Source of the DNA: Nocardiopsis trehalosi NBRC 14201
Lineage (GTDB): Bacteria > Actinomycetota > Actinomycetes > Streptosporangiales > Streptosporangiaceae
Direction: 5' to 3'
Assembly: GCF_001552555.1 (NCBI RefSeq)
Contig: NZ_BCRK01000004.1
Span: forward strand, 1-64,000
Length of the DNA: 64,000 nucleotides
The number at the start of each line of letters is the position of its first letter. The first letter of the stretch is position 1. The position numbers were made by a program, and so were the translations under genes. Shown here piece after piece: positions 1 through 64,000 of the stretch. The notes under the pieces are model-generated. The model worked only from the letters and a program-made list of their open reading frames with translations, had not been told where the DNA came from and searched no databases.

Positions 1-27
1 GGGGGGAGGGGCGGGCGCGCACGCGGC

Positions 28-60
28 GGGGCGCCGCCCGCTCGTCGCGGACGGCGCCCC
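28..60. terminator. GC-rich hairpin downstream of the deacetylase gene
   Basis: Arms GGGGCGCCG (28-36) and CGGCGCCCC (52-60) are perfectly complementary across a 15-nt loop. The hairpin lies just beyond the stop codon of the minus-strand gene ending at 75. There is no U-tract, as is common for actinobacterial terminators, so this is a structural inference. Confidence 0.4.
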
Positions 61-74
61 GGTGCGGTCGGGCC

Positions 75-1553
75 TCAGCGGCGCCGGTAGGTGGTGCCGG
101 CCTTCAGCTCGCCGTCACCGAACAGCTCCGACACCGTCACGAAGTGGTACCCCTTCGCGTGCAGCTCCCGGAGGATGCCGGGGACCGCGTCGACGCTCTG
201 CGGGTGGATGTCGTGCAGCGCCACGATGCTGCCCGGCGTGGTCCCCTTCACGGTGGTCTCGACGATCTTCTCGGGCTTCTCGGTCCGCCAGTCCTGGGTG
301 TCGACGTCCCAGAGGATGACCGGCAGATCGGTGTTCTCCAGGCTGGCGTCCGAGTAGGTGCCGTAGGGCGGGCGCATGGTGCGCGGCGGCGCGCCCGCGG
401 CCTCCTCGATGGCCGCGGCGGTGCGCTTGTTGTCCTCGGCCACCTCGGGGCCGGTCTTGGTCGCCAGGTCGTCGTGGTCCCAGGAGTGGCCGCCGATCTC
501 GTGGCCCTCCTCGGCGGCGCGGGCGACCACGTCGGGCATCGCCTCGACCATGGTGCCCAGCACGTAGAACGTGGCCTTGGCGGAGTAGGCGTCCAGCTCG
601 TCCAGCAGCCGCTCGGTGTGCTCGCCGGGGCCGTCGTCGAAGGTGAGGGCCACGCACGGCACGCGGTCGCAGTCCAGGGTGCGCGCGGGCGCGCCGGCGG
701 CGTCGGAGCCGCCGAGGTCGACCCGCTGCAGCTCGGCGGTCGCGGCCGTGCGGGCCTTGGCGCCGAACGTCGACAGCAGGGGCTCGGTGACGTCGGAGTC
801 CAGGGCCACCCGGGTCTCCTCGGTGCGCCCGGGGATGGTGCCCGGGGGGAAGGCCACGGTGAGGTCGCCGTCCTGGGTGAAGCCGAGGTCGCGGACGGGG
901 GAGTCGGCCAGTTCGTCGGCCAGCTCCCACGCCTGGTCGGCCGGCATGGCGGCGGGCGCGGGCGGCGGGGTCGGGCCGGGCTCGGGGTCGGCGGTGGGCA
1001 GACCGGCGGGCAGGTCCTCGGGCGGGACCTCCTCGTCCTCGCGCAGGACGCGCGACACCTCCTGCTCGACGTCGGCGACCGCGTCGCGGCCCCGGAACAG
1101 CGCGGTCCAGGGCAGCACCGCCTGCTCGGCGACGTCGTACCACCGGGTGGTGGCCTCGGTGACGGTCGCGGACCCGGCCGTGCGGACGCTGGCCACCCGG
1201 GCGCCCAGCACCTCCGGCGACGCGGCGAGGAACGTGGTGGTCTGCTTCAGGTCGGTCGCGTCGCCGCGGTCCTCGCCGGTCAGGAACGCGGTCTGGTTCT
1301 CGGCCATCAGGGTGCGCAGCTCGGTGCTGAACTCCTGGGCGCCGGGGATCTGCGGGTGCTCGGCGCTGACGCTGATGCCGTCGTGGCTGGCGGTGCTCTG
1401 CCGCATCTCCAGGCCGTTGATCCACCGCGGCTCCACGACGACGGGGCCGCCGTCCGACCCGCCGAAGATGGAGCAGCCGGTCAGGGCGAGGAGACTCAGA
1501 CCGGCGCCGACGCTCAGCACGGCCCGGACGTGTGTCGGGATGCGCAACTCCAT
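75..1553 (-). CDS. Lipoprotein polysaccharide deacetylase (NodB domain, PdaC-like architecture)
   Basis: Predicted surface lipoprotein of 492 aa. The start at 1553 is preceded by TGAGG six nt upstream, and a second ATG lies four codons further upstream. The N-terminus is a signal peptide ending in an LTGC lipobox. A central region (about residues 50-270) resembles the RsiV/DUF3298-type domain found in front of NodB domains in Bacillus PdaC. The C-terminal NodB domain shows motif 1 TFDDGP (from residue 304), motif 2 HSWDH (356-360, metal-binding His pair), motif 3 RPPYG and motif 5 LHDIH. Family knowledge predicts metal-dependent removal of N-acetyl groups from peptidoglycan or chitooligosaccharides outside the cell. 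The exact substrate cannot be read from the sequence. It is divergent from the ECF transporter operon. Confidence 0.9.
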   Translation of the reverse strand: MELRIPTHVRAVLSVGAGLSLLALTGCSIFGGSDGGPVVVEPRWINGLEMRQSTASHDGISVSAEHPQIPGAQEFSTELRTLMAENQTAFLTGEDRGDATDLKQTTTFLAASPEVLGARVASVRTAGSATVTEATTRWYDVAEQAVLPWTALFRGRDAVADVEQEVSRVLREDEEVPPEDLPAGLPTADPEPGPTPPPAPAAMPADQAWELADELADSPVRDLGFTQDGDLTVAFPPGTIPGRTEETRVALDSDVTEPLLSTFGAKARTAATAELQRVDLGGSDAAGAPARTLDCDRVPCVALTFDDGPGEHTERLLDELDAYSAKATFYVLGTMVEAMPDVVARAAEEGHEIGGHSWDHDDLATKTGPEVAEDNKRTAAAIEEAAGAPPRTMRPPYGTYSDASLENTDLPVILWDVDTQDWRTEKPEKIVETTVKGTTPGSIVALHDIHPQSVDAVPGILRELHAKGYHFVTVSELFGDGELKAGTTYRRR

Positions 1554-1633
1554 GGGTGGCCTCATCAGGGTGGAAACGACCGGTTCGGACAGCGGAGCGC
1601 GACACGGACGTGGCGCAGGGTGTTCGAACGACT

Positions 1634-1652
1634 CCGTATCGTGACGATACGG
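1634..1652. promoter_or_regulatory. 19-bp near-perfect palindromic operator candidate
   Basis: CCGTATCGTGACGATACGG has 9-bp perfect arms around a single central base. It lies in the 332-bp region between the divergent deacetylase and ECF operon. The symmetry and size suit a TetR- or GntR-type dimer. No such regulator is adjacent, so the cognate protein is unknown. Confidence 0.55.
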
Positions 1653-1776
1653 CGGTGGGGGCACCCGGGCAATCATTTCGGTCGCTGCGTGGCGGGGCCC
1701 TACGGCCCGGGCGAAACGGCGCGTCGCGCGGATCGGGCGGCGCGCGGGACGGGGCGGCGCCTCCGGCCGCACGCGC

Positions 1777-1805
1777 GTGAAATGGTATTTTCTGCGACGT
1801 ATAGC
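1777..1805 (+). promoter_or_regulatory. Probable promoter of the ECF transporter operon
   Basis: GTGAAA (1777-1782) and TATAGC (1800-1805) are spaced by 17 bp in a locally AT-richer patch, giving a sigma70-like promoter with a leader of about 75 nt before the ATG at 1886. I saw no recognisable TPP, FMN or cobalamin riboswitch in that leader. Confidence 0.4.
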
Positions 1806-1885
1806 GTTGAACGCACTCTTCACCCGGGAGGCCGCGCCGCGCCCGACCGCGACCGGACCTCCCGCGGTCGGCGACCGGGGGCACC

Positions 1886-2821
1886 ATGACGAACACCCCG
1901 GCGGCCCGGCGCCTGCCGCCGTGGCTGCCGATCACGGCGGGTTCGGCCGTCATCGCGGCCACCTACCTCTACCTGGTGCTGTGGCGGCCCGAGAGCCTGG
2001 TGGGCGGCGCCGGGGTGGGGCCCGCCGCCCTCATCGCCCTCGCCGGCTACCTCGTGGGCTCCGCCCTGATCATCGCCGGGGCCATGTCGCGCATGCCGAC
2101 GTCGACCGTCACCCTGCTGCCGATCGCCATCGCCATCAACATCGTGGCCGGCCAGATCAACAACATGGTCGGGCTGCCGCTCTACCTCGACTCCATCGGC
2201 ACGGTCCTCGTCGGCCTGCTCGCCGGGCCGGCGGCCGGCGCCGCCACCGGCGCGCTCAGCAACGTCATCTGGGGCATCAGCATCAGCCCCGCCTCGCTCC
2301 CGTTCTCCACCACCCAGGTCGCCATCGGCCTCCTGGCCGGCCTGTTCGCCCGCTGGGGGTGGACCCGGCGCGTGGTCACCGGCGTGGCCGCCGGGCTCGC
2401 CACCGGCGTGGTCGCCGCGTTCGTCTCCGGGCCGATCTCGGCGTTCGTGTTCGGCGGCGCCAACGCGTCGGCGGGCCGCTCGCTCATCGTGGCCGTGTTC
2501 CAGGCGATGGGCTTCGACACGCTCGGCGCCTCCATCGGCCAGGGCCTCACCGTCGACCCGGTGGACAAGGCCATCAGCTTCCTGGTCGCCATCGTCATCC
2601 TGCGCGCGCTGCCCGCGCGGTTCTCGCAGCGCTTCCCGTTCGCCCGCGCCCACGCGGTGTTCCGGCCGCGCGCCGCCTCGGTGCTGGCCCGCTCCGGCGC
2701 CGAGGCCCCGGCCCCGGCCGACCCGGCCCCGGCCGACCCGGGTCCGCCGCCCGCCGGCGCGCCACCGGGGGCGGCGGACCCGGACGCCGGGGACGGCACG
2801 ACCGGAGGTGGGCACCGATGA
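1886..2821 (+). CDS. ECF transporter substrate-binding (S) component
   Basis: Integral membrane protein of 311 aa with about six hydrophobic segments. The GLPLYLDSIGTVLVGLL stretch (about residue 95) followed by a Gly/Ala-rich loop with an LSNVIWG motif is typical of ECF S components, the small membrane proteins that bind a vitamin or metal and dock on the EcfT-EcfAA' motor. A GGGGG ribosome-binding site precedes the ATG. The substrate is not identifiable: no thiamin-, riboflavin- or biotin-specific signature was recognised. The last about 40 residues form an unusual Ala/Pro/Gly-rich cytoplasmic tail. The stop overlaps the EcfT start (ATGA), implying translational coupling. Confidence 0.8.
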   Translation: MTNTPAARRLPPWLPITAGSAVIAATYLYLVLWRPESLVGGAGVGPAALIALAGYLVGSALIIAGAMSRMPTSTVTLLPIAIAINIVAGQINNMVGLPLYLDSIGTVLVGLLAGPAAGAATGALSNVIWGISISPASLPFSTTQVAIGLLAGLFARWGWTRRVVTGVAAGLATGVVAAFVSGPISAFVFGGANASAGRSLIVAVFQAMGFDTLGASIGQGLTVDPVDKAISFLVAIVILRALPARFSQRFPFARAHAVFRPRAASVLARSGAEAPAPADPAPADPGPPPAGAPPGAADPDAGDGTTGGGHR

Positions 2822-3606
2822 GCACCACCCTGCAGTTCTACCGGGCCGGCGACAGCTGGGTGCACCGGCTCAACCCGGTCACCAAGCTCGCGTTCGTCGC
2901 CGCCGTCACCATCGCCGCGTTCGGCGTCGAACGGCTGTGGTGGCCCGCCGCCCTGTTCCTGCTCCTGGAGGTCCCCGGCGCGGTGATCGCCGGCGTGGCC
3001 GGGCGGTTCGTCCGGATGGTCCTTGGCTTCTTCGCCCCGTTCCTGGTGATCCTGTTCCTCCTGCAGGGCCTCACCTACCCCGAGCCCGGAACGGTCCTGC
3101 TGCATCTGGGCCCGCTGGAGGTGAAGACCGAGGGGCTGGTCTTCGCGGGCACCACCGCGCTGCGCCTGCTGGTCATGGTGGCCGCGTTCGTCCTGCTGCT
3201 GCTCACCACCCACCCCGGCACGCTGATGTCGGCCATGCAGCAGGCCGGGCTGCCGCCCAAGATCGCCTACGTGGTCTCCGCGACCCTGCAGATCATCCCG
3301 TCCTTCCAGGCCCGCGCCAACGCCATCATGCAGGCCCAGCAGGCCCGCGGCCTGGAGGTCCGCGCCGGGGGCGCGGCCGCCCGGGTCCGCCGGCTGCTGC
3401 CGCTCATGGGGCCGCTGCTGCTCGGCGCGCTCACCGACGTCGAGAACCGGTCGATCGCCATGGAGTCGCGGGCCTTCGGCCGGCCGGTGCGGCCCACCGC
3501 CTACACCGTCGTCCCCGACTCCGCCGCCCAGCGCGCGGCCCGCTGGGCGATGCTCGCCCTCGCGGTCCTCGTGATCGTCCTGAACACGCTGGGGGTCTTC
3601 TCGTGA
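2818..3606 (+). CDS. ecfT: ECF transporter transmembrane (T) component
   Basis: Membrane scaffold of 262 aa that couples the S component to the ATPases. It has several hydrophobic helices and the two coupling-helix motifs expected of EcfT: QQARGLEVR and, further on, SRAFGRP (variants of the A-R-G motif). The start ATG at 2818 has GGAGGTGGG just upstream and overlaps the preceding stop by 4 nt. The stop overlaps the GTG of the next gene. A longer in-frame extension upstream exists but runs through the S gene in another frame and is not coding. Confidence 0.88.
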   Translation: MSTTLQFYRAGDSWVHRLNPVTKLAFVAAVTIAAFGVERLWWPAALFLLLEVPGAVIAGVAGRFVRMVLGFFAPFLVILFLLQGLTYPEPGTVLLHLGPLEVKTEGLVFAGTTALRLLVMVAAFVLLLLTTHPGTLMSAMQQAGLPPKIAYVVSATLQIIPSFQARANAIMQAQQARGLEVRAGGAAARVRRLLPLMGPLLLGALTDVENRSIAMESRAFGRPVRPTAYTVVPDSAAQRAARWAMLALAVLVIVLNTLGVFS

Positions 3607-4460
3607 TCCGCTTCCGCGACTTCACCTACGCCTACCCCACGGGCGAGGCCCCGGTGCTGCACGGCGTCGACCTGGAGGTGCGCCCCGGCCGCTTCCACGG
3701 CCTGGTCGGCGCGAGCGGGTCGGGCAAGTCCACCCTGGCCATGGCCGCCGCCGGGTTCATCCCGCACGCGCAGGGCGGGGAGTCCACCGGCGAGGTCACC
3801 GTCGGCGACCTGGTCGTGGCCGACACCCCGCTGCCCGACCTCGTCACCCGGGTGGGGCTGGTGCAGCAGGACCCGTTCGACCAGATCTCCGGCGCCCGGT
3901 TCACCGTCCGCGAGGAGATCGCGTTCGGCTGCGAGAACCTCGGCGTCGAACGGGGCGAGATGGTGCGCCGGGTCGACGAGGTCATGGAGCGGCTGCGCAT
4001 CGCCCCCCTGGCCGACCGCTCGCCCTACGAGCTGTCCGGCGGGCAGCAGCAGGTCGTCGCGGTCGCCTCCATGCTCGTCATGCGCCCCGAGGTGCTGGTG
4101 CTGGACGAGCCCACCTCCCAGCTCGACCCGGCGGGGTCGCGCATGGTGGTCGAGGCGCTGGCCGCCGTCCGCGCCACCGGGATGACCGTCCTGCTGGTCG
4201 AGCACGGGCTGGAGCTGCTCGCCGAGCACGCCGACGAGCTGCACGTCATCGCGGACGGCCGCATCGTCGCCGAGGGCCCGCCCGCCGACATCCTCACCGA
4301 CCCGCGGCTCGACGCGTGGGGCATCGGCCGCACCCGGTTCACCGCGGCCGCCGCCGAGGCGCGCCGCGACGGGCTGTGGCCGCGGTCCCGGCCGCTGCCC
4401 GCCACCCTCGACGGCGCCGCCGCCGGGTTCCGGGCCGCCGCGAACGGAGAACTGGAATGA
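3603..4460 (+). CDS. ecfA1: ECF transporter ATPase, first subunit
   Basis: ABC ATPase of 285 aa starting at GTG 3603, which overlaps the EcfT stop as GTGA. It shows Walker A GASGSGKST, Q-loop region LVQQDPFDQ, intact signature LSGGQQQ, and Walker B VLVLDEPTS followed by an H-loop region (LVEHGLE). It powers uptake by the ECF complex with the next gene product. The Pro/Arg-rich C-terminal extension is longer than the minimal domain. The stop overlaps the next ATG. Confidence 0.9.
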   Translation: MIRFRDFTYAYPTGEAPVLHGVDLEVRPGRFHGLVGASGSGKSTLAMAAAGFIPHAQGGESTGEVTVGDLVVADTPLPDLVTRVGLVQQDPFDQISGARFTVREEIAFGCENLGVERGEMVRRVDEVMERLRIAPLADRSPYELSGGQQQVVAVASMLVMRPEVLVLDEPTSQLDPAGSRMVVEALAAVRATGMTVLLVEHGLELLAEHADELHVIADGRIVAEGPPADILTDPRLDAWGIGRTRFTAAAAEARRDGLWPRSRPLPATLDGAAAGFRAAANGELE

Positions 4461-5275
4461 CCGCCATCGCCATCGAGGACCTGGTGTTCCGCTACCCCAG
4501 CGGCGTCACCGCGCTCGACGGGGTCGACCTGCGGATCGACCCGGGCGAGACCGTCGCAGTCATCGGGCAGAACGGGGCCGGCAAGACCACCCTGGCCCGC
4601 CACCTCAACGGCATCCACCGGCCCACCTCCGGAACGGTCCGGCTGGACGGGCGCGACACCGCGGAGCGCAGCATCGCCTCGCTGTCGGCGTCGGTCGGCT
4701 ACGTCTTCCAGAACCCCGCCGAGCAGTTGTTCGCCTCGACCGTGCGCGCCGACGTGGAGTTCGGCCCGCGCAACCTCGGGCGGGGCGAGGAGGAGGCCCG
4801 GCGGCTGGCCGACCGGGCGCTGGAGGCCACCGGCCTCACCCCGTTCGCCGACCACCACCCCTACCACCTCTCGCCCGCCGACCGGAAGCGGGTGGCGCTG
4901 GCCGCCGTGCTCGCCATGGACACCCCCGTGGTCGTCCTGGACGAGCCCACCACCGGCCAGGACCACGCCGCGGTCACCCGCATCGCCCGCATCGTCGCCG
5001 CGCTGCGCGACGAGGGGCGCACCGTCGTCGCGGTCAGCCACGACATGGACTTCGTCGCCGAGAACTTCGCCCGCGTCGTCGTCATGGCGCAGGGCCGGGT
5101 GATCGCCGACGGCACCCCCGGCGAGGTCTTCACCCGGTCGGCCGACCTGGAGCGCGCCCGGGTGGAGCCGCCGCAGATGCTCCGCCTGGCCGCCGAACTC
5201 GGCTGGGCGCGGCCGGTCACCACGGTGCCGGAGTTCCTCGACGCGCTGCGGGCGGGCCCCTCCGGCCGCGGCTGA
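4457..5275 (+). CDS. ecfA2: ECF transporter ATPase, second subunit with degenerate signature motif
   Basis: ABC ATPase of 272 aa. It has Walker A GQNGAGKTT, Q-loop VFQNPAEQ, Walker B VVVLDEPTT and H-loop AVSHDMD. The ABC signature reads LSPADRKRVALA instead of LSGGxxQR: the two glycines that contact ATP gamma-phosphate in the partner site are Pro-Ala. The partner ATPase has an intact signature, so the dimer should have one canonical and one degenerate nucleotide site. Asymmetric sites are known in other ABC heterodimers; here this is an inference from sequence. It is the last gene of the operon. Confidence 0.88.
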   Translation: MTAIAIEDLVFRYPSGVTALDGVDLRIDPGETVAVIGQNGAGKTTLARHLNGIHRPTSGTVRLDGRDTAERSIASLSASVGYVFQNPAEQLFASTVRADVEFGPRNLGRGEEEARRLADRALEATGLTPFADHHPYHLSPADRKRVALAAVLAMDTPVVVLDEPTTGQDHAAVTRIARIVAALRDEGRTVVAVSHDMDFVAENFARVVVMAQGRVIADGTPGEVFTRSADLERARVEPPQMLRLAAELGWARPVTTVPEFLDALRAGPSGRG

Positions 5276-5312
5276 CCGGCCCTCGCGCGCCCCGCCGCGC
5301 CGGGCCGGCGGT

Positions 5313-5340
5313 TGCGCCGGCCCGCGCCGGTGTCTAGAGT
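5313..5340 (+). promoter_or_regulatory. Probable promoter for the ABC-F/acetyltransferase transcript
   Basis: TTGCGC (5313-5318) and TAGAGT (5335-5340) are separated by 16 bp. The predicted start of transcription falls at about 5347-5348, roughly 200 nt before the ABC-F start codon, leaving a long leader typical of antibiotic-inducible ABC-F genes. Confidence 0.45.
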
Positions 5341-5347
5341 GCCTGCC

Positions 5348-5359
5348 GTGCGCAACTGA
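5348..5359 (+). promoter_or_regulatory. Possible leaderless three-codon upstream ORF in the ABC-F leader
   Basis: GTGCGCAACTGA encodes fMet-Arg-Asn-stop and starts 7 nt after the TAGAGT -10 element, so it would be translated leaderless from the transcript's first codon. Ribosome-mediated attenuation using short uORFs is known for ABC-F and erm resistance genes. That this one acts so is an inference. GC-rich segments downstream (about 5380-5430) can pair, but I could not fold them. Confidence 0.25.
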
Positions 5360-5547
5360 CATCGAGACCACCGCCCGCGTCCGCGGCGGCCCGCCCCCCG
5401 AGGGCGCGGCCCGTGCCCGGCGGGCGACCCGAAACCCCATCGGTGTGGCCTCGATGCCGTGTCCCGCGCGACCGTCCCGGCCCGCCCGTCCCGCTCCCGC
5501 GCACACGCCCCGAGGCCCGCCTCCGCAGCATGAGGAGGTGGCCGCCC

Positions 5548-7209
5548 ATGACGGCCCGCGAAACCAGCCCCGCCCCGCCCCCGCCGCTCGTGCGCGCCCG
5601 GGACCTCACCGTCTCCCGCGACGGCCGTACCGTGCTCTCCGGGGTCTCCCTGGACGCCGCGCCGGGGGCGCGCCTGGGCCTCGTCGGCGAGAACGGCACC
5701 GGCAAGACCACGCTGCTGCGGCTGCTCGCCGGGCTCGACGAGCCCGACTCCGGCGAGGCCGGCCGCCCCGACGACACCGGGTTCCTGCACCAGGAGCCGC
5801 TCCACCCCGGCGGCACCGAGCTGCGCGGGGTGGTCGAGGCGGCGCTGGCCCCGGTCCGGCGCATCGAGGCCGGCCTGCGGGAGCGCACCGCCGAACTGGA
5901 GGCGCGCCCCGACGACCCCGCCGCGCTCGACGCCTACGCCCGCGCCCTGGCGCTGGCCGAGTTCTCCGACGTCTGGGACGCCGACCGCCGGGCCGACGTG
6001 GTGCTCGCCGGGCTGGGCCTCGCCGGCATCGACCCCGGGCGGACCCTCGCCACGCTGTCCGGCGGGCAGCGCAGCCGGCTCGCGCTCGCCGAGCTGCTGA
6101 TCCGGCGGCCGCGGGCGCTGCTGCTGGACGAGCCCACCAACCACCTCGACGACGACGGCGTCGCGTTCCTGGAGGACCACCTCGCCGCCCTGCCCGGGGC
6201 GGTCGTGCTGGCCGGCCACGACCGCATGTTCCTGGAGCGCGTGTGCACCGGCGTCCTCGATCTCGACCCGGCCCTCGGCGGGCCGGCCGTGCACGGCGGC
6301 TCCTACTCCGACCACCTGCGGGAGAAGCGCGCCGAACGCGCGCGCTGGGCCGAGCGGTACCGCGCCGAGCAGGCCGAGCTGCGGCACCTGCGCGAGTCGG
6401 TCGACACCACGGCGCGCCGGGTCGCGCCCGCCCGCGTGTCGCGCGACCGCGACAAGATGCAGTACGGCTACCACGGCGGGCGGGTCGAGAAGCAGCTCTC
6501 CCGCCGCGTCCGCAACGCCGAGCGCCGGCTCGCCGACCTCGAACGCGACCAGGTCCCCGCCCCGCCCGTGCCGCTGTCGTTCGGCGCCGCCCTCACCGGC
6601 GGCACCCCGGGCGGCGGCACCGTGATCGGCGCGCGCGACGTGGACGTCCCGGGGCGCCTGCGGCTGGACCGACTCGACCTGCCCGCCGACGGGCGGCTGC
6701 TCGTCACCGGGCCCAACGGGTCGGGCAAGTCCACGCTGCTCGCGGTCCTCGCGCGCCGCCTCGACCCCGGCGGCGGCACGGTTACGTGGCGACCCGGCGC
6801 CACGGTCGCCCTGCTGGAGCAGGACGTCCGCTTCGCCGACCCCGCCCCCACCGCGCAGCGCTACTACGACGCGATGACCGCCGGCCGCCCCGGCGCCCCG
6901 CGCCTGGCCGACCTCGGCCTGATCCCGGCGCGCGACGCCGACCGGCCGGTGGGGGTGCTCAGCGTGGGGCAGCGGCGCCGCCTCGCCCTGGCGCTGCTGG
7001 TGGCCACCGCCCCGCAGGTGCTGCTGCTGGACGAACCCACCAACCACCTCTCGCCGGGGCTGGCCGACGAACTGGAGGAGGCGCTGGGCACCGCGCCCGG
7101 CGCGGTCGTGGTCGCCAGCCACGACCGCTGGCTGCGGCGCGGCTGGTCCGGCGCCGAGATCCGGCTGGCCGGCGGCCGGGTGCGCGAGCACGTGCCCGCG
7201 CCCGCCTGA
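5548..7209 (+). CDS. ABC-F family ATPase (ribosome protection / antibiotic resistance type)
   Basis: Soluble protein of 553 aa with two ABC domains and no membrane segment. Domain 1 has GENGTGKTT, LSGGQRSR and LLLDEPTNHLDD. Domain 2 has GPNGSGKST, LSVGQRRRLALA and LLLDEPTNHLS. The charged linker between them (about residues 270-350) corresponds to the interdomain arm that reaches the peptidyl-transferase centre in ARE ABC-F proteins. The ATG at 5548 is chosen because GAGGAGG lies about 10 nt upstream; the upstream in-frame extension is Pro/Arg-rich and unlikely. Family knowledge says such proteins dislodge macrolides, lincosamides, streptogramins or pleuromutilins from the ribosome, or act as translation factors. 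Its partner at 7335 favours the resistance role. Confidence 0.88.
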   Translation: MTARETSPAPPPPLVRARDLTVSRDGRTVLSGVSLDAAPGARLGLVGENGTGKTTLLRLLAGLDEPDSGEAGRPDDTGFLHQEPLHPGGTELRGVVEAALAPVRRIEAGLRERTAELEARPDDPAALDAYARALALAEFSDVWDADRRADVVLAGLGLAGIDPGRTLATLSGGQRSRLALAELLIRRPRALLLDEPTNHLDDDGVAFLEDHLAALPGAVVLAGHDRMFLERVCTGVLDLDPALGGPAVHGGSYSDHLREKRAERARWAERYRAEQAELRHLRESVDTTARRVAPARVSRDRDKMQYGYHGGRVEKQLSRRVRNAERRLADLERDQVPAPPVPLSFGAALTGGTPGGGTVIGARDVDVPGRLRLDRLDLPADGRLLVTGPNGSGKSTLLAVLARRLDPGGGTVTWRPGATVALLEQDVRFADPAPTAQRYYDAMTAGRPGAPRLADLGLIPARDADRPVGVLSVGQRRRLALALLVATAPQVLLLDEPTNHLSPGLADELEEALGTAPGAVVVASHDRWLRRGWSGAEIRLAGGRVREHVPAPA

Positions 7210-7334
7210 CCGGGCGTACCCGGCGCCCGCGCACCGCCCGCGCCGACGGCCCGCGACAGGCCGGACGGGCCGGTCAGACCGGTCAGGCCGACAGGCCGGC
7301 CGGAACAACGACGGAAGAACGACAGAGGACCCAC

Positions 7335-8006
7335 ATGACCGCACCCGACCCCACCACCGTCCACCCCTTCGCCGAAGGCGACCGCCACGTCGTCTTCCTC
7401 CGCCCCACGGTCACCTCCGACCTGTTGGAGGTGGGCGAGTACACCTACTACGACGCGTCCGAGGACACCGGCTCCTTCGAGGAGGAGCGGATGCTCTACG
7501 CCTACGGCCCCGAGCGGCTGGTGATCGGCCGGTACTGCTCGATCGCCGCCGGCACCCGCTTCTCGCTGGACGGCAACCACGTCTCCTCGGGGCCGTCGGC
7601 CTACCCGTTCTCGATCTTCCCGGGGGCGTGGCGCGACCGGACCATGGACACCTTCCTCGCCAACTACCCGGGGCGCGGCGACACCGTCGTCGGCAACGAC
7701 GTGTGGTTCGGCCGCGACGCCACCGTGCTGCCGGGGGTGACCATCGGGGACGGCGCGATCATCGGCGCCGGCGCGGTGGTGTCCCGCGACGTCGCCCCCT
7801 ACACCGTGGTGGCCGGCAACCCGGCGCGCGTGGTGCGCCACCGCCGGACCCCCGAGGACGCCGAGCGGCTGATCCGCGCGGCGTGGTGGGACTGGCCCGT
7901 CGACGCCGTCACCGAGCACGCCGCCGTGCTCATGGGCGGCACCGTCGACGAGGTCGTCGCGATCGCCGAGCGGCTGCGCGCCACCGGCGCCATCGGCGCC
8001 GGGTGA
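7335..8006 (+). CDS. Xenobiotic acetyltransferase, Vat/CatB family (left-handed beta-helix)
   Basis: Predicted cytoplasmic enzyme of 223 aa that O-acetylates a hydroxyl of an antibiotic using acetyl-CoA. The active-site region LDGNHVSSGPSAYPFSIF matches the catalytic-His loop of Vat streptogramin A and CatB chloramphenicol acetyltransferases. The hexapeptide-repeat section (VVGNDVWFGRDATVLPGV onward) builds the left-handed beta-helix. GAGGA precedes the ATG. It sits 125 nt behind the ABC-F gene on the same strand with no obvious terminator between, so co-transcription is likely. Whether streptogramin A, chloramphenicol or another drug is the substrate cannot be decided. Confidence 0.85.
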   Translation: MTAPDPTTVHPFAEGDRHVVFLRPTVTSDLLEVGEYTYYDASEDTGSFEEERMLYAYGPERLVIGRYCSIAAGTRFSLDGNHVSSGPSAYPFSIFPGAWRDRTMDTFLANYPGRGDTVVGNDVWFGRDATVLPGVTIGDGAIIGAGAVVSRDVAPYTVVAGNPARVVRHRRTPEDAERLIRAAWWDWPVDAVTEHAAVLMGGTVDEVVAIAERLRATGAIGAG

Positions 8007-8014
8007 GCCGGTGC

Positions 8015-8038
8015 GGCGCGCGGGTCGCCCCGCGCGCC
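8015..8038. terminator. Bidirectional terminator hairpin between convergent genes
   Basis: GGCGCGCGGG (8015-8024) pairs with CCCGCGCGCC (8029-8038) across a TCGC loop, in the 40-bp gap between the acetyltransferase and the minus-strand ABC exporter. Confidence 0.5.
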
Positions 8039-8046
8039 GCGCGGCC

Positions 8047-9837
8047 TCACGCCGGTCCGGCCGCCGGCTCGGGGCGGGGCACCGCGATCCGCAGCGCCTC
8101 GACCAGCTCCCGGTAGAGCGCGTCGGTGCGCAGCAGCTCGGTGTGCGTGCCGGCGGCCCGCACCCCGCCCGCCTCCAAGACCACGATGCGGTCCGCGTCG
8201 ACCACCGTGGACAGCCGGTGGGCGATGGTCACGACGGCGCCGCGCCGGGAGATCTCGCGGATCGCCCGCTGCACGGCGGCCTCGGTGCGGCCGTCGAGCT
8301 GGGCGGTGGCCTCGTCCAGCAGCAGCACCTCCGGCTCGGCCACCAGCGCGCGGGCGATGGCCACCCGCTGCCGTTCGCCGCCCGACAGCTCGGCCGACGC
8401 CAGCGGGGTGTCGAGCCCCTGCGGCAGGGCGCGGGCGCGGTCGTCCATCCGCACCGCGCGCAGCGCCGCCCACAGCGCGGCCTCGTCGGCCTCGCCCGCC
8501 GTGTAGCGCAGGTTCTCGGCGAGCGTGCCGGGGACCAGCGGGGTCTCCTGCTCGACGTAGGCGATGCGCCGCCGCAGCTCCGCCAGCGGCCACTCCGCCA
8601 GGGGGACCCCGTCGAGCAGCACCCGGCCCTGCTCGGGGTGGAGGAAGCGCAGCATCAGGGAGAACATGGTGGTCTTGCCGGCGCCGGAGGGGCCGACGAT
8701 CGCGGTGTGCCCGGTGCGGGCGACGCCCACCGTCACCCCGCTGAGCGCCGGAGCGGTGCCCGGGGCGTAGCGGGCGGTCACGCCGTCGAATGTGAGCACG
8801 GGGGCGCCGGGCCGGGCGGCCGGGGGAGTGGCGGCGTCGGCGGCGGAGTCGTCCTCGACCCCCATCCCCTCCACCTCGGCGATCCGCGCGGCCGCCGCGA
8901 TGCCCGACTGGAGCTGGGTGACGACCTGGGCCAGCTCCATCGCCGGCATCATCAGCTGGAACGCGTACAGCAGGAACGCGACGAGCGCCGAGACCTCCAG
9001 GGCGCCCATGCCCACCCGGTACCCGCCGAACGCCAGCACCAGCATGATCGCCAGCGAGACCCCGCCGCCGGTCAGCGTCCACGCCACGGCCTCGATCCGC
9101 ACGGCGCGCACGCTCTCGCGGGCCGAGGCGCGCGCCTCGGTGACGATGCGCTCCGACTCGCGCTCCTCGGCCCGGCTCGCCTTGACCGTGCGGATGGCGC
9201 GCATGGCGCCCTCCAGGGCGGCGCCGAGCCGGCCGACCGCCGCCTGCGCCTCCTTCTGCGCGGCGGCCAGGCGCGGCATCAGCAGCATGACCAGCGCGGT
9301 GACGGTCGCGACGGTGCCCACCACCACGCCCAGCAGCACGAGGTCGAGGGTGCCCATGAGCACCAGCGCGCCGCCGATGCCCACGACGCTGTTGACGAAC
9401 GCCACCAGGCTGGAGGCGACGGCCTCGCGCATCAGCACGGTGTCGGAGGTCACCCGGGTGACGAACTCGCCGCTGGAGCGCCCGGTCAGCTCGGCGATGC
9501 GCACCCGGAACAGGCGGCGGACCATGGAGGTCCGCACGTCCAGGATGACCTGCTCGCCCATGCGGCCGAGCAGGATCCACTGCCACAGGCCCAGCGCCGA
9601 CCCGGCGACCAGCAGGAAGGCGAGCAGCCCGACGTAGGGGGCCAGCGGGGCGCCGTTGCCCAGGCCGTCCAGGATCGCCTTGGTGACCAGGGGGGTGGCC
9701 AGGTGCATGCCCGTGGTGGCCAGGCCCAGCACGGTGCCCAGGACCAGGGTGCCCCGATGCGGCCGCATGTAGGACCACAGCGCCGCGAGGTTGCCCCGGC
9801 GCGGGGCCGCCGGGGGGTCGGCCGTCTCGGTGTCCAC
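8047..9837 (-). CDS. ABC half-exporter (fused permease/ATPase)
   Basis: Protein of 596 aa: an N-terminal six-helix exporter domain (about residues 20-310) and a C-terminal ABC ATPase with Walker A GPSGAGKTT, signature LSGGERQRVAIA and Walker B VLLLDEATAQLD. The architecture is that of BmrA/MsbA-type homodimeric or heterodimeric multidrug or lipid exporters. GTG 9837 is chosen because GGAG lies 6 nt upstream; an in-frame extension continues into the divergent promoter but has no ribosome-binding site. It is transcribed divergently from a TetR gene, with a perfect operator between them, so it is very probably repressed by that TetR and induced by an exported ligand. Confidence 0.9.
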   Translation of the reverse strand: MDTETADPPAAPRRGNLAALWSYMRPHRGTLVLGTVLGLATTGMHLATPLVTKAILDGLGNGAPLAPYVGLLAFLLVAGSALGLWQWILLGRMGEQVILDVRTSMVRRLFRVRIAELTGRSSGEFVTRVTSDTVLMREAVASSLVAFVNSVVGIGGALVLMGTLDLVLLGVVVGTVATVTALVMLLMPRLAAAQKEAQAAVGRLGAALEGAMRAIRTVKASRAEERESERIVTEARASARESVRAVRIEAVAWTLTGGGVSLAIMLVLAFGGYRVGMGALEVSALVAFLLYAFQLMMPAMELAQVVTQLQSGIAAAARIAEVEGMGVEDDSAADAATPPAARPGAPVLTFDGVTARYAPGTAPALSGVTVGVARTGHTAIVGPSGAGKTTMFSLMLRFLHPEQGRVLLDGVPLAEWPLAELRRRIAYVEQETPLVPGTLAENLRYTAGEADEAALWAALRAVRMDDRARALPQGLDTPLASAELSGGERQRVAIARALVAEPEVLLLDEATAQLDGRTEAAVQRAIREISRRGAVVTIAHRLSTVVDADRIVVLEAGGVRAAGTHTELLRTDALYRELVEALRIAVPRPEPAAGPA

Positions 9838-9882
9838 GGCGTCTCCGATCTTCGTAAGGGGTTGAGACTCCAGAGTACCTCT

Positions 9883-9902
9883 ATGAGACACCGATGTCTC
9901 AT
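9883..9902. promoter_or_regulatory. TetR operator candidate
   Basis: ATGAGACACCGATGTCTCAT: perfect 8-bp inverted arms with a 4-bp spacer, midway between the exporter start (9837) and the TetR start (9953). Position and symmetry fit a dimeric TetR operator controlling both promoters. Confidence 0.7.
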
Positions 9903-9940
9903 GATTATTCTTCGCTGACCGATTACGGACGCCCCGCTGG

Positions 9941-9946
9941 TACCCT
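9941..9946 (+). promoter_or_regulatory. -10 element of a leaderless tetR transcript
   Basis: TACCCT lies exactly 6 nt before the ATG at 9953, and there is no Shine-Dalgarno sequence, so transcription should start at the A of ATG. A CTGACC -35-like hexamer (9915-9920) lies 20 bp upstream, a long spacing. The operator lies upstream of and close to this promoter. Confidence 0.45.
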
Positions 9947-9952
9947 GCCGCC

Positions 9953-10537
9953 ATGAGCAGCAGCGACCCGCATTCGGGTGTGCGCGGCCGGACCCGCCGC
10001 GCGATCCTGTCCGCCGCCGCCGCCGTGCTGGCCCGCGACCGCACGGCCACGCTGGCCGACATCGCCCGGGCCGCCGACGTCGGGCGGAGCACGCTGCACC
10101 GCTACTTCGCCGACCGCGACGACCTGCTGCGGGCCGTGGTCGCCGACTCCATCGCCGCCATCGACACCGCCATCAGCGACGCCGCCCCCGAGCAGGGGCC
10201 GCCCGCCGAGGCCGTGCGGCGCCTCGTCACCGGCATGGTCGACGTCGGCGACCGCGTGCTGTTCCTCTTCAGCGACGCCCACCTGGTCGAGGAGCTGTAC
10301 CCCGGGAGCATCGACGGCCCGGACCAGCCGGTCGTCGACCTGATCCGGCGCGGCCAGGACGAGGGCGTCTTCCTCTCCGGCGTCCCGGCCGAGTGGCTGG
10401 AGACCGCCATCTGGGCGCTCGTCTACACCGGGTGCGAGGGCGCCGACCGCGGCGTGCTGCCCCGCCACGGCGTCGCCCAGACCGTCGTCCACCTCCTGGA
10501 GAACGGCCTCCACGTCCGCCCGCCCGCCACCGACTGA
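9953..10537 (+). CDS. TetR-family repressor of the adjacent ABC exporter
   Basis: Protein of 194 aa. The N-terminal helix-turn-helix (about residues 12-58) includes TLADIARAADVGRSTLHRYF, the classical TetR recognition helix region, followed by a variable ligand-binding domain. No tight similarity to a characterised member was recognised, so the inducer is unknown. The divergent arrangement and the palindrome at 9883-9902 support local autorepression plus control of the exporter. Translation is predicted to be leaderless. Confidence 0.88.
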   Translation: MSSSDPHSGVRGRTRRAILSAAAAVLARDRTATLADIARAADVGRSTLHRYFADRDDLLRAVVADSIAAIDTAISDAAPEQGPPAEAVRRLVTGMVDVGDRVLFLFSDAHLVEELYPGSIDGPDQPVVDLIRRGQDEGVFLSGVPAEWLETAIWALVYTGCEGADRGVLPRHGVAQTVVHLLENGLHVRPPATD

Positions 10538-10677
10538 CCCGACCTGGACGACATCGGGCACGGACCCGACCGGGGCGTCATCGCGCACCGACCCGTCCAA
10601 GGCAACACCGGGCAAGGATCGGTCCACGATCCGGCAAGGCCGTGCGGCCCCCGCTCCGGCGCGGGCAGGTTCCCCAC

Positions 10678-11652
10678 GTGCGCCCCATGCTCGCCCGAAC
10701 CTCCGACCACCTGCCCGAAGGCCCCGACTGGGTGTACGAACCCAAGTGGGACGGCTTCCGCGCGCTGGCCGAGACCGGGCACGGCCGGGCGGTGCTCGCC
10801 TCGCGCAGCGGCAAGCGCCTCGACCCGAAGTTCCCCGAGGTCGCCGAGGCACTCGCCGGGGCGCTGCCCGACGACACCCTCCTGGACGGCGAGATCGTCC
10901 GCTGGGGCGGCGCCGACGGCGAGGGCGGCCTCGACTTCGACGCCCTCCAGCGCCGCAACCGCGCATCGACGCGCGCCGCCCGGGGCCTCGCCGCCACCGA
11001 ACCGTGCCACTACATCGCCTTCGACGCGCTCCGGGTGGCCGGCGCCGACCTCGCCCGCCGCTCACTGACGCACCGCCGCGCCCGCCTGAAGGAGCTGTTC
11101 GACGGGGTCGACGACCCCCGGCTGATGCTCGGCTGGCAGACCGCGGACGTGCGGACCGCCCGCGAGTGGTTCGACGGGCTGGCCGCCGTCGGGGTGGAGG
11201 GGCTGGTCGCCAAGGACGCCCGCCGGGCCTACCGGCCCGGCCACCGCGACTGGCTCAAGTACAAGCACCGGGTGACCACCGAGGCCGTCGTGGGCGGGGT
11301 CATCGGCCAGCCCGAGCGGCCGCGCGCGCTCATCCTGGGCCGCCGCGACCCCGAGACCGGCGACCTGCGCATCGCCGGCCGCACCGCCGAACTCCGCGCC
11401 GACCAGCAGGACGCGCTCGCCGGCCTGCTCCGCGCCGCCGACGACGACCACCCGTGGCCCCGCCGGCTCGCCACCGCGTGGGGCGGCGGCGAACCCGTCG
11501 CCTACGTCCGCGTCGAACCCGAACTCGTGGTCGAGGTCGCCCCCGACCCGGCGGTCTCCGCCGGCCGCTGGCGCCACGTCGTCCCCTACATCCGCCCCCG
11601 CTCCGACGTCCACCCCCACGACGTCCCCACCGGCCTGGACCTCGAATTTTGA
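10678..11652 (+). CDS. ATP-dependent DNA ligase, LigD-ligase/LigC type (NHEJ)
   Basis: Protein of 324 aa that seals DNA ends using ATP. The adenylation motif YEPKWDGFRAL places the nucleotidyl-lysine at K23. EGLVAKD (motif IV) and WLKYKH (motif V) follow, then an OB-fold to the end. GTG 10678 is preferred (AGG about 9 nt upstream); GTG 10642 and ATG 10687 are alternatives. Ku and a LigD-type polymerase lie 3-5 kb downstream, so this is one piece of a split NHEJ system. The present C-terminus ends ...GLDLEF at a 24-bp repeat. The second repeat copy continues in the same frame to GLDLEA-stop, suggesting the island replaced the original last codon. Confidence 0.88.
   Translation: MRPMLARTSDHLPEGPDWVYEPKWDGFRALAETGHGRAVLASRSGKRLDPKFPEVAEALAGALPDDTLLDGEIVRWGGADGEGGLDFDALQRRNRASTRAARGLAATEPCHYIAFDALRVAGADLARRSLTHRRARLKELFDGVDDPRLMLGWQTADVRTAREWFDGLAAVGVEGLVAKDARRAYRPGHRDWLKYKHRVTTEAVVGGVIGQPERPRALILGRRDPETGDLRIAGRTAELRADQQDALAGLLRAADDDHPWPRRLATAWGGGEPVAYVRVEPELVVEVAPDPAVSAGRWRHVVPYIRPRSDVHPHDVPTGLDLEF
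11623..11646 (+). repeat. 24-bp direct repeat, left copy (att-like)
   Basis: Begins GTCCCCACCGGCC and ends GGACCTCGAA. It encodes V-P-T-G-L-D-L-E, the last sense codons but one of the ligase. It is identical to 14947-14970. Confidence 0.85.
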
Positions 11653-11683
11653 CTGCGGTGCTGGCACGCAGGCCCTGACTCTC

Positions 11684-11725
11684 CTGGGCATTTTCTGGGC
11701 GCATTGACTGGGCATTCTCTGGGCG
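11684..11725 (+). repeat. Short tandem repeat in the island's left end
   Basis: Two 18-bp units, CTGGGCATTTTCTGGGCG (11684-11701) and CTGGGCATTCTCTGGGCG (11708-11725), differ at one base with a 24-bp period. They lie between the ligase stop and the first island gene. This may be a regulator or recombinase binding array; no function is known. Confidence 0.6.
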
Positions 11726-11743
11726 TCATGGTTGACTGGCCAT

Positions 11744-12655
11744 ATGGTCCTCGATCGACCCCCCGGCTCCGACGACGCACCCTTGTACCCCTCGCTGGCG
11801 TCGTTGCTGCGCAAGGGACTACCCGCTTCTCCGGGAGTGGTGGATCCCGCCCTGCTGTCGCTGCGTGCGGTTCTGGTGCGCGCGGCGGACCCCGCTGACG
11901 CCGCATCACGCACGGCCGCGCTGAACACGGTCCTGCGCGCGCTGCTGGCGCGCTTCGACGATGCCCGTTACGCCGATGCGGCCCGGGCCCTGTTCGGTCT
12001 GCCTCCCGGGAAGGCGGGGACGACCCTCACCCGACGGCGTGAAGCAGCGGCGCTGGCGTGCGGACACGATGTCGACCACTTCCGCAAGCGTGTCGAGCCC
12101 CGGCTCGTCGAACGGCTCGCGTGGATGCTGTGGCAGTACTCCGAACACTTCCGACTGACGCCGATCGTGGCTCCTCGACTCAGCCGCGCCGCGACCGCCA
12201 TGCCGTCCCTGCCCGCCGACGTGTTCGCGTGGGAGCTGACCGACCACGAGGCGCAGCTCTCGCGCGTATGGGCATCCGTCTACGCCTTGCGCGCCGAGTT
12301 GCTGACCCTCGACCGAATGGCCGCGATGAGCGCTGATCGGCAGGAGGTCGCTCGGCAGGCCATCACGGCGGCATGGAGGTACGGCGTCCTCCGTGCCGAC
12401 ATCGCGGACTACCTCGACGCCTATCCGCCCGGCGGCTTCGGCGCGCTCACCGAAGTGACGCCCGAGAGACTGACCGCGCTCGCCGGATGGACACCGGAAC
12501 TCGGCGCCGAAGACATCGACATGCTCACCCGCACCGCCCGGACCCATCGCGACCGCGTAGGCTTCGTCGCCGCCATGCGTACCGAGGTCGCCCTGGGCAA
12601 CGCCTGGTTGGACCCGTGGCTCGATCGACGCACCACCGACAAGGAAGCACCATGA
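11744..12655 (+). CDS. Island protein 1, unknown; helical protein with possible DNA-binding segment
   Basis: Protein of 303 aa with no function I can assign. Residues about 60-125 contain ARFDDARYADAARALFGL, then TLTRRREAAA and HFRKRVEPRLVERLA. This pattern resembles a helical domain I associate, from memory, with many uncharacterised actinobacterial regulatory or conflict-system proteins, with a winged-helix flavour. The rest is predicted alpha-helical and soluble, without signal peptide or membrane segments. ATG 11744 is used; a TTG at 11732 is an alternative and neither has a good Shine-Dalgarno. The stop overlaps the next ATG (ATGA), so it is translationally coupled to the ATPase gene and presumably works with it. 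Confidence 0.7.
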   Translation: MVLDRPPGSDDAPLYPSLASLLRKGLPASPGVVDPALLSLRAVLVRAADPADAASRTAALNTVLRALLARFDDARYADAARALFGLPPGKAGTTLTRRREAAALACGHDVDHFRKRVEPRLVERLAWMLWQYSEHFRLTPIVAPRLSRAATAMPSLPADVFAWELTDHEAQLSRVWASVYALRAELLTLDRMAAMSADRQEVARQAITAAWRYGVLRADIADYLDAYPPGGFGALTEVTPERLTALAGWTPELGAEDIDMLTRTARTHRDRVGFVAAMRTEVALGNAWLDPWLDRRTTDKEAP

Positions 12656-13248
12656 CACAGCCCGACCCGCTCACCGCCGCGATCGAAGCCGCGAGAACCC
12701 AGCCTCCGAGAAGATTCGTCATCACCGGCGGGCCTTCGGCGGGCAAGGACGATGTCATCGCCGAAGTGCTCCAGCACGGGATTCCGTGCATGGAGTCCGA
12801 GCCCGGACGGGCGATCTATCGCAAGCACCGGGAACGCCTCGGCCGCCATCTGCGCGCCGAAGACCGGCGCGAGTACGCCGCAGAGGTCCTCGACGCCTTC
12901 GTGGCCGAGTTCGAAGCCCACAAGCACGGGTTCCGCTTCTATAACCGCGGCATACCGGACAGCTATGGATGGGAGCGGTTCTTCGGCCTGTCGCCGACTC
13001 CCCAACTCGAGGAAGCGAACCGCGTCTACCGCTACGACGCGGTGTTCGTGCTCGACCCTCTCGACACCTTCGAAGATCCCGACGACATCGTCTGGGCCAA
13101 GGAGCGCGAGATCAGGCGGGTACACGAGTTGATCGTGCAGGGCTACTACGACGCCGGGTATGAACCCGTCTTCGTGCCCGCCGAGTCCGCTGAACACCGG
13201 CTCGATTTCATCCTCAACAACGTGCGCATACCAAAACCTCAGAGGTGA
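12652..13248 (+). CDS. Island protein 2: P-loop ATPase/kinase-like protein (AAA_28 / NadR-like)
   Basis: Protein of 198 aa. Walker A is GGPSAGKDD (G26 to K32), with Asp33 where Ser/Thr normally coordinates magnesium. CMESEPGRAIYRKHRE follows, then a conserved FYNRGIPDSYGW segment and FVLDPLDTFEDPDDIVWAKE. The layout resembles small AAA_28/NadR-type nucleotide kinases that phosphorylate small molecules or act as NTPases. The substrate is unknown. It overlaps island protein 1 by 4 nt and ends 4 nt before the synthetase-like gene, so all three form one transcriptional unit. A GKD variant occurs in some nucleotide-kinase-like families, so it need not be inactive. Confidence 0.72.
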   Translation: MTQPDPLTAAIEAARTQPPRRFVITGGPSAGKDDVIAEVLQHGIPCMESEPGRAIYRKHRERLGRHLRAEDRREYAAEVLDAFVAEFEAHKHGFRFYNRGIPDSYGWERFFGLSPTPQLEEANRVYRYDAVFVLDPLDTFEDPDDIVWAKEREIRRVHELIVQGYYDAGYEPVFVPAESAEHRLDFILNNVRIPKPQR

Positions 13249-13252
13249 CGCT

Positions 13253-14701
13253 GTGCCGGCACGCCCCCTGCTGATCTCACCGAACTCCGTACTGGCGAAC
13301 GCGCTGCTGCGCAGCATCGACGTGCTGCGGCCCCGCATCCACGCAATGCGGCCTCGACGCATCGAATTCGTCGTCGGAACCCAGATCAACGGCGCCCCTC
13401 ACCTGGGGACCAACCTGGTCCAGGCGACGGCGTTCCTCCTCGCGAAGGCGGCGCGACGCGAGTTTCCGGTCGAGACGTCGGTGAGGTTCGGGGCGCTCGA
13501 CAACGCGCCCTACGACGTCGTCCTCGATCCCGAAACCCATCACGCCTACCAGATCACGTACTTCCACGCGCTGGGTAAGGCCGGGGTCGACGAACTGATC
13601 GACAGGTACTACCGAGCGTTCTTCGACTCGCTGTCGGAGGCGACCGCGACGGATTACACCCTGGAGACCTATACCGACCAACAGGCGAGTCCGGCGTTCC
13701 GTGCGGAGTTCCTCCGGACCCTGGCGAGAATGGATGAGTTCCGGTGGTGGATGGCACCCTCGCACGGGGTCGTGCACGTCCGCGTCCCCTGTTCCGCATG
13801 CGGTTGGGCGGAGAAGCGCGCGGACCGAACGAGACTCATTCACCTAGACGACGACGGCGCCGCATTCGCGGCCGTCTGCCTCGACCACGGGCCGTACGAG
13901 GTCGACGTCGACCCTGAGAACGACGCCTACATCGATCTGGCCACCTTGTACCGGAACCTCGTCAAGGAGCGTCTGCTCGTACGCGACGGCACCACATTGC
14001 GCGTAATGCTCAAGGGAGGCGACTGGGCCTTCGGGTCGCAGCTCGTCGACGGCGCTCTCGGGGTTCTGGACACCCCGGGCGCACGGATGCCGCTTCGCGT
14101 CTTCACCCCTCAGGTGCTCGCCCCTACGGGCGCCAAGCTCTCGAAATCCCTGCTGCGCGACCGCGGTGACGACTCCTTGCCGGCCGACGTCGAACCGTGG
14201 ATGCTCGATACGACGACGTGGCGAGGTGGTACGCACGACTACGTCGACGCGCTTCTGTGGCTTGTCGGTGAACTGCTCACCGACCCCAAGCACTTCTTCC
14301 GAAGCTTCACCGTCAAGGAATTGGGCCGACTCATGCATTCCCGACCCGCCGACCTCGCACAGCGTCCCCGCGCGCACGAGATGGGGATCTACAAGCGGTA
14401 CTTCGATCTGATCGCCTCGGGCAGGAAGACGACCGAGATCCGCGTCGACGACTCGTCGCGCAAGCGGCTCAAGACCGGTGACCTGTTGCGGTTCACCTGC
14501 CGCGACGAAGAGGTGCTCACGCGCATCACCCGGATCGCGCGGTACGCCGACTTCGAGGAGATGTTCGAGCACGAGCCGGTCTCATCGGTCAATCCGACGG
14601 CCTCGAAGAGCGACCAGTTGCGCAATATCCGGGAGATCTACCCGCCGGAGCGTGAGGCGTTGGGTGTGGTCGCGATCGGGATCGAACTCGTCGGCCCGTA
14701 G
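13253..14701 (+). CDS. Island protein 3: class I aminoacyl-tRNA-synthetase-like catalytic domain fused to an ASCH domain
   Basis: Protein of 482 aa. A class I Rossmann catalytic core (about residues 30-340) has the HIGH-type motif NGAPHLGT (H50) and the KMSKS-type loop AKLSKS (K295-S299). Between them lies a zinc-ribbon-like set, C180-x2-C183 and C209-x2-H212. The GGDWAFGSQLV stretch before KLSKS is reminiscent of class I LysRS/MetRS active sites. Residues from about 376 form an ASCH domain (GIYKRYFDLIASGRKTTEIR), an RNA-binding fold. The usual large anticodon-binding domain is absent. GTG 13253 has AGAGGTGA just upstream. Housekeeping LysRS is unlikely given the fusion and island context; tRNA modification, amino-acid ligation or a tRNA-directed defence role are possible inferences. 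Confidence 0.72.
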   Translation: MPARPLLISPNSVLANALLRSIDVLRPRIHAMRPRRIEFVVGTQINGAPHLGTNLVQATAFLLAKAARREFPVETSVRFGALDNAPYDVVLDPETHHAYQITYFHALGKAGVDELIDRYYRAFFDSLSEATATDYTLETYTDQQASPAFRAEFLRTLARMDEFRWWMAPSHGVVHVRVPCSACGWAEKRADRTRLIHLDDDGAAFAAVCLDHGPYEVDVDPENDAYIDLATLYRNLVKERLLVRDGTTLRVMLKGGDWAFGSQLVDGALGVLDTPGARMPLRVFTPQVLAPTGAKLSKSLLRDRGDDSLPADVEPWMLDTTTWRGGTHDYVDALLWLVGELLTDPKHFFRSFTVKELGRLMHSRPADLAQRPRAHEMGIYKRYFDLIASGRKTTEIRVDDSSRKRLKTGDLLRFTCRDEEVLTRITRIARYADFEEMFEHEPVSSVNPTASKSDQLRNIREIYPPEREALGVVAIGIELVGP

Positions 14702-14814
14702 ACCAAGGCGGCGGCGCGCCCGTGGCGGAGGGCGTCCCGTGCGGCCCACGTCGGAGCGGGTCAACATGATTTAAGGCGTTACCGGACATGGAGTGACTCC
14801 GGCCGGTCAGTCTT

Positions 14815-14849
14815 CCCCTTTCGAGCGAGTCCGGACGTCCGAAAAGGGG
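14815..14849. terminator. Hairpin downstream of the island operon
   Basis: CCCCTTTCG (14815-14823) pairs with CGAAAAGGGG (14840-14849), one bulged A. It is followed by no U-tract. It lies in the 245-bp gene-free right end of the island (14702-14946), where I saw no other gene or recombinase remnant. Confidence 0.45.
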
Positions 14850-14946
14850 TCGGTCATGACCCGAGCCTGCGGGGCGGTCCTCAGCCGGGGCGCGGGACGC
14901 GGATCCCCGCCCCCCGCTGCGCCGCCATCGACCCCGCCCTTCCCGT

Positions 14947-14970
14947 GTCCCCACCGGCCTGGACCTCGAA
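14947..14970 (+). repeat. 24-bp direct repeat, right copy (att-like)
   Basis: Identical to 11623-11646. It is followed by GCGTGA, which in the ligase frame reads Ala-stop, the presumed original end of the ligase gene. Confidence 0.85.
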
Positions 14971-15008
14971 GCGTGAGTGCCGTGGCGGTGGGGCGGGGGT
15001 GTGGGGGG

Positions 15009-16115
15009 TCAGGAGGCGGAGCGGGTGCTGCGGCGGTCGGCGACCGCCTTCTCCAGGTCGGCGCGGGACATCTTGGAGCGGCCGGGGACGTCCAGGTCGG
15101 CGGCGAGGCGGGTCAGCTCCTTCTTGGACAGCCCCGCCGTCTCGGCGGCCGGGGCCGTTCCCTGGGCGGGCGCCTTCGTGGCTCGCTCCCCGCCGGCGGT
15201 GCCCCCGCGCCGGCCGCCGCCGGTCGAGCGGCCGCCCCCTCGCCGGCCGCCGCCGGTCCGGCGGCCGGTCTCGCGGCCGTCGGCCGGGCGGTCCTCCGGG
15301 GTGGCGCGGCCCTTGGTGCGGCCGCCCTTGCCGCCCTTGCCGCCCAGGCTGGCGCGGAGGGCCTCGGTGAGTTCCACGACGTTGGTCCGCTGCCGGGGCG
15401 GGCCCTCGTCGCTGTAGCGCAGCCGCCGGCCGTCGTGCTTGGCCTCGATCAGCTCCTCCAGGCGCCGCTGGTAGTCGTCGGAGTAGTCCTCGGGATGCCA
15501 GTCGTCGGCCATGGCCTCGATGAGCTGCCCGGCCAGGTCGAGTTCGCGGTCGGCCAGGTCGGCCTCGGGGATCACCGGCAGGGTCTCCTCGGGGTCGCGC
15601 ACCTCGTCGGCCCACCACAGGGTGCTCAGGGTCAGCACCCCGTTCTGCGGGCCGATCACCGCCAGGTGCTGGCGCTCGCGCATCACCAGCGTCGCCACCC
15701 CCAGCCGGCCGGTGCGCTCCAGGGCGGCGCACAGCAGCTTGTACGGCTTCGCCGACGCCTTGGCCTCGGGCGCCAGGTAGTAGGTGGAGTCGTACCACAG
15801 CGGTTCGACCGACCCGGCGGGCACGAACGCCGAGATCTCCAGGGTGCGCGACCGGCCCGGGGTGATCGACTCCAGCTCCTCCGGCTCCAGCACCACGTAC
15901 TCGTCGTCGTCCTCGACCTTCGCGCCCTTGACGATCTCCGCCGGGTCGACCTCCTTGCCGGTGCGCTCGTTGACCCGGCGGTAGCGGATGCGGTCCGACG
16001 TGCCCCGCTGGAACTGGTGGAACCGCGTCCCGTGCCGCTCGTTCGCCCCGAACAGCCGCACCGGGACGCTCACCAGACCGAACGACAGGGTCCCCTTCCA
16101 CACCGGCGTCGCCAT
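15009..16115 (-). CDS. ku: Ku DNA end-binding protein
   Basis: Protein of 368 aa; GAGGAGGT precedes the ATG. The Ku core occupies about residues 1-255 (starts MATPVWKGTLSFGLVSVPVR). A basic Gly/Arg-rich linker with GGGRR repeats (about 260-315) follows, then a SAP-like C-terminal segment (LSKKELTRLAADLDVPGRS). Homodimeric bacterial Ku threads onto double-strand ends and recruits LigD activities. The gene is divergent from the polymerase-domain gene (92 bp apart), and its stop faces the ligase, so the three form one NHEJ locus. The long basic tail is common in actinomycete Ku proteins and may help DNA binding. Confidence 0.93.
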   Translation of the reverse strand: MATPVWKGTLSFGLVSVPVRLFGANERHGTRFHQFQRGTSDRIRYRRVNERTGKEVDPAEIVKGAKVEDDDEYVVLEPEELESITPGRSRTLEISAFVPAGSVEPLWYDSTYYLAPEAKASAKPYKLLCAALERTGRLGVATLVMRERQHLAVIGPQNGVLTLSTLWWADEVRDPEETLPVIPEADLADRELDLAGQLIEAMADDWHPEDYSDDYQRRLEELIEAKHDGRRLRYSDEGPPRQRTNVVELTEALRASLGGKGGKGGRTKGRATPEDRPADGRETGRRTGGGRRGGGRSTGGGRRGGTAGGERATKAPAQGTAPAAETAGLSKKELTRLAADLDVPGRSKMSRADLEKAVADRRSTRSAS

Positions 16116-16207
16116 GCGCCACCTCCTCGCAGTCGAAGAGGACCATGCCCGTTATCAGGTAAAACGCCCGGACCGCCGGGTAAAGACCGACCCGAGGGAG
16201 AGGCACC

Positions 16208-17131
16208 ATGGCGACGACCGTGACCGAGGAGCGGCTGCGCGCCGGGAACCGCACGGTGCCCGTCCGCCGCCCCGACAAGGAGTTGTTCGGACCCGGCGGC
16301 GTCACCAAGTACGAACTCGCCGCCCACTACGCCCGGGTCGCCCCGGCCATGCTGCGCCACCTGCGCGGCCGCCCGCTCGCCGTGCAGCGGTTCCCCGAGG
16401 GCATCGACGCCGAGGGGCAGGGCTTCTACGTCAAGCGCCGCCCGACCCACGCGCCCGCCTGGGTGCACTCCGTCGTGGTGACGCGCGGCGGCTCCGGCGC
16501 CACCACCGACATGCTCGTCTGCGACGACGCCGCCACCCTGGTCTGGCTCGCCGACCAGGCCGCCATCACCCTGCACCCCTGGCTCAGCAAGGTCCCCGAG
16601 CTGCGCCGCCCGGACCGGATCATCCTCGACCTCGACCCCGCCGGCGACGACTTCGACGCGGCCCGGCGCGCCGCCCGCGACGTGCGCGAGGTCCTCGACG
16701 GCCTCGGCCTGGCGGCGTTCGTCATGACGACCGGCTCGCGCGGGCTGCACGTCGTCTCCCCGATCCGCCCCGAACTCGACACCGACCAGGCCCGCGACCT
16801 CGCCCACGTCGTCGCCGAGATCACCGCCGACCGCCGCCCGGACGACCTCACCACCCACATCCGCAAGAACCGGCGGCGCGGCCGGCTGTTCATCGACTAC
16901 CTGCGCAACAGCTACGCCCAGCTCGCCGTCGCCCCCTACTCGGTGCGCGCGCTGCCCGGCGCCCCGGTCGCCACCCCGCTGTCGTGGGACGAACTGGACG
17001 GCCTGGACTCGGCCCGCGCCTTCACCGTGCGCACCCTGGGCGCGCGCGCCGACGACGACCCCTGGCGGTCGATGGCCCGGCACGCGCGCTCGCCCCGGCG
17101 GGCGGTCGAACGCCTCTCCGCCCGGGGCTGA
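16208..17131 (+). CDS. LigD-type NHEJ polymerase/primase domain protein
   Basis: Protein of 307 aa, a stand-alone LigD polymerase (AEP/PrimPol) domain. The catalytic metal-binding motif is ILDLDPAGDDF. TTGSRGLHVVSPI matches the conserved S/T-G-S-x-G-L-H nucleotide-binding motif, and the RPDKELFGPGGVTKYELA N-terminus is typical. It adds (ribo)nucleotides and fills gaps at ends held by Ku. In many bacteria this domain is fused to ligase and nuclease domains; here ligase and polymerase are separate genes and no phosphoesterase domain is visible in the window. Confidence 0.9.
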   Translation: MATTVTEERLRAGNRTVPVRRPDKELFGPGGVTKYELAAHYARVAPAMLRHLRGRPLAVQRFPEGIDAEGQGFYVKRRPTHAPAWVHSVVVTRGGSGATTDMLVCDDAATLVWLADQAAITLHPWLSKVPELRRPDRIILDLDPAGDDFDAARRAARDVREVLDGLGLAAFVMTTGSRGLHVVSPIRPELDTDQARDLAHVVAEITADRRPDDLTTHIRKNRRRGRLFIDYLRNSYAQLAVAPYSVRALPGAPVATPLSWDELDGLDSARAFTVRTLGARADDDPWRSMARHARSPRRAVERLSARG

Positions 17132-17312
17132 CGGCCCCGGGCGGCCGGTACTCCGTGCGGCGCCCGCCCCGCCGCCGCCCCGTACGGCGACGAAGGCGCC
17201 GAAACGGTAACGAACCGTCCGGTCGCCCGGCTCCGCCGCCTACGCCCGCGCCGGGTCTGAGAACATCGCGTACGGTCACCACGCACCCGTGCACCCCGAG
17301 GAAGGCGGCGGC

Positions 17313-17729
17313 ATGAGTTACGGCACCGGGGGACAGCCTCCCTACGGCACCGGGGGGCAGCCCCCGTACGGCTCCGGCGGATACGGTTCCGGCGGCTGGG
17401 GGCCGCCGCCCGGAGGCCCCGGCGGCTACGGGCCGCCGCCGCCCCCGCCCCCGCCGGGCCCGCCCTACGGGGAACCGCCCGCCAGCATGGGCAGCGCGGT
17501 CGGCGCGCTCATCGCCAACATCTGCATGCTCTGCCTGTGCGGCCTGTTCGCGGTCCCCGGGATCATCCTGGGCATCGTCGGCGCCAGCACCGCGTCCAGC
17601 AACCCGTCCTCGGCGCGCACCTGCACGCTCATCGCGTGGATCCTGTTCGGCGTCTGCGCCGTCATCGGGGTGATCTACGTGCTCGTCTACGGCGGGCTCT
17701 GGTTCAGCACCTACGCGAGCATGTACTAG
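17313..17729 (+). CDS. Small membrane protein with Gly/Pro/Tyr-rich N-terminus (DUF4190-like)
   Basis: Protein of 138 aa. The first about 55 residues are low-complexity Gly/Pro/Tyr with repeated GTGGQPPYG units, followed by two hydrophobic helices (about 65-95 and 108-130) separated by a short polar loop. This is the DUF4190-type layout common in actinobacteria; function unknown. ATG 17313 has GAGGAAGG upstream and is preferred over the in-frame GTG at 17289. An inverted repeat, ACGGT-N5-ACCGT (17204-17218), lies in the upstream gap. Confidence 0.75.
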   Translation: MSYGTGGQPPYGTGGQPPYGSGGYGSGGWGPPPGGPGGYGPPPPPPPPGPPYGEPPASMGSAVGALIANICMLCLCGLFAVPGIILGIVGASTASSNPSSARTCTLIAWILFGVCAVIGVIYVLVYGGLWFSTYASMY

Positions 17730-17752
17730 GACCCGCTCCACCCACGCCTCCC

Positions 17753-17778
17753 GCGCCGCCGCGGGCCCGCGGCGGCGC
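17753..17778. terminator. 26-bp perfect palindrome, probable terminator
   Basis: GCGCCGCCGCGGG and its exact reverse complement abut with no spacer, 23 nt after the stop of the small membrane protein gene. The remaining 180 bp to 17963 hold nothing recognisable. Confidence 0.5.
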
Positions 17779-17962
17779 AGCGGGGTCCACCGGGCCGCGG
17801 TCCGGGCGGGACCGCGCGGCCGGGCCACCGGCGGCAGGGCACACCCCGGGCCCGCCGCCGTCCGAGGCGGAGGGTCGCGCGGGGCGGCGCTGGGCGCCCC
17901 GCGTCGTAGGGATGGTCCCGCGCTCCGTTCTGCCGGGCGGAGCCGCGGGCGGGTACCGCGCC

Positions 17963-18250
17963 TCAGCCCGTCCGGCGGCTCGCCGGGAACGGGCTGTCGC
18001 CGATGGCGATGACCACCGTGCCGTCGCTGTTCCGGCGCGCCGAGATCCGGCGGCCGAGCTGGTTGCCGGCCGCGCGGGCCGCCCGGCGGATCTTGTCCGG
18101 GTGGACGGCGGCGGGGATCTCGACGGACTCGCGGCGGCGCAGCGCACGGATGATCTTCGCCACCAGGGCGGCGTGTTCGGCGTCGGCCTGGCGCTGCTCG
18201 GCTCTCAACGATGCGGCCGAGTCCGGGGGGTGCACATTCTCCTCGGGCAT
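17963..18250 (-). CDS. Small conserved-looking hypothetical protein
   Basis: Protein of 95 aa with a coiled-coil-prone N-terminal half (SLRAEQRQADAEHAALVAK) and a basic C-terminal half (IRRAARAAGNQLGRRISAR). No family was recognised; the basic half could contact nucleic acid. Its -10 element, TAGGCT (18257-18262 on the minus strand), lies 6 nt before the ATG, indicating a leaderless transcript. That supports the chosen start. Confidence 0.6.
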   Translation of the reverse strand: MPEENVHPPDSAASLRAEQRQADAEHAALVAKIIRALRRRESVEIPAAVHPDKIRRAARAAGNQLGRRISARRNSDGTVVIAIGDSPFPASRRTG

Positions 18251-18372
18251 ACTCCGAGCCTAGTGCCGCGCGCCCCGGCCCACCAGTGCGGGTGGCGCCG
18301 CAGCGGAGCGGGGCGGCTGCCGACGGTGGCCGACCGCCCGCCCCGCGGGCCGGGAAGGGCGGCCGGCACGGC

Positions 18373-19527
18373 TCAGCCGGACGCCGGCGCGGCCACCCCG
18401 ACCGCCACGATCCGCCGCAACTGCGCGACGATGGCGGCGCGGTCCGCCTCGAAACCGCCGTCGGTGAGGACGCCGGGATCGTCGTCGTCCAGGTCGAGCA
18501 CCGGGGTGTGCACGTGGCCGGCGCGCACCGGGCGGCCGGTGGCGTCGCGCAGCAGCGTGTTGCGGTAGGCGATCTCGTTCGACAGGTAGTCGCCGCCCCC
18601 GCCCTTGCGCGCCAGCGACCCCGGCGTGGGGCCGTCGGGCCGGACCACGGGGGCGCCGCCGCCGGCGGGGACCTCGGTCACCTCGGTGTTGCCGTGCACG
18701 GGGAACTCCCCGTCGGCGCCGTCGGCGACGGCCCGCCACGGCAGGGACGACACCGTCCACTGCGGCATCGGGTCGGGGACGGGCGCGCCCGGCGCGGGCG
18801 GCACCGGGCCCGGCGCGGTGGCGCCCTCGTTGTCGGCCCGCGCGCCCCGGTGGGCGCCGTTGTACACCTCCAGGTCGAATCCGCCGCCGCCGCCCTGGCT
18901 CACGGTGAACACCGCGTCGGCGGCGACCGCGCCGACCCCCGGCGCGTAGTGCGGCAGCAGGACGCGTTCGACCATGCCCCCGGTGAAGTCGCGCCAGCGC
19001 ACCGGGAACAGCGCGCAGCGGATCACCGCCGTGCGGCCGCCCGCCTCGAACGTGGTGTCGTGCAGGGCCAGGGCGGCGACGCCGGACGGGTTGGACCGGC
19101 GGACGTCGTCGTCCAGCCCGAACGGGTCGAACCCGGTCACGATGACGCGCAGCAGCCGCTCGTCGGGCGGGAACACGAGGTCGTCGTGGCCGCGCGACGC
19201 GTGTTCGAGGCGGGCCGCCAGCGCCGCCCGCCCCGCGTCGTCCAGCGGGAAGTCCGGCCGCCACGCGCGCAGCCGGGCCGCGAGGGTGAGCCGCGCCCAG
19301 TACAGGGGCCGGTCGTCGGCGACCGCCCCCTTCTGCCGGACGGCCTCCGTCCACAGCCGCCGCCCGTGCGAGGTGACGACCTGTTCGGCCGCGCCGAGGT
19401 CGGCGGCGGAGGCGAGGTCGGCGGCGAACAGCGGGGCGGCCGCGGCGAAACCGGAACCGCGCAGGAGGGCCTGCGGCGCCTCCAGGAACGCGCGGTCCTC
19501 CTCGACGGTGGGAGTGGTGGGGTTCAT
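18373..19527 (-). CDS. Pyroglutamyl-peptidase-like (C15) protein with Cys-to-Ser substitution
   Basis: Protein of 384 aa, longer than the about 210-aa C15 enzymes. About 120 N-terminal residues precede the C15-like region, which begins VIVTGFDPFG and continues to SNPSG. The catalytic-Cys motif normally YxCNxxxY reads YLSNEIAY with Ser316, while the His-containing segment GHVHTPVL is kept. Loss of the nucleophilic cysteine argues against normal pyroglutamyl peptidase activity; it may be a serine variant or a binding protein. The start at 19527 has only a weak ribosome-binding site. It is divergent from the ALDH gene. Confidence 0.65.
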   Translation of the reverse strand: MNPTTPTVEEDRAFLEAPQALLRGSGFAAAAPLFAADLASAADLGAAEQVVTSHGRRLWTEAVRQKGAVADDRPLYWARLTLAARLRAWRPDFPLDDAGRAALAARLEHASRGHDDLVFPPDERLLRVIVTGFDPFGLDDDVRRSNPSGVAALALHDTTFEAGGRTAVIRCALFPVRWRDFTGGMVERVLLPHYAPGVGAVAADAVFTVSQGGGGGFDLEVYNGAHRGARADNEGATAPGPVPPAPGAPVPDPMPQWTVSSLPWRAVADGADGEFPVHGNTEVTEVPAGGGAPVVRPDGPTPGSLARKGGGGDYLSNEIAYRNTLLRDATGRPVRAGHVHTPVLDLDDDDPGVLTDGGFEADRAAIVAQLRRIVAVGVAAPASG

Positions 19528-19700
19528 GGGTCCAGTCAGGGTCGGTGTGCTGGGGCGGTGGCCGCAGCGGAGTTTACCGTTCGGCGGGGACGCTTCCCCG
19601 GTTCCGCGGGCGCGGCGGGGGCGCGGTTAGCGGGGCGCGGCACCGGGAACGAGTCTGCTGCCCACCCGCCCGCTCTCAACGGAGAGAGACGAGGACCCGC

Positions 19701-21236
19701 ATGCCCACCCTCCCCGTCCCCGGTACGCTGCGCGACCGCGCCGCCGCCGCCCTGAGCGCCTGCGGCGCCGAGATCCCCGCCGCGGCCGGCGGGCGCCCCG
19801 CCCGCACACCCGTCACCGGCGAGGACCTGTTCGCGGTGCCCGACACCGGCCCCGACGGCGTCGACCGCGCCGTGGCCGCCGCCGACGCCGCCTTCCGCAC
19901 CGCCTGGCGCACCACGCCCGCCCCCCGGCGCGGCGACCTCGTGCGCCGCCTCGGCGACCTCCTGCGCACCCACAAGGCCGACCTCGCCGACCTCGTCACC
20001 ATCGAGGCGGGCAAGATCCGCTCCGAGGCGCTCGGCGAGGTGCAGGAGATGATCGACATCTGCGACTTCGCGGTCGGCCTCTCCCGCCAGCTCTACGGCC
20101 GCACCATGCCCTCGGAGCGGCCCGGCCACCGCCTCATGGAGACCTGGCACCCGCTGGGCGTGGTGGGCGTCATCACCGCGTTCAACTTCCCCGTCGCCGT
20201 GTGGTCGTGGAACACCGCCGTCGCCCTGGTGTGCGGCGACACCGTCGTGTGGAAGCCCTCGGAGGCCGCCCCGCTCACCGCCCTGGCCTGCCACGCCCTG
20301 CTCACGCGGGCGGCCGCCGACACCGGGGCGCCCGCCGACGTGCACCGGCTCGTCCTGGGGGAGCGGGCGGTGGGCGAACGCCTCGCCGACGACCCCCGGG
20401 TGGCCCTGGTCAGCGCCACCGGATCGGTGCGGATGGGCCGCGAGGTCGCGCCACGGGTCGCCGCCCGGTTCGGCCGCTGCCTGCTGGAGCTGGGCGGCAA
20501 CAACGGGGCGGTCGTCACCCCCTCCGCCGACCTCGCCCTGGCCACCCGCGGCACCGTCTTCGGCGCGGCCGGCACCGCCGGGCAGCGGTGCACCACCCAG
20601 CGGCGCCTCATCGTCCACGAGGACGTCGCCGACGACCTGGTGGGCCGGGTGGTCGACGCCTACGGCAGGCTGCACGAGCGCATCGGCGACCCCTTCGACG
20701 ACGCCACCCTGGTCGGTCCGCTGATCAGCGCCCGCGCCCACGACGCCATGCGCGCCGCCCTGGACCGCGCCACCGCCGAGGGCGGCACCGTCCTCACCGG
20801 CGGCGGCCGCCGCCTGGAGAAGGAGGCGCCCGACGCCTTCTACGCCGAACCGGCCGTCGTGCGCATGCCCGCCCAGACCCCCATCGTGCGCGAGGAGACG
20901 TTCGCGCCCGTGCTCTACGTCCTCACCTACCGGACGTTCGAGGAGGCCCTGGAACTGCACAACGGGGTCCCCCAAGGGCTGGCCGGATCGGTCTTCACCC
21001 GCGACCAGCGCGAGGCCGAGCTGTTCCTGTCGGCCGAGGGCGCCGACACCGGCATCGTCAACGTCAACATCGGCACCTCCGGCGCCGAGATCGGCGGCGC
21101 CTTCGGCGGCGAGAAGGACACCGGTGGCGGCCGCGAGTCCGGCACCGACTCCTGGCGCGCCTACATGCGCCAGGCCACCAACACCGTCAACTACTCCGGT
21201 GAACTCCCCCTGGCGCAGGGCGTCACCTTCCTGTGA
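19701..21236 (+). CDS. Aldehyde dehydrogenase, ALDH7 / piperideine-6-carboxylate dehydrogenase type
   Basis: Protein of 511 aa; GAGGAC precedes the ATG. The ALDH landmarks are ELGGNNG (general-base Glu), GTAGQRCTTQRRL (catalytic Cys), VREETFAPVLYVL, and the C-terminal NIGTSGAEIGGAFGGEKDTG, which is characteristic of the ALDH7A1/AmaB/Pcd group oxidising alpha-aminoadipate semialdehyde in lysine degradation. No lysine aminotransferase is adjacent, so the pathway is inferred from subfamily only. Confidence 0.85.
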   Translation: MPTLPVPGTLRDRAAAALSACGAEIPAAAGGRPARTPVTGEDLFAVPDTGPDGVDRAVAAADAAFRTAWRTTPAPRRGDLVRRLGDLLRTHKADLADLVTIEAGKIRSEALGEVQEMIDICDFAVGLSRQLYGRTMPSERPGHRLMETWHPLGVVGVITAFNFPVAVWSWNTAVALVCGDTVVWKPSEAAPLTALACHALLTRAAADTGAPADVHRLVLGERAVGERLADDPRVALVSATGSVRMGREVAPRVAARFGRCLLELGGNNGAVVTPSADLALATRGTVFGAAGTAGQRCTTQRRLIVHEDVADDLVGRVVDAYGRLHERIGDPFDDATLVGPLISARAHDAMRAALDRATAEGGTVLTGGGRRLEKEAPDAFYAEPAVVRMPAQTPIVREETFAPVLYVLTYRTFEEALELHNGVPQGLAGSVFTRDQREAELFLSAEGADTGIVNVNIGTSGAEIGGAFGGEKDTGGGRESGTDSWRAYMRQATNTVNYSGELPLAQGVTFL

Positions 21237-21406
21237 GAACGGGGCGCGCGGGCACCCGCCCGCGCGCCGCCCCCGGCCCGTGGGCCCGGTTCGCGGCGCG
21301 CGGCGCGCATGACCGGGCGCGGCCGGGGCAGCCGCACCCCCGTGCCGCCGCGCCCCACCGCGCCCGGCGGCACCCGAGACGACCGCCGGGCGGAGGGGGA
21401 GCGACC

Positions 21407-21862
21407 ATGCACGTGGCGGAGCACCTGGCCGTGCTGCACCGCGCCGAACTCGGGCTGGGGGCGGCCCTGGTGCGGGCCGGGCGGGCGCACCCGGGCGACC
21501 CCGACCTCGCCCACCTGTGCGCGCGGGCCGCCCGCGAGTGCGACGACCACGTCCGCAGCCTCGACGCCTACGCCCGCCACGCCGACCCGGCGGCGGCCGA
21601 GGAGGTCGAGCACACCGGCCCCGCCCCGTTCGGCGGCCCCCGGACCGGCGGCCTGGGCCTGCTCCGCGACGTGCTGGAGCTGTACCTCATGGCGGCGGAC
21701 TGCGCGATCTGCTGGACCGTCGCCGACCAGGCCGCGCACGCCACCCGCGACGACGGCCTGGCCGCCCTGGTCACCCGCTGCCACGCCGAGACGGCCGGCC
21801 AGGTCGCCCGGCTGCGCGAGCGCGTGCGCGCCGCGGCGGCCCGCGCCCTCGCCGCCCCCTAG
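21407..21862 (+). CDS. Small helical protein, unknown, ahead of the molybdenum hydroxylase operon
   Basis: Protein of 151 aa, His/Ala/Glu-rich and predicted all-helical ([15 protein letters not shown] onward), with repeated H/E/D positions reminiscent of a four-helix bundle, though no ferritin or hemerythrin motif is complete. CGGAGGGGGAG precedes the ATG. It ends 107 nt before the iron-sulfur subunit gene on the same strand. Function unknown; a link to the oxidoreductase is positional only. Confidence 0.65.
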
Positions 21863-21969
21863 ACACCCCCCCGGACACCCGCGTCCCGCGCCCCGCACCG
21901 GGTTTAGCGCGCCGGACGCCGGTCAGTGGAGGCGCGACCACGACTTCGGCACCCGGGGGAGTAACCGCG

Positions 21970-22473
21970 ATGGAGGTCGACATCACGCTGCGGGTGGACG
22001 GCGAGGACCGCCCACTGCGCGTGGACACCCGAACGACGCTGCTGGACGCGCTGCGCGAACGCCTCGGGGTGACCGCGCCGAAGAAGGGGTGCGACCACGG
22101 CCAGTGCGGCTCGTGCACGGTGCTCGTCAACGGCCGCCGCGCCACCAGCTGCCTGACGTTCGCCGTGGCCCACGAGGACGACGAGGTCACCACCGCCGCC
22201 GGGCTCGCCGACGGCGACCGCCTCCACCCCGTGCAGCAGGCGTTCCTCGACCACGACGGCTACCAGTGCGGGTTCTGCACCCCCGGCCAGATCTGCTCGG
22301 CCGTGGGCATGCTCGACGAGCTGAAGAAGGGCTGGCCCAGCCACGCCACCGCCGACCTCACCGGCCCCGTCGACGCCGACGACGACGAGATCCGCGAGCG
22401 CATGAGCGGCAACCTGTGCCGCTGCGGCGCCTACGCCGGCATCGTCGCCGCCATCCGGGAGGCGGCCCGGTGA
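21970..22473 (+). CDS. Molybdenum hydroxylase small subunit, two [2Fe-2S] clusters
   Basis: Protein of 167 aa. Plant-type ferredoxin cysteines are in [18 protein letters not shown] and the following SCLTF. The second helical cluster has CGFCTPGQ and NLCRCG. This is the PaoA/YagT-CoxS-type electron-transfer subunit. There is no Tat signal peptide, unlike E. coli PaoA, so this complex should be cytoplasmic. The stop overlaps the GTG of the next gene. Confidence 0.9.
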
Positions 22474-23462
22474 AGACCTTCGACTACCGGCGCGCCACCG
22501 ACGTCGGCACGGCCGTCGCCGCCGTCGCCGCCGACCCCGGCGCGGCCTTCCTCGGCGGCGGCACCAACCTCGTCGACCGGATGAAGCTCGGCGTCGCCTC
22601 GCCCGACCTGCTGGTCGACGTCACCCGGCTGCCCCTCGACCGGGTGCAGGAGCTGCCCGGCGGCGGGCTGCGCATCGGCGCCACCGTCCGCAACAGCGAC
22701 CTCGCCGCCGACCCGGTGGTCCGCGCCCACTACCCGGTGCTGTCCCAGGCGCTGCTGTCGGGCGCCTCCGGCCAGCTCCGCAACCTCGCCACCACCGGCG
22801 GCAACCTGCTCCAGCGCACCCGCTGCGTCTACTTCCAGGACCCCGACACCCCCTGCAACAAGCGCGAACCCGGGACCGGCTGCTCCGCCCGCGACGGCTA
22901 CACCCGCTACCACGCCGTCCTCGGCGCCTCCGAGTCCTGCGTGGCCGTCCACCCCTCCGACATGGCGGTGGCGCTGGCCGCGCTCGACGCCGTCGTCGTC
23001 GCCGTCGGCCCCGACGGCGAGCGGTGGATCCCGCTGACCGACCTGCACCGGCTGCCGGGCGACGCGCCCGAGCGGGACACGGTCCTGCGCCACGGCGAGC
23101 TGATCACCGCCGTGGAACTGCCCGAACCCGTCCCCGGCGCCCGCTCCGCCTACCGCAAGGTGCGCGACCGGGCGTCGTTCGCGTTCGCCCTCGTGTCGGT
23201 CGCCGCGGTGCTGCGCGTCGCCGACGGCCGGGTGCGCGACGTGCGGATCGCCCTGGGCGGGGTCGCCCACAAGCCGTGGCGGGCCACCCGCGCCGAGGAG
23301 GCCCTCATCGGCGCCCCCGCCACCGCCGAGGAGTTCGAGCGGGCCGCCGGCATCGAACTCGCGGCCGCCCGCACTCTGCGCGACAACGCGTTCAAGGTGC
23401 CCACCGCCCGCAACACCATCACCGCCGTCCTGCGCGACCTGGCCCGGGGAGGGGACTCGTGA
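22470..23462 (+). CDS. Molybdenum hydroxylase FAD subunit with PaoB-type extra Fe-S cluster motif
   Basis: Protein of 330 aa starting at GTG 22470. FAD-binding segments are [16 protein letters not shown] and [12 protein letters not shown]. The insert [20 protein letters not shown] carries cysteines in the pattern that binds a [4Fe-4S] cluster in E. coli PaoB, which is absent from classical xanthine dehydrogenases. This favours aldehyde oxidoreductase over xanthine oxidation. It overlaps both neighbours by 4 nt. Confidence 0.88.
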
Positions 23463-25522
23463 TCGGCCTGCTGCACACCCGCTCCATCGGCGCCGACGTC
23501 GAACGCGTCGACGGGCGCGCCAAGGTCACCGGCGCCGCCGCCTACGCCTTCGACCAGCCCGTCGAGAACCCCGCCTACCTGCACCCGGTGCGGTCGGCGG
23601 TCGCGCGCGGCCGCGTCACCGGGCTCGACACCGCCGCCGCCGAGGCCGCCGACGGCGTCCTGGCCGTCCTCACCCACCGCAACGCCCCCCGCCTGGCCTC
23701 CACCGACGACACCGAACTCGCGGTCCTCCAGGACGACGCGGTGGCGTTCCACGGCCAGTTCGTCGCCGCCGTCGTCGCCGAGACCCCCGAGGCCGCCCGG
23801 CGGGCCGCCGCCCTGGTCGCCGTCGAGTACGCCGGGGAACCGCACGACGTGGTCCTCTCCGCCGACCGCGACGACCTCTACGCCGCGCAGGAGCCCGAGG
23901 AGCACGGCGACGTCGACGCCGCGATCGCCGCCGCCGCCGTCGTCCACGACGCCACCTACACCACCCCGCCCGAGTTCAACAACCCCATGGAGCCGCACAC
24001 CAGCGTCGCCGTGTGGGACGACGGCGGGCTCACCGTCTACGAGTCCACCCAGGGCGTGCACACGGTGCGGCCGGTCCTCGCGGAGGTGTTCGGCCTCGAC
24101 CCCGAACGGGTGCGGGTGATCGCCCGCTACGTGGGCGGCGGCTTCGGGTCCAAGGGCACCGTGCACGCCAACGTCGTCCTCGCCGGGCTGGCCGCCCGCG
24201 CCCTGCCCGGCCGGCCGGTGAAGTTCGCCCTCACCCGCCAGGACATGTTCCGGGTGGCCGGCTACCGCACCCCCACCGTGCAGCGGGTGCGGCTGGCCGC
24301 CGACGCCGACGGCCGGCTGACCGCCGTCGAGCACGACGTGGTCGAGCAGAGCGCCCGCATCAAGGAGTTCGTCGAAGGCTGCACCAAACCCACCCGGGGC
24401 ATGTACGCCGCCCCCAACCGCCGGTACCGCCAGCGCATGGCCACCCTCGACGTCCCGGTCACCTCGTGGATGCGCGCGCCGGGGGAGTGCCCGGGCATGT
24501 TCGCCCTGGAGTCCGCCATGGACGAGGCGGCCATCGCCTGCGGCCTGGACCCCGTCGAGTTCCGCGTCCGCAACGACACCCGCACCGACCCCGACAGCGG
24601 CAAGCCGTTCTCCACCCGCAACCTCGTGGCCTGCCTGCGCGAGGGCGCCCGCCGGTTCGGCTGGGAGGGGCGCGACCCCGCCCCCGGCGTCCGCCGCGAC
24701 GGCGACTGGCTCGTGGGGACCGGCGTCGCCGGCTCCTGCTACCCCGTCATCAGCGACCCCGGGTCGGCCGCCGTCGTGCGCTACGGCGCCGACGGGCGCT
24801 ACCAGGTGTCGATCGGCGCCGCCGACATCGGCACGGGCGCGTGGACCGCGCTCACCCAGATCGCCGCCGACGCGCTGCGCGTGCCCATGGACCGGATCGA
24901 CCTGCGGATCGGCGACTCGGCCCTGCCCCGGGCCACCGTCGCGGGCGGGTCCTCGGGCACCACCAACTGGGGCACGGCCGTGGTCGAGGCCGCCCGCGCC
25001 TTCCGCGACCAGCACGGCGTGCACCCCCGCGAGGGCGACGAGGCGCGCGGCGAGATGCGCGAGAACACCGCCAAGGAGCACTACGCGATGTCGGCCTACG
25101 GCGCCCAGTTCGCCGAGGTGCGCGTGCACGCGGGCACCGGCGAGGTGCGGGTGCAGCGCATGGTCGGGGTGTTCGCCGTCGGCCGGATCGTCAACGCCCG
25201 GACCGCCCGGTCGCAGCTGCTCGGCGGCATGGTGATGGGGGTGTCCATGGCGCTGCACGAGCACGGGGTGCGCGACCCCCGGTTCGGGCACGTCGTCAAC
25301 CACGACCTCGCCGAGTACCACGTCGCCGCCAACGCCGACATCGGGGACATGGAGGCGGTCTGGATCGAGGAGGAGGACCCGCACGTCAACCCGATGGGGA
25401 CCAAGGGCATCGGGGAGATCGGGATCGTGGGCGCCGCGGCCGCCATCGCCAACGCCGCCCACCACGCCACCGGGGTGCGGGTGCGCGACCTGCCGCTGAC
25501 GACCGACGCGTTCGTGCGCTGA
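23459..25522 (+). CDS. Molybdenum hydroxylase large subunit (molybdopterin-binding)
   Basis: Protein of 687 aa from GTG 23459. Moco/substrate motifs are [18 protein letters not shown] (substrate-channel Arg) and the C-terminal [15 protein letters not shown] with the catalytic Glu. The order small-FAD-large and the PaoB-like middle subunit match the PaoABC (YagTSR) aldehyde oxidoreductases, oxidising aromatic or aliphatic aldehydes to acids. No cofactor-insertion chaperone (PaoD/XdhC type) follows; it may lie elsewhere. Confidence 0.9.
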
Positions 25523-25540
25523 CCGGGGGCCGGCCGGTCC

Positions 25541-25574
25541 GGGGCCGCCGCCCGCGCACGCGGGCGGCGGCCCC
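25541..25574. terminator. Strong bidirectional terminator hairpin
   Basis: A 16-bp perfect stem (GGGGCCGCCGCCCGCG with its complement) closes a 2-nt loop, between the plus-strand oxidoreductase operon and the minus-strand sulfotransferase gene. Confidence 0.65.
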
Positions 25575-25630
25575 GCGCGCGTCGCGGGTGGGCCGGTGCC
25601 GGCCCGCCGGTCACGGGGGCGCTCCGCCGG

Positions 25631-26248
25631 TCAGCCGCCGGCCAGGTGCTCGGCGACCGACCTCGGGAACGACGCGGTGTCGTTGAGGTGCGGGAAGGGT
25701 TCGTCGGGGACGGGGGCGCCGAGGAAGGCGCAGAGCGGGCGCCAGCCCTGGGCGGGTTCGAAGATGAGCAGGCGGCCGGGGTCGATGGCGGCGCGGACCT
25801 CGGCGTTGTGGCGCTCGAACCGGGCGATCGCGGCCGCGCGGTCCTCCGGCAGCCCGTCGAACTCGCGCTCCAGCACCCGCCGCGTCAGCCGCCGCACCGA
25901 CGGCGGGGCCGACGCCAGCAGGTCGGGGGCGACGGTGAGGAAGGTGTTGCGGACGCTGTCGTACCAGCGGTCGGGGTCGCGGACGGTGAGGACCACCTTG
26001 GCGTCGCGGTGCAGGTCGCACAGCTCGCGCCAGAAGCACACGGAGGGCCAGTCGACGGCGGCCTGGTAGCCGGTGAGCAGGGCGGGCCAGTCGGGGCGGC
26101 CGTCGAGCGCGTCGTGCCACAGGTCGGCGTCGTCGGGGCGGCCGAGGACCTCGACCATGTGGTGGCAGGGGCCCAGGTCCAACCGCTCCAGCGCCGTCTT
26201 GAGGGAGAGTGTCCCGGTCCGGCCGAAGCCGGCGCCGATGACCTTCAT
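25631..26248 (-). CDS. Sulfotransferase family protein (Sulfotransfer_4 type), copy A
   Basis: Protein of 205 aa. The N-terminal PAPS-binding-like loop GAGFGRTGTLSLKTALE and the later VVLTVRDPDRWYDS (3'-phosphate-binding R/S region) are typical of the family. DEPFPHLND near the C-terminus is a conserved element. GGAGG lies about 10 nt before the ATG at 26248. The acceptor is unknown. A paralogue sits at 40442-41140. The upstream region holds clustered ATCAC/GTGAT half-sites. Confidence 0.78.
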   Translation of the reverse strand: MKVIGAGFGRTGTLSLKTALERLDLGPCHHMVEVLGRPDDADLWHDALDGRPDWPALLTGYQAAVDWPSVCFWRELCDLHRDAKVVLTVRDPDRWYDSVRNTFLTVAPDLLASAPPSVRRLTRRVLEREFDGLPEDRAAAIARFERHNAEVRAAIDPGRLLIFEPAQGWRPLCAFLGAPVPDEPFPHLNDTASFPRSVAEHLAGG

Positions 26249-26263
26249 GGGTGGTCGCCTCCA

Positions 26264-26317
26264 ATCACAGCGATCGATCACCGAAGGTGATTCCCCGTCG
26301 CACAGAGTGATATCACT
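26264..26317. promoter_or_regulatory. Cluster of ATCAC/GTGAT palindromic half-sites upstream of the sulfotransferase gene
   Basis: ATCACCGAAGGTGAT (26277-26291) and the perfect palindrome AGTGATATCACT (26306-26317) share the same half-site. A further ATCAC lies at 26264-26268, between the palindromes and the gene start at 26248. This looks like a multi-site operator. The rest of the gap to 26679 (about 360 bp) shows no gene. Confidence 0.45.
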
Positions 26318-26678
26318 GGTGGGGGTTTCGGACCGGCCGGCTGGACGCGTCCCCCGGCCACACCGCCCCGCCGACGGGCGTCCCGGCCGAACCGGCCCGC
26401 CCTCGACCCGCCCCACCCGCGACCGCAACTGGGGGAGCCGCCGGAACCACGGGCCCCGGCGCGGGCGCGCGGCCGGGGGTGGGGGGTCCGGAACCGCAGC
26501 GCCCGGCCTGAGGACGCACCGGGGCGCGCCCCAGGCCGCCGGCGCGGTGGCGCCGGCTAGGGGTGGGGGTGGGTTCGGAGTCGGAATGCCAGGCGGGGCG
26601 CTGCGCCCCGGGGCGTCCGGCGGGGTGTCACGGCCGGACCGGGGCGCAGCGGAGGGCCGGCCAGGGCCAGGGGCGGGG

Positions 26679-27377
26679 TCAGGCGCCGGGGACGGCGGGC
26701 ACGTCGGAGACCAGGGCCAGGTGGGCGCGCATCGCCTCGGCCGCGCGCTGCGGATCGCCGTCGCGGATGGCCGCCGCGATGCGCTCGTGCCCGGCCAGCG
26801 ACGCCGGCGGCCGTTCGGGCTGCGACAGCGACTCGACGCGGGTCTCCATGATCATGGACGAGATCTCGGCCATCATGCGCTCCAGCAGGCGCGACCGCGC
26901 CGCGTGGGTGATCGCCGCGTGGAACCGCTCGTCGCCGGACACGCCGCGCTCGCCCCGGGCGACCTCGTCGCGCATCAGCGCGAGGGCGGTGTCGATCGCC
27001 GCGAGATCGGTGTCGGTGCGGCGCTCGGCGGCCAGTTCGGCGAGCTTGACCTCCAGCGCCTGGCGGGCCTCGATGATCTCGGCCCGGCGGTTGTCGCGGT
27101 CGCGCAGCAGCGCCAGCACCCGGTCCTCAGTGACGGTGCGGCGCACGATCGCGCCGTCACCGTGTCGCACCTCGATGATGCCCTGGACCTCCAGCGCCAC
27201 CAGCGCCTGGCTCACCGACACCCGGCTCACCTGGAGCGAGGCGGCGAGTTCGCGTTCGGGGGGCAGGCGGTCGCCGGGCTTGAGGCCGGCGTCGCGCATG
27301 TACTCGCACAGGCGTTCCACCAACTGCTCGTACAGGCGCGGCCGGACGAGGGGGCGCGGTCGGGGCTGGGTTGGCAC
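26679..27377 (-). CDS. GntR-family regulator with FCD domain
   Basis: Protein of 232 aa. The N-terminal winged helix includes GDRLPPERELAASLQVSRVS, and the C-terminal FadR-type all-helical domain has the D/H metal or acid-binding pattern (DERFHAAI ... HERIAAAI). Start GTG 27377 has AAGGAG about 10 nt upstream, and a TAGTCT -10 element lies about 39 bp upstream of the start (27416-27421). FCD regulators usually respond to organic acids. No target operon is adjacent, so its regulon is unknown; the malonate-like locus at 34 kb is only a guess. Confidence 0.85.
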   Translation of the reverse strand: MPTQPRPRPLVRPRLYEQLVERLCEYMRDAGLKPGDRLPPERELAASLQVSRVSVSQALVALEVQGIIEVRHGDGAIVRRTVTEDRVLALLRDRDNRRAEIIEARQALEVKLAELAAERRTDTDLAAIDTALALMRDEVARGERGVSGDERFHAAITHAARSRLLERMMAEISSMIMETRVESLSQPERPPASLAGHERIAAAIRDGDPQRAAEAMRAHLALVSDVPAVPGA

Positions 27378-27659
27378 GCGGCTGGACTCCTTCGCGGGTG
27401 CGAGGTCGTGCCCACAGACTAGCCCTACGCCGGGCCGCCCTCCCGCCGTCGGTGGCCCCGCCCACCGCCGTTGTCACGGCCCCGCAGGTAGCGGCGCCCC
27501 GTCCACAGGGGCGCGGTTCCGGTGGCGCGATCGTCGTGGGAACGGGTTGACTTGAAGTAGGGGTCCCCCCGGAGCCGTTGCCCGCCCACCGCCGCCGCAG
27601 GGGGCGGTTCCGCATGCCCGCCGACCGTCCCGAGTCGGGTCGCCGTGTGGCGGGGGCGG

Positions 27660-28229
27660 TCAGGGGGTGGGGAGGTCCGCGCGGTCGAGGGCGTACTCGA
27701 CCTCGCCGTGCTCGGCGCCGGGGATGGGATCGGTCCACGACTCGTGGTAGGAGCGGGCGAAGCGCAGGCCCGCCTTCTCCATCACCCGCCGCGATGCGCT
27801 GTTCACCGCCATCGTGCGCGCGATGACCCGGTGGACCCGGGGATCGGCGAAGGCGGTGGCGACCAGCGCCAGCGAGCCCTCGGTCGCGTATCCGCGACCC
27901 CAGACCGCGCGCCGCAGGCGGTAGCCAAGTTCGAGCACCTCCAGGGCGCCGTCGGGCGCCTCGCTCGGCGGGCGCAGGTGGAACCAGCCCGCGAACGCCC
28001 CCGACGCCCGCTCCTCGGCGGCCCAGATGCCGTACCCGTCGTACCGGTCGTAGGAGGCGATCATCCGGGGCAGCACGGTGGCGGCCACCTGTTCGCGGGG
28101 CGTGGGCCGGCCGCCGGTGAGGAAGCGCATCACCTCGGGGTCGGAGTCGAGCCCGGTCACCAGGTCGGCGTCGCCCGCCTCGAACCGGCGCAGCACCAGC
28201 CGCCCGGTCTCCACGAAGACCTCCGCCAT
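27660..28229 (-). CDS. GNAT acetyltransferase (RimJ/RimL type)
   Basis: Protein of 189 aa. ETGRLVLRRFEAGDADLV is the standard start. The acetyl-CoA loop region is YRLRRAVWGRGYATEG, followed by the usual RVHRVIARTMAVNSASRRVMEKAGL ending (given here as the family hallmark N-xAS-R-V-M-E-K). Predicted to acetylate an N-terminus or small amine; target unknown. GGAGGGG precedes the ATG at 28229. Confidence 0.82.
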   Translation of the reverse strand: MAEVFVETGRLVLRRFEAGDADLVTGLDSDPEVMRFLTGGRPTPREQVAATVLPRMIASYDRYDGYGIWAAEERASGAFAGWFHLRPPSEAPDGALEVLELGYRLRRAVWGRGYATEGSLALVATAFADPRVHRVIARTMAVNSASRRVMEKAGLRFARSYHESWTDPIPGAEHGEVEYALDRADLPTP

Positions 28230-28357
28230 CGGCCCCTCCACCCCGTTCGAACGGTCACCGCGCCCATCCTGCCCCCGGTGGTAGCCCCTGTCCACGCGAT
28301 TCCGGCCGCCGACGGCTTGGGGGCGGCGCGCGGGCGGCCTCCCGCGAAACGTCGGTA

Positions 28358-28383
28358 CCGCCCGGCACCATGGTGCCGGGCGG
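28358..28383. promoter_or_regulatory. 26-bp perfect palindrome upstream of the GyrI-like gene
   Basis: CCGCCCGGCACCA followed immediately by its exact reverse complement, centred about 50 nt before the ATG at 28420. It is either an operator for the GyrI-like gene or a transcription-blocking hairpin in the divergent spacer. There is no regulator next door. Confidence 0.45.
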
Positions 28384-28419
28384 GCACCCTGCCCGCCGCC
28401 GCGACCCGAACGAGGAGCC

Positions 28420-28920
28420 ATGACCGAGACGCCGCGCATCGAGGACCGCCCGGCCCGCCCCTACGCGTCGACCCGGCGCACGGTGACCCTCGACGGGTTC
28501 GCCGAGATCGCCGACCGCATCCCCGAGATGATCGGCATCCTGGCCGAACGCGGGATCGCCCCCGCCGCCGGGCCGTTCTTCCGGTACCGGACCTTCGCCA
28601 CCGACCGCCCGATCGAGGTCGAGGCGGGCGTCCCGGTGGCCGTCGCCTTCCCCGGCGACGACCGGCTGGAGTGCGCCGAGCTGCCCGCCGGGCGGTACGC
28701 CATCGTCCACCACCACGGCCACCCGGACCAGCTGCTCGGCGTCTTCGACGACCTCCTCGCGTGGGGGGCCGAGCAGGGGATCATCTGGGACGCCGTCGAG
28801 ACACCCGAGGGCACGCGGTGGGGCTGCCGGACCGAGGCCATGCTCACCGACCCGAGGGTCGAACCCGACCTGAACAAGTGGGAGTCCGAGATCTCCCTGC
28901 GCCTCGCCGACTCCGACTGA
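28420..28920 (+). CDS. GyrI-like effector-binding domain protein
   Basis: Stand-alone GyrI/AraC effector-binding fold of 166 aa. FFRYRTF, the VAVAFPGDDRLECAELPAGRYAI region and the C-terminal KWESEISLRL are typical of this ligand-binding fold. It has no DNA-binding domain. Such proteins bind small cationic drugs or, in some cases, hydrolyse or sequester toxins. GAGGAG precedes the ATG. Confidence 0.78.
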   Translation: MTETPRIEDRPARPYASTRRTVTLDGFAEIADRIPEMIGILAERGIAPAAGPFFRYRTFATDRPIEVEAGVPVAVAFPGDDRLECAELPAGRYAIVHHHGHPDQLLGVFDDLLAWGAEQGIIWDAVETPEGTRWGCRTEAMLTDPRVEPDLNKWESEISLRLADSD

Positions 28921-29059
28921 TCCCGCCGCTTAGGGCCGACGACCGGACCAATCGGTTGAACAGCCCAGGGGCGAAAGGGGCCTTTCGGACTGGCTTCGCG
29001 TTCACCATCCGACAGTGAAAGCATGTCCGCAGTACACGAGGGTCCGAAGTCGAGGCTGC

Positions 29060-29206
29060 GCGCTCCCCGCGCATGTGGGGATGGCCCTGAGCGGCTTCTT
29101 AAAGGAGAATCTTCCGAAAGGTGTTCCCCGCAGCTGCGGGGGTGTTCGTTGAGCGCAGTACGGATTCTCGTGTGGGAAGCCGTCCCCGCAATGCGGGGAC
29201 GGCTTC
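29060..29206 (+). CRISPR. Decayed type I-E CRISPR relic (three degenerate repeats)
   Basis: Three units resemble actinobacterial I-E repeats: 29060 (GCGCTCCCCGCGCATGTGGG...), 29121 (GTGTTCCCCGCAGCTGCGGG...) and 29179 (GCCGTCCCCGCAATGCGGGG...). Their starts are 61 and 58 bp apart, as expected for a 28-bp repeat plus 32-33-bp spacer. The middle unit looks closest to consensus; the third lacks 2 bp in the loop and its stem has been extended to a 14-bp perfect hairpin (29177-29205). No cas genes occur in the window, so this is a relic or an orphan. Confidence 0.55.
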
Positions 29207-29565
29207 GACTTCACAGGTGACCGAGCATTTCGATCCAGCCCCTGAGTTCCTTCATCGTGTACGCGGTCGAGAAGGTGGTCGCGGCGATCAGCAGTCCCAA
29301 CCGCAATAGTTGTCTTCGGTGGTTCGTTCAAGGCCAAAGCTACGAAAGATGTAGAAATCGGGGATCGGCGTAATGCCTTTCATCAAGGCGCGAATCGCAG
29401 ATCCATGCCGTCCGTTTGCCCCAACGACGGCCCGGGACGGTCGGGTCGGGCGGCCCACCGGGGCCTCCCGACCCGGGGTGCGGATTGGGCGGGGCGTGTG
29501 GGGTTAGCGGAAGGGCTGCGGGGCGGGTCGCCGTCCCGCGGCATCCGGATCGAGGGGGACACGAC
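29207..29565. other. Gene-free, lower-GC region after the CRISPR relic
   Basis: About 360 bp, distinctly less GC-rich between about 29220 and 29400 than the neighbours. No credible gene, RNA or transposase remnant is recognisable. It may be residue of a deleted CRISPR/cas or mobile segment. Confidence 0.4.
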
Positions 29566-29937
29566 ATGAGCCCGGTCGTCCTGGCCCGCGCGCAGGGCCT
29601 GTTCAATCTGCTGGGAGGCGCCTGGCCGCTGCTGCACCTGCGCAGCTTCGAGGCGCTGTTCGGCCCGAAGCACGACAGATGGCTGCAGCAGACGGTCGGG
29701 CTGCTCCTCGTCCTCAACGGGTGGGCGCAGCTCCGCGCCCCCGCCACACCCGCCGGGATGGACGTGGCGCGCCGCGTCGGCCGGGGCACCGCCCTGTCCC
29801 TCCTGGCGATCGACCTCGTGCACGTCCCGGCCGGGCGCATCGCCCCGACCTACCTGCTCGACGCCGCCGCCGAGGCCTGCTGGCTCGCCGCGTGGCGGAC
29901 CACCCGGAGCGACGATGACCGCCCCGCGCGCCCGTAG
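29566..29937 (+). CDS. Small membrane protein, unknown
   Basis: Protein of 123 aa with three or four hydrophobic stretches (from about residues 5, 35, 75 and 95), beginning MSPVVLARAQGLFNLLGG. GAGGGGGAC precedes the ATG at 29566. Members of this kind occur in actinobacteria without known function. It may be co-transcribed with the helicase gene starting 87 bp later. Confidence 0.65.
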   Translation: MSPVVLARAQGLFNLLGGAWPLLHLRSFEALFGPKHDRWLQQTVGLLLVLNGWAQLRAPATPAGMDVARRVGRGTALSLLAIDLVHVPAGRIAPTYLLDAAAEACWLAAWRTTRSDDDRPARP

Positions 29938-30023
29938 CGCCGGGCCCGCCCCGCGCGCTGGTGGCGCGGGGCCCGCCCCGGACCACCGCCGACGGCCCGC
30001 CCGCCCCGCTGGGGGAGGCCGTC

Positions 30024-31679
30024 GTGCCGGCTGACCGCGCACCCGCCGAGGGCGTCCGCGACCGGTTGCGCCGCCGCGCCGCCGACGCCCTCGGCATCAC
30101 CGACCTCCTCCCCGAGCAGCTCACCGCGATGGAGGCGCTGCTGGCCGGCCGCGACACCCTCGTCGTCATGCCCACCGGGTCCGGGAAGTCCGCGATCTAC
30201 CAGGTCCCCGCGCTGGAACTGGAGGGGCCGACGCTGGTGGTCTCCCCGCTCATCGCCCTCCAGCGCGACCAGGTCCGCAGCCTGCGCGAGAGCGACGCCC
30301 CCGACGCCGTCGCCGTCAACTCCGCGCAGAGCGGCGGCGCCGACGAGCGGGCGTGGGAGGCCGTCACCGAGGGCGACGCCGAGTACCTCTTCCTGGCCCC
30401 GGAGCAGCTCTCCCGTCCCGATGTCCTCGACCGCGCCCGCGACGCCGCCCCCGGCCTCGTCGTCGTGGACGAGGCGCACTGCGTCTCCTCGTGGGGCCAC
30501 GACTTCCGCCCCGACTACCTGCGCATCGGCGCGGCCGTCGACCGCCTGGGCCGCCCGCCCGTCCTCGCGCTCACGGCGACGGCGGGCGGGCCCGTCCGCG
30601 ACGACATCGTCGCCCACCTCGGCCTGCGCGACCCCGTCCGCGTCGTCACCGGGTTCGACCGCCCCAACCTGCACCTGGAGGTGCGGACCTTCACCACCGG
30701 CGACGGCAAGCGGGACGCCGTCCTGGAGTGGGCCGCCGCCGCCCGGCCGCCCGGCCTGGTCTACGCCGCCACCCGCGCCGACGCCGAACGCTACGCCGCC
30801 GGCCTCGCCGAACGGGGCGTGCGCGCCGCCGCCTACCACGCGGGGCTGCCCGCCGCGGAGCGGCGCCGCGTCCACGAGGACTTCCTCGGCGGCCGCACCG
30901 ACGTGGTCGCCGCCACCTCCGCGTTCGGCATGGGCATCGACAAGCCCGACGTGCGCTTCGTCGCGCACGCCTCGGTCCCCGACTCCCTCGACTCCTACTA
31001 CCAGCAGATCGGGCGCGGCGGACGCGACGGCGAGCGCGCCGACGCGGTCCTGTTCCACCGCACCGAGGACCTGGGCCTGCAGCGCTTCCTCACCTCCGGC
31101 GGCACCGGGGGCGACGACGCCCGCGCCGCCGCCACCGCCCTGCGCGGCCGGGACCGCCCCGCGACGGCCGACGAGGTCGCCGAGGAGGCCGGCCTGTCGC
31201 ACCGCGCCGCTGTGGCGGCGCTGGACCTGCTGGAGCGGGCGGGCGCGGTCGCCACCGGCGAGGACGGCGGCCTCGTCTACACCGACGCCGACCTCGACCC
31301 GGGGGAGGCGGGCGAGCGGGCGGCCGAGGCCGCCGAGCGGCGCCGCGAGTTCGACCGGACCCGGCTGGAGGTGCTGCGCGACTACGCCGAGACACGGGCC
31401 TGCCGCCGCCGGTTCCTCCTCGGCTACTTCGGTGAGGCGCGGGAGGAGCCGTGCGGGTTCTGCGACACCTGCGAGGCCGGCACCGCAGCCGAGCAGGCCC
31501 CGGAGGAGGACGAGGACGGCGACCTGCCGGTCCACGCCCGCGTCCGGCACGCCGAGTGGGGCGAGGGCACGGTCGTGCACCGCGAGGCCGACCGGCTCAC
31601 CGTCCTCTTCGACGACGCCGGATACCGCACCCTGGCCCTGGGCGCCGTCCGCGACAACGACCTGCTGACCGTGGTCTGA
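30024..31679 (+). CDS. recQ: RecQ-type ATP-dependent DNA helicase
   Basis: Protein of 551 aa. Motif I MPTGSGKSA, motif II VVDEAHCVSSWGHDFRPDY (DEAH with the RecQ aromatic loop), motif III LTATA, and motif VI QQIGRGGRDG. The zinc-binding module is C-R-R-R-F ... CGFCDTC. The C-terminal about 60 residues form a small domain in place of an HRDC domain. It unwinds duplex DNA 3'-5' in repair. GTG 30024 with GGGGAGG 6 nt upstream is chosen over the in-frame start at 29961. Confidence 0.9.
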   Translation: MPADRAPAEGVRDRLRRRAADALGITDLLPEQLTAMEALLAGRDTLVVMPTGSGKSAIYQVPALELEGPTLVVSPLIALQRDQVRSLRESDAPDAVAVNSAQSGGADERAWEAVTEGDAEYLFLAPEQLSRPDVLDRARDAAPGLVVVDEAHCVSSWGHDFRPDYLRIGAAVDRLGRPPVLALTATAGGPVRDDIVAHLGLRDPVRVVTGFDRPNLHLEVRTFTTGDGKRDAVLEWAAAARPPGLVYAATRADAERYAAGLAERGVRAAAYHAGLPAAERRRVHEDFLGGRTDVVAATSAFGMGIDKPDVRFVAHASVPDSLDSYYQQIGRGGRDGERADAVLFHRTEDLGLQRFLTSGGTGGDDARAAATALRGRDRPATADEVAEEAGLSHRAAVAALDLLERAGAVATGEDGGLVYTDADLDPGEAGERAAEAAERRREFDRTRLEVLRDYAETRACRRRFLLGYFGEAREEPCGFCDTCEAGTAAEQAPEEDEDGDLPVHARVRHAEWGEGTVVHREADRLTVLFDDAGYRTLALGAVRDNDLLTVV

Positions 31680-31700
31680 CCGCGCGCGGCGGCGCCGCGC

Positions 31701-31723
31701 GGACGCCGGCCCGGCCGGCGTCC
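31701..31723. terminator. Bidirectional terminator hairpin
   Basis: GGACGCCGGC and GCCGGCGTCC pair around a CCG loop, between the convergent recQ gene and the gene ending at 31738. Confidence 0.6.
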
Positions 31724-31737
31724 GCACCGGGCGGCGC

Positions 31738-32205
31738 TCAGGCGCGGGTCATCACCGACGCGTACCCGCCGCCGCCGGGGTAGGTCCACGCGCCGGTGCA
31801 GACGTCGCCCGCCGCGTCGAACTCACCGCGGAAGAACGCGGGAGAGCCCGGCTCGCCGGCCCAGATGGTGAGGGTGTCGCCCGTGACGTCGTAGACGTAG
31901 TCGAAGGTGTTGCCCAGTTCGTCGTAGAAGCGCGAACGGATGTCCTCGCTCGGCGCCTCCGCGCCGAACGGGCGCTCGCGGCCGATCACCTCCAGGCCGC
32001 GCACGCGCGTCCCGCCCTGCTCCAGGTCGACGTCCTGGAGCAGGAAGAACCCGCCGGGCATCCAGTGGTAGACGACCGTGCCCTCGGCGCCGCCGCTGAC
32101 CCGCCAGGTGCCGACGAGCCGGTCCAGCGCGGCGAGCCGCTCATCGGGTCCGGACGTCCCCGCCTCCGCGCCGTACCCCGTGCCGTTCGCGGTCTCCTGC
32201 TGCAT
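31738..32205 (-). CDS. Lipocalin-like/DUF1579-type protein
   Basis: Protein of 155 aa. It is beta-rich, beginning around LDRLVGTWRVSGGAEGT, with the GTWR signature and alternating pattern typical of DUF1579/calycin-like small-molecule-binding proteins. AAAGGGGAG precedes the ATG. It lies 123 bp downstream of, and on the same strand as, the ECF sigma gene, so it may belong to the same transcript or regulon. Confidence 0.7.
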   Translation of the reverse strand: MQQETANGTGYGAEAGTSGPDERLAALDRLVGTWRVSGGAEGTVVYHWMPGGFFLLQDVDLEQGGTRVRGLEVIGRERPFGAEAPSEDIRSRFYDELGNTFDYVYDVTGDTLTIWAGEPGSPAFFRGEFDAAGDVCTGAWTYPGGGGYASVMTRA

Positions 32206-32328
32206 GGTGCTCCCCTTTCTCCGCACCGCACGCGTGTGCGCGGTGCCCCGCGCGGCGCCGGACGCGCCGCCCACCCGTATGACCGGGCGGGCGGCGCGGA
32301 GGAATCGGCGACGGGGAAGTGACCCGTG

Positions 32329-33330
32329 TCACACGAGGAGGTCGGCGGGCGCGGCCTCCAGGGGCAGCCCGAACGCGGGCAGCACCTCCGGGCCGAACGT
32401 GGTGATCTCGGCGATCGCCCCGCCCTCGATCCGCAGCACGTCCACGTTGACCGCCGTGAACAGCTCCGCCCCCGCCCGCCGCGCGTAGGTGGCGCACGCG
32501 GGCTGCCGGTTGGCGGTGAGCGGGACGCAGTGCCACGCGCCCCACACGGGGTCCGCCAGCGCCGCGGACCACATGCCGAGGATCGCCGCCCGCCCGTCGA
32601 ACACCAGGTGCGCGGGCGGCATGGCCTGGCGGGCGTCCGCGCGCAGCAGCGCGGTGAGCGCGGGCAGGTCGGCCCGGCGCGACGCCTCGACGTAGCGGTC
32701 GAGCAGCGCGCGCTCCTCGGCCGACGGCCGGACCGACCGCGCCCACTCCGACCGCCGTTCGGGCAGCCGATCGCGCAGCGTCGCCCGCGCCCGCTGCAGG
32801 GCGCTCTTCACCGACGCCACGCTCATGTCGAGCGCGGCGGCGGTGTCGGCGGCGGGCAGCCCGGCGGCGTCGCGCAGGATGAGCACCGCCCGCTGCCTGG
32901 CGGGGAGGTGCTGGATGGCCGCCAGGAACGCCAGCTCCACCGTCTCACGGGCGATGGTCACCCCTTCGGGGGAGTCGGCGTCCCCGGCGTCGAGCGCGCT
33001 GTCGGGGATGGGCTGCAGCCACGGGAGTTCGGCGGCCGCGTGGTCGGCCGGGCCGCCCCCGCTGTCAGCGGCGGCCACCACCTCGCGCCGGCGGGCGGGG
33101 GAGTCGAGCGCGTCCAGGCAGGCGTTCGTCGCGATGCGGTAGAGCCAGGCGCGGAAGGTCGACCGGCCGGCGAAGTCGGCGCGCTTGCGCCAGGCGCGCA
33201 GGAGCGTCTCCTGCACGAGGTCCTCGGCGTCGGCGTAGGAGCCCATCATGCGGTAGCAGTGGACCCGCAGCTCGCGCCGGTGGCGCTCGGCCAGGTGCGC
33301 GAACTCCGCCGCCCCGCCCGATCGGACCAC
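32329..33330 (-). CDS. ECF sigma factor with C-terminal SnoaL-like domain (SigG/SigJ-like)
   Basis: Protein of 333 aa. The sigma2 domain includes VHCYRMMGSYADAEDLVQET (promoter -10 recognition), sigma4 includes the ILRDAAGLPAADTAAALDMS helix-turn-helix, and the PWLQPIPD linker motif is typical of the group with SnoaL tails. The SnoaL-like domain covers about residues 215-333 and may sense a ligand in place of an anti-sigma factor. GTG 33330 (GAGG 5 nt upstream) is chosen; GTG 33357 is an alternative. A TAGGCT -10 element lies at 33398-33403 (minus strand). Confidence 0.85.
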   Translation of the reverse strand: MVRSGGAAEFAHLAERHRRELRVHCYRMMGSYADAEDLVQETLLRAWRKRADFAGRSTFRAWLYRIATNACLDALDSPARRREVVAAADSGGGPADHAAAELPWLQPIPDSALDAGDADSPEGVTIARETVELAFLAAIQHLPARQRAVLILRDAAGLPAADTAAALDMSVASVKSALQRARATLRDRLPERRSEWARSVRPSAEERALLDRYVEASRRADLPALTALLRADARQAMPPAHLVFDGRAAILGMWSAALADPVWGAWHCVPLTANRQPACATYARRAGAELFTAVNVDVLRIEGGAIAEITTFGPEVLPAFGLPLEAAPADLLV

Positions 33331-33403
33331 CGCGACCTCGTCCGCTCCGCCCTCCACCGCGCCACCACCCGTCCGTCCGTCCCGTCGCCGACCGCCGAGC
33401 CTA

Positions 33404-34248
33404 GTACCCCGTTGCGACCCCCGACCGGACCGCCGCCGGGTGCCAAGCGGGGAAAGGCGCGGACCCGCCACCACCGAGCGGACCCGCTGCGACCGCGCCG
33501 GACGCGGCGCCTCGTCCCGAAAGCGGCGCCCGGGTGGCCCGCTCCGGTGCCGCCGTCGCGACCTGCGGCGACGCGCTCGACGGGAGGTGCGCGGGGGTGC
33601 GGAGAGCGGTTACCGTGATCCGGTGGCGCGGGCGGCGGACGGGGGTGCGCTCCGCCGATCCGGACCGCGGGCTCCCGGGGGTGTGCCGTCGTCCCCGGAG
33701 GTCCGCGCGTGTCCGGCTGCTCCGCACGCGCCGTTCCGGTGCGTGGCGGGCGTCCTCGGCTGGGCGGTCGGGTGGGCGGGTGCGGTGCGGGCTATGGCCT
33801 TCACGCGGCCGGCGGCCCGGGTCCCGGTGGGACCGGGCCGAGGGGCGTGGTGACGCGTGGCTGCGGCGCACCGCGCGTCGGCCGGACCTGCGGTGGCGGG
33901 TCCATGGGGGCCGTGCCCGTGGGGTGGCGCGGCCGGGCCGACGATCGTTCCGGTCGGTGGTGCCGACGGCGGGGGTGTGCGGAATCCAGCGCTGGGACTG
34001 GGGGCGGGGCGAATTGTGGTGTGCGGGTGGCGCACCGTTGAGGGTGGCGGGCGTCCGGGGGCGGGGCGGCTGCGCCGGACGGCCTCTGTGCCGCCCGTTC
34101 GAGCGGGACGCGGGGGCGGGTGGCCGCTCGGGCGGACCCGTGGGCCGGGTGGGTGGTTCGCGGTGGAGCGCGGGGTCAGGGCGCGGGGGCCGAGGGGGTG
34201 CGCGGGGCTGCTGCCTGGGCGGTCGCGGCTCCGTCGCAGGTACCCGGC
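33404..34248. other. About 850-bp region without a credible gene
   Basis: Strongly G-rich on the plus strand. Open frames on both strands encode only low-complexity Arg/Gly/Pro sequence with no domain, no consistent ribosome-binding site and no codon pattern like the flanks. No tRNA, rRNA or repeat structure was recognised. It may be an eroded gene or an intergenic island boundary. Confidence 0.5.
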
Positions 34249-34291
34249 TTGACAAAACCCGGCCCTGGCATATTGGCTAGGCCACTGTTCC
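34249..34291 (+). promoter_or_regulatory. Promoter and operator of the permease gene
   Basis: TTGACA (34249-34254) with TATTGG 16 bp downstream forms a promoter. Overlapping its -10 is ATTGGCTAGGCCACTGTTCC (34272-34291), which recurs with 17 of 20 matches at 35775-35794 before the next gene. TGGC-TAG-GCCA inside it is a short palindrome of the kind bound by GntR/FadR-type repressors. Confidence 0.55.
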
Positions 34292-34356
34292 GTATGAGCT
34301 GCTTCACAACGGATGTCCTTTCTATCCCCATTGATGACCGCTGGGACCTGCCTGCC

Positions 34357-35703
34357 ATGCCTCCAGAACTCATAACGATCCTCGTGCTCGTGGCCATGTT
34401 CGTCATCGCCACGCTGCTGCCCGTGAACATGGGTGCGCTCGCGTTCCTCGCGGCCTTCCTCGTGGGCACCCTCACCCTCGGCATGGACACGGACACGATC
34501 CTGGCCGGCTTCCCCGGGGACCTCTTCCTCATCCTGGTCGGCATCACCTACCTCTTCGCCATCGCGCAGAACAACGGGACCGTCGACCTGCTGGTCCGCG
34601 GCGCGGTCCGGCTGGTCGGCGGATGGGTGGCGGCCATCCCCTGGGTGATGTTCGCCGTCACCGGCGTGCTGACCGCGATGGGCGCCCTCGGCCCGGCGGC
34701 GGTCGCGATCATCGCCCCGATCGCCCTCGGCTTCGCCGCGAAGTACCGCATCAACCCCCTGCTCATGGGCATGATGGTCGTCCACGGCGCCCAGGCCGGC
34801 GGGTTCTCGCCCATCAGCGTCTACGGCGCGACCGTCAACGGCATCGTCGCGGGCACCGACCTCGCCGCCAGTCCCCTCGCGCTCTTCCTGGCCAGCCTGC
34901 TGTTCAACACCGGCATCGCGCTCGTGCTGTTCTTCGCCCTGGGCGGCCACCGGCTCGTCGGCGTGCACATCCGCAGCTACGCCACGGTCCCCGCGGGCGG
35001 CCCCGCCGACGGCACCGACGCCACCCCCGGCGACACCACCCCCGCCGACGGCGCCTCCGCCGACGCTGCCCCCGCCGAAGCCGCCCCCGAGGAGGCCCCG
35101 CGCGGCGCCCGCGTCGAGCAGATCGCCACCCTCCTCGGCCTGGCCGTCCTCGGCGTGCTCAGCCTCGGCTTCCAGCTCGACGTCGGCTTCGTCTCCCTCG
35201 GCGTCGCCGTGGTCCTCGCCGTCCTGTTCCCCAAGTCGCAGAAGAACGCGGTCAGCAAGATCTCCTGGTCCACGGTGCTGCTGCTGACCGGCGTCCTCAC
35301 CTTCGTCGGCGTCATGGAGGAGGCCGGCACCATCGAGTACGTGGGCAACAGCGTCGCCGGGCTCGGCGCCCCGCTGCTCGTCGCGGTCCTGCTCTGCTAC
35401 ATCGGCGGCGTCGTCTCCGCCTTCGCCTCCTCCACCGCGATCCTCGGCGTCACCATCCCGCTGGCCGTCCCGTTCCTGCTCCAGGGCGAGATCGGCGCGG
35501 TGGGCATGATCGCGGCGCTCGCGGTCTCCTCGACCATCGTCGACGTCAGCCCGTTCTCCACCAACGGCGCGCTGGTCCTGGCCAACGCCAAGGGGATCGA
35601 CCCCGACCGCTTCTACCGCCAGATCCTCGTCTACGGCGGGATCGTGGTGGCGGTCGGCCCGCTCATCGCCTGGGCCGTGATGGTGCTGCCGGGCTGGACG
35701 TGA
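34357..35703 (+). CDS. SLC13/CitM-superfamily permease, MatC-like (dicarboxylate/malonate)
   Basis: Membrane protein of 448 aa with about 11-12 hydrophobic helices, split by an acidic Ala/Pro-rich cytoplasmic loop (about residues 210-250). ALGPAAVAIIAPIALGFAAKY and the HGAQAGGFSPISVYG segment resemble MatC-type malonate/dicarboxylate carriers. The symmetrical half ends in VSSTIVDVSPFSTNGAL. ATG 34357 is used; its ribosome-binding site is poor and ATG 34294 is an alternative. The shared motif with the downstream carboxyltransferase gene suggests one pathway. Confidence 0.78.
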   Translation: MPPELITILVLVAMFVIATLLPVNMGALAFLAAFLVGTLTLGMDTDTILAGFPGDLFLILVGITYLFAIAQNNGTVDLLVRGAVRLVGGWVAAIPWVMFAVTGVLTAMGALGPAAVAIIAPIALGFAAKYRINPLLMGMMVVHGAQAGGFSPISVYGATVNGIVAGTDLAASPLALFLASLLFNTGIALVLFFALGGHRLVGVHIRSYATVPAGGPADGTDATPGDTTPADGASADAAPAEAAPEEAPRGARVEQIATLLGLAVLGVLSLGFQLDVGFVSLGVAVVLAVLFPKSQKNAVSKISWSTVLLLTGVLTFVGVMEEAGTIEYVGNSVAGLGAPLLVAVLLCYIGGVVSAFASSTAILGVTIPLAVPFLLQGEIGAVGMIAALAVSSTIVDVSPFSTNGALVLANAKGIDPDRFYRQILVYGGIVVAVGPLIAWAVMVLPGWT

Positions 35704-35762
35704 CCGGGCGCGGCCCGGCCGCGCACCGCCCGACCGAGGGGCCGCCGATCCGGCGGCCCCTC

Positions 35763-35794
35763 CCCTTGGCTAGAATTGGCTAGTCCACTAATCC
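35763..35794 (+). promoter_or_regulatory. Second copy of the shared operator, with tandem TTGGCTAG
   Basis: TTGGCTAG occurs twice (35766-35773 and 35776-35783). The 20-mer ATTGGCTAGTCCACTAATCC (35775-35794) matches the motif in front of the permease gene. A TAGAAT hexamer (35771-35776) could be the -10. The site ends 16 nt before the ATG at 35811, a good repressor position. Confidence 0.55.
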
Positions 35795-35810
35795 ACGTAG
35801 GGGGATCTCG

Positions 35811-37307
35811 ATGGCCGACCGCTACACCGCGCACCGGCTGCTGGAGGGCGCGCTCGACGCGGGCACCTTCCGCTCCTGGGACACCGCACCCGTGGACGTG
35901 CGCCCCGATCCCGCCTACGCCGCCGACCTCGCCGCCGCCCGCGAGCGCAGCGGCTGCGACGAGGCCGTCATCACCGGCGAGGGCCTGCTGCGCGGCCGCC
36001 GCGTCGCCGTCGTCGCCTGCGAGTTCACCTTCCTCGCCGGCTCGATCGGGGTGGCCGCCGCCGAGCGGCTCGTCACCGCCGTCGAGCGCGCCACCGCCGA
36101 AGGGCTGCCCCTGCTCGCCGCCCCCGCCTCCGGCGGCACCCGCATGCAGGAGGGCACCACCGCCTTCCTCGCGATGGTGAAGATCTCCGCCGCCATCGCC
36201 CGGCACAAGTCCGCCGGCCTGCCCTACCTCGTCTACCTGCGCCACCCCACCACCGGCGGCGTCCTGGCCTCCTGGGGCTCCCAGGGCCACGTCACCGTCG
36301 CCGAACCCGGCGCCCTCATCGGCTTCCTCGGCCCCCGCGTCTACGAGGCCCTCTACGACCGGCCGTTCCCCGAGGGCGTGCAGACCGCCGAGAACCTGCG
36401 CCGCAACGGCCTGGTCGACGCCGTCCTGGCACCCGAGCACCTGCCCGCCATCGCCGACCGCGCCCTCAACGTCCTGCTCGCCCGCACCGAGGGCGTCCCC
36501 GACGCCCCCGACCCCGGCGAGGAGGACATCCCCGAGATCCCGGCGTGGGAGTCCATCACCCGCTCGCGCCGCCCCGACCGGCCGGGCGTGCGCCGCCTGC
36601 TCCGCCTCGCCGCCACCGACGTCGTCCCCCTGAACGGCACCGGCGAGGGCGAGGCCGACCCCGGCCTGCTGCTCGCGCTGGCGCGCTTCGGCGGCGCCCC
36701 CTGCGTCCTGCTCGGCCAGGACCGCACCGGCCAGACCACCGAGCACCCGCTCGGCCCCGCCGCCCTGCGCGAGGCCCGGCGCGGCATGCGGCTGGCCCGC
36801 GACCTGCGGCTGCCGCTGGTCACCGTCATCGACACCCCCGGCGCGGCGCTGTCCAAGGACGCCGAGGAGCGGGGCATGGCCGGGCAGATCGCCCGCTGCC
36901 TGACCGAACTCGTCACCCTGGAGGCGCCCACCCTCGCCGTCCTCCTCGGCCAGGGGACGGGCGGCGGCGCCCTCGCGCTCGCCCCCGCCGACCGGGTCGT
37001 CTGCGCCCAGCACGCGTGGCTGTCGCCGCTGCCGCCCGAGGGCGCCAGCGCCATCGTCCACCGCACCGTCGACCGGGCCGCCGAACTCGCCGAACGCCAG
37101 GGCGTGCGGTCGGTGGAGCTGCGCCGCAACGGGATCGTGGACCGCATCGTCGCCGAGCACGGCGACGCCGCCGACGAGCCCGAGGCGTTCTGCGCCCGCA
37201 TGGGCGCGGTGCTCCGCCACGAACTCGGCGCCCTGCTCCGCGCCGACCCGGACGCGCGCATGGCGCGCCGCTACGACCGCTACCGGCGGCTCGGCCTGCC
37301 GCGGTGA
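35811..37307 (+). CDS. AccD-AccA fusion carboxyltransferase / malonyl-CoA decarboxylase-like protein
   Basis: Protein of 498 aa. The N-terminal half is AccD/MdcD-like (GEGLLRGRRVAVV; ASGGTRMQEGTTAFLAM oxyanion loop; PTTGGVLASWGSQGH). The C-terminal half is AccA/MdcE-like (VTVIDTPGAALSKDAEERGM; GQGTGGGALALAPADRV; SPLPPEGASAIVHR). The zinc ribbon of AccD is absent. No biotin carboxylase or BCCP gene is nearby, and the neighbours are a MatC-like permease and a CoA-transferase. A biotin-independent decarboxylase role on malonyl-CoA, by analogy with MdcDE, is therefore plausible but unproven. Confidence 0.8.
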   Translation: MADRYTAHRLLEGALDAGTFRSWDTAPVDVRPDPAYAADLAAARERSGCDEAVITGEGLLRGRRVAVVACEFTFLAGSIGVAAAERLVTAVERATAEGLPLLAAPASGGTRMQEGTTAFLAMVKISAAIARHKSAGLPYLVYLRHPTTGGVLASWGSQGHVTVAEPGALIGFLGPRVYEALYDRPFPEGVQTAENLRRNGLVDAVLAPEHLPAIADRALNVLLARTEGVPDAPDPGEEDIPEIPAWESITRSRRPDRPGVRRLLRLAATDVVPLNGTGEGEADPGLLLALARFGGAPCVLLGQDRTGQTTEHPLGPAALREARRGMRLARDLRLPLVTVIDTPGAALSKDAEERGMAGQIARCLTELVTLEAPTLAVLLGQGTGGGALALAPADRVVCAQHAWLSPLPPEGASAIVHRTVDRAAELAERQGVRSVELRRNGIVDRIVAEHGDAADEPEAFCARMGAVLRHELGALLRADPDARMARRYDRYRRLGLPR

Positions 37308-37399
37308 CCCCGCCCGATCCCGGGCACCCGGCCGCGCCCTCCCCCCGAGCGGGGTCGGACAATACCGGAGAAGAACGTCGAAACACGATAGGGGTAAGC

Positions 37400-38605
37400 G
37401 TGACGCCATCCACTGGGCCGTTGTCGGGGACCGTCGTCGTCGACCTGTCGCGGGCCCTGGCCGGCCCGCACGCGGCGATGCTGCTGGGCGACCTCGGCGC
37501 CCGCGTGATCAAGGTCGAGCAGCCGGGCACCGGCGACGACACCCGCGGCTGGGGCCCGCCGTTCGTCGGCCCCGAGGACGAGCGGATCAGCACCTACTAC
37601 CTGTCGTGCAACCGCAACAAGGAGTCCATCGAGCTGGACCTGAAGTCCGACGACGGCCGCGCCCAGCTCACCCGCCTGGTCCGCGCCGCCGACGTGCTCG
37701 TGGAGAACTTCCGCCCCGGTGTGCTCGACCGCCTCGGCTTCTCCATGGAGCGGCTGGAGGAGCTGAACCCGCGCCTGGTCGTCTGCTCCATCAGCGGGTT
37801 CGGCCACGACGGCCCCGAGGGCGGCCGGGCCGGCTACGACCAGATCGCCCAGGGCGAGGCCGGGCTGATGAGCCTCACCGGCCCCTCCCCGGAGGAGCCC
37901 ACCAAGGTCGGCGTGCCCATCGGCGACCTCCTCGCCGGCATGAACGGCGCGTTCGGCGTGCTCAGCGCCCTCATCGAGCGGAACACCACCGGGCGCGGCC
38001 GGGTCGTGCGCACCTCCCTGCTCTCCTCCATCGTGGGCGTGCACGCCTTCCAGGGCACCCGGTGGACCGTCGCCGGCGAGGTCCCCAAGGCCATCGGCAA
38101 CCACCACCCCTCCATCGCCCCCTACGGCGCCTACTCCTGCGCCGACGGCATGCTCCAGGTCGCGGTGGCCAGCCAGGGCCAGTGGGCCAAGTTCGCCGGG
38201 CTGCTGGGCATCGACGCCGCCGACCCCCGCTTCGCCGACAACGCCGCGCGGGTGACCAACCGCCCCGCCCTCAACGCCGAGATCGAGGCCGCCCTGGCGA
38301 CGGACACGCGCGACGCGTGGCTGGAGCGCATCGGCGGCATCGGCGTCCCCTGCGGCGCCATCCGCACCATCGACCAGGTCTACGAATGGGACCAGGTCCG
38401 CTCCCAGGACCTGCTCCTCGGGGTCGACCACCCCGTTCTCGGCCGCATCGACCTGCCCGGCCCCGCCGTGCGCTTCGACCCGCGCGAGGGCGACGGCGAA
38501 CCCGGCACCGGGCACCGCCCCCCGCCCCGCCTCGGCGAGCACAACGCCTCCGTCCGGGCGTGGCTCGACACCCTCGACGCCGAGGACGGGACCGGCGCGG
38601 CCTGA
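37400..38605 (+). CDS. CaiB/BaiF (family III) CoA-transferase
   Basis: Protein of 401 aa. DLSRALAGPHAAMLLGDLGARVIKVE is the classical N-terminal pattern (shortened here to its family signature), with GDLLAGM around the catalytic Asp176 and QGEAGLMSLTG in the active-site lid. It transfers CoA between carboxylic acids. Located 92 nt behind the carboxyltransferase gene, it could activate the imported dicarboxylate. GGGG precedes GTG 37400. Possible substrates include malonate, oxalate, succinate or methylmalonate. Confidence 0.85.
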   Translation: MTPSTGPLSGTVVVDLSRALAGPHAAMLLGDLGARVIKVEQPGTGDDTRGWGPPFVGPEDERISTYYLSCNRNKESIELDLKSDDGRAQLTRLVRAADVLVENFRPGVLDRLGFSMERLEELNPRLVVCSISGFGHDGPEGGRAGYDQIAQGEAGLMSLTGPSPEEPTKVGVPIGDLLAGMNGAFGVLSALIERNTTGRGRVVRTSLLSSIVGVHAFQGTRWTVAGEVPKAIGNHHPSIAPYGAYSCADGMLQVAVASQGQWAKFAGLLGIDAADPRFADNAARVTNRPALNAEIEAALATDTRDAWLERIGGIGVPCGAIRTIDQVYEWDQVRSQDLLLGVDHPVLGRIDLPGPAVRFDPREGDGEPGTGHRPPPRLGEHNASVRAWLDTLDAEDGTGAA

Positions 38606-38705
38606 CCCGCGCCCGCCCCGGACGCCGTCCCGCCCGGGGCGGCGTCGGGGGCCGCCGGAGCGGGTAGGCGGAGGGCGACGGCCCGGCGCACCGGAAGGGA
38701 CCCCC

Positions 38706-39422
38706 ATGGCCGACCGCGTCCTGCTCTTCACCCGCACCACCGGCTACCGGCACGACTCCATCCCCGCCGCCGCTGCCGCCGTCCGGGAGCTGGGCCGGGC
38801 GGCCGGGTTCGGCGTCGACGCAACCGAGGACCCGGCCGCGTTCAGCGCGGACGGCCTGGCCGGCTACGGCGCCGTGGTCTTCGCCAGCACCTCGGGGACC
38901 GTGTTCGACGACGACGCCCAGCGCGCGGCCCTCGCCGCGTTCACCGCCCGCGGCGGCGGGTTCGCCGGGGTGCACGCGGCGGCGACGACCGAACCCGACC
39001 GGCCCTTCTTCGCCGACCTCCTCGGCGCCCGCTTCGCCGGCCACCCCGCCCCGTGCCGGGCGACCCTGCGGGTCGCGGACCGCCGCCACCCGGCCACCGC
39101 GCACCTCGGCCCCACCTGGACGCGGACCGACGAGTGGTACGTCTTCGACGCGCCGCCCCGCCCCGGCAGCCGCGTCCTGCTCACCCTGGCCGACACCGCC
39201 ACCGCCACCGACACCGCCACCGACGGCGCCGGGCCCGGCGCCGGGGGGCGCGGGGGAGCGGGCACCGCGCGCCCGATCGCGTGGTGCCGCGAGATCGGCC
39301 CGGCCCGCTCGTTCTACACCGCGCTCGGCCACTTCGCCGACGCCTACGCCGACCCCCGGTTCCGCGCCCACCTCCTCGGCGGCATCCGCTACGCCCTCGG
39401 CGCGCCCGACGCCGCGCGCTAG
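38706..39422 (+). CDS. ThuA-like domain protein
   Basis: Protein of 238 aa. LLFTRTTGYRHDSIP, a glutamine-amidotransferase-like fold start, then GGGFAGVHAAATTEPD and DEWYVFDAPPR match the ThuA (trehalose utilisation/3-ketosugar) family. The conserved YTALGHFADAYAD is at the C-terminus. A Thr/Gly-rich low-complexity insert sits at about 165-190. Its role in sugar metabolism is not specified by the neighbours. GGAAGGGA precedes the ATG. Confidence 0.85.
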   Translation: MADRVLLFTRTTGYRHDSIPAAAAAVRELGRAAGFGVDATEDPAAFSADGLAGYGAVVFASTSGTVFDDDAQRAALAAFTARGGGFAGVHAAATTEPDRPFFADLLGARFAGHPAPCRATLRVADRRHPATAHLGPTWTRTDEWYVFDAPPRPGSRVLLTLADTATATDTATDGAGPGAGGRGGAGTARPIAWCREIGPARSFYTALGHFADAYADPRFRAHLLGGIRYALGAPDAAR

Positions 39423-39477
39423 CCGCCCGGCCGGCCGCTCCCGCCCGTGCCCCGCCCCGGCGCCCCGGCGCGGCGCG

Positions 39478-39483
39478 TAGCCT
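39478..39483 (+). promoter_or_regulatory. -10 element for leaderless mmuM transcript
   Basis: TAGCCT ends 6 nt before GTG 39490 and there is no Shine-Dalgarno. The same TAGCCT-N6-GTG layout is found for the MarR gene at 41809. Confidence 0.5.
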
Positions 39484-39489
39484 GGGGCC

Positions 39490-40392
39490 GTGGACCCCCT
39501 GTTCGGCGGGCGCGGCGTCCTCGTCTGCGACGGCGGCCTGGCCACCCACCTGGAGGCGCTCGGCCACGACCTCGGCGGCGGGCTGTGGTCGGCGCGGCTG
39601 CTGCGCGACGACCCCGCCGCCGTCCGCCGCGCGCACCGCGACTTCTTCGCGGCCGGCGCCGACGTCGCCGTGTCGGCGTCCTACCAGGCGGGCATCCCCG
39701 CCCTGCTGGAGCGCGGCCTGACCCGCGCCGAGGCCCACGACCTGCTCCGGCGGTCCGTCCGGCTGGCCGCCGAGGCCCGCGACGCCAACGGCGGCGGCCT
39801 GGTCGCCGCCTCGGTCGGCCCCTACGGGGCGGCCCGCGCCGACGGCTCCGAGTACACCGGCGCCTACGACCTGGACGAGGACGGCCTCACCGCCTGGCAC
39901 CGCGAGCGCTGGCACGTCCTCGCCGACAGCGGGGCCGACCTGCTGGCCTGCGAAACCCTGCCCTCCGCCGCCGAGGCCCGTGCCCTCGCCCGGCTGCTGG
40001 CCGAGACCCCGCACGTGCGGGCGTGGGTGTCGTTCACCTGCCGCGACGGCGTCCACATCAGCGACGGCACGCCGCTGGCCGACTGCGCGGCGCTGTTCGC
40101 CGGCTCCGCCCAGGTCGTCGCCGTCGGCGTCAACTGCACGCCGCCGCACCTGGTCCCCGACCTGCTGGCCCGGCTCGGGGGCGTCCCCGGCGTGGCCTAC
40201 CCCAACTCCGGCGAGACCTGGGACCCGCGCACCCGAACCTGGACCGGCACCCGCGACCCGGTGGCGTTCGGCGACGCGGCCGCCGCCTGGCACCGGGCCG
40301 GCGCGGTCGTCGTCGGCGGGTGCTGCCGCACCACGCCCGAGCACGTGCGCCGGGTCCGCGACCGCCTCGGCAGGGCCGCCGCGCCCCGCTGA
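39490..40392 (+). CDS. mmuM: Homocysteine S-methyltransferase
   Basis: Protein of 300 aa. LVCDGGLATHLEALGHDL is the N-terminal signature, with zinc/thiol ligands in VGVNCTPP and the VVGGCCRT pair. The AYPNSGETWD element is typical of MmuM. It methylates homocysteine from S-methylmethionine or (S)-SAM, recycling damaged SAM. No SAM riboswitch is present, and translation is predicted to be leaderless from GTG 39490. Confidence 0.88.
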   Translation: MDPLFGGRGVLVCDGGLATHLEALGHDLGGGLWSARLLRDDPAAVRRAHRDFFAAGADVAVSASYQAGIPALLERGLTRAEAHDLLRRSVRLAAEARDANGGGLVAASVGPYGAARADGSEYTGAYDLDEDGLTAWHRERWHVLADSGADLLACETLPSAAEARALARLLAETPHVRAWVSFTCRDGVHISDGTPLADCAALFAGSAQVVAVGVNCTPPHLVPDLLARLGGVPGVAYPNSGETWDPRTRTWTGTRDPVAFGDAAAAWHRAGAVVVGGCCRTTPEHVRRVRDRLGRAAAPR

Positions 40393-40396
40393 GCGC

Positions 40397-40419
40397 GGGG
40401 CCGGACACCGCCCGGCCCC
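40397..40419. terminator. Hairpin between convergent genes
   Basis: GGGGCCGG (40397-40404) pairs with CCGGCCCC (40412-40419) across 7 nt, between mmuM and the minus-strand sulfotransferase gene. Confidence 0.5.
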
Positions 40420-40441
40420 GACGCCCGGCCCCGCTGCGGGG

Positions 40442-41140
40442 TCAGCCGGCCGGGTCGAACGGGGTGACCAGGCCGCCGCCCTCGTCGGCCCGCCGCGCCA
40501 TCGCCCGCATCGCCGCCGCCTCGTTGAGGCGGGGGAACGGCTCGTCGGGCACCGGGGCGCCGAGGAAGGCGCACAGCGGCGCCCACCCCTCGGCGGCCTC
40601 CATGACCAGCAGCCGGTCGGCCGGCAGCGCCGCGCGCACCGCGGCGACGTGGCGCTCGTAGGCGGCGACGGCGGTCGCCTCGTCGGGGACGGCCATGCCC
40701 TCGGTGCCGTAGTGGCCGCGCCACATGCGCTCCAGCAGCGGGCGCACCGTGTCGCGCGGGGCCAGCGCCGCCGGCAGCGGCGCGTCACCGGCCGCCCGCA
40801 GCTTGGCGGCCATCGCGAAGATGGTGGCGGACACGCTGGCGTACCACGCGGCGGGGTCGCGGACGGTGAGGACCACCTTGGCGTCCGGGTAGGCGGCGGC
40901 CAGCTCCCGCCAGAAGAACGAGGCGGGCCAGTCGACGGCGGACGCGTAGTCGCCGAACGGCTTCTCCCACTCGACCGCGTCGACGGGGGTCGCCGCCACC
41001 TCCGCCCAGCGCTCGGCCAGCCCCGGGCGGGAGAACACGTCGAACATGTGGTGGCAGGGGCCGTACCCCAGGCGCTCCAGGGCCGCCTTCAGCGAACTGG
41101 TCCCGGTGCGCGGCAACCCGGCGCCGATCACTCTCAGCAT
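40442..41140 (-). CDS. Sulfotransferase family protein (Sulfotransfer_4 type), copy B
   Basis: Protein of 232 aa, paralogous to 25631-26248. The same GAGLPRTGTSSLKAALERLGYGPCHHM start, VVLTVRDPAAWYASV core and PVPDEPFPRLNEA end are seen. GAGGAG lies 5 nt before the ATG at 41140. PAPS-dependent sulfation of an unidentified acceptor is the family expectation. Confidence 0.8.
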   Translation of the reverse strand: MLRVIGAGLPRTGTSSLKAALERLGYGPCHHMFDVFSRPGLAERWAEVAATPVDAVEWEKPFGDYASAVDWPASFFWRELAAAYPDAKVVLTVRDPAAWYASVSATIFAMAAKLRAAGDAPLPAALAPRDTVRPLLERMWRGHYGTEGMAVPDEATAVAAYERHVAAVRAALPADRLLVMEAAEGWAPLCAFLGAPVPDEPFPRLNEAAAMRAMARRADEGGGLVTPFDPAG

Positions 41141-41266
41141 CTGCTCTCCTCGTCATCGGACCGCCCGCCGAACGGCGGACCCCCGCATGCAACCGCGTCG
41201 GGGCGGCCGTGTCGAACGGGGGGACGGACCGGGCGGGGGGACGGACCGGGCGGGGGAGGGGCGGGG

Positions 41267-41809
41267 TCACATGCGGCGCTTGGCGTCGGCCGACGCGGAC
41301 CCGTCCATGAGTTTGCGCAGCAGGGCGACCAGGGTGGCGCGCTCGTCGGGGGTGAGGTCGGCCGCCCAGGCGCTCTCGCGGGCGTTGTGCGCGCTGAACC
41401 CGCGGGTGATGGCCGCGCGGCCCGCCGGGGTGAGGCTGATGAGGACCGACCGCCCGTCGTGCTCGCCCCTGCGGCGCGCCACCAGGCCGTCCTTCTCCAA
41501 CGTCTTGAGCAGCGCCGACACCGACGCGCGGCTCAGCCCCGACAGCTCGGCCGCCGTCTTGGCCTCCATCTCGCCGGCCAGCCACAGCACGAACAGCACG
41601 CGGAACCCCGGCCAGCTCCACCCGTTGGGCCGGTGCGCCGAGGACTCCAGGTCGTAGACGACCATGCTCGTCACCCGGTGCAGCGTGAGGACGAGGCGCA
41701 TGGCCTCGGCGTCGACCGACGGCAGCTCGGCGCCGGCCTTGGCCACGGCGTAGTCGACGAACGACCAGAAGGTGAGCCGGTCGTCGGGCGCGGCGGGGTC
41801 GGAGGTCAC
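41267..41809 (-). CDS. MarR-family regulator
   Basis: Protein of 180 aa. The winged helix spans about residues 65-125 (TAAELSGLSRASVSALLKTL recognition helix, EHDGRSVLISLT wing). It is divergent from the aromatic-degradation operon, and an inverted repeat lies just before that operon, so it is the likely ligand-responsive repressor. Start GTG 41809 is leaderless, with TAGCCT 6 nt upstream (41816-41821 minus strand). Confidence 0.85.
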   Translation of the reverse strand: MTSDPAAPDDRLTFWSFVDYAVAKAGAELPSVDAEAMRLVLTLHRVTSMVVYDLESSAHRPNGWSWPGFRVLFVLWLAGEMEAKTAAELSGLSRASVSALLKTLEKDGLVARRRGEHDGRSVLISLTPAGRAAITRGFSAHNARESAWAADLTPDERATLVALLRKLMDGSASADAKRRM

Positions 41810-41946
41810 CCGACCAGGCTAGGGCAGCGCGCGGCCGCCCCCGGAATCGGTGCTCCCGTCCATGTGTTCCAGATCACAGGTGAATGTCGCCCGGGTCGCA
41901 TTGCCGGGTGGCGTGCGCCACGTTAGCGTCCGAAGGGACCGAATGG

Positions 41947-41958
41947 TCAAAGCATTGA
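41947..41958. promoter_or_regulatory. MarR operator candidate
   Basis: TCAA-AGCA-TTGA, extendable imperfectly to TGGTCAA/TTGATTA. It sits 22 nt before the GTG of the metallo-hydrolase gene and overlaps the expected promoter region of that operon. Confidence 0.45.
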
Positions 41959-41980
41959 TTACTTGAGGAGGTGCCCCACC

Positions 41981-42943
41981 GTGGCAGCCAAGCCGTTCGC
42001 GTCCTCGGCGGACCTGGCGGAGAAGCACCGCACCCTCGACGTCATCGCCGACGGCGTCTACGCCCTCACCGCCGAGGGCGACCCCAACATCGGCGCCGTC
42101 GAGGGCGAGGACTTCGTCGTCTGCTTCGAGGCCCTGGCCACCCCCACCGCCGCCCGGGAGTGGCTCGCCCTGCTCCGCGAGCACACCGACAAGCCCGTGC
42201 GCTACCTGGTCCTCTCCCACTACCACGCGGTGCGCGTCCTGGGCGCCAGCGCCTTCGGCGCCGAGGTCGTCATCGCCCACGACAACACCCGCGCCCTCAT
42301 CGCCGAACGCGGCGAACAGGACTGGAAGAGCGAGTTCGGCCGCATGCCGCGCCTGGCCAAGGACGCCGACTCCGTCCCCGGCCTCACCTGGCCCACCCAG
42401 ACGTTCTCCGACAGCGTCACCATCGACCTCGGCGGCGACCGCGGCGACCTCGTGCTGCGCCACCTCGGCCGCGGCCACACCGAGGGCGACATCGTCGCCT
42501 GGCTGCCCCGCCACCGCATCCTGTTCGCCGGCGACCTGGTCGAGGCCGAGGCCGCCCTCTACACCGGCGACGCCTACCACCGCGACTGGTCCGGCCCCAC
42601 CCTCGACGCCGTCGCCGCCCTGGGCGCCGAGACCCTCGTGGGCGGGCGCGGCCCGGTCACCCGCGGCCGCGCCGCCGTGGACGCCGCCATCGCCCAGACC
42701 CGGCACTTCCTCGACACCATGCTCCGCGAGGTCGGCGCCGTGCACGCGCGCGGCGGCACGCTCAAGGAGGCGTTCGCCGCCGCCCACGCCGCGCTCGCCG
42801 ACCGCTACGGCCACTGGCCGATCTTCGAGCACTGCCTGCCGTTCGACGTCTCCCGGCTCTGGGACGAGCTGTCCGGCGTCGAACGCCCCGTCATCTGGAC
42901 CGCCGAACGCGACCGCGAGGTCTGGGCCCTGCTCCAGGGCTGA
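41981..42943 (+). CDS. Metallo-beta-lactamase-fold hydrolase with altered metal motif
   Basis: Protein of 320 aa; GAGGAGGT lies 9 nt before GTG 41981. The usual HxHxDH metal motif reads H80-Y-H82-A-V-R, so the Asp and third His of the second zinc site are missing. GRGHTEGD and FAGDLVEAEAA retain the later His and Asp. It could use a single metal or be a specialised subfamily. As first gene of the operon it probably acts on a ring-cleavage or esterified intermediate, but its reaction is unknown. Confidence 0.78.
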   Translation: MAAKPFASSADLAEKHRTLDVIADGVYALTAEGDPNIGAVEGEDFVVCFEALATPTAAREWLALLREHTDKPVRYLVLSHYHAVRVLGASAFGAEVVIAHDNTRALIAERGEQDWKSEFGRMPRLAKDADSVPGLTWPTQTFSDSVTIDLGGDRGDLVLRHLGRGHTEGDIVAWLPRHRILFAGDLVEAEAALYTGDAYHRDWSGPTLDAVAALGAETLVGGRGPVTRGRAAVDAAIAQTRHFLDTMLREVGAVHARGGTLKEAFAAAHAALADRYGHWPIFEHCLPFDVSRLWDELSGVERPVIWTAERDREVWALLQG

Positions 42944-42956
42944 CCAGGGAGGCCCC

Positions 42957-44633
42957 ATGACGCGCGACACCCCCGCCGGCCCGCCCGGCACCCCGCCCGT
43001 CCTCGTCCTCGGCGCCGGCCCCGTCGGCCAGACCGCCGCCCTGCTGCTGCACGCCTGGGGCGTCCCGGTCACCGTCGTGGACGCCCGCCCCCGCCGCGAC
43101 GCGGTCGGCTCCCGCGCCATCGTGCAGCAGCGCGACGTCCTCGACGTGTGGGACCACGTCGGCGCCGGCGCCGTCGCGGAGGAGGGCCTGACCTGGACCA
43201 CCGCCCGCACCTACCACCGCGGCCGCGAACTGTTCGCCGTCACCCTGCACGACCGCGGCGCCAGCCCCCTGCCCCCGTTCGTCAACATCTCCCAGGCCCG
43301 CACCGAGGAGATCCTCGACGCGCGCCTGGCCGCCGCCGGGATCGGCGTCCGCTGGTCGCACGAGGTCACCGGCCTCGACCAGGACGCCGACGGGGTCACC
43401 GCCACCTGCCGCACCCCCGACGGCCCGGTCCGGCTGCGCGGCACGCACGCGGTCGTCTGCGCCGGCGCCCGCGCCCGCACCCTCCGCGACGCCCTCGGCG
43501 TCGGGTTCGACGGGCACAGCTTCGACGACCGGTTCCTCATCTGCGACATCCGCGCCGACCTGCCCGGCTGGGAGCGCGAACGCCGCTTCCACTTCGACCC
43601 GGAGTGGAACCCCGGCCGCCAGGTGCTCATCCACCCCTGCCCCGACTCCGTCTACCGCATCGACTGGCAGGTCCCGCCCGACTTCGACGCCGAGCGCGAG
43701 GTCGCCGGCGGCGGCCTGGACCGGCGCGTCCGGCACATCATCGGCGACCGCCCCTACGAGGTGGTGTGGCACTCGGTGTACCGGTTCCACACCCGCGTCG
43801 CCGACCGCATGCGCGTGGGCCGGGTGCTGCTCGCCGGCGACTGCGCCCACCTCGTGGCCCCCTTCGGCGCCCGCGGCCTCAACTCCGGCGTGCAGGACGC
43901 CGAGAACGCCGCCTGGAAGATCGCGTTCGCCCGCGCCGGCTGGGCCGGCCCCGGCCTGCTGGAGAGCTACCACACCGAGCGCCACGCCGCCGCCCGCGAG
44001 AACGCCGAGGTCACCACCGCCACCATGCGGTTCCTCGTGCCGCCCGACGACGCCGCCCGCGCCCACCGCCGGGCCGCACTCGACGCCGCCCGCACCGACC
44101 CCGCCGCCCGCGAGCGCGTCGACTCCGGCCGGCTCTGCGAGCCCTTCTGGTACACCGACTCGCCCCTCACCACGCCCGCCGCGCACCGCCCGCCCACCGG
44201 CCGCCCGCCCCGCGGGCACGTGCCCGCCCCCGCCCCCGGGGTGCTCGTCCCCGACGCGCCCATCACCCTGCCCGGCGGGGCCGGCGCCACCCGGCTGCGC
44301 AGCGCCGCCCGCACCGGGTTCACCCTGCTCGTCCCCGCCACCGCCGACCCCGCCGCCGTGCGCGCCGCCGCCGAACACGCCACGCCCGCCCCCGTCACCG
44401 TGCTCCGCCTGCCCGACGCCGACCCCACCGGCGCGCTCACCCGCGCCCTGGAACCCCGCCCCGGCGAAGCGTGGCTGCTGCGCCCCGACGCCCACGTCGC
44501 CGCCGTGCCCGACGCCGGCGACCCCGCCGCGATCACCGCCGCCGTGCGCGCCGCCACCGGCGGCCGCCGCCCCGCGCCCGTCCCCGTCCAACGGAAGGAG
44601 CCCGACGATGGCGTACTACCGACTGCTGGGTGA
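42957..44633 (+). CDS. FAD-dependent aromatic monooxygenase (MhpA-like)
   Basis: Protein of 558 aa; GGGAGG precedes the ATG. The dinucleotide fold is VLVLGAGPVGQTAALLL. The second FAD motif is LLAGDCAHLVAPFGARGLN, followed by SGVQDAENAAWKIA. The C-terminal thioredoxin-like domain of this class spans about 430-540. It hydroxylates a phenolic ring using NAD(P)H and O2. Because homogentisate dioxygenase follows with a 26-nt overlap, it may make a 2,5-dihydroxyaryl substrate, for example from 3-hydroxyphenylacetate (inference). Confidence 0.87.
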   Translation: MTRDTPAGPPGTPPVLVLGAGPVGQTAALLLHAWGVPVTVVDARPRRDAVGSRAIVQQRDVLDVWDHVGAGAVAEEGLTWTTARTYHRGRELFAVTLHDRGASPLPPFVNISQARTEEILDARLAAAGIGVRWSHEVTGLDQDADGVTATCRTPDGPVRLRGTHAVVCAGARARTLRDALGVGFDGHSFDDRFLICDIRADLPGWERERRFHFDPEWNPGRQVLIHPCPDSVYRIDWQVPPDFDAEREVAGGGLDRRVRHIIGDRPYEVVWHSVYRFHTRVADRMRVGRVLLAGDCAHLVAPFGARGLNSGVQDAENAAWKIAFARAGWAGPGLLESYHTERHAAARENAEVTTATMRFLVPPDDAARAHRRAALDAARTDPAARERVDSGRLCEPFWYTDSPLTTPAAHRPPTGRPPRGHVPAPAPGVLVPDAPITLPGGAGATRLRSAARTGFTLLVPATADPAAVRAAAEHATPAPVTVLRLPDADPTGALTRALEPRPGEAWLLRPDAHVAAVPDAGDPAAITAAVRAATGGRRPAPVPVQRKEPDDGVLPTAG

Positions 44634-45813
44634 CGTCCCGCCCACCCGCCACACCCAGCACCGCACCCCCGAGGGCGGCCTGTACTACGAGGAGCTGATG
44701 GGCGAGGAGGGGTTCTCCAGCGACTCCTCCCTCCTCTACCACCGCCACGTGCCCTCCGCGATCGTCGACGCCCGCCCCTGGGACGCCCCCGACGCCTCCC
44801 GCACCCCCAACAGCCCGCTCGTGCCGCGCCACCTGCGGCTGCACACCCTCTTCGCGGGCGACGCCTGGACCCGCGCCGACGCCGTCACCGGGCGCCGCCT
44901 CATCCTGGGCAACGACGACGTGCGCATCTCCTACGTCGCCGCCGGGCGCCCCTCCGAGCTGTACCGCAACGCCGTCGGCGACGAGTGCGTCTACATCGAG
45001 TCCGGCGCCGCCACCCTGGAGACCGTCTTCGGCGCCCTGGAGGTGCGCGAGGGCGACTACGCCGTCATCCCGCGCGCCACCACCCACCGGTGGGTGCCCG
45101 CTCCGGGCGGGCCCCTGCGCGCCTACGCCATCGAGGCCAACAGCCACATCGCCCCGCCGCGCCGCTACCTGTCGCGCTACGGCCAGCTGCTGGAGCACGC
45201 GCCCTACTGCGAACGCGACCTCACCGGCCCGGCCGCCCCGCTGCTGGCCGAGGGCACCGACGTCGACATCCTCGTCAAGCACCGCGGGGACGGCCCGGGC
45301 GGTATCACCGGCACCCGCTACACCACGCCCCACCACCCGTTCGACGTCGTCGGCTGGGACGGCTGCCTGTACCCCTACACGTTCAACGTCGCGGACTTCC
45401 AGCCGATCACCGGGCGCGTCCACCAGCCGCCGCCCGTCCACCAGGTGTTCGGGGGCCACAACTTCGTCATCTGCAACTTCGTCCCGCGCAAGGTCGACTA
45501 CCACCCGCTGTCCATCCCCGTGCCCTACTACCACGCCAACGTCGACTCCGACGAGGTGATGTTCTACTGCGGCGGCGACTACGAGGCCCGCAAGGGCTCG
45601 GGCATCGGCCAGGGCTCGGTCTCGCTGCACCCCGGCGGCCACTCCCACGGCCCCCAGCCCGGCGCCTACGAGCGCAGCGTCGGCGTCCAGGAGTTCGACG
45701 AACTCGCGGTCATGGTCGACACCTTCCGCCCGCTCGGCCTGGGCGAGGGCGGCCGCGCGGCCGAGGACCCCGGCTACGCCTGGACCTGGTCCGGCCGGGG
45801 ACCGGCGCGGTGA
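44608..45813 (+). CDS. hmgA: Homogentisate 1,2-dioxygenase-like ring-cleavage enzyme
   Basis: Bicupin of 401 aa. VGWDGCLYPYTFNVADFQPI, VHQVFGGHNFVICNFVPRK and LHPGGHSHGPQP are hallmark segments. Candidate iron ligands are H309, the acidic cluster at 313-316 and a His in HPGGHSHG. It opens homogentisate to maleylacetoacetate. No maleylacetoacetate isomerase or fumarylacetoacetase gene follows in the window. GGAAGGAG lies within the end of the preceding gene, 7 nt before this ATG. Confidence 0.87.
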   Translation: MAYYRLLGDVPPTRHTQHRTPEGGLYYEELMGEEGFSSDSSLLYHRHVPSAIVDARPWDAPDASRTPNSPLVPRHLRLHTLFAGDAWTRADAVTGRRLILGNDDVRISYVAAGRPSELYRNAVGDECVYIESGAATLETVFGALEVREGDYAVIPRATTHRWVPAPGGPLRAYAIEANSHIAPPRRYLSRYGQLLEHAPYCERDLTGPAAPLLAEGTDVDILVKHRGDGPGGITGTRYTTPHHPFDVVGWDGCLYPYTFNVADFQPITGRVHQPPPVHQVFGGHNFVICNFVPRKVDYHPLSIPVPYYHANVDSDEVMFYCGGDYEARKGSGIGQGSVSLHPGGHSHGPQPGAYERSVGVQEFDELAVMVDTFRPLGLGEGGRAAEDPGYAWTWSGRGPAR

Positions 45814-46664
45814 CCGCCCCCGCCGCCCTGTTCGCCGGGCTGCTGCACGACGCCGCGCTCTTCCCGCCCGGCGACGCCCCCATGGCCCGCGCGCTGCCCG
45901 AGCACCGCGCCCACCGGGCCGGGCCGCGCGCCCGCTGGGTCGGCCCGTTCCTGGTGGCCGCCGACCGCCTGCCCGAGCTGCGCGCCGCCCTGGACGCCGA
46001 ACACGGCGGCGCCCCGCCGCTGGAGGTGGCGGTCACCGTCCCCGCCGGGGCCGGGGGCGTCGCCGGGGCGGTGGCCGCGGTCCGGGCCGACCCCCGGCTG
46101 CGGCTGGCCGGCGTGGAGGTGCCGGCCGGCGGCGGCGACCCCGCCGCCGCCGTGCGGCGGGCGGCCGACGCGCTCACCGCCGCCCTGCCCGAGGGCGCGC
46201 GCGGCCACGTCGAACTGCCGCCCGGTACCGACCCCCGTCCGCTGATGGCCGCCCTGCGCGCCGCCGGGCACGGCGCCAAGGTGCGCACCGGCGGGCTCGC
46301 CGCCGCCGCGTTCCCGACGGTCCAGGAGCTGGCGCGGGTCCTGGCCGCGGCCGCCGCGAGCGGCGTTCCCCTCAAGTGCACCGCCGGACTGCACCACGCC
46401 GTCCGGCACACCGACCCCGCGACGGGGTTCGACCACCACGGGTTCCTCAACGTGCTGCTCGCCGCCCGCGCCGCGGCGGCCGACCCCGACCCCGGCGCGG
46501 CGGCCGCGGCGCTGGCCGAGCGCGACGCCGCGCGGCTGGCCCGCGCCGCCGCCGCCCTGGACGACGCGGGGGCGCGCGCGGCGCGCGCCGTGTTCACCGG
46601 GTTCGGCACGTGCAGCGTCGCCGAGCCCCTGGCCGACCTCGCCGCCCTCGGTCTGCTCCGCTGA
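45810..46664 (+). CDS. Unknown protein, last gene of the homogentisate-type operon
   Basis: Protein of 284 aa from GTG 45810, overlapping the dioxygenase stop as GTGA, so co-translated. It is Ala-rich and soluble. The most distinctive segment is VPLKCTAGLHHAVRH followed by GFDHHGFLNVLLA; AKVRTGG and the earlier VAVTVPAG could be part of an alpha/beta barrel. No family was recognised. Its place suggests processing of the ring-cleavage product or regulation. Confidence 0.7.
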   Translation: MTAPAALFAGLLHDAALFPPGDAPMARALPEHRAHRAGPRARWVGPFLVAADRLPELRAALDAEHGGAPPLEVAVTVPAGAGGVAGAVAAVRADPRLRLAGVEVPAGGGDPAAAVRRAADALTAALPEGARGHVELPPGTDPRPLMAALRAAGHGAKVRTGGLAAAAFPTVQELARVLAAAAASGVPLKCTAGLHHAVRHTDPATGFDHHGFLNVLLAARAAAADPDPGAAAAALAERDAARLARAAAALDDAGARAARAVFTGFGTCSVAEPLADLAALGLLR

Positions 46665-46682
46665 CCCCGCCGCCCGGCCGGG

Positions 46683-46727
46683 CGCCCCGCCCCGCCGGAC
46701 CGGCGCGGACGGGCGCCGGGCGGGGCG
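46683..46727. terminator. Large GC-rich hairpin after the aromatic operon
   Basis: CGCCCCGCCC (46683-46692) pairs with GGGCGGGGCG (46718-46727) around an internally structured 25-nt loop, immediately after the operon. Confidence 0.45.
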
Positions 46728-46792
46728 GTCGGTGTAGAGGGGGCGCCCTCGGTCAGAGGAACGGGAGGACCGTCCTTCTGAAGGGATAACGG

Positions 46793-48559
46793 ATGCGCTA
46801 CCACGCCTTGGCGTGCGACTTCGACGGGACCATCGCCGACGACGGGCGCGTCACCGACGAGACCCTGTCGGCCCTGGAGCGGCTCTCCCGCTCGGGCCGC
46901 CGGCTGCTGCTGGTCACCGGCCGCGAGCTCGACGACCTGCTCGACGTGTTCCCGCACACCGACCTGTTCGACATGGTGGTCGCCGAGAACGGCGGCCTGC
47001 TCTACGACCCCGCGGAGCGCACCCGGCACGCCCTCGCCGAACCGCCCCCGGCAGCGTTCACCGACCGCCTGCGCGCGGCCGGCGCCGACCCCCTCGGCGT
47101 CGGCGAGGTCATGGTCGCCACCCGCGAGCCCTACGACACCGACGTGCACGCCGCCGTCCGCGACCTCGGCCTGGAGCTGGAGGTCGCCTACAACAAGGGC
47201 GCCGTCATGGTGCTGCCGCCCGGCGTCAACAAGGCGTCCGGCCTGGCGGCGGGCCTGGCCCGGCTGGAGATGTCGCCGCGCAGCACGGTGGCGGTCGGCG
47301 ACGCCGAGAACGACCACGCCATGCTCGCCATGTGCGAGTGCGCGGTCGCCGTCGCCAACGCCCTGGACGCGGTCAAGGAGCGCTGCGACCTCGTCCTGGA
47401 CCGGCCGCGCGGCGAGGGCGTGACCGACCTCGCCGCCCTGCTCATCGACACCGACCTGGACGGGGTGCGCACCGACCGGCACCGCATCACCATCGGCACC
47501 GCCGGGGAGGAGCCGGCCGCCGTCGAGCCCTACGGCACCGCCCTGGCCATCGCCGGCCCCTCCGGCAGCGGCAAGTCCACGGCGGCCACCGCCCTCATCG
47601 AGCGCCTGGGCAAGGCCGGCTACCAGCACTGCCTCATCGACCCCGAGGGCGACTACTCCGACGGCGACGGCGGCCTGGTGCTCGGCGACCCCAACCGCGC
47701 GCCCTCGGCCGACGAGGTGGTGCGCACCCTCACCGACCCCACCCGCAGCGTCGCCGTCAACATGCTCGGGGTGCCCCTGCGCGACAGGCCCGCCTTCTAC
47801 GCCGACCTGCTGCCGCGCCTGGCCGGGCTGCGCGCCCGCCTCGGCCACCCCCACTGGATCGTCGTGGACGAGGCCCACCACCTCATGCCGCGCGAACTCG
47901 CGCACCTGCCGATCCGCGACCTCGCCGACGTCGGCAGCCTGCTGATGATCACCGTCCACCCCGAGTCCCTCAGCCCGCTCGCGCTGCGCCTGGTCGACAC
48001 GGTGGTCGCCGTGGGCGACCGCCCCGGCGACACCCTCGACGCGTTCGCCGAGGCGCTCGACCGCCCCGCCCCCGAACTGGACACCCTGCCCGACGACGCG
48101 GGCGGCGGCGCCACGCACGTGAGCGTCTGGCACGCCGAGGACGACCGCGCCCGCGAGGTCGAACTGGTCCCGGGGGAGCGGCACAGCGCCCGCCACCGCC
48201 GCAAGTACGCGGCCGGGACCATGTCGCCGGAGAAGAGCTTCTACTTCACCGGCCCCGACGAGCGGCTCCGGCTGCGCGCCCGCAACCTGCACGCGTTCCT
48301 CGACCTCGGCGCGGGCGTGGACGACGACACCTGGTGCTTCCACCTGCGCCGCGGCGACTACTCCGCCTGGATGCGCGACGCCATCGGCGACGACGAGCTG
48401 GCCGACCGGGTCGCCGACGCCGAGGCGGGCGGGGGCGGTCCGAAGGAGACCCGCGAGGAGATCGCGCGGCTCGTCAACGAGCGCTACACGCTGCCCGCCG
48501 AACCCACCCGGTACGACCCCGACCACGACGACGACGCCCCCGACCCCACCGCGGTCTGA
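46793..48559 (+). CDS. HAD phosphatase - P-loop ATPase fusion protein
   Basis: Protein of 588 aa. The N-terminal HAD-IIB (Cof-like) phosphatase domain (about 1-225) has ACDFDGTIA, the LLVTGRE Ser/Thr motif and the VGDAENDHAM acidic motif. It is followed by a P-loop NTPase domain (about 245-430) with AGPSGSGKST and WIVVDEAHHLMP, reminiscent of HerA/FtsK-like or type IV-secretion ATPases. A C-terminal domain begins FYFTGPDERLRLRARNL with DDTWCFHLRRGDYSAW. The combination is unusual; a sugar-phosphate phosphatase coupled to an ATPase sensor is speculative. The ATG follows GAAGGGAT. Confidence 0.8.
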   Translation: MRYHALACDFDGTIADDGRVTDETLSALERLSRSGRRLLLVTGRELDDLLDVFPHTDLFDMVVAENGGLLYDPAERTRHALAEPPPAAFTDRLRAAGADPLGVGEVMVATREPYDTDVHAAVRDLGLELEVAYNKGAVMVLPPGVNKASGLAAGLARLEMSPRSTVAVGDAENDHAMLAMCECAVAVANALDAVKERCDLVLDRPRGEGVTDLAALLIDTDLDGVRTDRHRITIGTAGEEPAAVEPYGTALAIAGPSGSGKSTAATALIERLGKAGYQHCLIDPEGDYSDGDGGLVLGDPNRAPSADEVVRTLTDPTRSVAVNMLGVPLRDRPAFYADLLPRLAGLRARLGHPHWIVVDEAHHLMPRELAHLPIRDLADVGSLLMITVHPESLSPLALRLVDTVVAVGDRPGDTLDAFAEALDRPAPELDTLPDDAGGGATHVSVWHAEDDRAREVELVPGERHSARHRRKYAAGTMSPEKSFYFTGPDERLRLRARNLHAFLDLGAGVDDDTWCFHLRRGDYSAWMRDAIGDDELADRVADAEAGGGGPKETREEIARLVNERYTLPAEPTRYDPDHDDDAPDPTAV

Positions 48560-48705
48560 GCGGCGGGCCCCGGCGCCGCCCGGATCGGCGGGTTTCGGAC
48601 ACACCGTGATCTTTCGCCTCCGGGCGGCGAACCCCTCGGGTGTGATCGGCGTCCCATATGCCAGGAGTCGATCATCGATCGGCGGCTACATGCGAAAAGG
48701 GGAAC

Positions 48706-49278
48706 ATGACTGAGATGTCGCGCAGTTTCCGTGTCAGTGCCGCGCGTGCGGCGGTGCTGGGCGCGGCCGCCGTGCCCGCGCTCGTCCTCGGCGGCCCCGC
48801 CGCCCTCGCCGACGACGCCGCCGAGGCCGGGGTCCGGAGCGTCGCCGACTGCACCTCGCTCGACCTGGAGGTGACCGAGACCGACCGCGGGGCCGCCGCC
48901 GGCACCACCTACGTCGAGTTCACCTTCACCAAGAAGCCGCCGCGCAGCCCCTGGGCCGACGAGGCGTGCGTCATGTACGGCGACCTGGTCGACATGTACT
49001 GGGGCGACCAGGAGGGCCACGAGATCGGGGCGCACGCGGTGCGCGACGGCGAGGGCGGCGACCCGTTCGCGCTGTTCCCGGGCGACACGGCGAAGGTCAC
49101 CGTGGCCACCCCCAACGTCGGCAACTTCGACCCCGAGGAGTGCCTGCCGACCGAGGTCATGGCGGCCAACTTCTTCCTGAAGAACGACTACGGCGTGGCG
49201 TGGGTCCTCACCGACGACGTCGTCTGCGCCAACCCCGAGGTCGGCGGCCCGCGGGTCTCGCCCGTCACCCCGGCCTGA
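48706..49278 (+). CDS. Secreted protein (DUF4232-like)
   Basis: Protein of 190 aa with a cleavable signal peptide (hydrophobic segment AAVLGAAAVPALVLGGPAA, cleavage near ALA-DD). The mature part has four to five cysteines and the C-x-LDLEV ... AAGTTYVEF ... ACVMYG pattern of DUF4232 beta-sandwich proteins. Extracellular, function unknown. AAAAGGGG precedes the ATG; a second ATG lies three codons in. Confidence 0.75.
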   Translation: MTEMSRSFRVSAARAAVLGAAAVPALVLGGPAALADDAAEAGVRSVADCTSLDLEVTETDRGAAAGTTYVEFTFTKKPPRSPWADEACVMYGDLVDMYWGDQEGHEIGAHAVRDGEGGDPFALFPGDTAKVTVATPNVGNFDPEECLPTEVMAANFFLKNDYGVAWVLTDDVVCANPEVGGPRVSPVTPA

Positions 49279-49284
49279 CCGCGC

Positions 49285-49315
49285 GCCCCGCGGCCGGCAC
49301 CGCCGGCCGCGGGGC
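49285..49315. terminator. Bidirectional terminator hairpin
   Basis: GCCCCGCGGCCGGC pairs with GCCGGCCGCGGGGC around an ACC loop (14-bp stem), between convergent genes. Confidence 0.65.
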
Positions 49316-49324
49316 CCGCCGCCC

Positions 49325-50431
49325 TCAGCCCCCGCCGGCCGCGAACACCGCCTGCACCACGTGTCGGCGCCGCGCCGCGATGTCGGCCATCACCTCGGGC
49401 GCCCGCTCCAGCGGCTCGACGTCGGTCACCAGGTGGCGGCGGATGTCGGCGCCCCGCGCGCGCAGCAGCGCGACCGTCTCCACCGACAGCCGCTCGCGGT
49501 CCCACAGGTGCGCCATGCCGCGCGGCACCCGGCCGATCTGGGCGCACCGCACCGCCAGCCCGTTGTGGTGGAACTCCTCGCCCAGCCGGACCTCGTCGGC
49601 CCCGTCGGTGTAGAACGCCAGGTCCACCACCGTGCCCTGCGGGCGCAGCGACCGCAGCGCCAGCGCCAGCGCCGACGCCCGCCCCCGGCACTGGAACACC
49701 ACGTCCGCGCCGTGGTCGTTCGCCGCGTGGCGCCACCGCTCCTTCAGCACCCGCCCGGGGTCGCCCGTCCCGGAGTCCAGCGCCTCCAGCCCCAGCGCGG
49801 CGCACACCGCGCGCCGCGACGGGGTCGGGTCGAGCACCACCACGTCGGCGGCGCCGTGCTCCACCGCGAACAGGGCGGTGAGCACCCCGACCACCCCGGC
49901 GCCCACGACCGCGACCGTGCGGCCCGCGACGCCGTCGCCCAGCGACCGCACATCGGGGCCGCACACGTCGGCCGCGGCGTGCAGCAGGCCGTTGGCGCAG
50001 ATCGGCCCCATGTGGCAGGCGTACACCCCCAGCAGCGGGTCGAGGCCGTCGGGCAGCGGGACGAAGCGGTCCACCCGCGGGTCCGCCGTGTGGCCGGTGC
50101 GGTGGCCGTAGGCCATGGCCACCACCCGGCCCTCGGCGACGGCCCGGGTGCGGGTCTCCACCACCCGGCCCACCTGCATGTAGCCCAGCTTGCGCACCGG
50201 GTACGCCGCCTCCGGCGGCGCCCCGGTGAACAGGCCCAGCACCGGGTCCCAGCCCGACGTCAGCGCGGGGTTGGTGCCCTTGAGGAAGGTCAGCTCGGTC
50301 CCGGCGGACAGCCCGCTGTAGAGGGTCTCGACCCGGAACCCGCCCTCGGGGATCGGGGGGTCGGCCTCCTCCACGAACTCCAGCCGGCCCGGCCCGGTCA
50401 CGTACAGCACCCGTGTCGGCACGCCGATCAC
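49325..50431 (-). CDS. Medium-chain zinc-type dehydrogenase (MDR family)
   Basis: Protein of 368 aa. The cofactor site is AVVGAGVVGVLTALFAVE. The N-terminus has the GroES-like fold (GGFRVETLYSGLSAGTEL), but the usual catalytic Cys/zinc cysteines are not evident. YSGLSAGTEL is typical of the subgroup that often accompanies Gfo/Idh/MocA oxidoreductases. GTG 50431 overlaps the upstream gene's stop, so the two are coupled. It probably oxidises or reduces a sugar-derived alcohol. Confidence 0.8.
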   Translation of the reverse strand: MIGVPTRVLYVTGPGRLEFVEEADPPIPEGGFRVETLYSGLSAGTELTFLKGTNPALTSGWDPVLGLFTGAPPEAAYPVRKLGYMQVGRVVETRTRAVAEGRVVAMAYGHRTGHTADPRVDRFVPLPDGLDPLLGVYACHMGPICANGLLHAAADVCGPDVRSLGDGVAGRTVAVVGAGVVGVLTALFAVEHGAADVVVLDPTPSRRAVCAALGLEALDSGTGDPGRVLKERWRHAANDHGADVVFQCRGRASALALALRSLRPQGTVVDLAFYTDGADEVRLGEEFHHNGLAVRCAQIGRVPRGMAHLWDRERLSVETVALLRARGADIRRHLVTDVEPLERAPEVMADIAARRRHVVQAVFAAGGG

Positions 50432-51402
50432 CCCGCGTGGGGGCGGACGGCCGCGCCGGTGAGCGCGGACTCGGCGATGGCGCAGGTGACGCGGTGGGTG
50501 CGCAGCGCCTCGGCGTAGTCGGTGCGCACGTCGCCGCCCCGGCCCAGGACCGCGTCGACGAACGCGCGGTCGACCCGCTCCTTGGCGGTGCCGTCGTCCT
50601 CGAACAGCTCCGGCTCGGCCGCCGTGTGCACCCGCAGCCCCGCCTCCGACACCTCCAGCGCGAGCCCCTCGGCGTAGACCTCCACGCCCGCGCGGTGCTT
50701 CCACGCCAGCAGGCACGTCGCCGCCAGCGTGCCCACCGCGCCGCCGCGGAACCGAAGCGTGGCCACCGTGGCCGCCGCCACGTCGGCGTCGGGGATCCCG
50801 GCGGCCCGCGTCTCCGACTCCAGCGCGTGCACCGACTCCACCTCGCCGGCCAGCAGCCGCGCCAGGTCCACCACGTGCGCCGCCTGCTCGACCACCTGCC
50901 CGCCGGAGCGGTCGGCGCGCGCCCACCAGCCCACCGGCGGCACCTTGTCCAGCCAGTGGCCCAGCACCATGCGCACCTCGCGGCCCGCCAGCAGCTCCCG
51001 GGCGCGTTCGACCGCCTCCAGGTAGCGCCACTGGTGGCCGACAGCGGTCAGCAGCCCGCGTTCGCGCACCCGCGCCGCGATGTCCTCCGCGGCGGAGGTG
51101 TCGACGCCCAGGGGCTTCTCCACGAAGAACGGGAGCGCGGCGTCGACGGCCGCCAGTTCGGCCGGCCCGTGGGCGAAGGGCGGTACGCAGATGTAGACCG
51201 CGTCCAGCTCCTCCCGGGCCAGGAGTTCCTCGTGGTGGGGGTAGGGGGTGGCGCCGCAGCGGCGCGCGAGCGCGCCTGCGCGGTCCACGTCGGTGTCGGC
51301 CACGCCCGCGATGCGGACGTCGCCGAACCCTGAGAGCACCTCGGCGTGGCGCGCCGCAACGCCGCCCGCACCGATGATTCCGACCGAGCAGTCTGCCGTC
51401 AT
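50428..51402 (-). CDS. Gfo/Idh/MocA-family oxidoreductase
   Basis: Protein of 324 aa. The NAD(P) fold is GIIGAGGVAARHAEVL, with the EKPLGVDTS motif (catalytic Lys) and the GHQWRYLEAVERARE segment. It acts on a sugar or cyclitol. GAGGG precedes the ATG at 51402. It is divergent from gpgS with a 184-bp spacer containing TTTCG-GTT-CGAAA; common regulation is possible. Confidence 0.85.
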   Translation of the reverse strand: MTADCSVGIIGAGGVAARHAEVLSGFGDVRIAGVADTDVDRAGALARRCGATPYPHHEELLAREELDAVYICVPPFAHGPAELAAVDAALPFFVEKPLGVDTSAAEDIAARVRERGLLTAVGHQWRYLEAVERARELLAGREVRMVLGHWLDKVPPVGWWARADRSGGQVVEQAAHVVDLARLLAGEVESVHALESETRAAGIPDADVAAATVATLRFRGGAVGTLAATCLLAWKHRAGVEVYAEGLALEVSEAGLRVHTAAEPELFEDDGTAKERVDRAFVDAVLGRGGDVRTDYAEALRTHRVTCAIAESALTGAAVRPHAG

Positions 51403-51586
51403 GATGCCCTCTCTGCCGCTGGTGCGAAGTATCAAACATGAGATTTCGGTTCGAAACGGGTCGTCCTGGGCAGACGCACAGCGCGCGTCGAAAACCACAC
51501 GACCGCACGCTCACGTCCACACCGCCGCCACCGGCCGAGGACACCGACGACCGAGCCCGGTGAACGCCGCGCGACGAGAGGTCACC

Positions 51587-52576
51587 ATGGCGCCATCCGA
51601 CATCACCGACTGGTTCTCCCGACGCCTCAGCACCGCCCGCGACTGGCCCGCCGCCGAACTGGCCCGGGGCAAGGGGGCGACCCGTGTGAGCGTCGTCCTG
51701 CCCGCCCGCGACGAAGAGGCCACGGTCGGCCACATCGCCGGCGTCATCCGCCGGGCCCTCATGGAGGAGGTCCCACTCGTCGACGAGCTGGTGGTGATCG
51801 ACTCCAACTCCACCGACGGCACCGCGGCCGCCGCCGCGGCAGCGGGCGCCGAGGTCCACCGCCAGGACGACATCCTCCCCGAGATGCCCCCGCTGTGGGG
51901 CAAGGGCGAGGCCCTGTGGAAGTCCCTCGCGGTCACGACCGGCGACGTCGTCGCCTTCACCGACACCGACATCCGCAACTACACCCCCGACTTCGTCACC
52001 GGCCTGATCGGCCCCCTCCTGGCCGACCCCGACCTCGTCTACGTCAAGGGCTACTACGACCGCCCCCTCCGCGACGGCACCGAGGTCGCGCCGTGCGACG
52101 GCGGCCGCGTCACCGAACTCCTCGCCCGCCCCCTGCTCAACATGTGCTGGCCCGAGCTGGCCGGCGTGCTCCAGCCGCTGTCGGGCGAGTACGCCGGACG
52201 CCGCGCGGCCCTTGAGTCGGTCCCGTTCGTCTGCGGCTACGGCGTGGAGTTCGGGCTGCTCGTCGACCTGGTCGAGCGGTACGGCCTCGACCGCATCGCC
52301 CAGGTCGACCTCGGCGTGCGCGAGCACTCCCACCAGACGACCGCCGAACTCGGCCGCATGGCCGGCCAGATCATCGACACGGCGTGGATGCGGCTGCACC
52401 GGCGCGGCCTGGTGCTGCCCGACGGCCCGCCCGCCACCACGCTCACCCAGTTCACCCGCTCGGGGCCGCTCCCGCGGCCGCACGTCCACGACGTGGGCGT
52501 CACCGAGCGGCCGCCCATGGCCGAGGTCGCCGCCTCGCGCGCCCGGTCGATCCCGTCCCGGCAGGGGGAGGCATGA
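51587..52576 (+). CDS. gpgS: Glucosyl-3-phosphoglycerate synthase (GT81)
   Basis: Protein of 329 aa. The GT-A fold has VSVVLPARDEEATVG at the start, the WGKGEALWKSL motif, and FTDTDIRN in place of the usual DSD metal site. GYGVEFGLLVDLVERYG and VREHSHQTTAELGRMA are typical GpgS segments. It transfers glucose from a nucleotide sugar to 3-phosphoglycerate, the first step to glucosylglycerate or methylglucose lipopolysaccharide. GAGAGG precedes ATG 51587. It is coupled to the GT4 gene (ATGA overlap). No GpgP phosphatase gene is next to it. Confidence 0.87.
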   Translation: MAPSDITDWFSRRLSTARDWPAAELARGKGATRVSVVLPARDEEATVGHIAGVIRRALMEEVPLVDELVVIDSNSTDGTAAAAAAAGAEVHRQDDILPEMPPLWGKGEALWKSLAVTTGDVVAFTDTDIRNYTPDFVTGLIGPLLADPDLVYVKGYYDRPLRDGTEVAPCDGGRVTELLARPLLNMCWPELAGVLQPLSGEYAGRRAALESVPFVCGYGVEFGLLVDLVERYGLDRIAQVDLGVREHSHQTTAELGRMAGQIIDTAWMRLHRRGLVLPDGPPATTLTQFTRSGPLPRPHVHDVGVTERPPMAEVAASRARSIPSRQGEA

Positions 52577-53781
52577 TGGACCTCAGCGTCCTGATCAACG
52601 CGGGCCCGTGGCTGCCCGTCCCGCCCGAAGGCTACGGCGGCATCGAGAACGTCATCGCCACGCTGGTGCCCGAACTGCGCGCCGAGGGCGTGCACGTCGT
52701 GCTGGCGAGCGTGGGCGGCGCCACCCTGGAGGCCGACGAGCACGTCAGCCTGTTCCCCGAGGGCCGGTTCGCGCACATCCAGCGCCCCTACAACCAGGTC
52801 ATGGGGATCGCCCACGCCCACATGCAGATGGTCCTGGAGCGGGCGCGCCGCGGCGACGTCCGGCTGGTCCACGACCACCTGGAGGTCGTCGGCGCCGCCG
52901 TCCTCGGCGCGGCCGGCCCGGCCGTGCCCCCGGTGCTGCACACGCTCCACTGGGACCTGCGCAAGCACCCGGAGTTCTACGGCGGGTTCAACGGCAACGG
53001 CCGGCTGTTCGTCAACGGGGTCTCGGCGTCCCAGCTCGCGCGGGCCCCGGAGGCCCTGCGCGCGTGCAGCCTCGGCCACGCGCACCTGTCGACCCCCCTG
53101 GCGGTGGACGCCGACCGGCGCCCCGCCCCGGCCAAGCAGCCCTACGCCGTCATGGTCGGCCGGATCACGCGCGCCAAGGGGACGCACATCGCGGCCGCGG
53201 CCTGCCGCCGGCTCGGCATCCCCCTGGTGCTGGCCGGCCCGGTCAACGGCATCGACACCGTCCAGGAGCTGGCCGAGGTCTACGCCGACCCCAGCCACCC
53301 CCTGCACGGTGCCCCGGACGTGCGCTACTTCATGGAGGACGTGCACCCCCACGTCGACGGCGAGGCCGTGCGCTGGATCGGCACCGTCGCCGGCGCCGCC
53401 CGCGACGACCTGGTCGCCGCCGCGCGCGCCGCCCTGTTCCCCGTGCAGTGGGCCGAGCCCGGTGGCACGGCCGTGATCGAGGCGATGGCGTGCGGCACGC
53501 CGGTCGTCGGCATCGGCCGCGGCTGCCTGCCCGAACTGGTCGACCACGGCCGCACCGGCCTGCTGGCCGACGACGACGAGGGGTTCGCCCGGCTGCTGCC
53601 CCGCGCCGAGGAGATCGACCCGGACGAGTGCCGCAAGGAGGCCGCCGCGCGGTTCACCCCGCGCACCATGGCCCTGCGCTACCTGGAGCTGTACGAGCGC
53701 GCGCTCAGCCGCCCGCGGACGGTCGTGGAGGTGCCCGCCCGGCCCGCGCCGGCCGCTGCGCAGCCCGCGCCGCCGCGCTGA
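52573..53781 (+). CDS. Glycosyltransferase family 4
   Basis: Protein of 402 aa. The GT-B N-terminus is PWLPVPPEGYGGIENVI, with HDHLEVVG mid-domain. The nucleotide-sugar site contains MVGRITRAKGTHIA and WAEPGGTAVIEAMACGTPVV (E-x7-E motif region). The C-terminal about 20 residues are Ala/Pro-rich. The 4-nt overlap with gpgS suggests it extends or decorates the glucosylglycerate product, or makes a related osmolyte (inference). Confidence 0.85.
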   Translation: MMDLSVLINAGPWLPVPPEGYGGIENVIATLVPELRAEGVHVVLASVGGATLEADEHVSLFPEGRFAHIQRPYNQVMGIAHAHMQMVLERARRGDVRLVHDHLEVVGAAVLGAAGPAVPPVLHTLHWDLRKHPEFYGGFNGNGRLFVNGVSASQLARAPEALRACSLGHAHLSTPLAVDADRRPAPAKQPYAVMVGRITRAKGTHIAAAACRRLGIPLVLAGPVNGIDTVQELAEVYADPSHPLHGAPDVRYFMEDVHPHVDGEAVRWIGTVAGAARDDLVAAARAALFPVQWAEPGGTAVIEAMACGTPVVGIGRGCLPELVDHGRTGLLADDDEGFARLLPRAEEIDPDECRKEAAARFTPRTMALRYLELYERALSRPRTVVEVPARPAPAAAQPAPPR

Positions 53782-53814
53782 CCGCCCGCCGACCGCCGCG
53801 CCGCCGCGCACCGC

Positions 53815-53843
53815 CGCCCCGCCCGGAGAGTCCGGGCGGGGCG
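53815..53843 (+). terminator. Terminator of the gpgS operon
   Basis: CGCCCCGCCCGGA and TCCGGGCGGGGCG form a 13-bp perfect stem with a GAG loop, 34 nt after the glycosyltransferase stop. Confidence 0.65.
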
Positions 53844-54228
53844 CGGCCGTGTCCGCCCGGAGCGGAACGCCTGCGCGCCGACCGGGAATACCCGGTGTCC
53901 TTTGCGGGGCGTTCCGCGCCCCCATGACATTCGATGCGCCGAATGCCGGGAAGATCGATCGCATTTCCTCCGGGCATCCGCCCGGCGGCCGTTCCCGCCG
54001 CCGCGGCAACGACTATTTATCCGTAGTTGTACCTATTTGACGTTGGCAAACGTGGATTGTGTGGTGATCATGCGTCGAACGCGTAATTGGCGTCCGGTGT
54101 CCTTTTGTCGACACCGCCACATCGGCGTGGTTTCGTGTCGGCACTCCGTGAGCGTGGGAGGATACCCACATCCACCGTCATCCATGGCGCCGCCCCGCCA
54201 TGTTGAAAAACCGTGAGGACGAACATTC
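53844..54228 (+). promoter_or_regulatory. AT-richer promoter region of the PKS locus
   Basis: This 385-bp spacer is markedly less GC-rich around 54010-54130. TTGACG (54037-54042) is a -35 candidate, overlapped by the inverted repeat ACGTT-GGCA-AACGT (54040-54053). CCGGTGTCCTTT occurs twice (53892-53903 and 54094-54105). The ribosome-binding site GTGAGGA precedes the ACP start. No gene is credible in it. Confidence 0.45.
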
Positions 54229-54516
54229 ATGCCTGCCGATCCGGCGACCGCGCCCCTGGACCTCCGCGCGTGGCTGATCGACGCGATCGCCCGGCGCACC
54301 GGCGCCGACCCCGCCGACATCGACCCCCGCCAGCCGTTCACCGCGCTCGGGCTCGGCTCCCGCGACGCCGTCGAACTCTGCGGCGAACTCCAGGCCCTCC
54401 TCGGCCGGCCGGTCTCCCCGCTCCTGGTGTGGCGCCACCCCACCGTCGACGCCCTCGCCGACCACTTCGCCGCCCCGTCCGGCGGCCGGGTCACCGCGGG
54501 CCCCTCCGGTACCTGA
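54229..54516 (+). CDS. Discrete acyl carrier protein
   Basis: Protein of 95 aa. The phosphopantetheine attachment motif is LGLGSRDAVEL, with Ser as the carrier residue (LGxDS is replaced by LGLGS). The surrounding helical pattern, including VSPLLVWRHPTVDALADHF, is typical of PKS-type carrier domains. It lies 36 nt ahead of the PKS gene and probably receives the acyl-AMP from the FAAL or offloads the product. Confidence 0.85.
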   Translation: MPADPATAPLDLRAWLIDAIARRTGADPADIDPRQPFTALGLGSRDAVELCGELQALLGRPVSPLLVWRHPTVDALADHFAAPSGGRVTAGPSGT

Positions 54517-54552
54517 CCCGCGCCCCACCCGCCCGAACGGAGCCCCATCCGC

Positions 54553-57500
54553 ATGACCGGCCGCCGCCTGTCCCCGCCCCGCGCCGCCGCCGCCCGCCCG
54601 CCCCGCGCCACCCCCGTCGCCGTCATCGGCATGGGCTGCCGCCTCCCCGGCGGCACCAGCGGACCGGCCGCCCTGTGGCGGCTGCTCACCGAGGGCCGTG
54701 ACGCCATCGGACCCGTCCCCGCCGACCGCTGGGACGCCGCCCGCTACGCCGACCCCGACCCCTCCGTCCCCGGGCGGGTCGCCGCCGCCCTCGGCGGCTA
54801 CCTCGACGCCGTCGACGGCTTCGACGCCCGCTTCTTCGGCATCCCCACCGCCGAGGCCCGCGCCATGGACCCCCAGCAGCGCGTCCTATTGGAGGTCGTC
54901 CACGAGGCGCTCGACCACGCCGGGCTACCCACCGCCGACCTCGCCGGCCGCCCCGTCGGCGTGTTCACCGGCATCTCGCACATCGACTACGCCCTGCGCT
55001 GCAACGCCTGGCGCGTCCCAGGCGACGACCTGGAGACCTACGCCGCCACCGGCAACACCCACTCCGTGGCCGCCGGGCGGATCTCCTACACCCTCGGCCT
55101 GACCGGACCCGCCCTCGCCGTCGACACCGCCTGCTCCTCCGGGCTGGCCGCCGTCCACCTCGCCGTGCGCAGCCTGCGCTCCGGCGAGTGCGACACCGCC
55201 GTCGCCGGAGCGGTCAACCTCATCCTCGACCCCGGCGTCTCCACCACCTTCACCCGCTGGGGCATGCTCTCGCCCAGCGGGCGCTGCCGCTCCTTCGACG
55301 CCGCGGCCGACGGCTTCGTCCGCAGCGAGGGGTGCGCCGCCGTCGTCCTCAAACCGCTCGACGCCGCCCTCGCCGACGGCGACCCCGTCCACGGCGTCAT
55401 CCGCGGCACCGCCCTCAACCAGGACGGCCGCACCAACGGGCTCACCGCCCCCTCCGGCGCCGCCCAGGAGGCCGTGCTGCGCGCCGCCCTCGCCGACGCC
55501 GGCGCCGACCCCGGCGACATCGGCATGATCGAGGCCCACGGCACCGGCACCCCCATCGGCGACCCCATCGAGTTCGCCGCCCTCGCCGCGGTCTACGGCG
55601 ACGCCCGGCGCGGCCGCCGCCTGCCCATCGGCTCGGTCAAGGCCAACCTCGGCCACACCGAGTCCGCCGCCGGCCTCGTCGGCCTGGTCAAGGCCCTGCT
55701 CGCCGTCCGGCACGGCGCCGCGCCCGCCACCCCGCACTTCCGCGTCTGGAACCCCGAGATCAGCGCCGACGGCACCGGCATGTTCGTCCCGACCGCCACC
55801 ACCCCCTGGACGGTGCGCCGCCGCACCCGGCTCGCCGCCGTGTCGTCCTTCGGGCTGAGCGGCACCAACGCCCACGCCGTCGTCGAGGGCCCGCCCGCGC
55901 CGCGCCGCCGACCGCCCCGCCGGGCCGCCGCCCCCGCGCCGGCCCCCGATGACCACCGCGCCCGCCTCTTCCCCGTCTCCGGCGGCTCCGCCGCCGCGGT
56001 CGCCGCCAGCGCGCGCCGCCTCGCCGACTGGGTCGAGGGCGACGGCGCCGCCACCCCCCTCGCCGACATCGGGCACACCCTCGCCCTGCGCCGCACCCAC
56101 CACGGGGCGCGCGCCGCCGTCGTCGCCGCCGACCACGCCGAACTCGCCGCCCGGCTGCGCGGCGCCGCCGACGGCGCGCCCGGCACCGCCACGGGCACCG
56201 CGCCCGCCGGCGGCGGCCGCGGCCCGGTGTGGGTGTTCCCCGGGCAGGGCGGCCAGTGGGCCGGCATGGGCGCCGCGCTGCTCGCCGGCGAACCCGCGTT
56301 CGCCGCCGCCGTCGACACCCTCGACCCCCTCATCGCCGACGAGGCCGGGTTCTCGGTGCGCGCCGCCCTCGCCGGCGACGCCCCCGCCGAGCGCATCGAC
56401 CACCTCCAGCCCACGCTCTTCGCCTTCCAGGTCGGCCTCGCCGCCGCGTGGCGGGCGCACGGCGCCGAACCCGCCGCCGTCATCGGCCACTCCATGGGCG
56501 AGGCCGCCGCCGCCGTCGCCGCCGGGGCCCTCACCCCCGCCGACGGCGCCCGCGTCGTCTGCCGCCGCTCCCGGCTGCTCGCCCGCCTCGCGGGCCGCGG
56601 GGCCATGGCCGCCGTCGAATGCGGCGCCGACGACGTCCGCGACGACCTCGCCGCCGCCGGCGCCCACGCCACCCGCGTCGCCGTCGTCAACGCGCCCGCG
56701 TCCACGGTCGTCGCCGGACCACCCGACGAGGTCGACCGCCTCACCGCCCGATGGGAGGAGCGCGGCGTGCCCGCCCGCCGCGTCGCCGTCGACGTCGCCT
56801 CCCACTCCCCGGCCGTCGACCCCGTCCTCGCCGACGTCACCGCCGCCCTCGCCGGGATCGCCCCCGCGCGGCCCGCCGTCCGCTGCTACGGCACCGCCGG
56901 CCCCGACCCGCGCGCGTCCCCCGCCTTCGACGCCGCCTACTGGGCCGACAACCTGCGCCGCCCGGTCGGCTTCGCCGCCGCCGTCCGCGCCGCACTCGAC
57001 GACGGCCACCGCCTCTTCGCCGAACTCTCCCCGCACCCGCTGCTCACCCGCGCCGTCACCGACACCGCCGACACCGCCGGGCGCCGCGCCACCGCGCTCG
57101 CCTCGGTGCGCCGCGACACCGACCCCGTCCTCGCCGTGCGCACCGCCGTCGCCGCCGCCTTCTGCGCCGGCGCCCCCATCGACTGGGCGCGCGTCCACCC
57201 CGGCGGCCGGACCGCCGAGCCGCCGCCCCGCGCCTGGGACCACCAGCGCCTCCTCGTCCCGCCCGCCGACACCGCCGCCCCCGCCCGCGCCGGGCACCCG
57301 ATCCTCGGCGCGCACGCCGTCCTGCCCGACGACCACGGCCGGCACGTCTGGAGCGCCGACGTCGGCACCGGCGCGCTGCCCTGGCTCGCCGACCACCGGT
57401 TCAACGGGGTCGCCTTCCTCCCCCTGGCCGTCTACGTCGAGATGGCCCTCACCGCCGCGGCCACCGCCCTCGACGCCGACCCCGCCGACATCGAGGTCGC

Positions 57501-60500
57501 CGACCTGCGCCTGGAGACCTTCCTCGCCGTCGACGCCACCACCCGGCTCACCGTCCGCGCCGACCTCGATCTCGACGGCGACGCCGCCGCGTTCGCCGTC
57601 GCCGCCCGCGACGGCGCCGAATGGACCCGCACCTGCTCGGCCCGGCTCCGCCGCGCCCCCCGCGGCGCCGCCCCCGCCCCGCTGCCCCCGCCCGGGCCCC
57701 GCCTCGCCGCCGGCCCCGGGTTCGGCCCCGCCGAGTTCTACGACCTGCTGGCCCGCACCCCCATCCGGTTCGGCCCGCTGTTCCAGGGCGTGCGGCGGGT
57801 CCGCGTCGACCCCGACGGCACCGCGTTCACCGCCGTCGGCGAGGTCGCCGTCGCCCCCGCCGCCCGCCCCGGAACCACCGGCCACACCCTGCACCCGCTG
57901 CTGTTCGACGCCTGCCTGCAGGTGTTCGCCGCGCCGCTGCTGGCCACCGTCTCCGACGCCTCCGGCCTGCCCACCGCAATCGACCGCGTCCGGCTGCACC
58001 GCGCCCCCGGCACCGCCGCCTACTGCGTCGCCGAGGGCCGCCTCGTCGCCGGCGGCGTCACCGGCCGCTTCCGCGTGGTCGACGCCGACGGGCACGTCCT
58101 CGCCGAGGCCGACGGCGTGCGCGTCCGCGTCGACGGCGGCGCCGCACCCCGCTTCGACGAGCGCCTGCACCGCGTCGCCTGGACCGAGGAGCCCGCCCCG
58201 CCCGCCCCCACCGCACCCCCGGGCGCCTGGCTGGTGGTGGCCGAGGACGGCGCCCCCGACGCCGCGGCCCTGGCCCGCGAGATCACCGCGCGGGGCGGCA
58301 CCGCCGCCACCGCCCGCCCCGACGGCGCCCCCGCCGCGCTCGGCGGCCTCGGCGGCCTGCGCGGCGTCGTCTACGCCGCCGCGCCCCCCGCGCCCGGCGC
58401 CCCGCCGGTGCCCGACCCCGACCGCGCCCGGCGGCGCGTCGGCGACCTCCTCCGGCTGCTGCGCACCCTCGCCGCCGACGACTCCGGGGCCCTCCCGCGC
58501 CTGGTCGTCCTCACCCGCGACGCCTGCCCGGTCCGCCCCGGCGACGGCCTCGGCACCGACCAGGCGCCCCTGCGCGCGCTCACCCGCGCCGCCGCCCACG
58601 AGCACCCCGGGCTCGACGTCGCCCACATCGACACCGACCCCGCCACCCCGGTCGCCCGCGTCGCCGACGAACTCCTCGCCGCCGCCGGCACCGACACCGC
58701 CCTGCGCGCCGGCCGCCGCTACACCGCCCGGCTGCGCAACGCGCCGCTGCGCCCCGAGGAGCGGCGCCGGGTCCGCCGCGACCCCGCCCGCGACGCGGTC
58801 GCCGTCCGCGTCCGCACCCCCGGCGACCTCGCCGGGCTCGAGACCGCCGCCGCCGCGCGGCGCGCGCCCGGCCCCGGCGAGGTCGAGGTGCGCGTCGCCG
58901 CCGCCGGGCTCAACTACGCCGACGTGCTCCAGGCCATGGGGCTCTACCCCGAACGGCTCCCGCTCGGCGCCGACGCCGCCGGCACCGTCGTCCGCGTCGG
59001 CCCGGGCACCACCGGCGCCCGCCTCGGCGACCGGGTCGCCCTGATGGCCGCCGGCGCCCTGCGCACCCACGTCACCGCCCCGGCCGCCGCGCTGATCCCG
59101 CTCCCCGACGACCTGCCGTCCGCCGACGCCGCCGCGCTGCCCTGCGTCTACGCCACCGCCTGGTACGCGCTGCGCCACCTCGCCCGGCCCCGCCCCGGCG
59201 AGACCGTCCTCATCCACTCCGCCACCGGAGGCGTCGGCCTGGCCGCCCTGCACGTCGCCCGGGGCATGGGCGCCCGCGTCCTCGCCACCGCCGGCACCGA
59301 GGCGAAGCGCGACCTGCTGCGCGGTATGGGGGTGGAGCACGTCATGGACTCCCGCACCCTGGACTTCGCCCGCGCGGCCCGCGCCGCCACCGGCGGCCGC
59401 GGGGTCGACGTCGTGCTCAACCCCCTGACCGGCCGGGCGCAGCGGGCCGGGCTGGAGGCGCTGCGGACCGGCGGCCGGTTCATCGAGATCGGCAAGCGCG
59501 ACATCTACGCCGGGACCGCCATCGACCCCGCGCCGTTCCGCCGGGGCGTGGTCTTCGCCGCCGTCGACCTCGCCGGACTCGCCACCGACCGCCCCGACCT
59601 GCTGCACGAGGTGCTGCGCGAGGTCGCCGCCGAACTGCACGCCGGGCGCCTCGCCCGGCTGCCCACCACCGAGCTGCCGTTCGGCGACGCCGCCACCGCC
59701 TTCCGCACCCTCGCCGCGGGCCGGCACGTCGGCAAACTGGTGCTGACCGCGCCCACCGGCCCCGTCGAGGCCGTCGTCGACCCGGCCGAGGTCCCCGTCG
59801 TCCGCTCCGACGGCGCCTACATCGTCACCGGCGGCCTCGGCGGCCTCGGCCTGCGCCTCGCCGAGCACCTCGCCCGCGAAGGCGCCGCCCGCGTCGTCCT
59901 CAACGGCCGGACCGCCCCCGGCGGCGACACCGAGGCCGCTCTGGACCACCTGCGCTCCCTCGGCACCGACGTGCGCGTCGAACTCGGCGACATCGCCGAG
60001 CACGGCACCGCCGAACGCCTGGTCGCCGCCGCCGAGGACGGCGGCACCCCGCTGCGCGGCGTCGCCCACGCGGCCGCCGTGGTCGCCGACGGCACCGTCG
60101 CCCTGCTCGACGCCGCCACCCTCGACGCCGCCTGGCGGCCCAAGGCGGCCGGCGCGTGGCGGCTGCACGAGGCCACCGCGCCGCGCACCCCCGACTGGTG
60201 GCTGCTGTTCTCCTCCGCCGCGGCGCTGGTCGGGCCACCGGGCCAGGGCGGCTACGCCGCCGCCAACGCCTGGCTCGACGCCTTCGCCGTCTGGCGGCGC
60301 GCCCAGGGCCTGCCCGCCACCAGCGTCGCCTGGGGCGCCTGGGCCGAGATCGGCGCCGGGGCGCACATGGCTCGCCGCGGGCACAGCGTGATCGACCCCG
60401 ACGAGGGCATCGCCGCCATCGACCGGCTGCTGCGCCACGACCGCACCTGCACCGGCTACCTGCCCGTCGACGCCGAGCTGTGGCGCAAGACCCTGCCGCA

Positions 60501-60861
60501 CGCCCGCACCTCGCCCTACTTCGCCGAACTCACGGGCGGCGCCGCCCCCGCCGACGAGGGACCCGACGGCGCCCTGGCGGCCCGCGTCCGCGCGGCGGGC
60601 CCCGACGGGGCGTCCGCCGTCGTCGCCGAGCACCTCGCCGCCCAGCTCGGCGACATCCTCGGCGGTGCCGCCCACGACATCGGCACCGCCGCCCGCCTGA
60701 CCGACCTGGGCGTCGACTCGCTGCGCGCCCTGGAGCTCCGCACCCGGATCGAGCAGCACCTGGGGGTGCGCGTCCCGGCGAAACTCGTCTGGGCCGACGG
60801 CACCCTCGGCGGCCTCGCCGACCACGTCGCGGCCGCCCTCGCCGACCGGGACGCGCGGTGA
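54553..60861 (+). CDS. Fully reducing type I polyketide synthase, Mas-like (KS-AT-DH-ER-KR-ACP)
   Basis: Protein of 2102 aa, close to the roughly 2110 aa of mycobacterial Mas. KS: DTACSS with C194, H329 in EAHGTGT, H368 in NLGHTESAAG. AT: GHSMG with S647; the VASH motif (748-751) resembles the YASH signature of methylmalonyl-type ATs. DH: H948-x3-G-x4-P and D1119-A-C-L-Q. ER: HSATGGVGLAALHVA in about 1435-1745. KR: TGGLGGLG near 1757, S1888, Y1901. ACP: GVDSL with S2056. All domains look intact and there is no thioesterase. Inference: iterative synthesis of a methyl-branched long-chain fatty acid, started by the FAAL-activated acyl chain. Confidence 0.93.
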   Translation: MTGRRLSPPRAAAARPPRATPVAVIGMGCRLPGGTSGPAALWRLLTEGRDAIGPVPADRWDAARYADPDPSVPGRVAAALGGYLDAVDGFDARFFGIPTAEARAMDPQQRVLLEVVHEALDHAGLPTADLAGRPVGVFTGISHIDYALRCNAWRVPGDDLETYAATGNTHSVAAGRISYTLGLTGPALAVDTACSSGLAAVHLAVRSLRSGECDTAVAGAVNLILDPGVSTTFTRWGMLSPSGRCRSFDAAADGFVRSEGCAAVVLKPLDAALADGDPVHGVIRGTALNQDGRTNGLTAPSGAAQEAVLRAALADAGADPGDIGMIEAHGTGTPIGDPIEFAALAAVYGDARRGRRLPIGSVKANLGHTESAAGLVGLVKALLAVRHGAAPATPHFRVWNPEISADGTGMFVPTATTPWTVRRRTRLAAVSSFGLSGTNAHAVVEGPPAPRRRPPRRAAAPAPAPDDHRARLFPVSGGSAAAVAASARRLADWVEGDGAATPLADIGHTLALRRTHHGARAAVVAADHAELAARLRGAADGAPGTATGTAPAGGGRGPVWVFPGQGGQWAGMGAALLAGEPAFAAAVDTLDPLIADEAGFSVRAALAGDAPAERIDHLQPTLFAFQVGLAAAWRAHGAEPAAVIGHSMGEAAAAVAAGALTPADGARVVCRRSRLLARLAGRGAMAAVECGADDVRDDLAAAGAHATRVAVVNAPASTVVAGPPDEVDRLTARWEERGVPARRVAVDVASHSPAVDPVLADVTAALAGIAPARPAVRCYGTAGPDPRASPAFDAAYWADNLRRPVGFAAAVRAALDDGHRLFAELSPHPLLTRAVTDTADTAGRRATALASVRRDTDPVLAVRTAVAAAFCAGAPIDWARVHPGGRTAEPPPRAWDHQRLLVPPADTAAPARAGHPILGAHAVLPDDHGRHVWSADVGTGALPWLADHRFNGVAFLPLAVYVEMALTAAATALDADPADIEVADLRLETFLAVDATTRLTVRADLDLDGDAAAFAVAARDGAEWTRTCSARLRRAPRGAAPAPLPPPGPRLAAGPGFGPAEFYDLLARTPIRFGPLFQGVRRVRVDPDGTAFTAVGEVAVAPAARPGTTGHTLHPLLFDACLQVFAAPLLATVSDASGLPTAIDRVRLHRAPGTAAYCVAEGRLVAGGVTGRFRVVDADGHVLAEADGVRVRVDGGAAPRFDERLHRVAWTEEPAPPAPTAPPGAWLVVAEDGAPDAAALAREITARGGTAATARPDGAPAALGGLGGLRGVVYAAAPPAPGAPPVPDPDRARRRVGDLLRLLRTLAADDSGALPRLVVLTRDACPVRPGDGLGTDQAPLRALTRAAAHEHPGLDVAHIDTDPATPVARVADELLAAAGTDTALRAGRRYTARLRNAPLRPEERRRVRRDPARDAVAVRVRTPGDLAGLETAAAARRAPGPGEVEVRVAAAGLNYADVLQAMGLYPERLPLGADAAGTVVRVGPGTTGARLGDRVALMAAGALRTHVTAPAAALIPLPDDLPSADAAALPCVYATAWYALRHLARPRPGETVLIHSATGGVGLAALHVARGMGARVLATAGTEAKRDLLRGMGVEHVMDSRTLDFARAARAATGGRGVDVVLNPLTGRAQRAGLEALRTGGRFIEIGKRDIYAGTAIDPAPFRRGVVFAAVDLAGLATDRPDLLHEVLREVAAELHAGRLARLPTTELPFGDAATAFRTLAAGRHVGKLVLTAPTGPVEAVVDPAEVPVVRSDGAYIVTGGLGGLGLRLAEHLAREGAARVVLNGRTAPGGDTEAALDHLRSLGTDVRVELGDIAEHGTAERLVAAAEDGGTPLRGVAHAAAVVADGTVALLDAATLDAAWRPKAAGAWRLHEATAPRTPDWWLLFSSAAALVGPPGQGGYAAANAWLDAFAVWRRAQGLPATSVAWGAWAEIGAGAHMARRGHSVIDPDEGIAAIDRLLRHDRTCTGYLPVDAELWRKTLPHARTSPYFAELTGGAAPADEGPDGALAARVRAAGPDGASAVVAEHLAAQLGDILGGAAHDIGTAARLTDLGVDSLRALELRTRIEQHLGVRVPAKLVWADGTLGGLADHVAAALADRDAR

Positions 60862-60899
60862 CCCCCGCGCCCGCCGGCCCCCGCGCCCCCGGCACCCGC

Positions 60900-60940
60900 G
60901 TCCGGCCGCCCCGCCCCGCCGCGGGCACGGGCGGCCGGAC
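60900..60940 (+). terminator. Hairpin between PKS and FAAL genes
   Basis: GTCCGGCCGCCC (60900-60911) pairs perfectly with GGGCGGCCGGAC (60929-60940). It sits 39 nt after the PKS stop and could be a terminator or attenuator separating the 6.3-kb PKS message from the ligase gene. The rest of the 197-bp gap shows only GAAAGGA before the FAAL start. Confidence 0.5.
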
Positions 60941-61058
60941 CGCGTAGGTCCAGGCCAGCGCACCCGCCCGCGTCCGCACCGGCCGCGGGCCCCCCGCCAT
61001 TCCCGCCCGCCCCCGCGCCGGGCGGTGCTACGACGACACCGAAAGGACGATCATCCGC

Positions 61059-62795
61059 ATGGCGGCACCTTCGACCCCACCGCAGTTCCTGACGCGGTTC
61101 CGTGAGCACGCCCTCCTGCGCGGCGACGCTCCCGCCATGACCTTCGTGGACTTCGAGGCGGACGCCGCCGGCCGGGAGACCACCTGGACCTACGCCCAGG
61201 CCGACCTGCGCGCCCGCGAGATCGCCGCCGCACTGCTCGACCGGTGCGCGCCCGGCGACCCGGTCGCGCTCCTGGGCCCGCAGAGCCTCGGCTACCTCGC
61301 CGCCTTCCTCGGCTGCCTCTACGCCGGGGTGCGCGCGGTCCCGCTCTACCCGCCGCACTCGCTGCGGCCCAACGGGCGGCTGGGGGCGCTGCTGGCCGCC
61401 GCGCGGCCGGTCTGCGTCGTCACCGAGCCGCGGCAGTCCGCCGACGTGGCGGAGTTCGTCCGCGCCCTCGGCCTCGACCCGGCGCCGCCGGTGCTGGACG
61501 CCACCACGCTCGGCGCCGGCCGCGGCGCCGAGTGGACGCCGCCGGACACCGGCGACTCCACCGTCGCCTACCTCCAGTACACGTCCGGCTCGACCAGCCA
61601 CCCGCGCGGGGTCCGCGTCACCCACGGCAACCTGGCGCACACCGCCGCCCACTGCGCCCGGGCGTTCGACCTCGACCCCGCCACGGCGGTGTCGGTGACC
61701 TGGCTGCCGTTCTTCCACGACTTCGGGCTGGCCAGCTCCGTCACCATCCCGCTCACCCTCGGCGGGCGGGTCGTCGCCTTCGACCCGCTGGCGTTCGTCC
61801 TGCGGCCGATGCGCTGGCCGGAGCTCATCACCCGGCACCGGGGCACGTTCGTGCCCGGCCCCGACTTCGCGCTGCGGATGTGCTCCGACGCCGCCGCCCA
61901 GGCGCCCGCCGAGGAGCTCGCCGGGCTCGACCTGTCGTCGGTCACCGCGCTGGTCAACGGCAGCGAGCCGGTGCGCGAGGAGAGCCTGCGCGCGTTCACC
62001 GCCGCGTTCGCCCCGCACGGGTTCTCCCCGGCCGCGCACGCACCCGCCTACGGCCTGGCCGAGGCCACCATCATGGTGACGGCCACCCCCACCGGCACCG
62101 AGCCGCGCGTGTTCGCGTGCGACCGGCGGGAGCTGGCCAAGGGCCAGGCGGTGCCGGCCGCCGACCCCCGCTCCGCCGCCGCGCGCGTCGTCGTGGGGTG
62201 CGGGCCCACCTGGGGCGAGCGGTGCGCGATCGTCGACCCCGACACGCGCGTCGGGCTGCCGGACCGCCACGTCGGCGAGATCTGGGTCGACGGCCCCGTC
62301 GTCGCCGACGGCTACGAGCACCACCCCGGCCTGTCGGCCGACGTCTTCGGGGCCCGCCGCGCCGACGCCCCCGACGCCGCCTGGCTGCGCACCGGCGACC
62401 TCGGGTTCCTCGACGACGGCTGCCTCTACGTGGTGGGCCGGCTCAAGGACCTGGTCATCGTCGACGGACGCAACCACCACCCGGTGGACATCGAGGCCAC
62501 CGTCGAGGCCGCCGCCGGGGGGATGCTGCGGCGGGGCCACGTCGCCGCCGTCCCGGTCGACACCGGCGGGCGCGAGCGGCTCATCGTGATCGCCGAGCGC
62601 GCCACCGGCCCCGCGTTCGACCGCGACACCTCCCTGCGGCTGCGCACCCGGGTGCGCGGGGCGCTCGCCGAACAGCACGGCATCGCGCTGCACGACCTGG
62701 TGCTGGTGCGCAGGGGAGCGCTCCCGAAGACCTCCAGCGGCAAGCTCCAGCGCTCACTGGCCCGCGACCGGTACCGGGCGGGGGAGTACGGGTGA
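61059..62795 (+). CDS. Fatty acyl-AMP ligase (FAAL/FadD-type)
   Basis: Protein of 578 aa. AMP-binding core YLQYTSGSTSHPRGVRVTHG, WLPFFHDFGLASS and PAYGLAEATIMV (A5 region), RTGDLGFL (A7), GRLKDLVIVDGRNHHPVDIE (A8) and LPKTSSGKLQRS (catalytic Lys, A10). The WLPFFHDFGL and YGLAEAT forms are typical of FAALs, which hand the acyl-adenylate to a carrier protein rather than to CoA. With the ACP and Mas-like PKS it forms a lipid biosynthesis trio, as in mycobacterial FadD-Pks pairs. Confidence 0.9.
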   Translation: MAAPSTPPQFLTRFREHALLRGDAPAMTFVDFEADAAGRETTWTYAQADLRAREIAAALLDRCAPGDPVALLGPQSLGYLAAFLGCLYAGVRAVPLYPPHSLRPNGRLGALLAAARPVCVVTEPRQSADVAEFVRALGLDPAPPVLDATTLGAGRGAEWTPPDTGDSTVAYLQYTSGSTSHPRGVRVTHGNLAHTAAHCARAFDLDPATAVSVTWLPFFHDFGLASSVTIPLTLGGRVVAFDPLAFVLRPMRWPELITRHRGTFVPGPDFALRMCSDAAAQAPAEELAGLDLSSVTALVNGSEPVREESLRAFTAAFAPHGFSPAAHAPAYGLAEATIMVTATPTGTEPRVFACDRRELAKGQAVPAADPRSAAARVVVGCGPTWGERCAIVDPDTRVGLPDRHVGEIWVDGPVVADGYEHHPGLSADVFGARRADAPDAAWLRTGDLGFLDDGCLYVVGRLKDLVIVDGRNHHPVDIEATVEAAAGGMLRRGHVAAVPVDTGGRERLIVIAERATGPAFDRDTSLRLRTRVRGALAEQHGIALHDLVLVRRGALPKTSSGKLQRSLARDRYRAGEYG

Positions 62796-62951
62796 GGCGC
62801 GTGCGCCGCGGCCGGCCGGGGGGCGGCCGCGGGAAACCCGGTGCGTGATCGCTTGGACGCGGAGCGCACGGGTAGCCGCAACCAGCACGCGTCCGACCGC
62901 TCTCCCGACGCCGCGATCTCCGCGGCGGAGCGCGGACGGTGAGGAGGCTCC

Positions 62952-63842
62952 ATGTTCCGCCACACCAAGCGGCTGCAGTTCGAGGCGAAGCCGGAGAAGC
63001 CCGACGCGCTGTACGCCATGAAGCTGCAGGAGCTGATCGGCGGCGCCTACGGCGAGATGACCGTGACCATGCAGTACTTGTTCCAGGGGTGGAACTGCCG
63101 CGTCGAAGGCAAGTACAAGGACATGATCATGGACATCGCGACCGAGGAGATCGGGCACGTCGAGATGCTCGCCACCATGGTCGCGCGGCTGCTGGAGGGG
63201 GCGCCGGCCGACGTCACCGCCAAGGCCGTCAAGGACCCGGCCACGGCGGCGGTGATCGGCGGGATGAACCCGCAGCAGGCGATCGTGGGCGGCGGGGGAG
63301 CGGTGCTGGCCGACAGCGCCGGCTACCCGTGGAACGGCAAGTTCATCGTGGCCAGCGGCAACCTGATGGCCGACTTCCGCGCGAACGTCGCCGCCGAGGC
63401 CCAGGGCCGGCTCCAGACGGCGCGGCTGTACAACATGACCGACGACCCCGGCGTCAAGGCCATGCTCCAGTTCAACCTGGCGCGCGACACGGTGCACCAG
63501 AACCAGTGGCTGGCGGCGATCGAGCAGCTGCAGGAGGACGGCCTCGAAGGGCCGATCGTGCCCACGGCGCTGTTCGACGAGGAGGACCAGACCCACTCCA
63601 ACACCCTGTGGGGGCTGTCCGACGGGCCGGCGGGCGCCGACGGCAAGTGGGGGCACGGTCCGGCGCCCGACGGCCGGCACGAGTTCCACTACCTCGACAA
63701 CCCCGAGCCGCTGGGCGGCCCGGGGTCGGCGCCGCCGCCCGACCCGGCCCTGTACGGGACGTTCGCCGGCCCGGGCGGCGAGGGGTCGGCCAAGGGGCCC
63801 GACAAGAGCGTCGGCGACAAGATCAAGGACGTGTTCGAGTAG
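62952..63842 (+). CDS. Manganese catalase (ferritin-like)
   Basis: Protein of 296 aa. Dimanganese ligand motifs are GEMTVTMQY (Glu), ATEEIGHVEM (Glu, His), AEAQGRLQ (Glu) and RDTVHQNQW (His). It starts with the usual MFRHTKRLQFEAKPEKPD. It decomposes hydrogen peroxide without heme. The C-terminal Gly/Pro/Lys-rich tail after about 265 is unstructured. GAGGAGG precedes the ATG. No regulator is adjacent. Confidence 0.92.
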   Translation: MFRHTKRLQFEAKPEKPDALYAMKLQELIGGAYGEMTVTMQYLFQGWNCRVEGKYKDMIMDIATEEIGHVEMLATMVARLLEGAPADVTAKAVKDPATAAVIGGMNPQQAIVGGGGAVLADSAGYPWNGKFIVASGNLMADFRANVAAEAQGRLQTARLYNMTDDPGVKAMLQFNLARDTVHQNQWLAAIEQLQEDGLEGPIVPTALFDEEDQTHSNTLWGLSDGPAGADGKWGHGPAPDGRHEFHYLDNPEPLGGPGSAPPPDPALYGTFAGPGGEGSAKGPDKSVGDKIKDVFE

Positions 63843-63864
63843 GCCCGTCCGCACCGGCCGTGTT

Positions 63865-63907
63865 GCGGCCCCGCCCCCCGGGAGGTAGCCCCGGGCGGCG
63901 GGGCCGC
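63865..63907. terminator. Bidirectional terminator hairpin
   Basis: GCGGCCCCGCC and GGCGGGGCCGC form the outer stem, with a nested CCCGGG/CCCGGG stem inside. It lies between the catalase and a convergent minus-strand gene. Confidence 0.6.
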
Positions 63908-63919
63908 GGCGTGCGCGGG

Positions 63920-64000
63920 TCAGCGGCGGCCGTCGACCCGGGTCCCCGCCGCGCCGAACACCCAGGGGTCGGCCTCGCACTGGGTCAGGAAGTCCGCCGG
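63920..64000 (-). CDS. 3' end of a minus-strand gene cut by the window edge
   Basis: Only the last 26 codons are visible, ending FGAAGTRVDGRR-stop. The family cannot be identified. The preceding hairpin and the continuous open frame support it being a real gene. Confidence 0.5.
   Translation of the reverse strand, partial: PADFLTQCEADPWVFGAAGTRVDGRR

What the first reader, a model, noticed from the sequence alone, without database searches (positions are those of the whole stretch)
11623..14970. Three-gene island inserted at the 3' end of an NHEJ ligase gene, bounded by a 24-bp direct repeat
Identical 24-bp copies at 11623-11646 and 14947-14970 flank a segment of visibly lower GC. Collapsing them restores a ligase stop 32 bp from the Ku stop, the compact layout expected of an intact locus. 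No recombinase is present, so how it moves is unknown. The ligase keeps its frame with only the final codon changed, a hallmark of elements that target gene 3' ends.
Basis: partly seen in the sequence, partly recalled or inferred. Interest (0 to 1): 0.85.

Follow-up and report, generated by a model that had tools for sequence, protein, structure and literature searches.

The report
Three-gene mobile cassette beside NHEJ ligase
A conserved three-gene unit that travels between plasmids, phages, transposons and chromosomes of actinobacteria has landed behind a DNA-repair ligase gene, copying 24 bases of that gene's end, and it carries a tRNA-synthetase-like enzyme of unknown, possibly antiviral, purpose but no visible machinery for moving itself.

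Summary
Two exact 24-bp copies (11623-11646, 14947-14970) bound a 3,324-bp, lower-GC insert; the 24-mer has no other exact copy in the 6.38-Mb genome. Ligase relatives lack the insert; in 17 of 18 with a neighbouring Ku gene the two lie back to back. The insert is one three-gene operon: p1 (no known family), p2 (AAA_28 NTPase), p3 (class I tRNA-synthetase-like plus ASCH), with a cassette-specific operator TGGGC-N6-TGGGC. The operon recurs patchily across Actinomycetes, on plasmids and in two Tn3-family transposons; a split p3 occurs in two Streptomyces phages. Six of 48 copies have long direct repeats at both ends (0 of 382 controls); each time the repeat is the 3' end of one flanking gene whose fuller copy faces the cassette. 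But repeat length (24 to about 870 bp) and cassette ends differ between copies, so this does not look like one integrase-defined element. Best reading: a mobile, probably conflict-related cargo operon without its own recombinase, inserted by an event that duplicated the target gene's 3' end. Insertion mechanism and function remain inferred. I found no description of it in PADLOC or the paper library.

The parts
10678..11652 (+). LigD-type NHEJ ATP-dependent DNA ligase, host target gene; last codon altered by the insertion (A to F)
   Evidence: Pfam DNA_ligase_A_M 9.8e-33; NCBIfam NHEJ ligase models; 3' end compared with relatives
11623..11646 (+). left copy of the 24-bp direct repeat (ligase codons VPTGLDLE)
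11647..14970 (+). inserted segment plus one repeat copy (3,324 bp)
   Evidence: empty site in ligase relatives; lower GC
11684..11700 (+). operator-like motif copy 1, CTGGGCATTTTCTGGGC
   Evidence: TGGGC-N6-TGGGC near the p1 start in 47 of 54 cassettes; only two sites in the whole genome
11708..11724 (+). operator-like motif copy 2, CTGGGCATTCTCTGGGC
11744..12655 (+). p1: about 303-aa all-helical protein, invariant HFRKR motif, no known family
   Evidence: ORF; no family hit; conservation, start codon; helical model, no significant PDB match
12652..13248 (+). p2: P-loop NTPase/kinase-like, AAA_28
   Evidence: Pfam AAA_28 8e-25; alignment A2, 85% mean column identity
13253..14701 (+). p3: class I aminoacyl-tRNA-synthetase-like domain (QINGAPHLGT and KLSKS motifs, conserved Cys/His site) fused to a C-terminal ASCH domain
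   Evidence: ASCH 2.9e-11; PHROG 'tRNA synthetase' 1.1e-120; distant homologue hits tRNA-synt_1f at 2.5e-5, below its cut-off; alignments
14702..14946 (.). non-coding tail of the insert, not shared with other copies
14947..14970 (+). right copy of the 24-bp repeat (displaced ligase 3' fragment)
14971..14976 (+). original ligase ending GCG TGA, now detached
15009..16115 (-). Ku, convergent neighbour
   Evidence: NCBIfam Ku_bact 3.1e-87
16208..17131 (+). LigD-type primase-polymerase
   Evidence: Pfam LigD_Prim-Pol 3.5e-86

Best explanation
The segment is a compact, horizontally mobile operon of three genes that travel together (p1 regulator or partner, p2 P-loop NTPase, p3 synthetase-like/ASCH), controlled by a cassette-specific operator just upstream of p1. 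It has no recombinase of its own and spreads by riding on different vehicles (Tn3 transposons, plasmids, prophage-like elements). When it lands alone, as here, insertion is by a non-site-specific event that duplicates the 3' end of the target gene, so that the intact gene faces the cassette and a 3' fragment is left on the other side. Selection keeps the insertions that spare the target gene. The likely benefit is defence or conflict: a conditionally expressed NTP-dependent system acting on tRNA or other RNA. Shown: insertion, recurrence, linkage of the three genes, operator motif, vehicles, recurrent 3'-end duplication. Inferred: the insertion mechanism and the function.
For: Empty sites in relatives. 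p3 matched in 89 of 343 family genomes, many of them only fragments or distant relatives; 39 loci across Actinomycetes genera; plasmids; Streptomyces phages Mojorita/Picard, as separate synthetase and ASCH genes next to a serine integrase. All 12 family genomes with substantial p1 also have p3 at the same place. Operator motif in 47 of 54 cassettes and only at this cassette in the genome. Flanking direct repeats in 6 of 48 cassettes against 0 of 382 control windows; all six are 3' ends of flanking genes: ligase, GntR-UTRA (249 bp, 99.6%), ArsR-like (114 bp, 98%), WYL-type (56 bp, 93%), DUF397 (113 bp, 89%), HPPD (502 bp at 99.2% within a block of about 870 bp with an internal deletion). Cassette boundaries are not shared between copies. 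Tn3-family cargo in two genomes.
Against: No defence activity was shown; PADLOC has no model for the three proteins and neighbours give only scattered defence hits. No same-genus genome is held, so the exact empty ligase site was not seen in a close relative. 42 of 48 copies show no flanking repeat, so the duplication is not universal. In this copy the 14 bp after the left repeat agree with those after the right one at 9 of 14 positions, which would fit an att-like sequence brought in by the element. p3 did not match class I LysRS confidently.
Confidence: 0.55

Rival explanations
1. CIME-like relic: the cassette is what remains of an integrative element whose tyrosine or serine recombinase used the ligase 3' end as attB; the 24-bp copies are attL and attR, and the integrase is lost or acts in trans.
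For: 24-bp repeat at a gene 3' end that keeps the reading frame; partial similarity beyond the repeat (38 bp at 87%); one copy (Lentzea nigeriaca) lies beside a XerC/XerD-like recombinase and the phage version beside a serine integrase.
Against: Repeats of other copies are long and variable (56 to about 870 bp) and lie in unrelated genes; cassette ends are not conserved. The Lentzea recombinase has no close relative beside other cassettes; among 139 neighbour genes only 2 matched Phage_integrase and 3 Resolvase. No other insertion of this cassette at a ligase 3' end was found.
Confidence: 0.22
2. Campbell-type entry: a circle holding the cassette and a fragment of the host gene recombined by host homologous recombination, giving one full gene plus a 3' fragment. 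Once flanked by repeats, the cassette can leave and re-enter the same gene in related cells.
For: Topology is intact gene, cassette, 3' fragment in all six cases; long repeats of 98-99% identity in three of them.
Against: Needs a circle that already carries a near-identical gene fragment of the same species; 24 bp in this copy is short for RecA-type recombination (general knowledge).
Confidence: 0.2
3. The operon is not defensive but a resistance or metabolic cargo, for example a spare or inhibitor-insensitive synthetase-like enzyme or an amino-acid-activating biosynthetic enzyme.
For: Distant homologues on Pantoea and Macrococcoides plasmids lie in biosynthesis-like clusters with ATP-grasp proteins and transporters; synthetase motifs are conserved.
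Against: Fusion or pairing with ASCH, constant p1/p2 partners, presence in phages and on plasmids with defence-type neighbours fit a conflict role better; this is a judgement, not a test.
Confidence: 0.25

Closest known systems
Cis-mobilizable elements / integrase-less genomic islands in gene 3' ends
   Same: Cargo genes between direct repeats at a gene 3' end that stays intact; no recombinase inside.
   Different: Repeat length and element ends vary from copy to copy; different genes are hit; no partner element at the same site was found.
Tn3-family transposons carrying passenger genes
   Same: In two genomes the same cassette is cargo of a Tn3-family transposon (L083/L084 with about 97-bp inverted repeats; L134 with a 63-bp inverted repeat at 84%).
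   Different: The window copy has no terminal inverted repeats, no 5-bp target duplication and no transposase.
Class I lysyl-tRNA synthetase family (PF01921)
   Same: HIGH-like (PHLGT) and KMSKS-like (KLSKS) motifs and a conserved Cys/His site; a distant homologue scores 23.8 bits against a cut-off of 27.
   Different: p3 itself is not hit by PF01921; profile comparison is weak (14% probability, E 0.0019); an ASCH domain is fused at the C-terminus.
Streptomyces phages Mojorita and Picard gene pair 'tRNA synthetase' + 'RNA binding protein'
   Same: Same two domains, 50.8% identity over p3, as adjacent genes near the serine integrase.
   Different: Split into two genes and without p1 and p2; preceded instead by a HATPase gene and an unknown gene.

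Membership tests
Integrase-type genomic island / CIME | direct repeats (attL/attR) at both ends, in a gene 3' end | tested here: met
   24-bp exact repeats, ligase reading frame kept
Integrase-type genomic island / CIME | integrase in the element, or a related integrase-bearing element using the same site | tested here: not met
   No recombinase in the insert; no other copy of the cassette at ligase 3' ends of relatives
Integrase-type genomic island / CIME | same att core and same element ends in different copies | tested here: not met
   Ends and repeats differ among copies
Tn3-family transposon or its non-autonomous cassette | terminal inverted repeats of about 38 bp or more flanking the cargo | tested here: not met
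   No such pair around the window copy; found for L083/L084 and L134
Tn3-family transposon or its non-autonomous cassette | 5-bp target duplication | tested here: not met
   Repeat here is 24 bp; crossed 5-bp pairs GATTC/GCAAC seen in L083/L084
Class I aminoacyl-tRNA synthetase (LysRS-I like) | HIGH and KMSKS signature motifs in order | tested here: met
   PHLGT and KLSKS invariant within the cassette family, similar in distant homologues
Class I aminoacyl-tRNA synthetase (LysRS-I like) | match to the family profile above cut-off | tested here: not met
   p3 not hit; homologue L159 23.8 bits against 27; no PDB synthetase found with profile A4
Class I aminoacyl-tRNA synthetase (LysRS-I like) | aminoacylation of a tRNA | not testable with these tools
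   needs biochemistry; the p3 structure model was of low confidence
ASCH domain proteins (PF04266) | profile match over the full domain | tested here: met
   E 2.9e-11, residues 377-480, profile 1-102 of 103; PDB relatives 2z0t, 1s04
Known anti-phage defence systems (PADLOC) | match of p1-p3 to a defence model | tested here: not met
   0 families at E up to 1

The most novel reading that the evidence does not exclude
A recurrent, recombinase-free way of inserting a small operon that duplicates 24 to about 870 bp of the target gene's 3' end, used by an undescribed tRNA- or RNA-directed antiviral system (p1, p2, synthetase-like/ASCH p3) under a dedicated operator.
Probability: 0.2. Interest if true: 0.85.

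Novelty: new variant of a known kind. Interest (0 to 1): 0.6.

Why it matters
Small cargo operons without recombinases are common in genomes, and how they move is mostly unknown. Here one operon can be followed through transposons, plasmids, phages and bare chromosomal sites, with readable scars (3'-end duplications), so the question of how a recombinase-less cassette inserts becomes testable. The cargo joins a synthetase-like enzyme to an ASCH domain with two constant partners and is a candidate for an uncharacterised conflict system.

Tried and rejected
Common oligomer: rejected. Ancestral content of the locus: rejected, relatives lack it. Ligase 3' end as an integration hotspot: nine further ligase regions, read out to about 20 kb where the contig allowed, show no cassette. 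Tn3 origin of this copy: no inverted repeats. Lentzea recombinase as the family's integrase: no close relative near other cassettes. Origin of the 245-bp tail: only short weak hits among plasmids; the leader gave none. p1 fold: no PDB match at E <= 0.001. p3 model: mean pLDDT 46, not used. Published description: none found in topic searches and two papers read.

Full report
Observation. The window has two exact copies of GTCCCCACCGGCCTGGACCTCGAA at 11623-11646 and 14947-14970. No others occur in the window even with three mismatches, and shuffles give none. The whole genome has no further exact copy and one with three mismatches. The segment between them is lower in GC than its surroundings. 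The repeat is the 3' end of a LigD-type ligase gene (codons VPTGLDLE). On the left the ligase now ends GAA-TTT-TGA; after the right copy the old ending GAA-GCG-TGA is kept, 32 bp before the Ku stop.

Is it an insertion? No second genome of the genus is held. In the family, 299 of 343 genomes have a match to the ligase, though most of these are more distant ligases. Of the 29 closest relatives fetched, 18 have Ku within 1.5 kb of the ligase and none has the cassette between. A walk to the stop codons gives gaps of -9 to 87 bp in 16 of them; one row has 472 bp, and one row (L038, -870) is an artefact of the walk, since its Ku match begins 37 bp after the ligase match. The nearest relatives share a DVP-(G/D)L-E-type ending followed closely by a stop. 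Nine further ligase regions show no cassette either; in one (L190) Ku is 1.25 kb away.

What is inserted. p1 (11744-12655) has no family in Pfam, NCBIfam, PADLOC or PHROGs. It is helical by a fairly confident model (mean pLDDT 84) without a significant PDB match, and carries an invariant HFRKR motif. p2 (12652-13248) is an AAA_28 P-loop NTPase, with 85% mean column identity across genera. p3 (13253-14701) joins a synthetase-like domain, with invariant PHLGT and KLSKS motifs and a conserved Cys/His site, to an ASCH domain. The synthetase assignment rests on these motifs, on a PHROG named tRNA synthetase, on a sub-threshold tRNA-synt_1f hit of a distant homologue and on a weak profile alignment that lines up the HIGH regions. 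It is a likely, not a proven, class I synthetase relative.

Recurrence. A search with p3 matched 89 of 343 family genomes, patchily; many of these matches are fragments or only 26-30% alike. A scan of GTDB genomes gave 39 loci in Lentzea, Amycolatopsis, Kutzneria, Glycomyces, Kribbella, Phytomonospora, Actinomadura and others. Where p3 is full length, p1 and p2 precede it in the same order in nearly all. In a search of 121 family genomes with the p1 profile, all 12 genomes with a substantial hit also have p3 there; a thirteenth (G128) has only a fragment of each. Plasmids carry it, and the Streptomyces phages Mojorita and Picard carry a split p3, in Mojorita next to a serine integrase.

A private operator. 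A motif TGGGC-N6-TGGGC lies near the p1 start in 47 of 54 cassettes, often as a tandem pair 23-24 bp apart or as an inverted pair around the p1 start codon; elsewhere in these loci it is nearly absent. A tighter form of the motif occurs in the window's genome only at 11684-11700 and 11708-11724. Autoregulation by p1 is an inference.

Scars at other copies. I compared the 800 bp on each side of 48 cassettes with 382 control positions in the same loci. Six cassettes and no control reach 40 bits. By hand (hypergeometric) this is about 1.5e-6, though the controls are not independent. The six are: this window (24 bp); Actinorugispora endophytica, 249 bp at 99.6%, the end of a GntR-UTRA gene; G243, 114 bp at 98%, the end of an ArsR-like gene; Actinomadura soli, 56 bp at 93% plus a second piece, a WYL-type regulator whose frame also has an internal stop; Glycomyces paridis, 113 bp at 89%, a DUF397 gene; Phytomonospora endophytica, 502 bp at 99.2% plus a further piece, the 3' part of HPPD and 170 bp beyond it, about 870 bp with an internal deletion. 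The ArsR and WYL names are my reading of the translations. In all six the fuller gene has its 3' end towards the cassette and the other side carries a 3' fragment. In four the gene runs with the operon; in two it runs against it. The operon-to-repeat distances vary widely, and sequences outside the operon are shared only between close pairs. That is not what one recombinase with one attachment site would leave. It fits an event that copies the end of the target gene, by repair of a staggered break, by replication with template switching, or by a single crossover with a circle that carries a gene fragment. I cannot separate these; I put the non-site-specific class first.

Vehicles. In G317 two copies of an 8,097-bp block are 99.99% identical, bounded by inverted repeats of about 97 bp, with a Tn3 transposase and a resolvase; the 5-bp flanks are crossed between the copies (GATTC/GCAAC), as expected of an unresolved cointegrate. 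In Amycolatopsis saalfeldensis the cassette sits with another Tn3 transposase between inverted repeats of 63 bp at 84%. In Lentzea nigeriaca it lies beside a XerC/XerD-like recombinase and Ku/LigD genes. Among 139 neighbour genes of other copies, recombinases are rare and defence-family hits are scattered: mads_2, mads_3, mads_8, capH, AriA, one each.

Function. The best guess is a conditionally expressed conflict system acting on RNA, because of the synthetase-like/ASCH pairing, the NTPase partner, the private operator and the presence on phages and plasmids. This is inference; PADLOC has no such model. An alternative is resistance or small-molecule chemistry, suggested by distant homologues in biosynthesis-like clusters.

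Verdict. A real insertion of a widespread mobile operon, apparently undescribed in the library searched. The variable 3'-end duplications are the unusual part. Interest 0.6.

Noticed in passing
L100, L101, L103-L108 (genomes G130, G170, G172, G010, G158, G132, G267, G144): Isolated 3' ends of p3 (the ASCH part, 80-91% identical to the window's) sit in unrelated places without p1, p2 or the synthetase part; frames are open to the original stop. dN/dS is mostly 0.05-0.3, but 0.6 for one sister pair, so function or slow decay are both possible.
   Followed up: partly
L083:3225-11321 and L084:3319-11415: Two identical 8.1-kb Tn3-family transposons carrying the cassette, 153 kb apart with crossed 5-bp target duplications, as in an unresolved cointegrate.
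   Followed up: partly
L133:4381-9471: In Lentzea nigeriaca the cassette lies next to a XerC/XerD-like recombinase and a Ku/LigD cluster: a second association with NHEJ genes, of unknown meaning.
   Followed up: partly
L155:6936-7849 and L157:5185-5667: In phage Mojorita the split p3 genes are preceded by a HATPase-domain gene and an unknown gene; on a Streptomyces koelreuteriae plasmid they are preceded by a Pycsar-effector-like membrane protein.
   Followed up: no
L081:13341-14186 and L087:8991-9332: Second, partial p3 copies a few kb downstream of a full cassette in G243 and G290.
   Followed up: no
L190:2415-3662: In G256 the ligase and Ku are 1.25 kb apart instead of adjacent; what lies between was not identified.
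   Followed up: no
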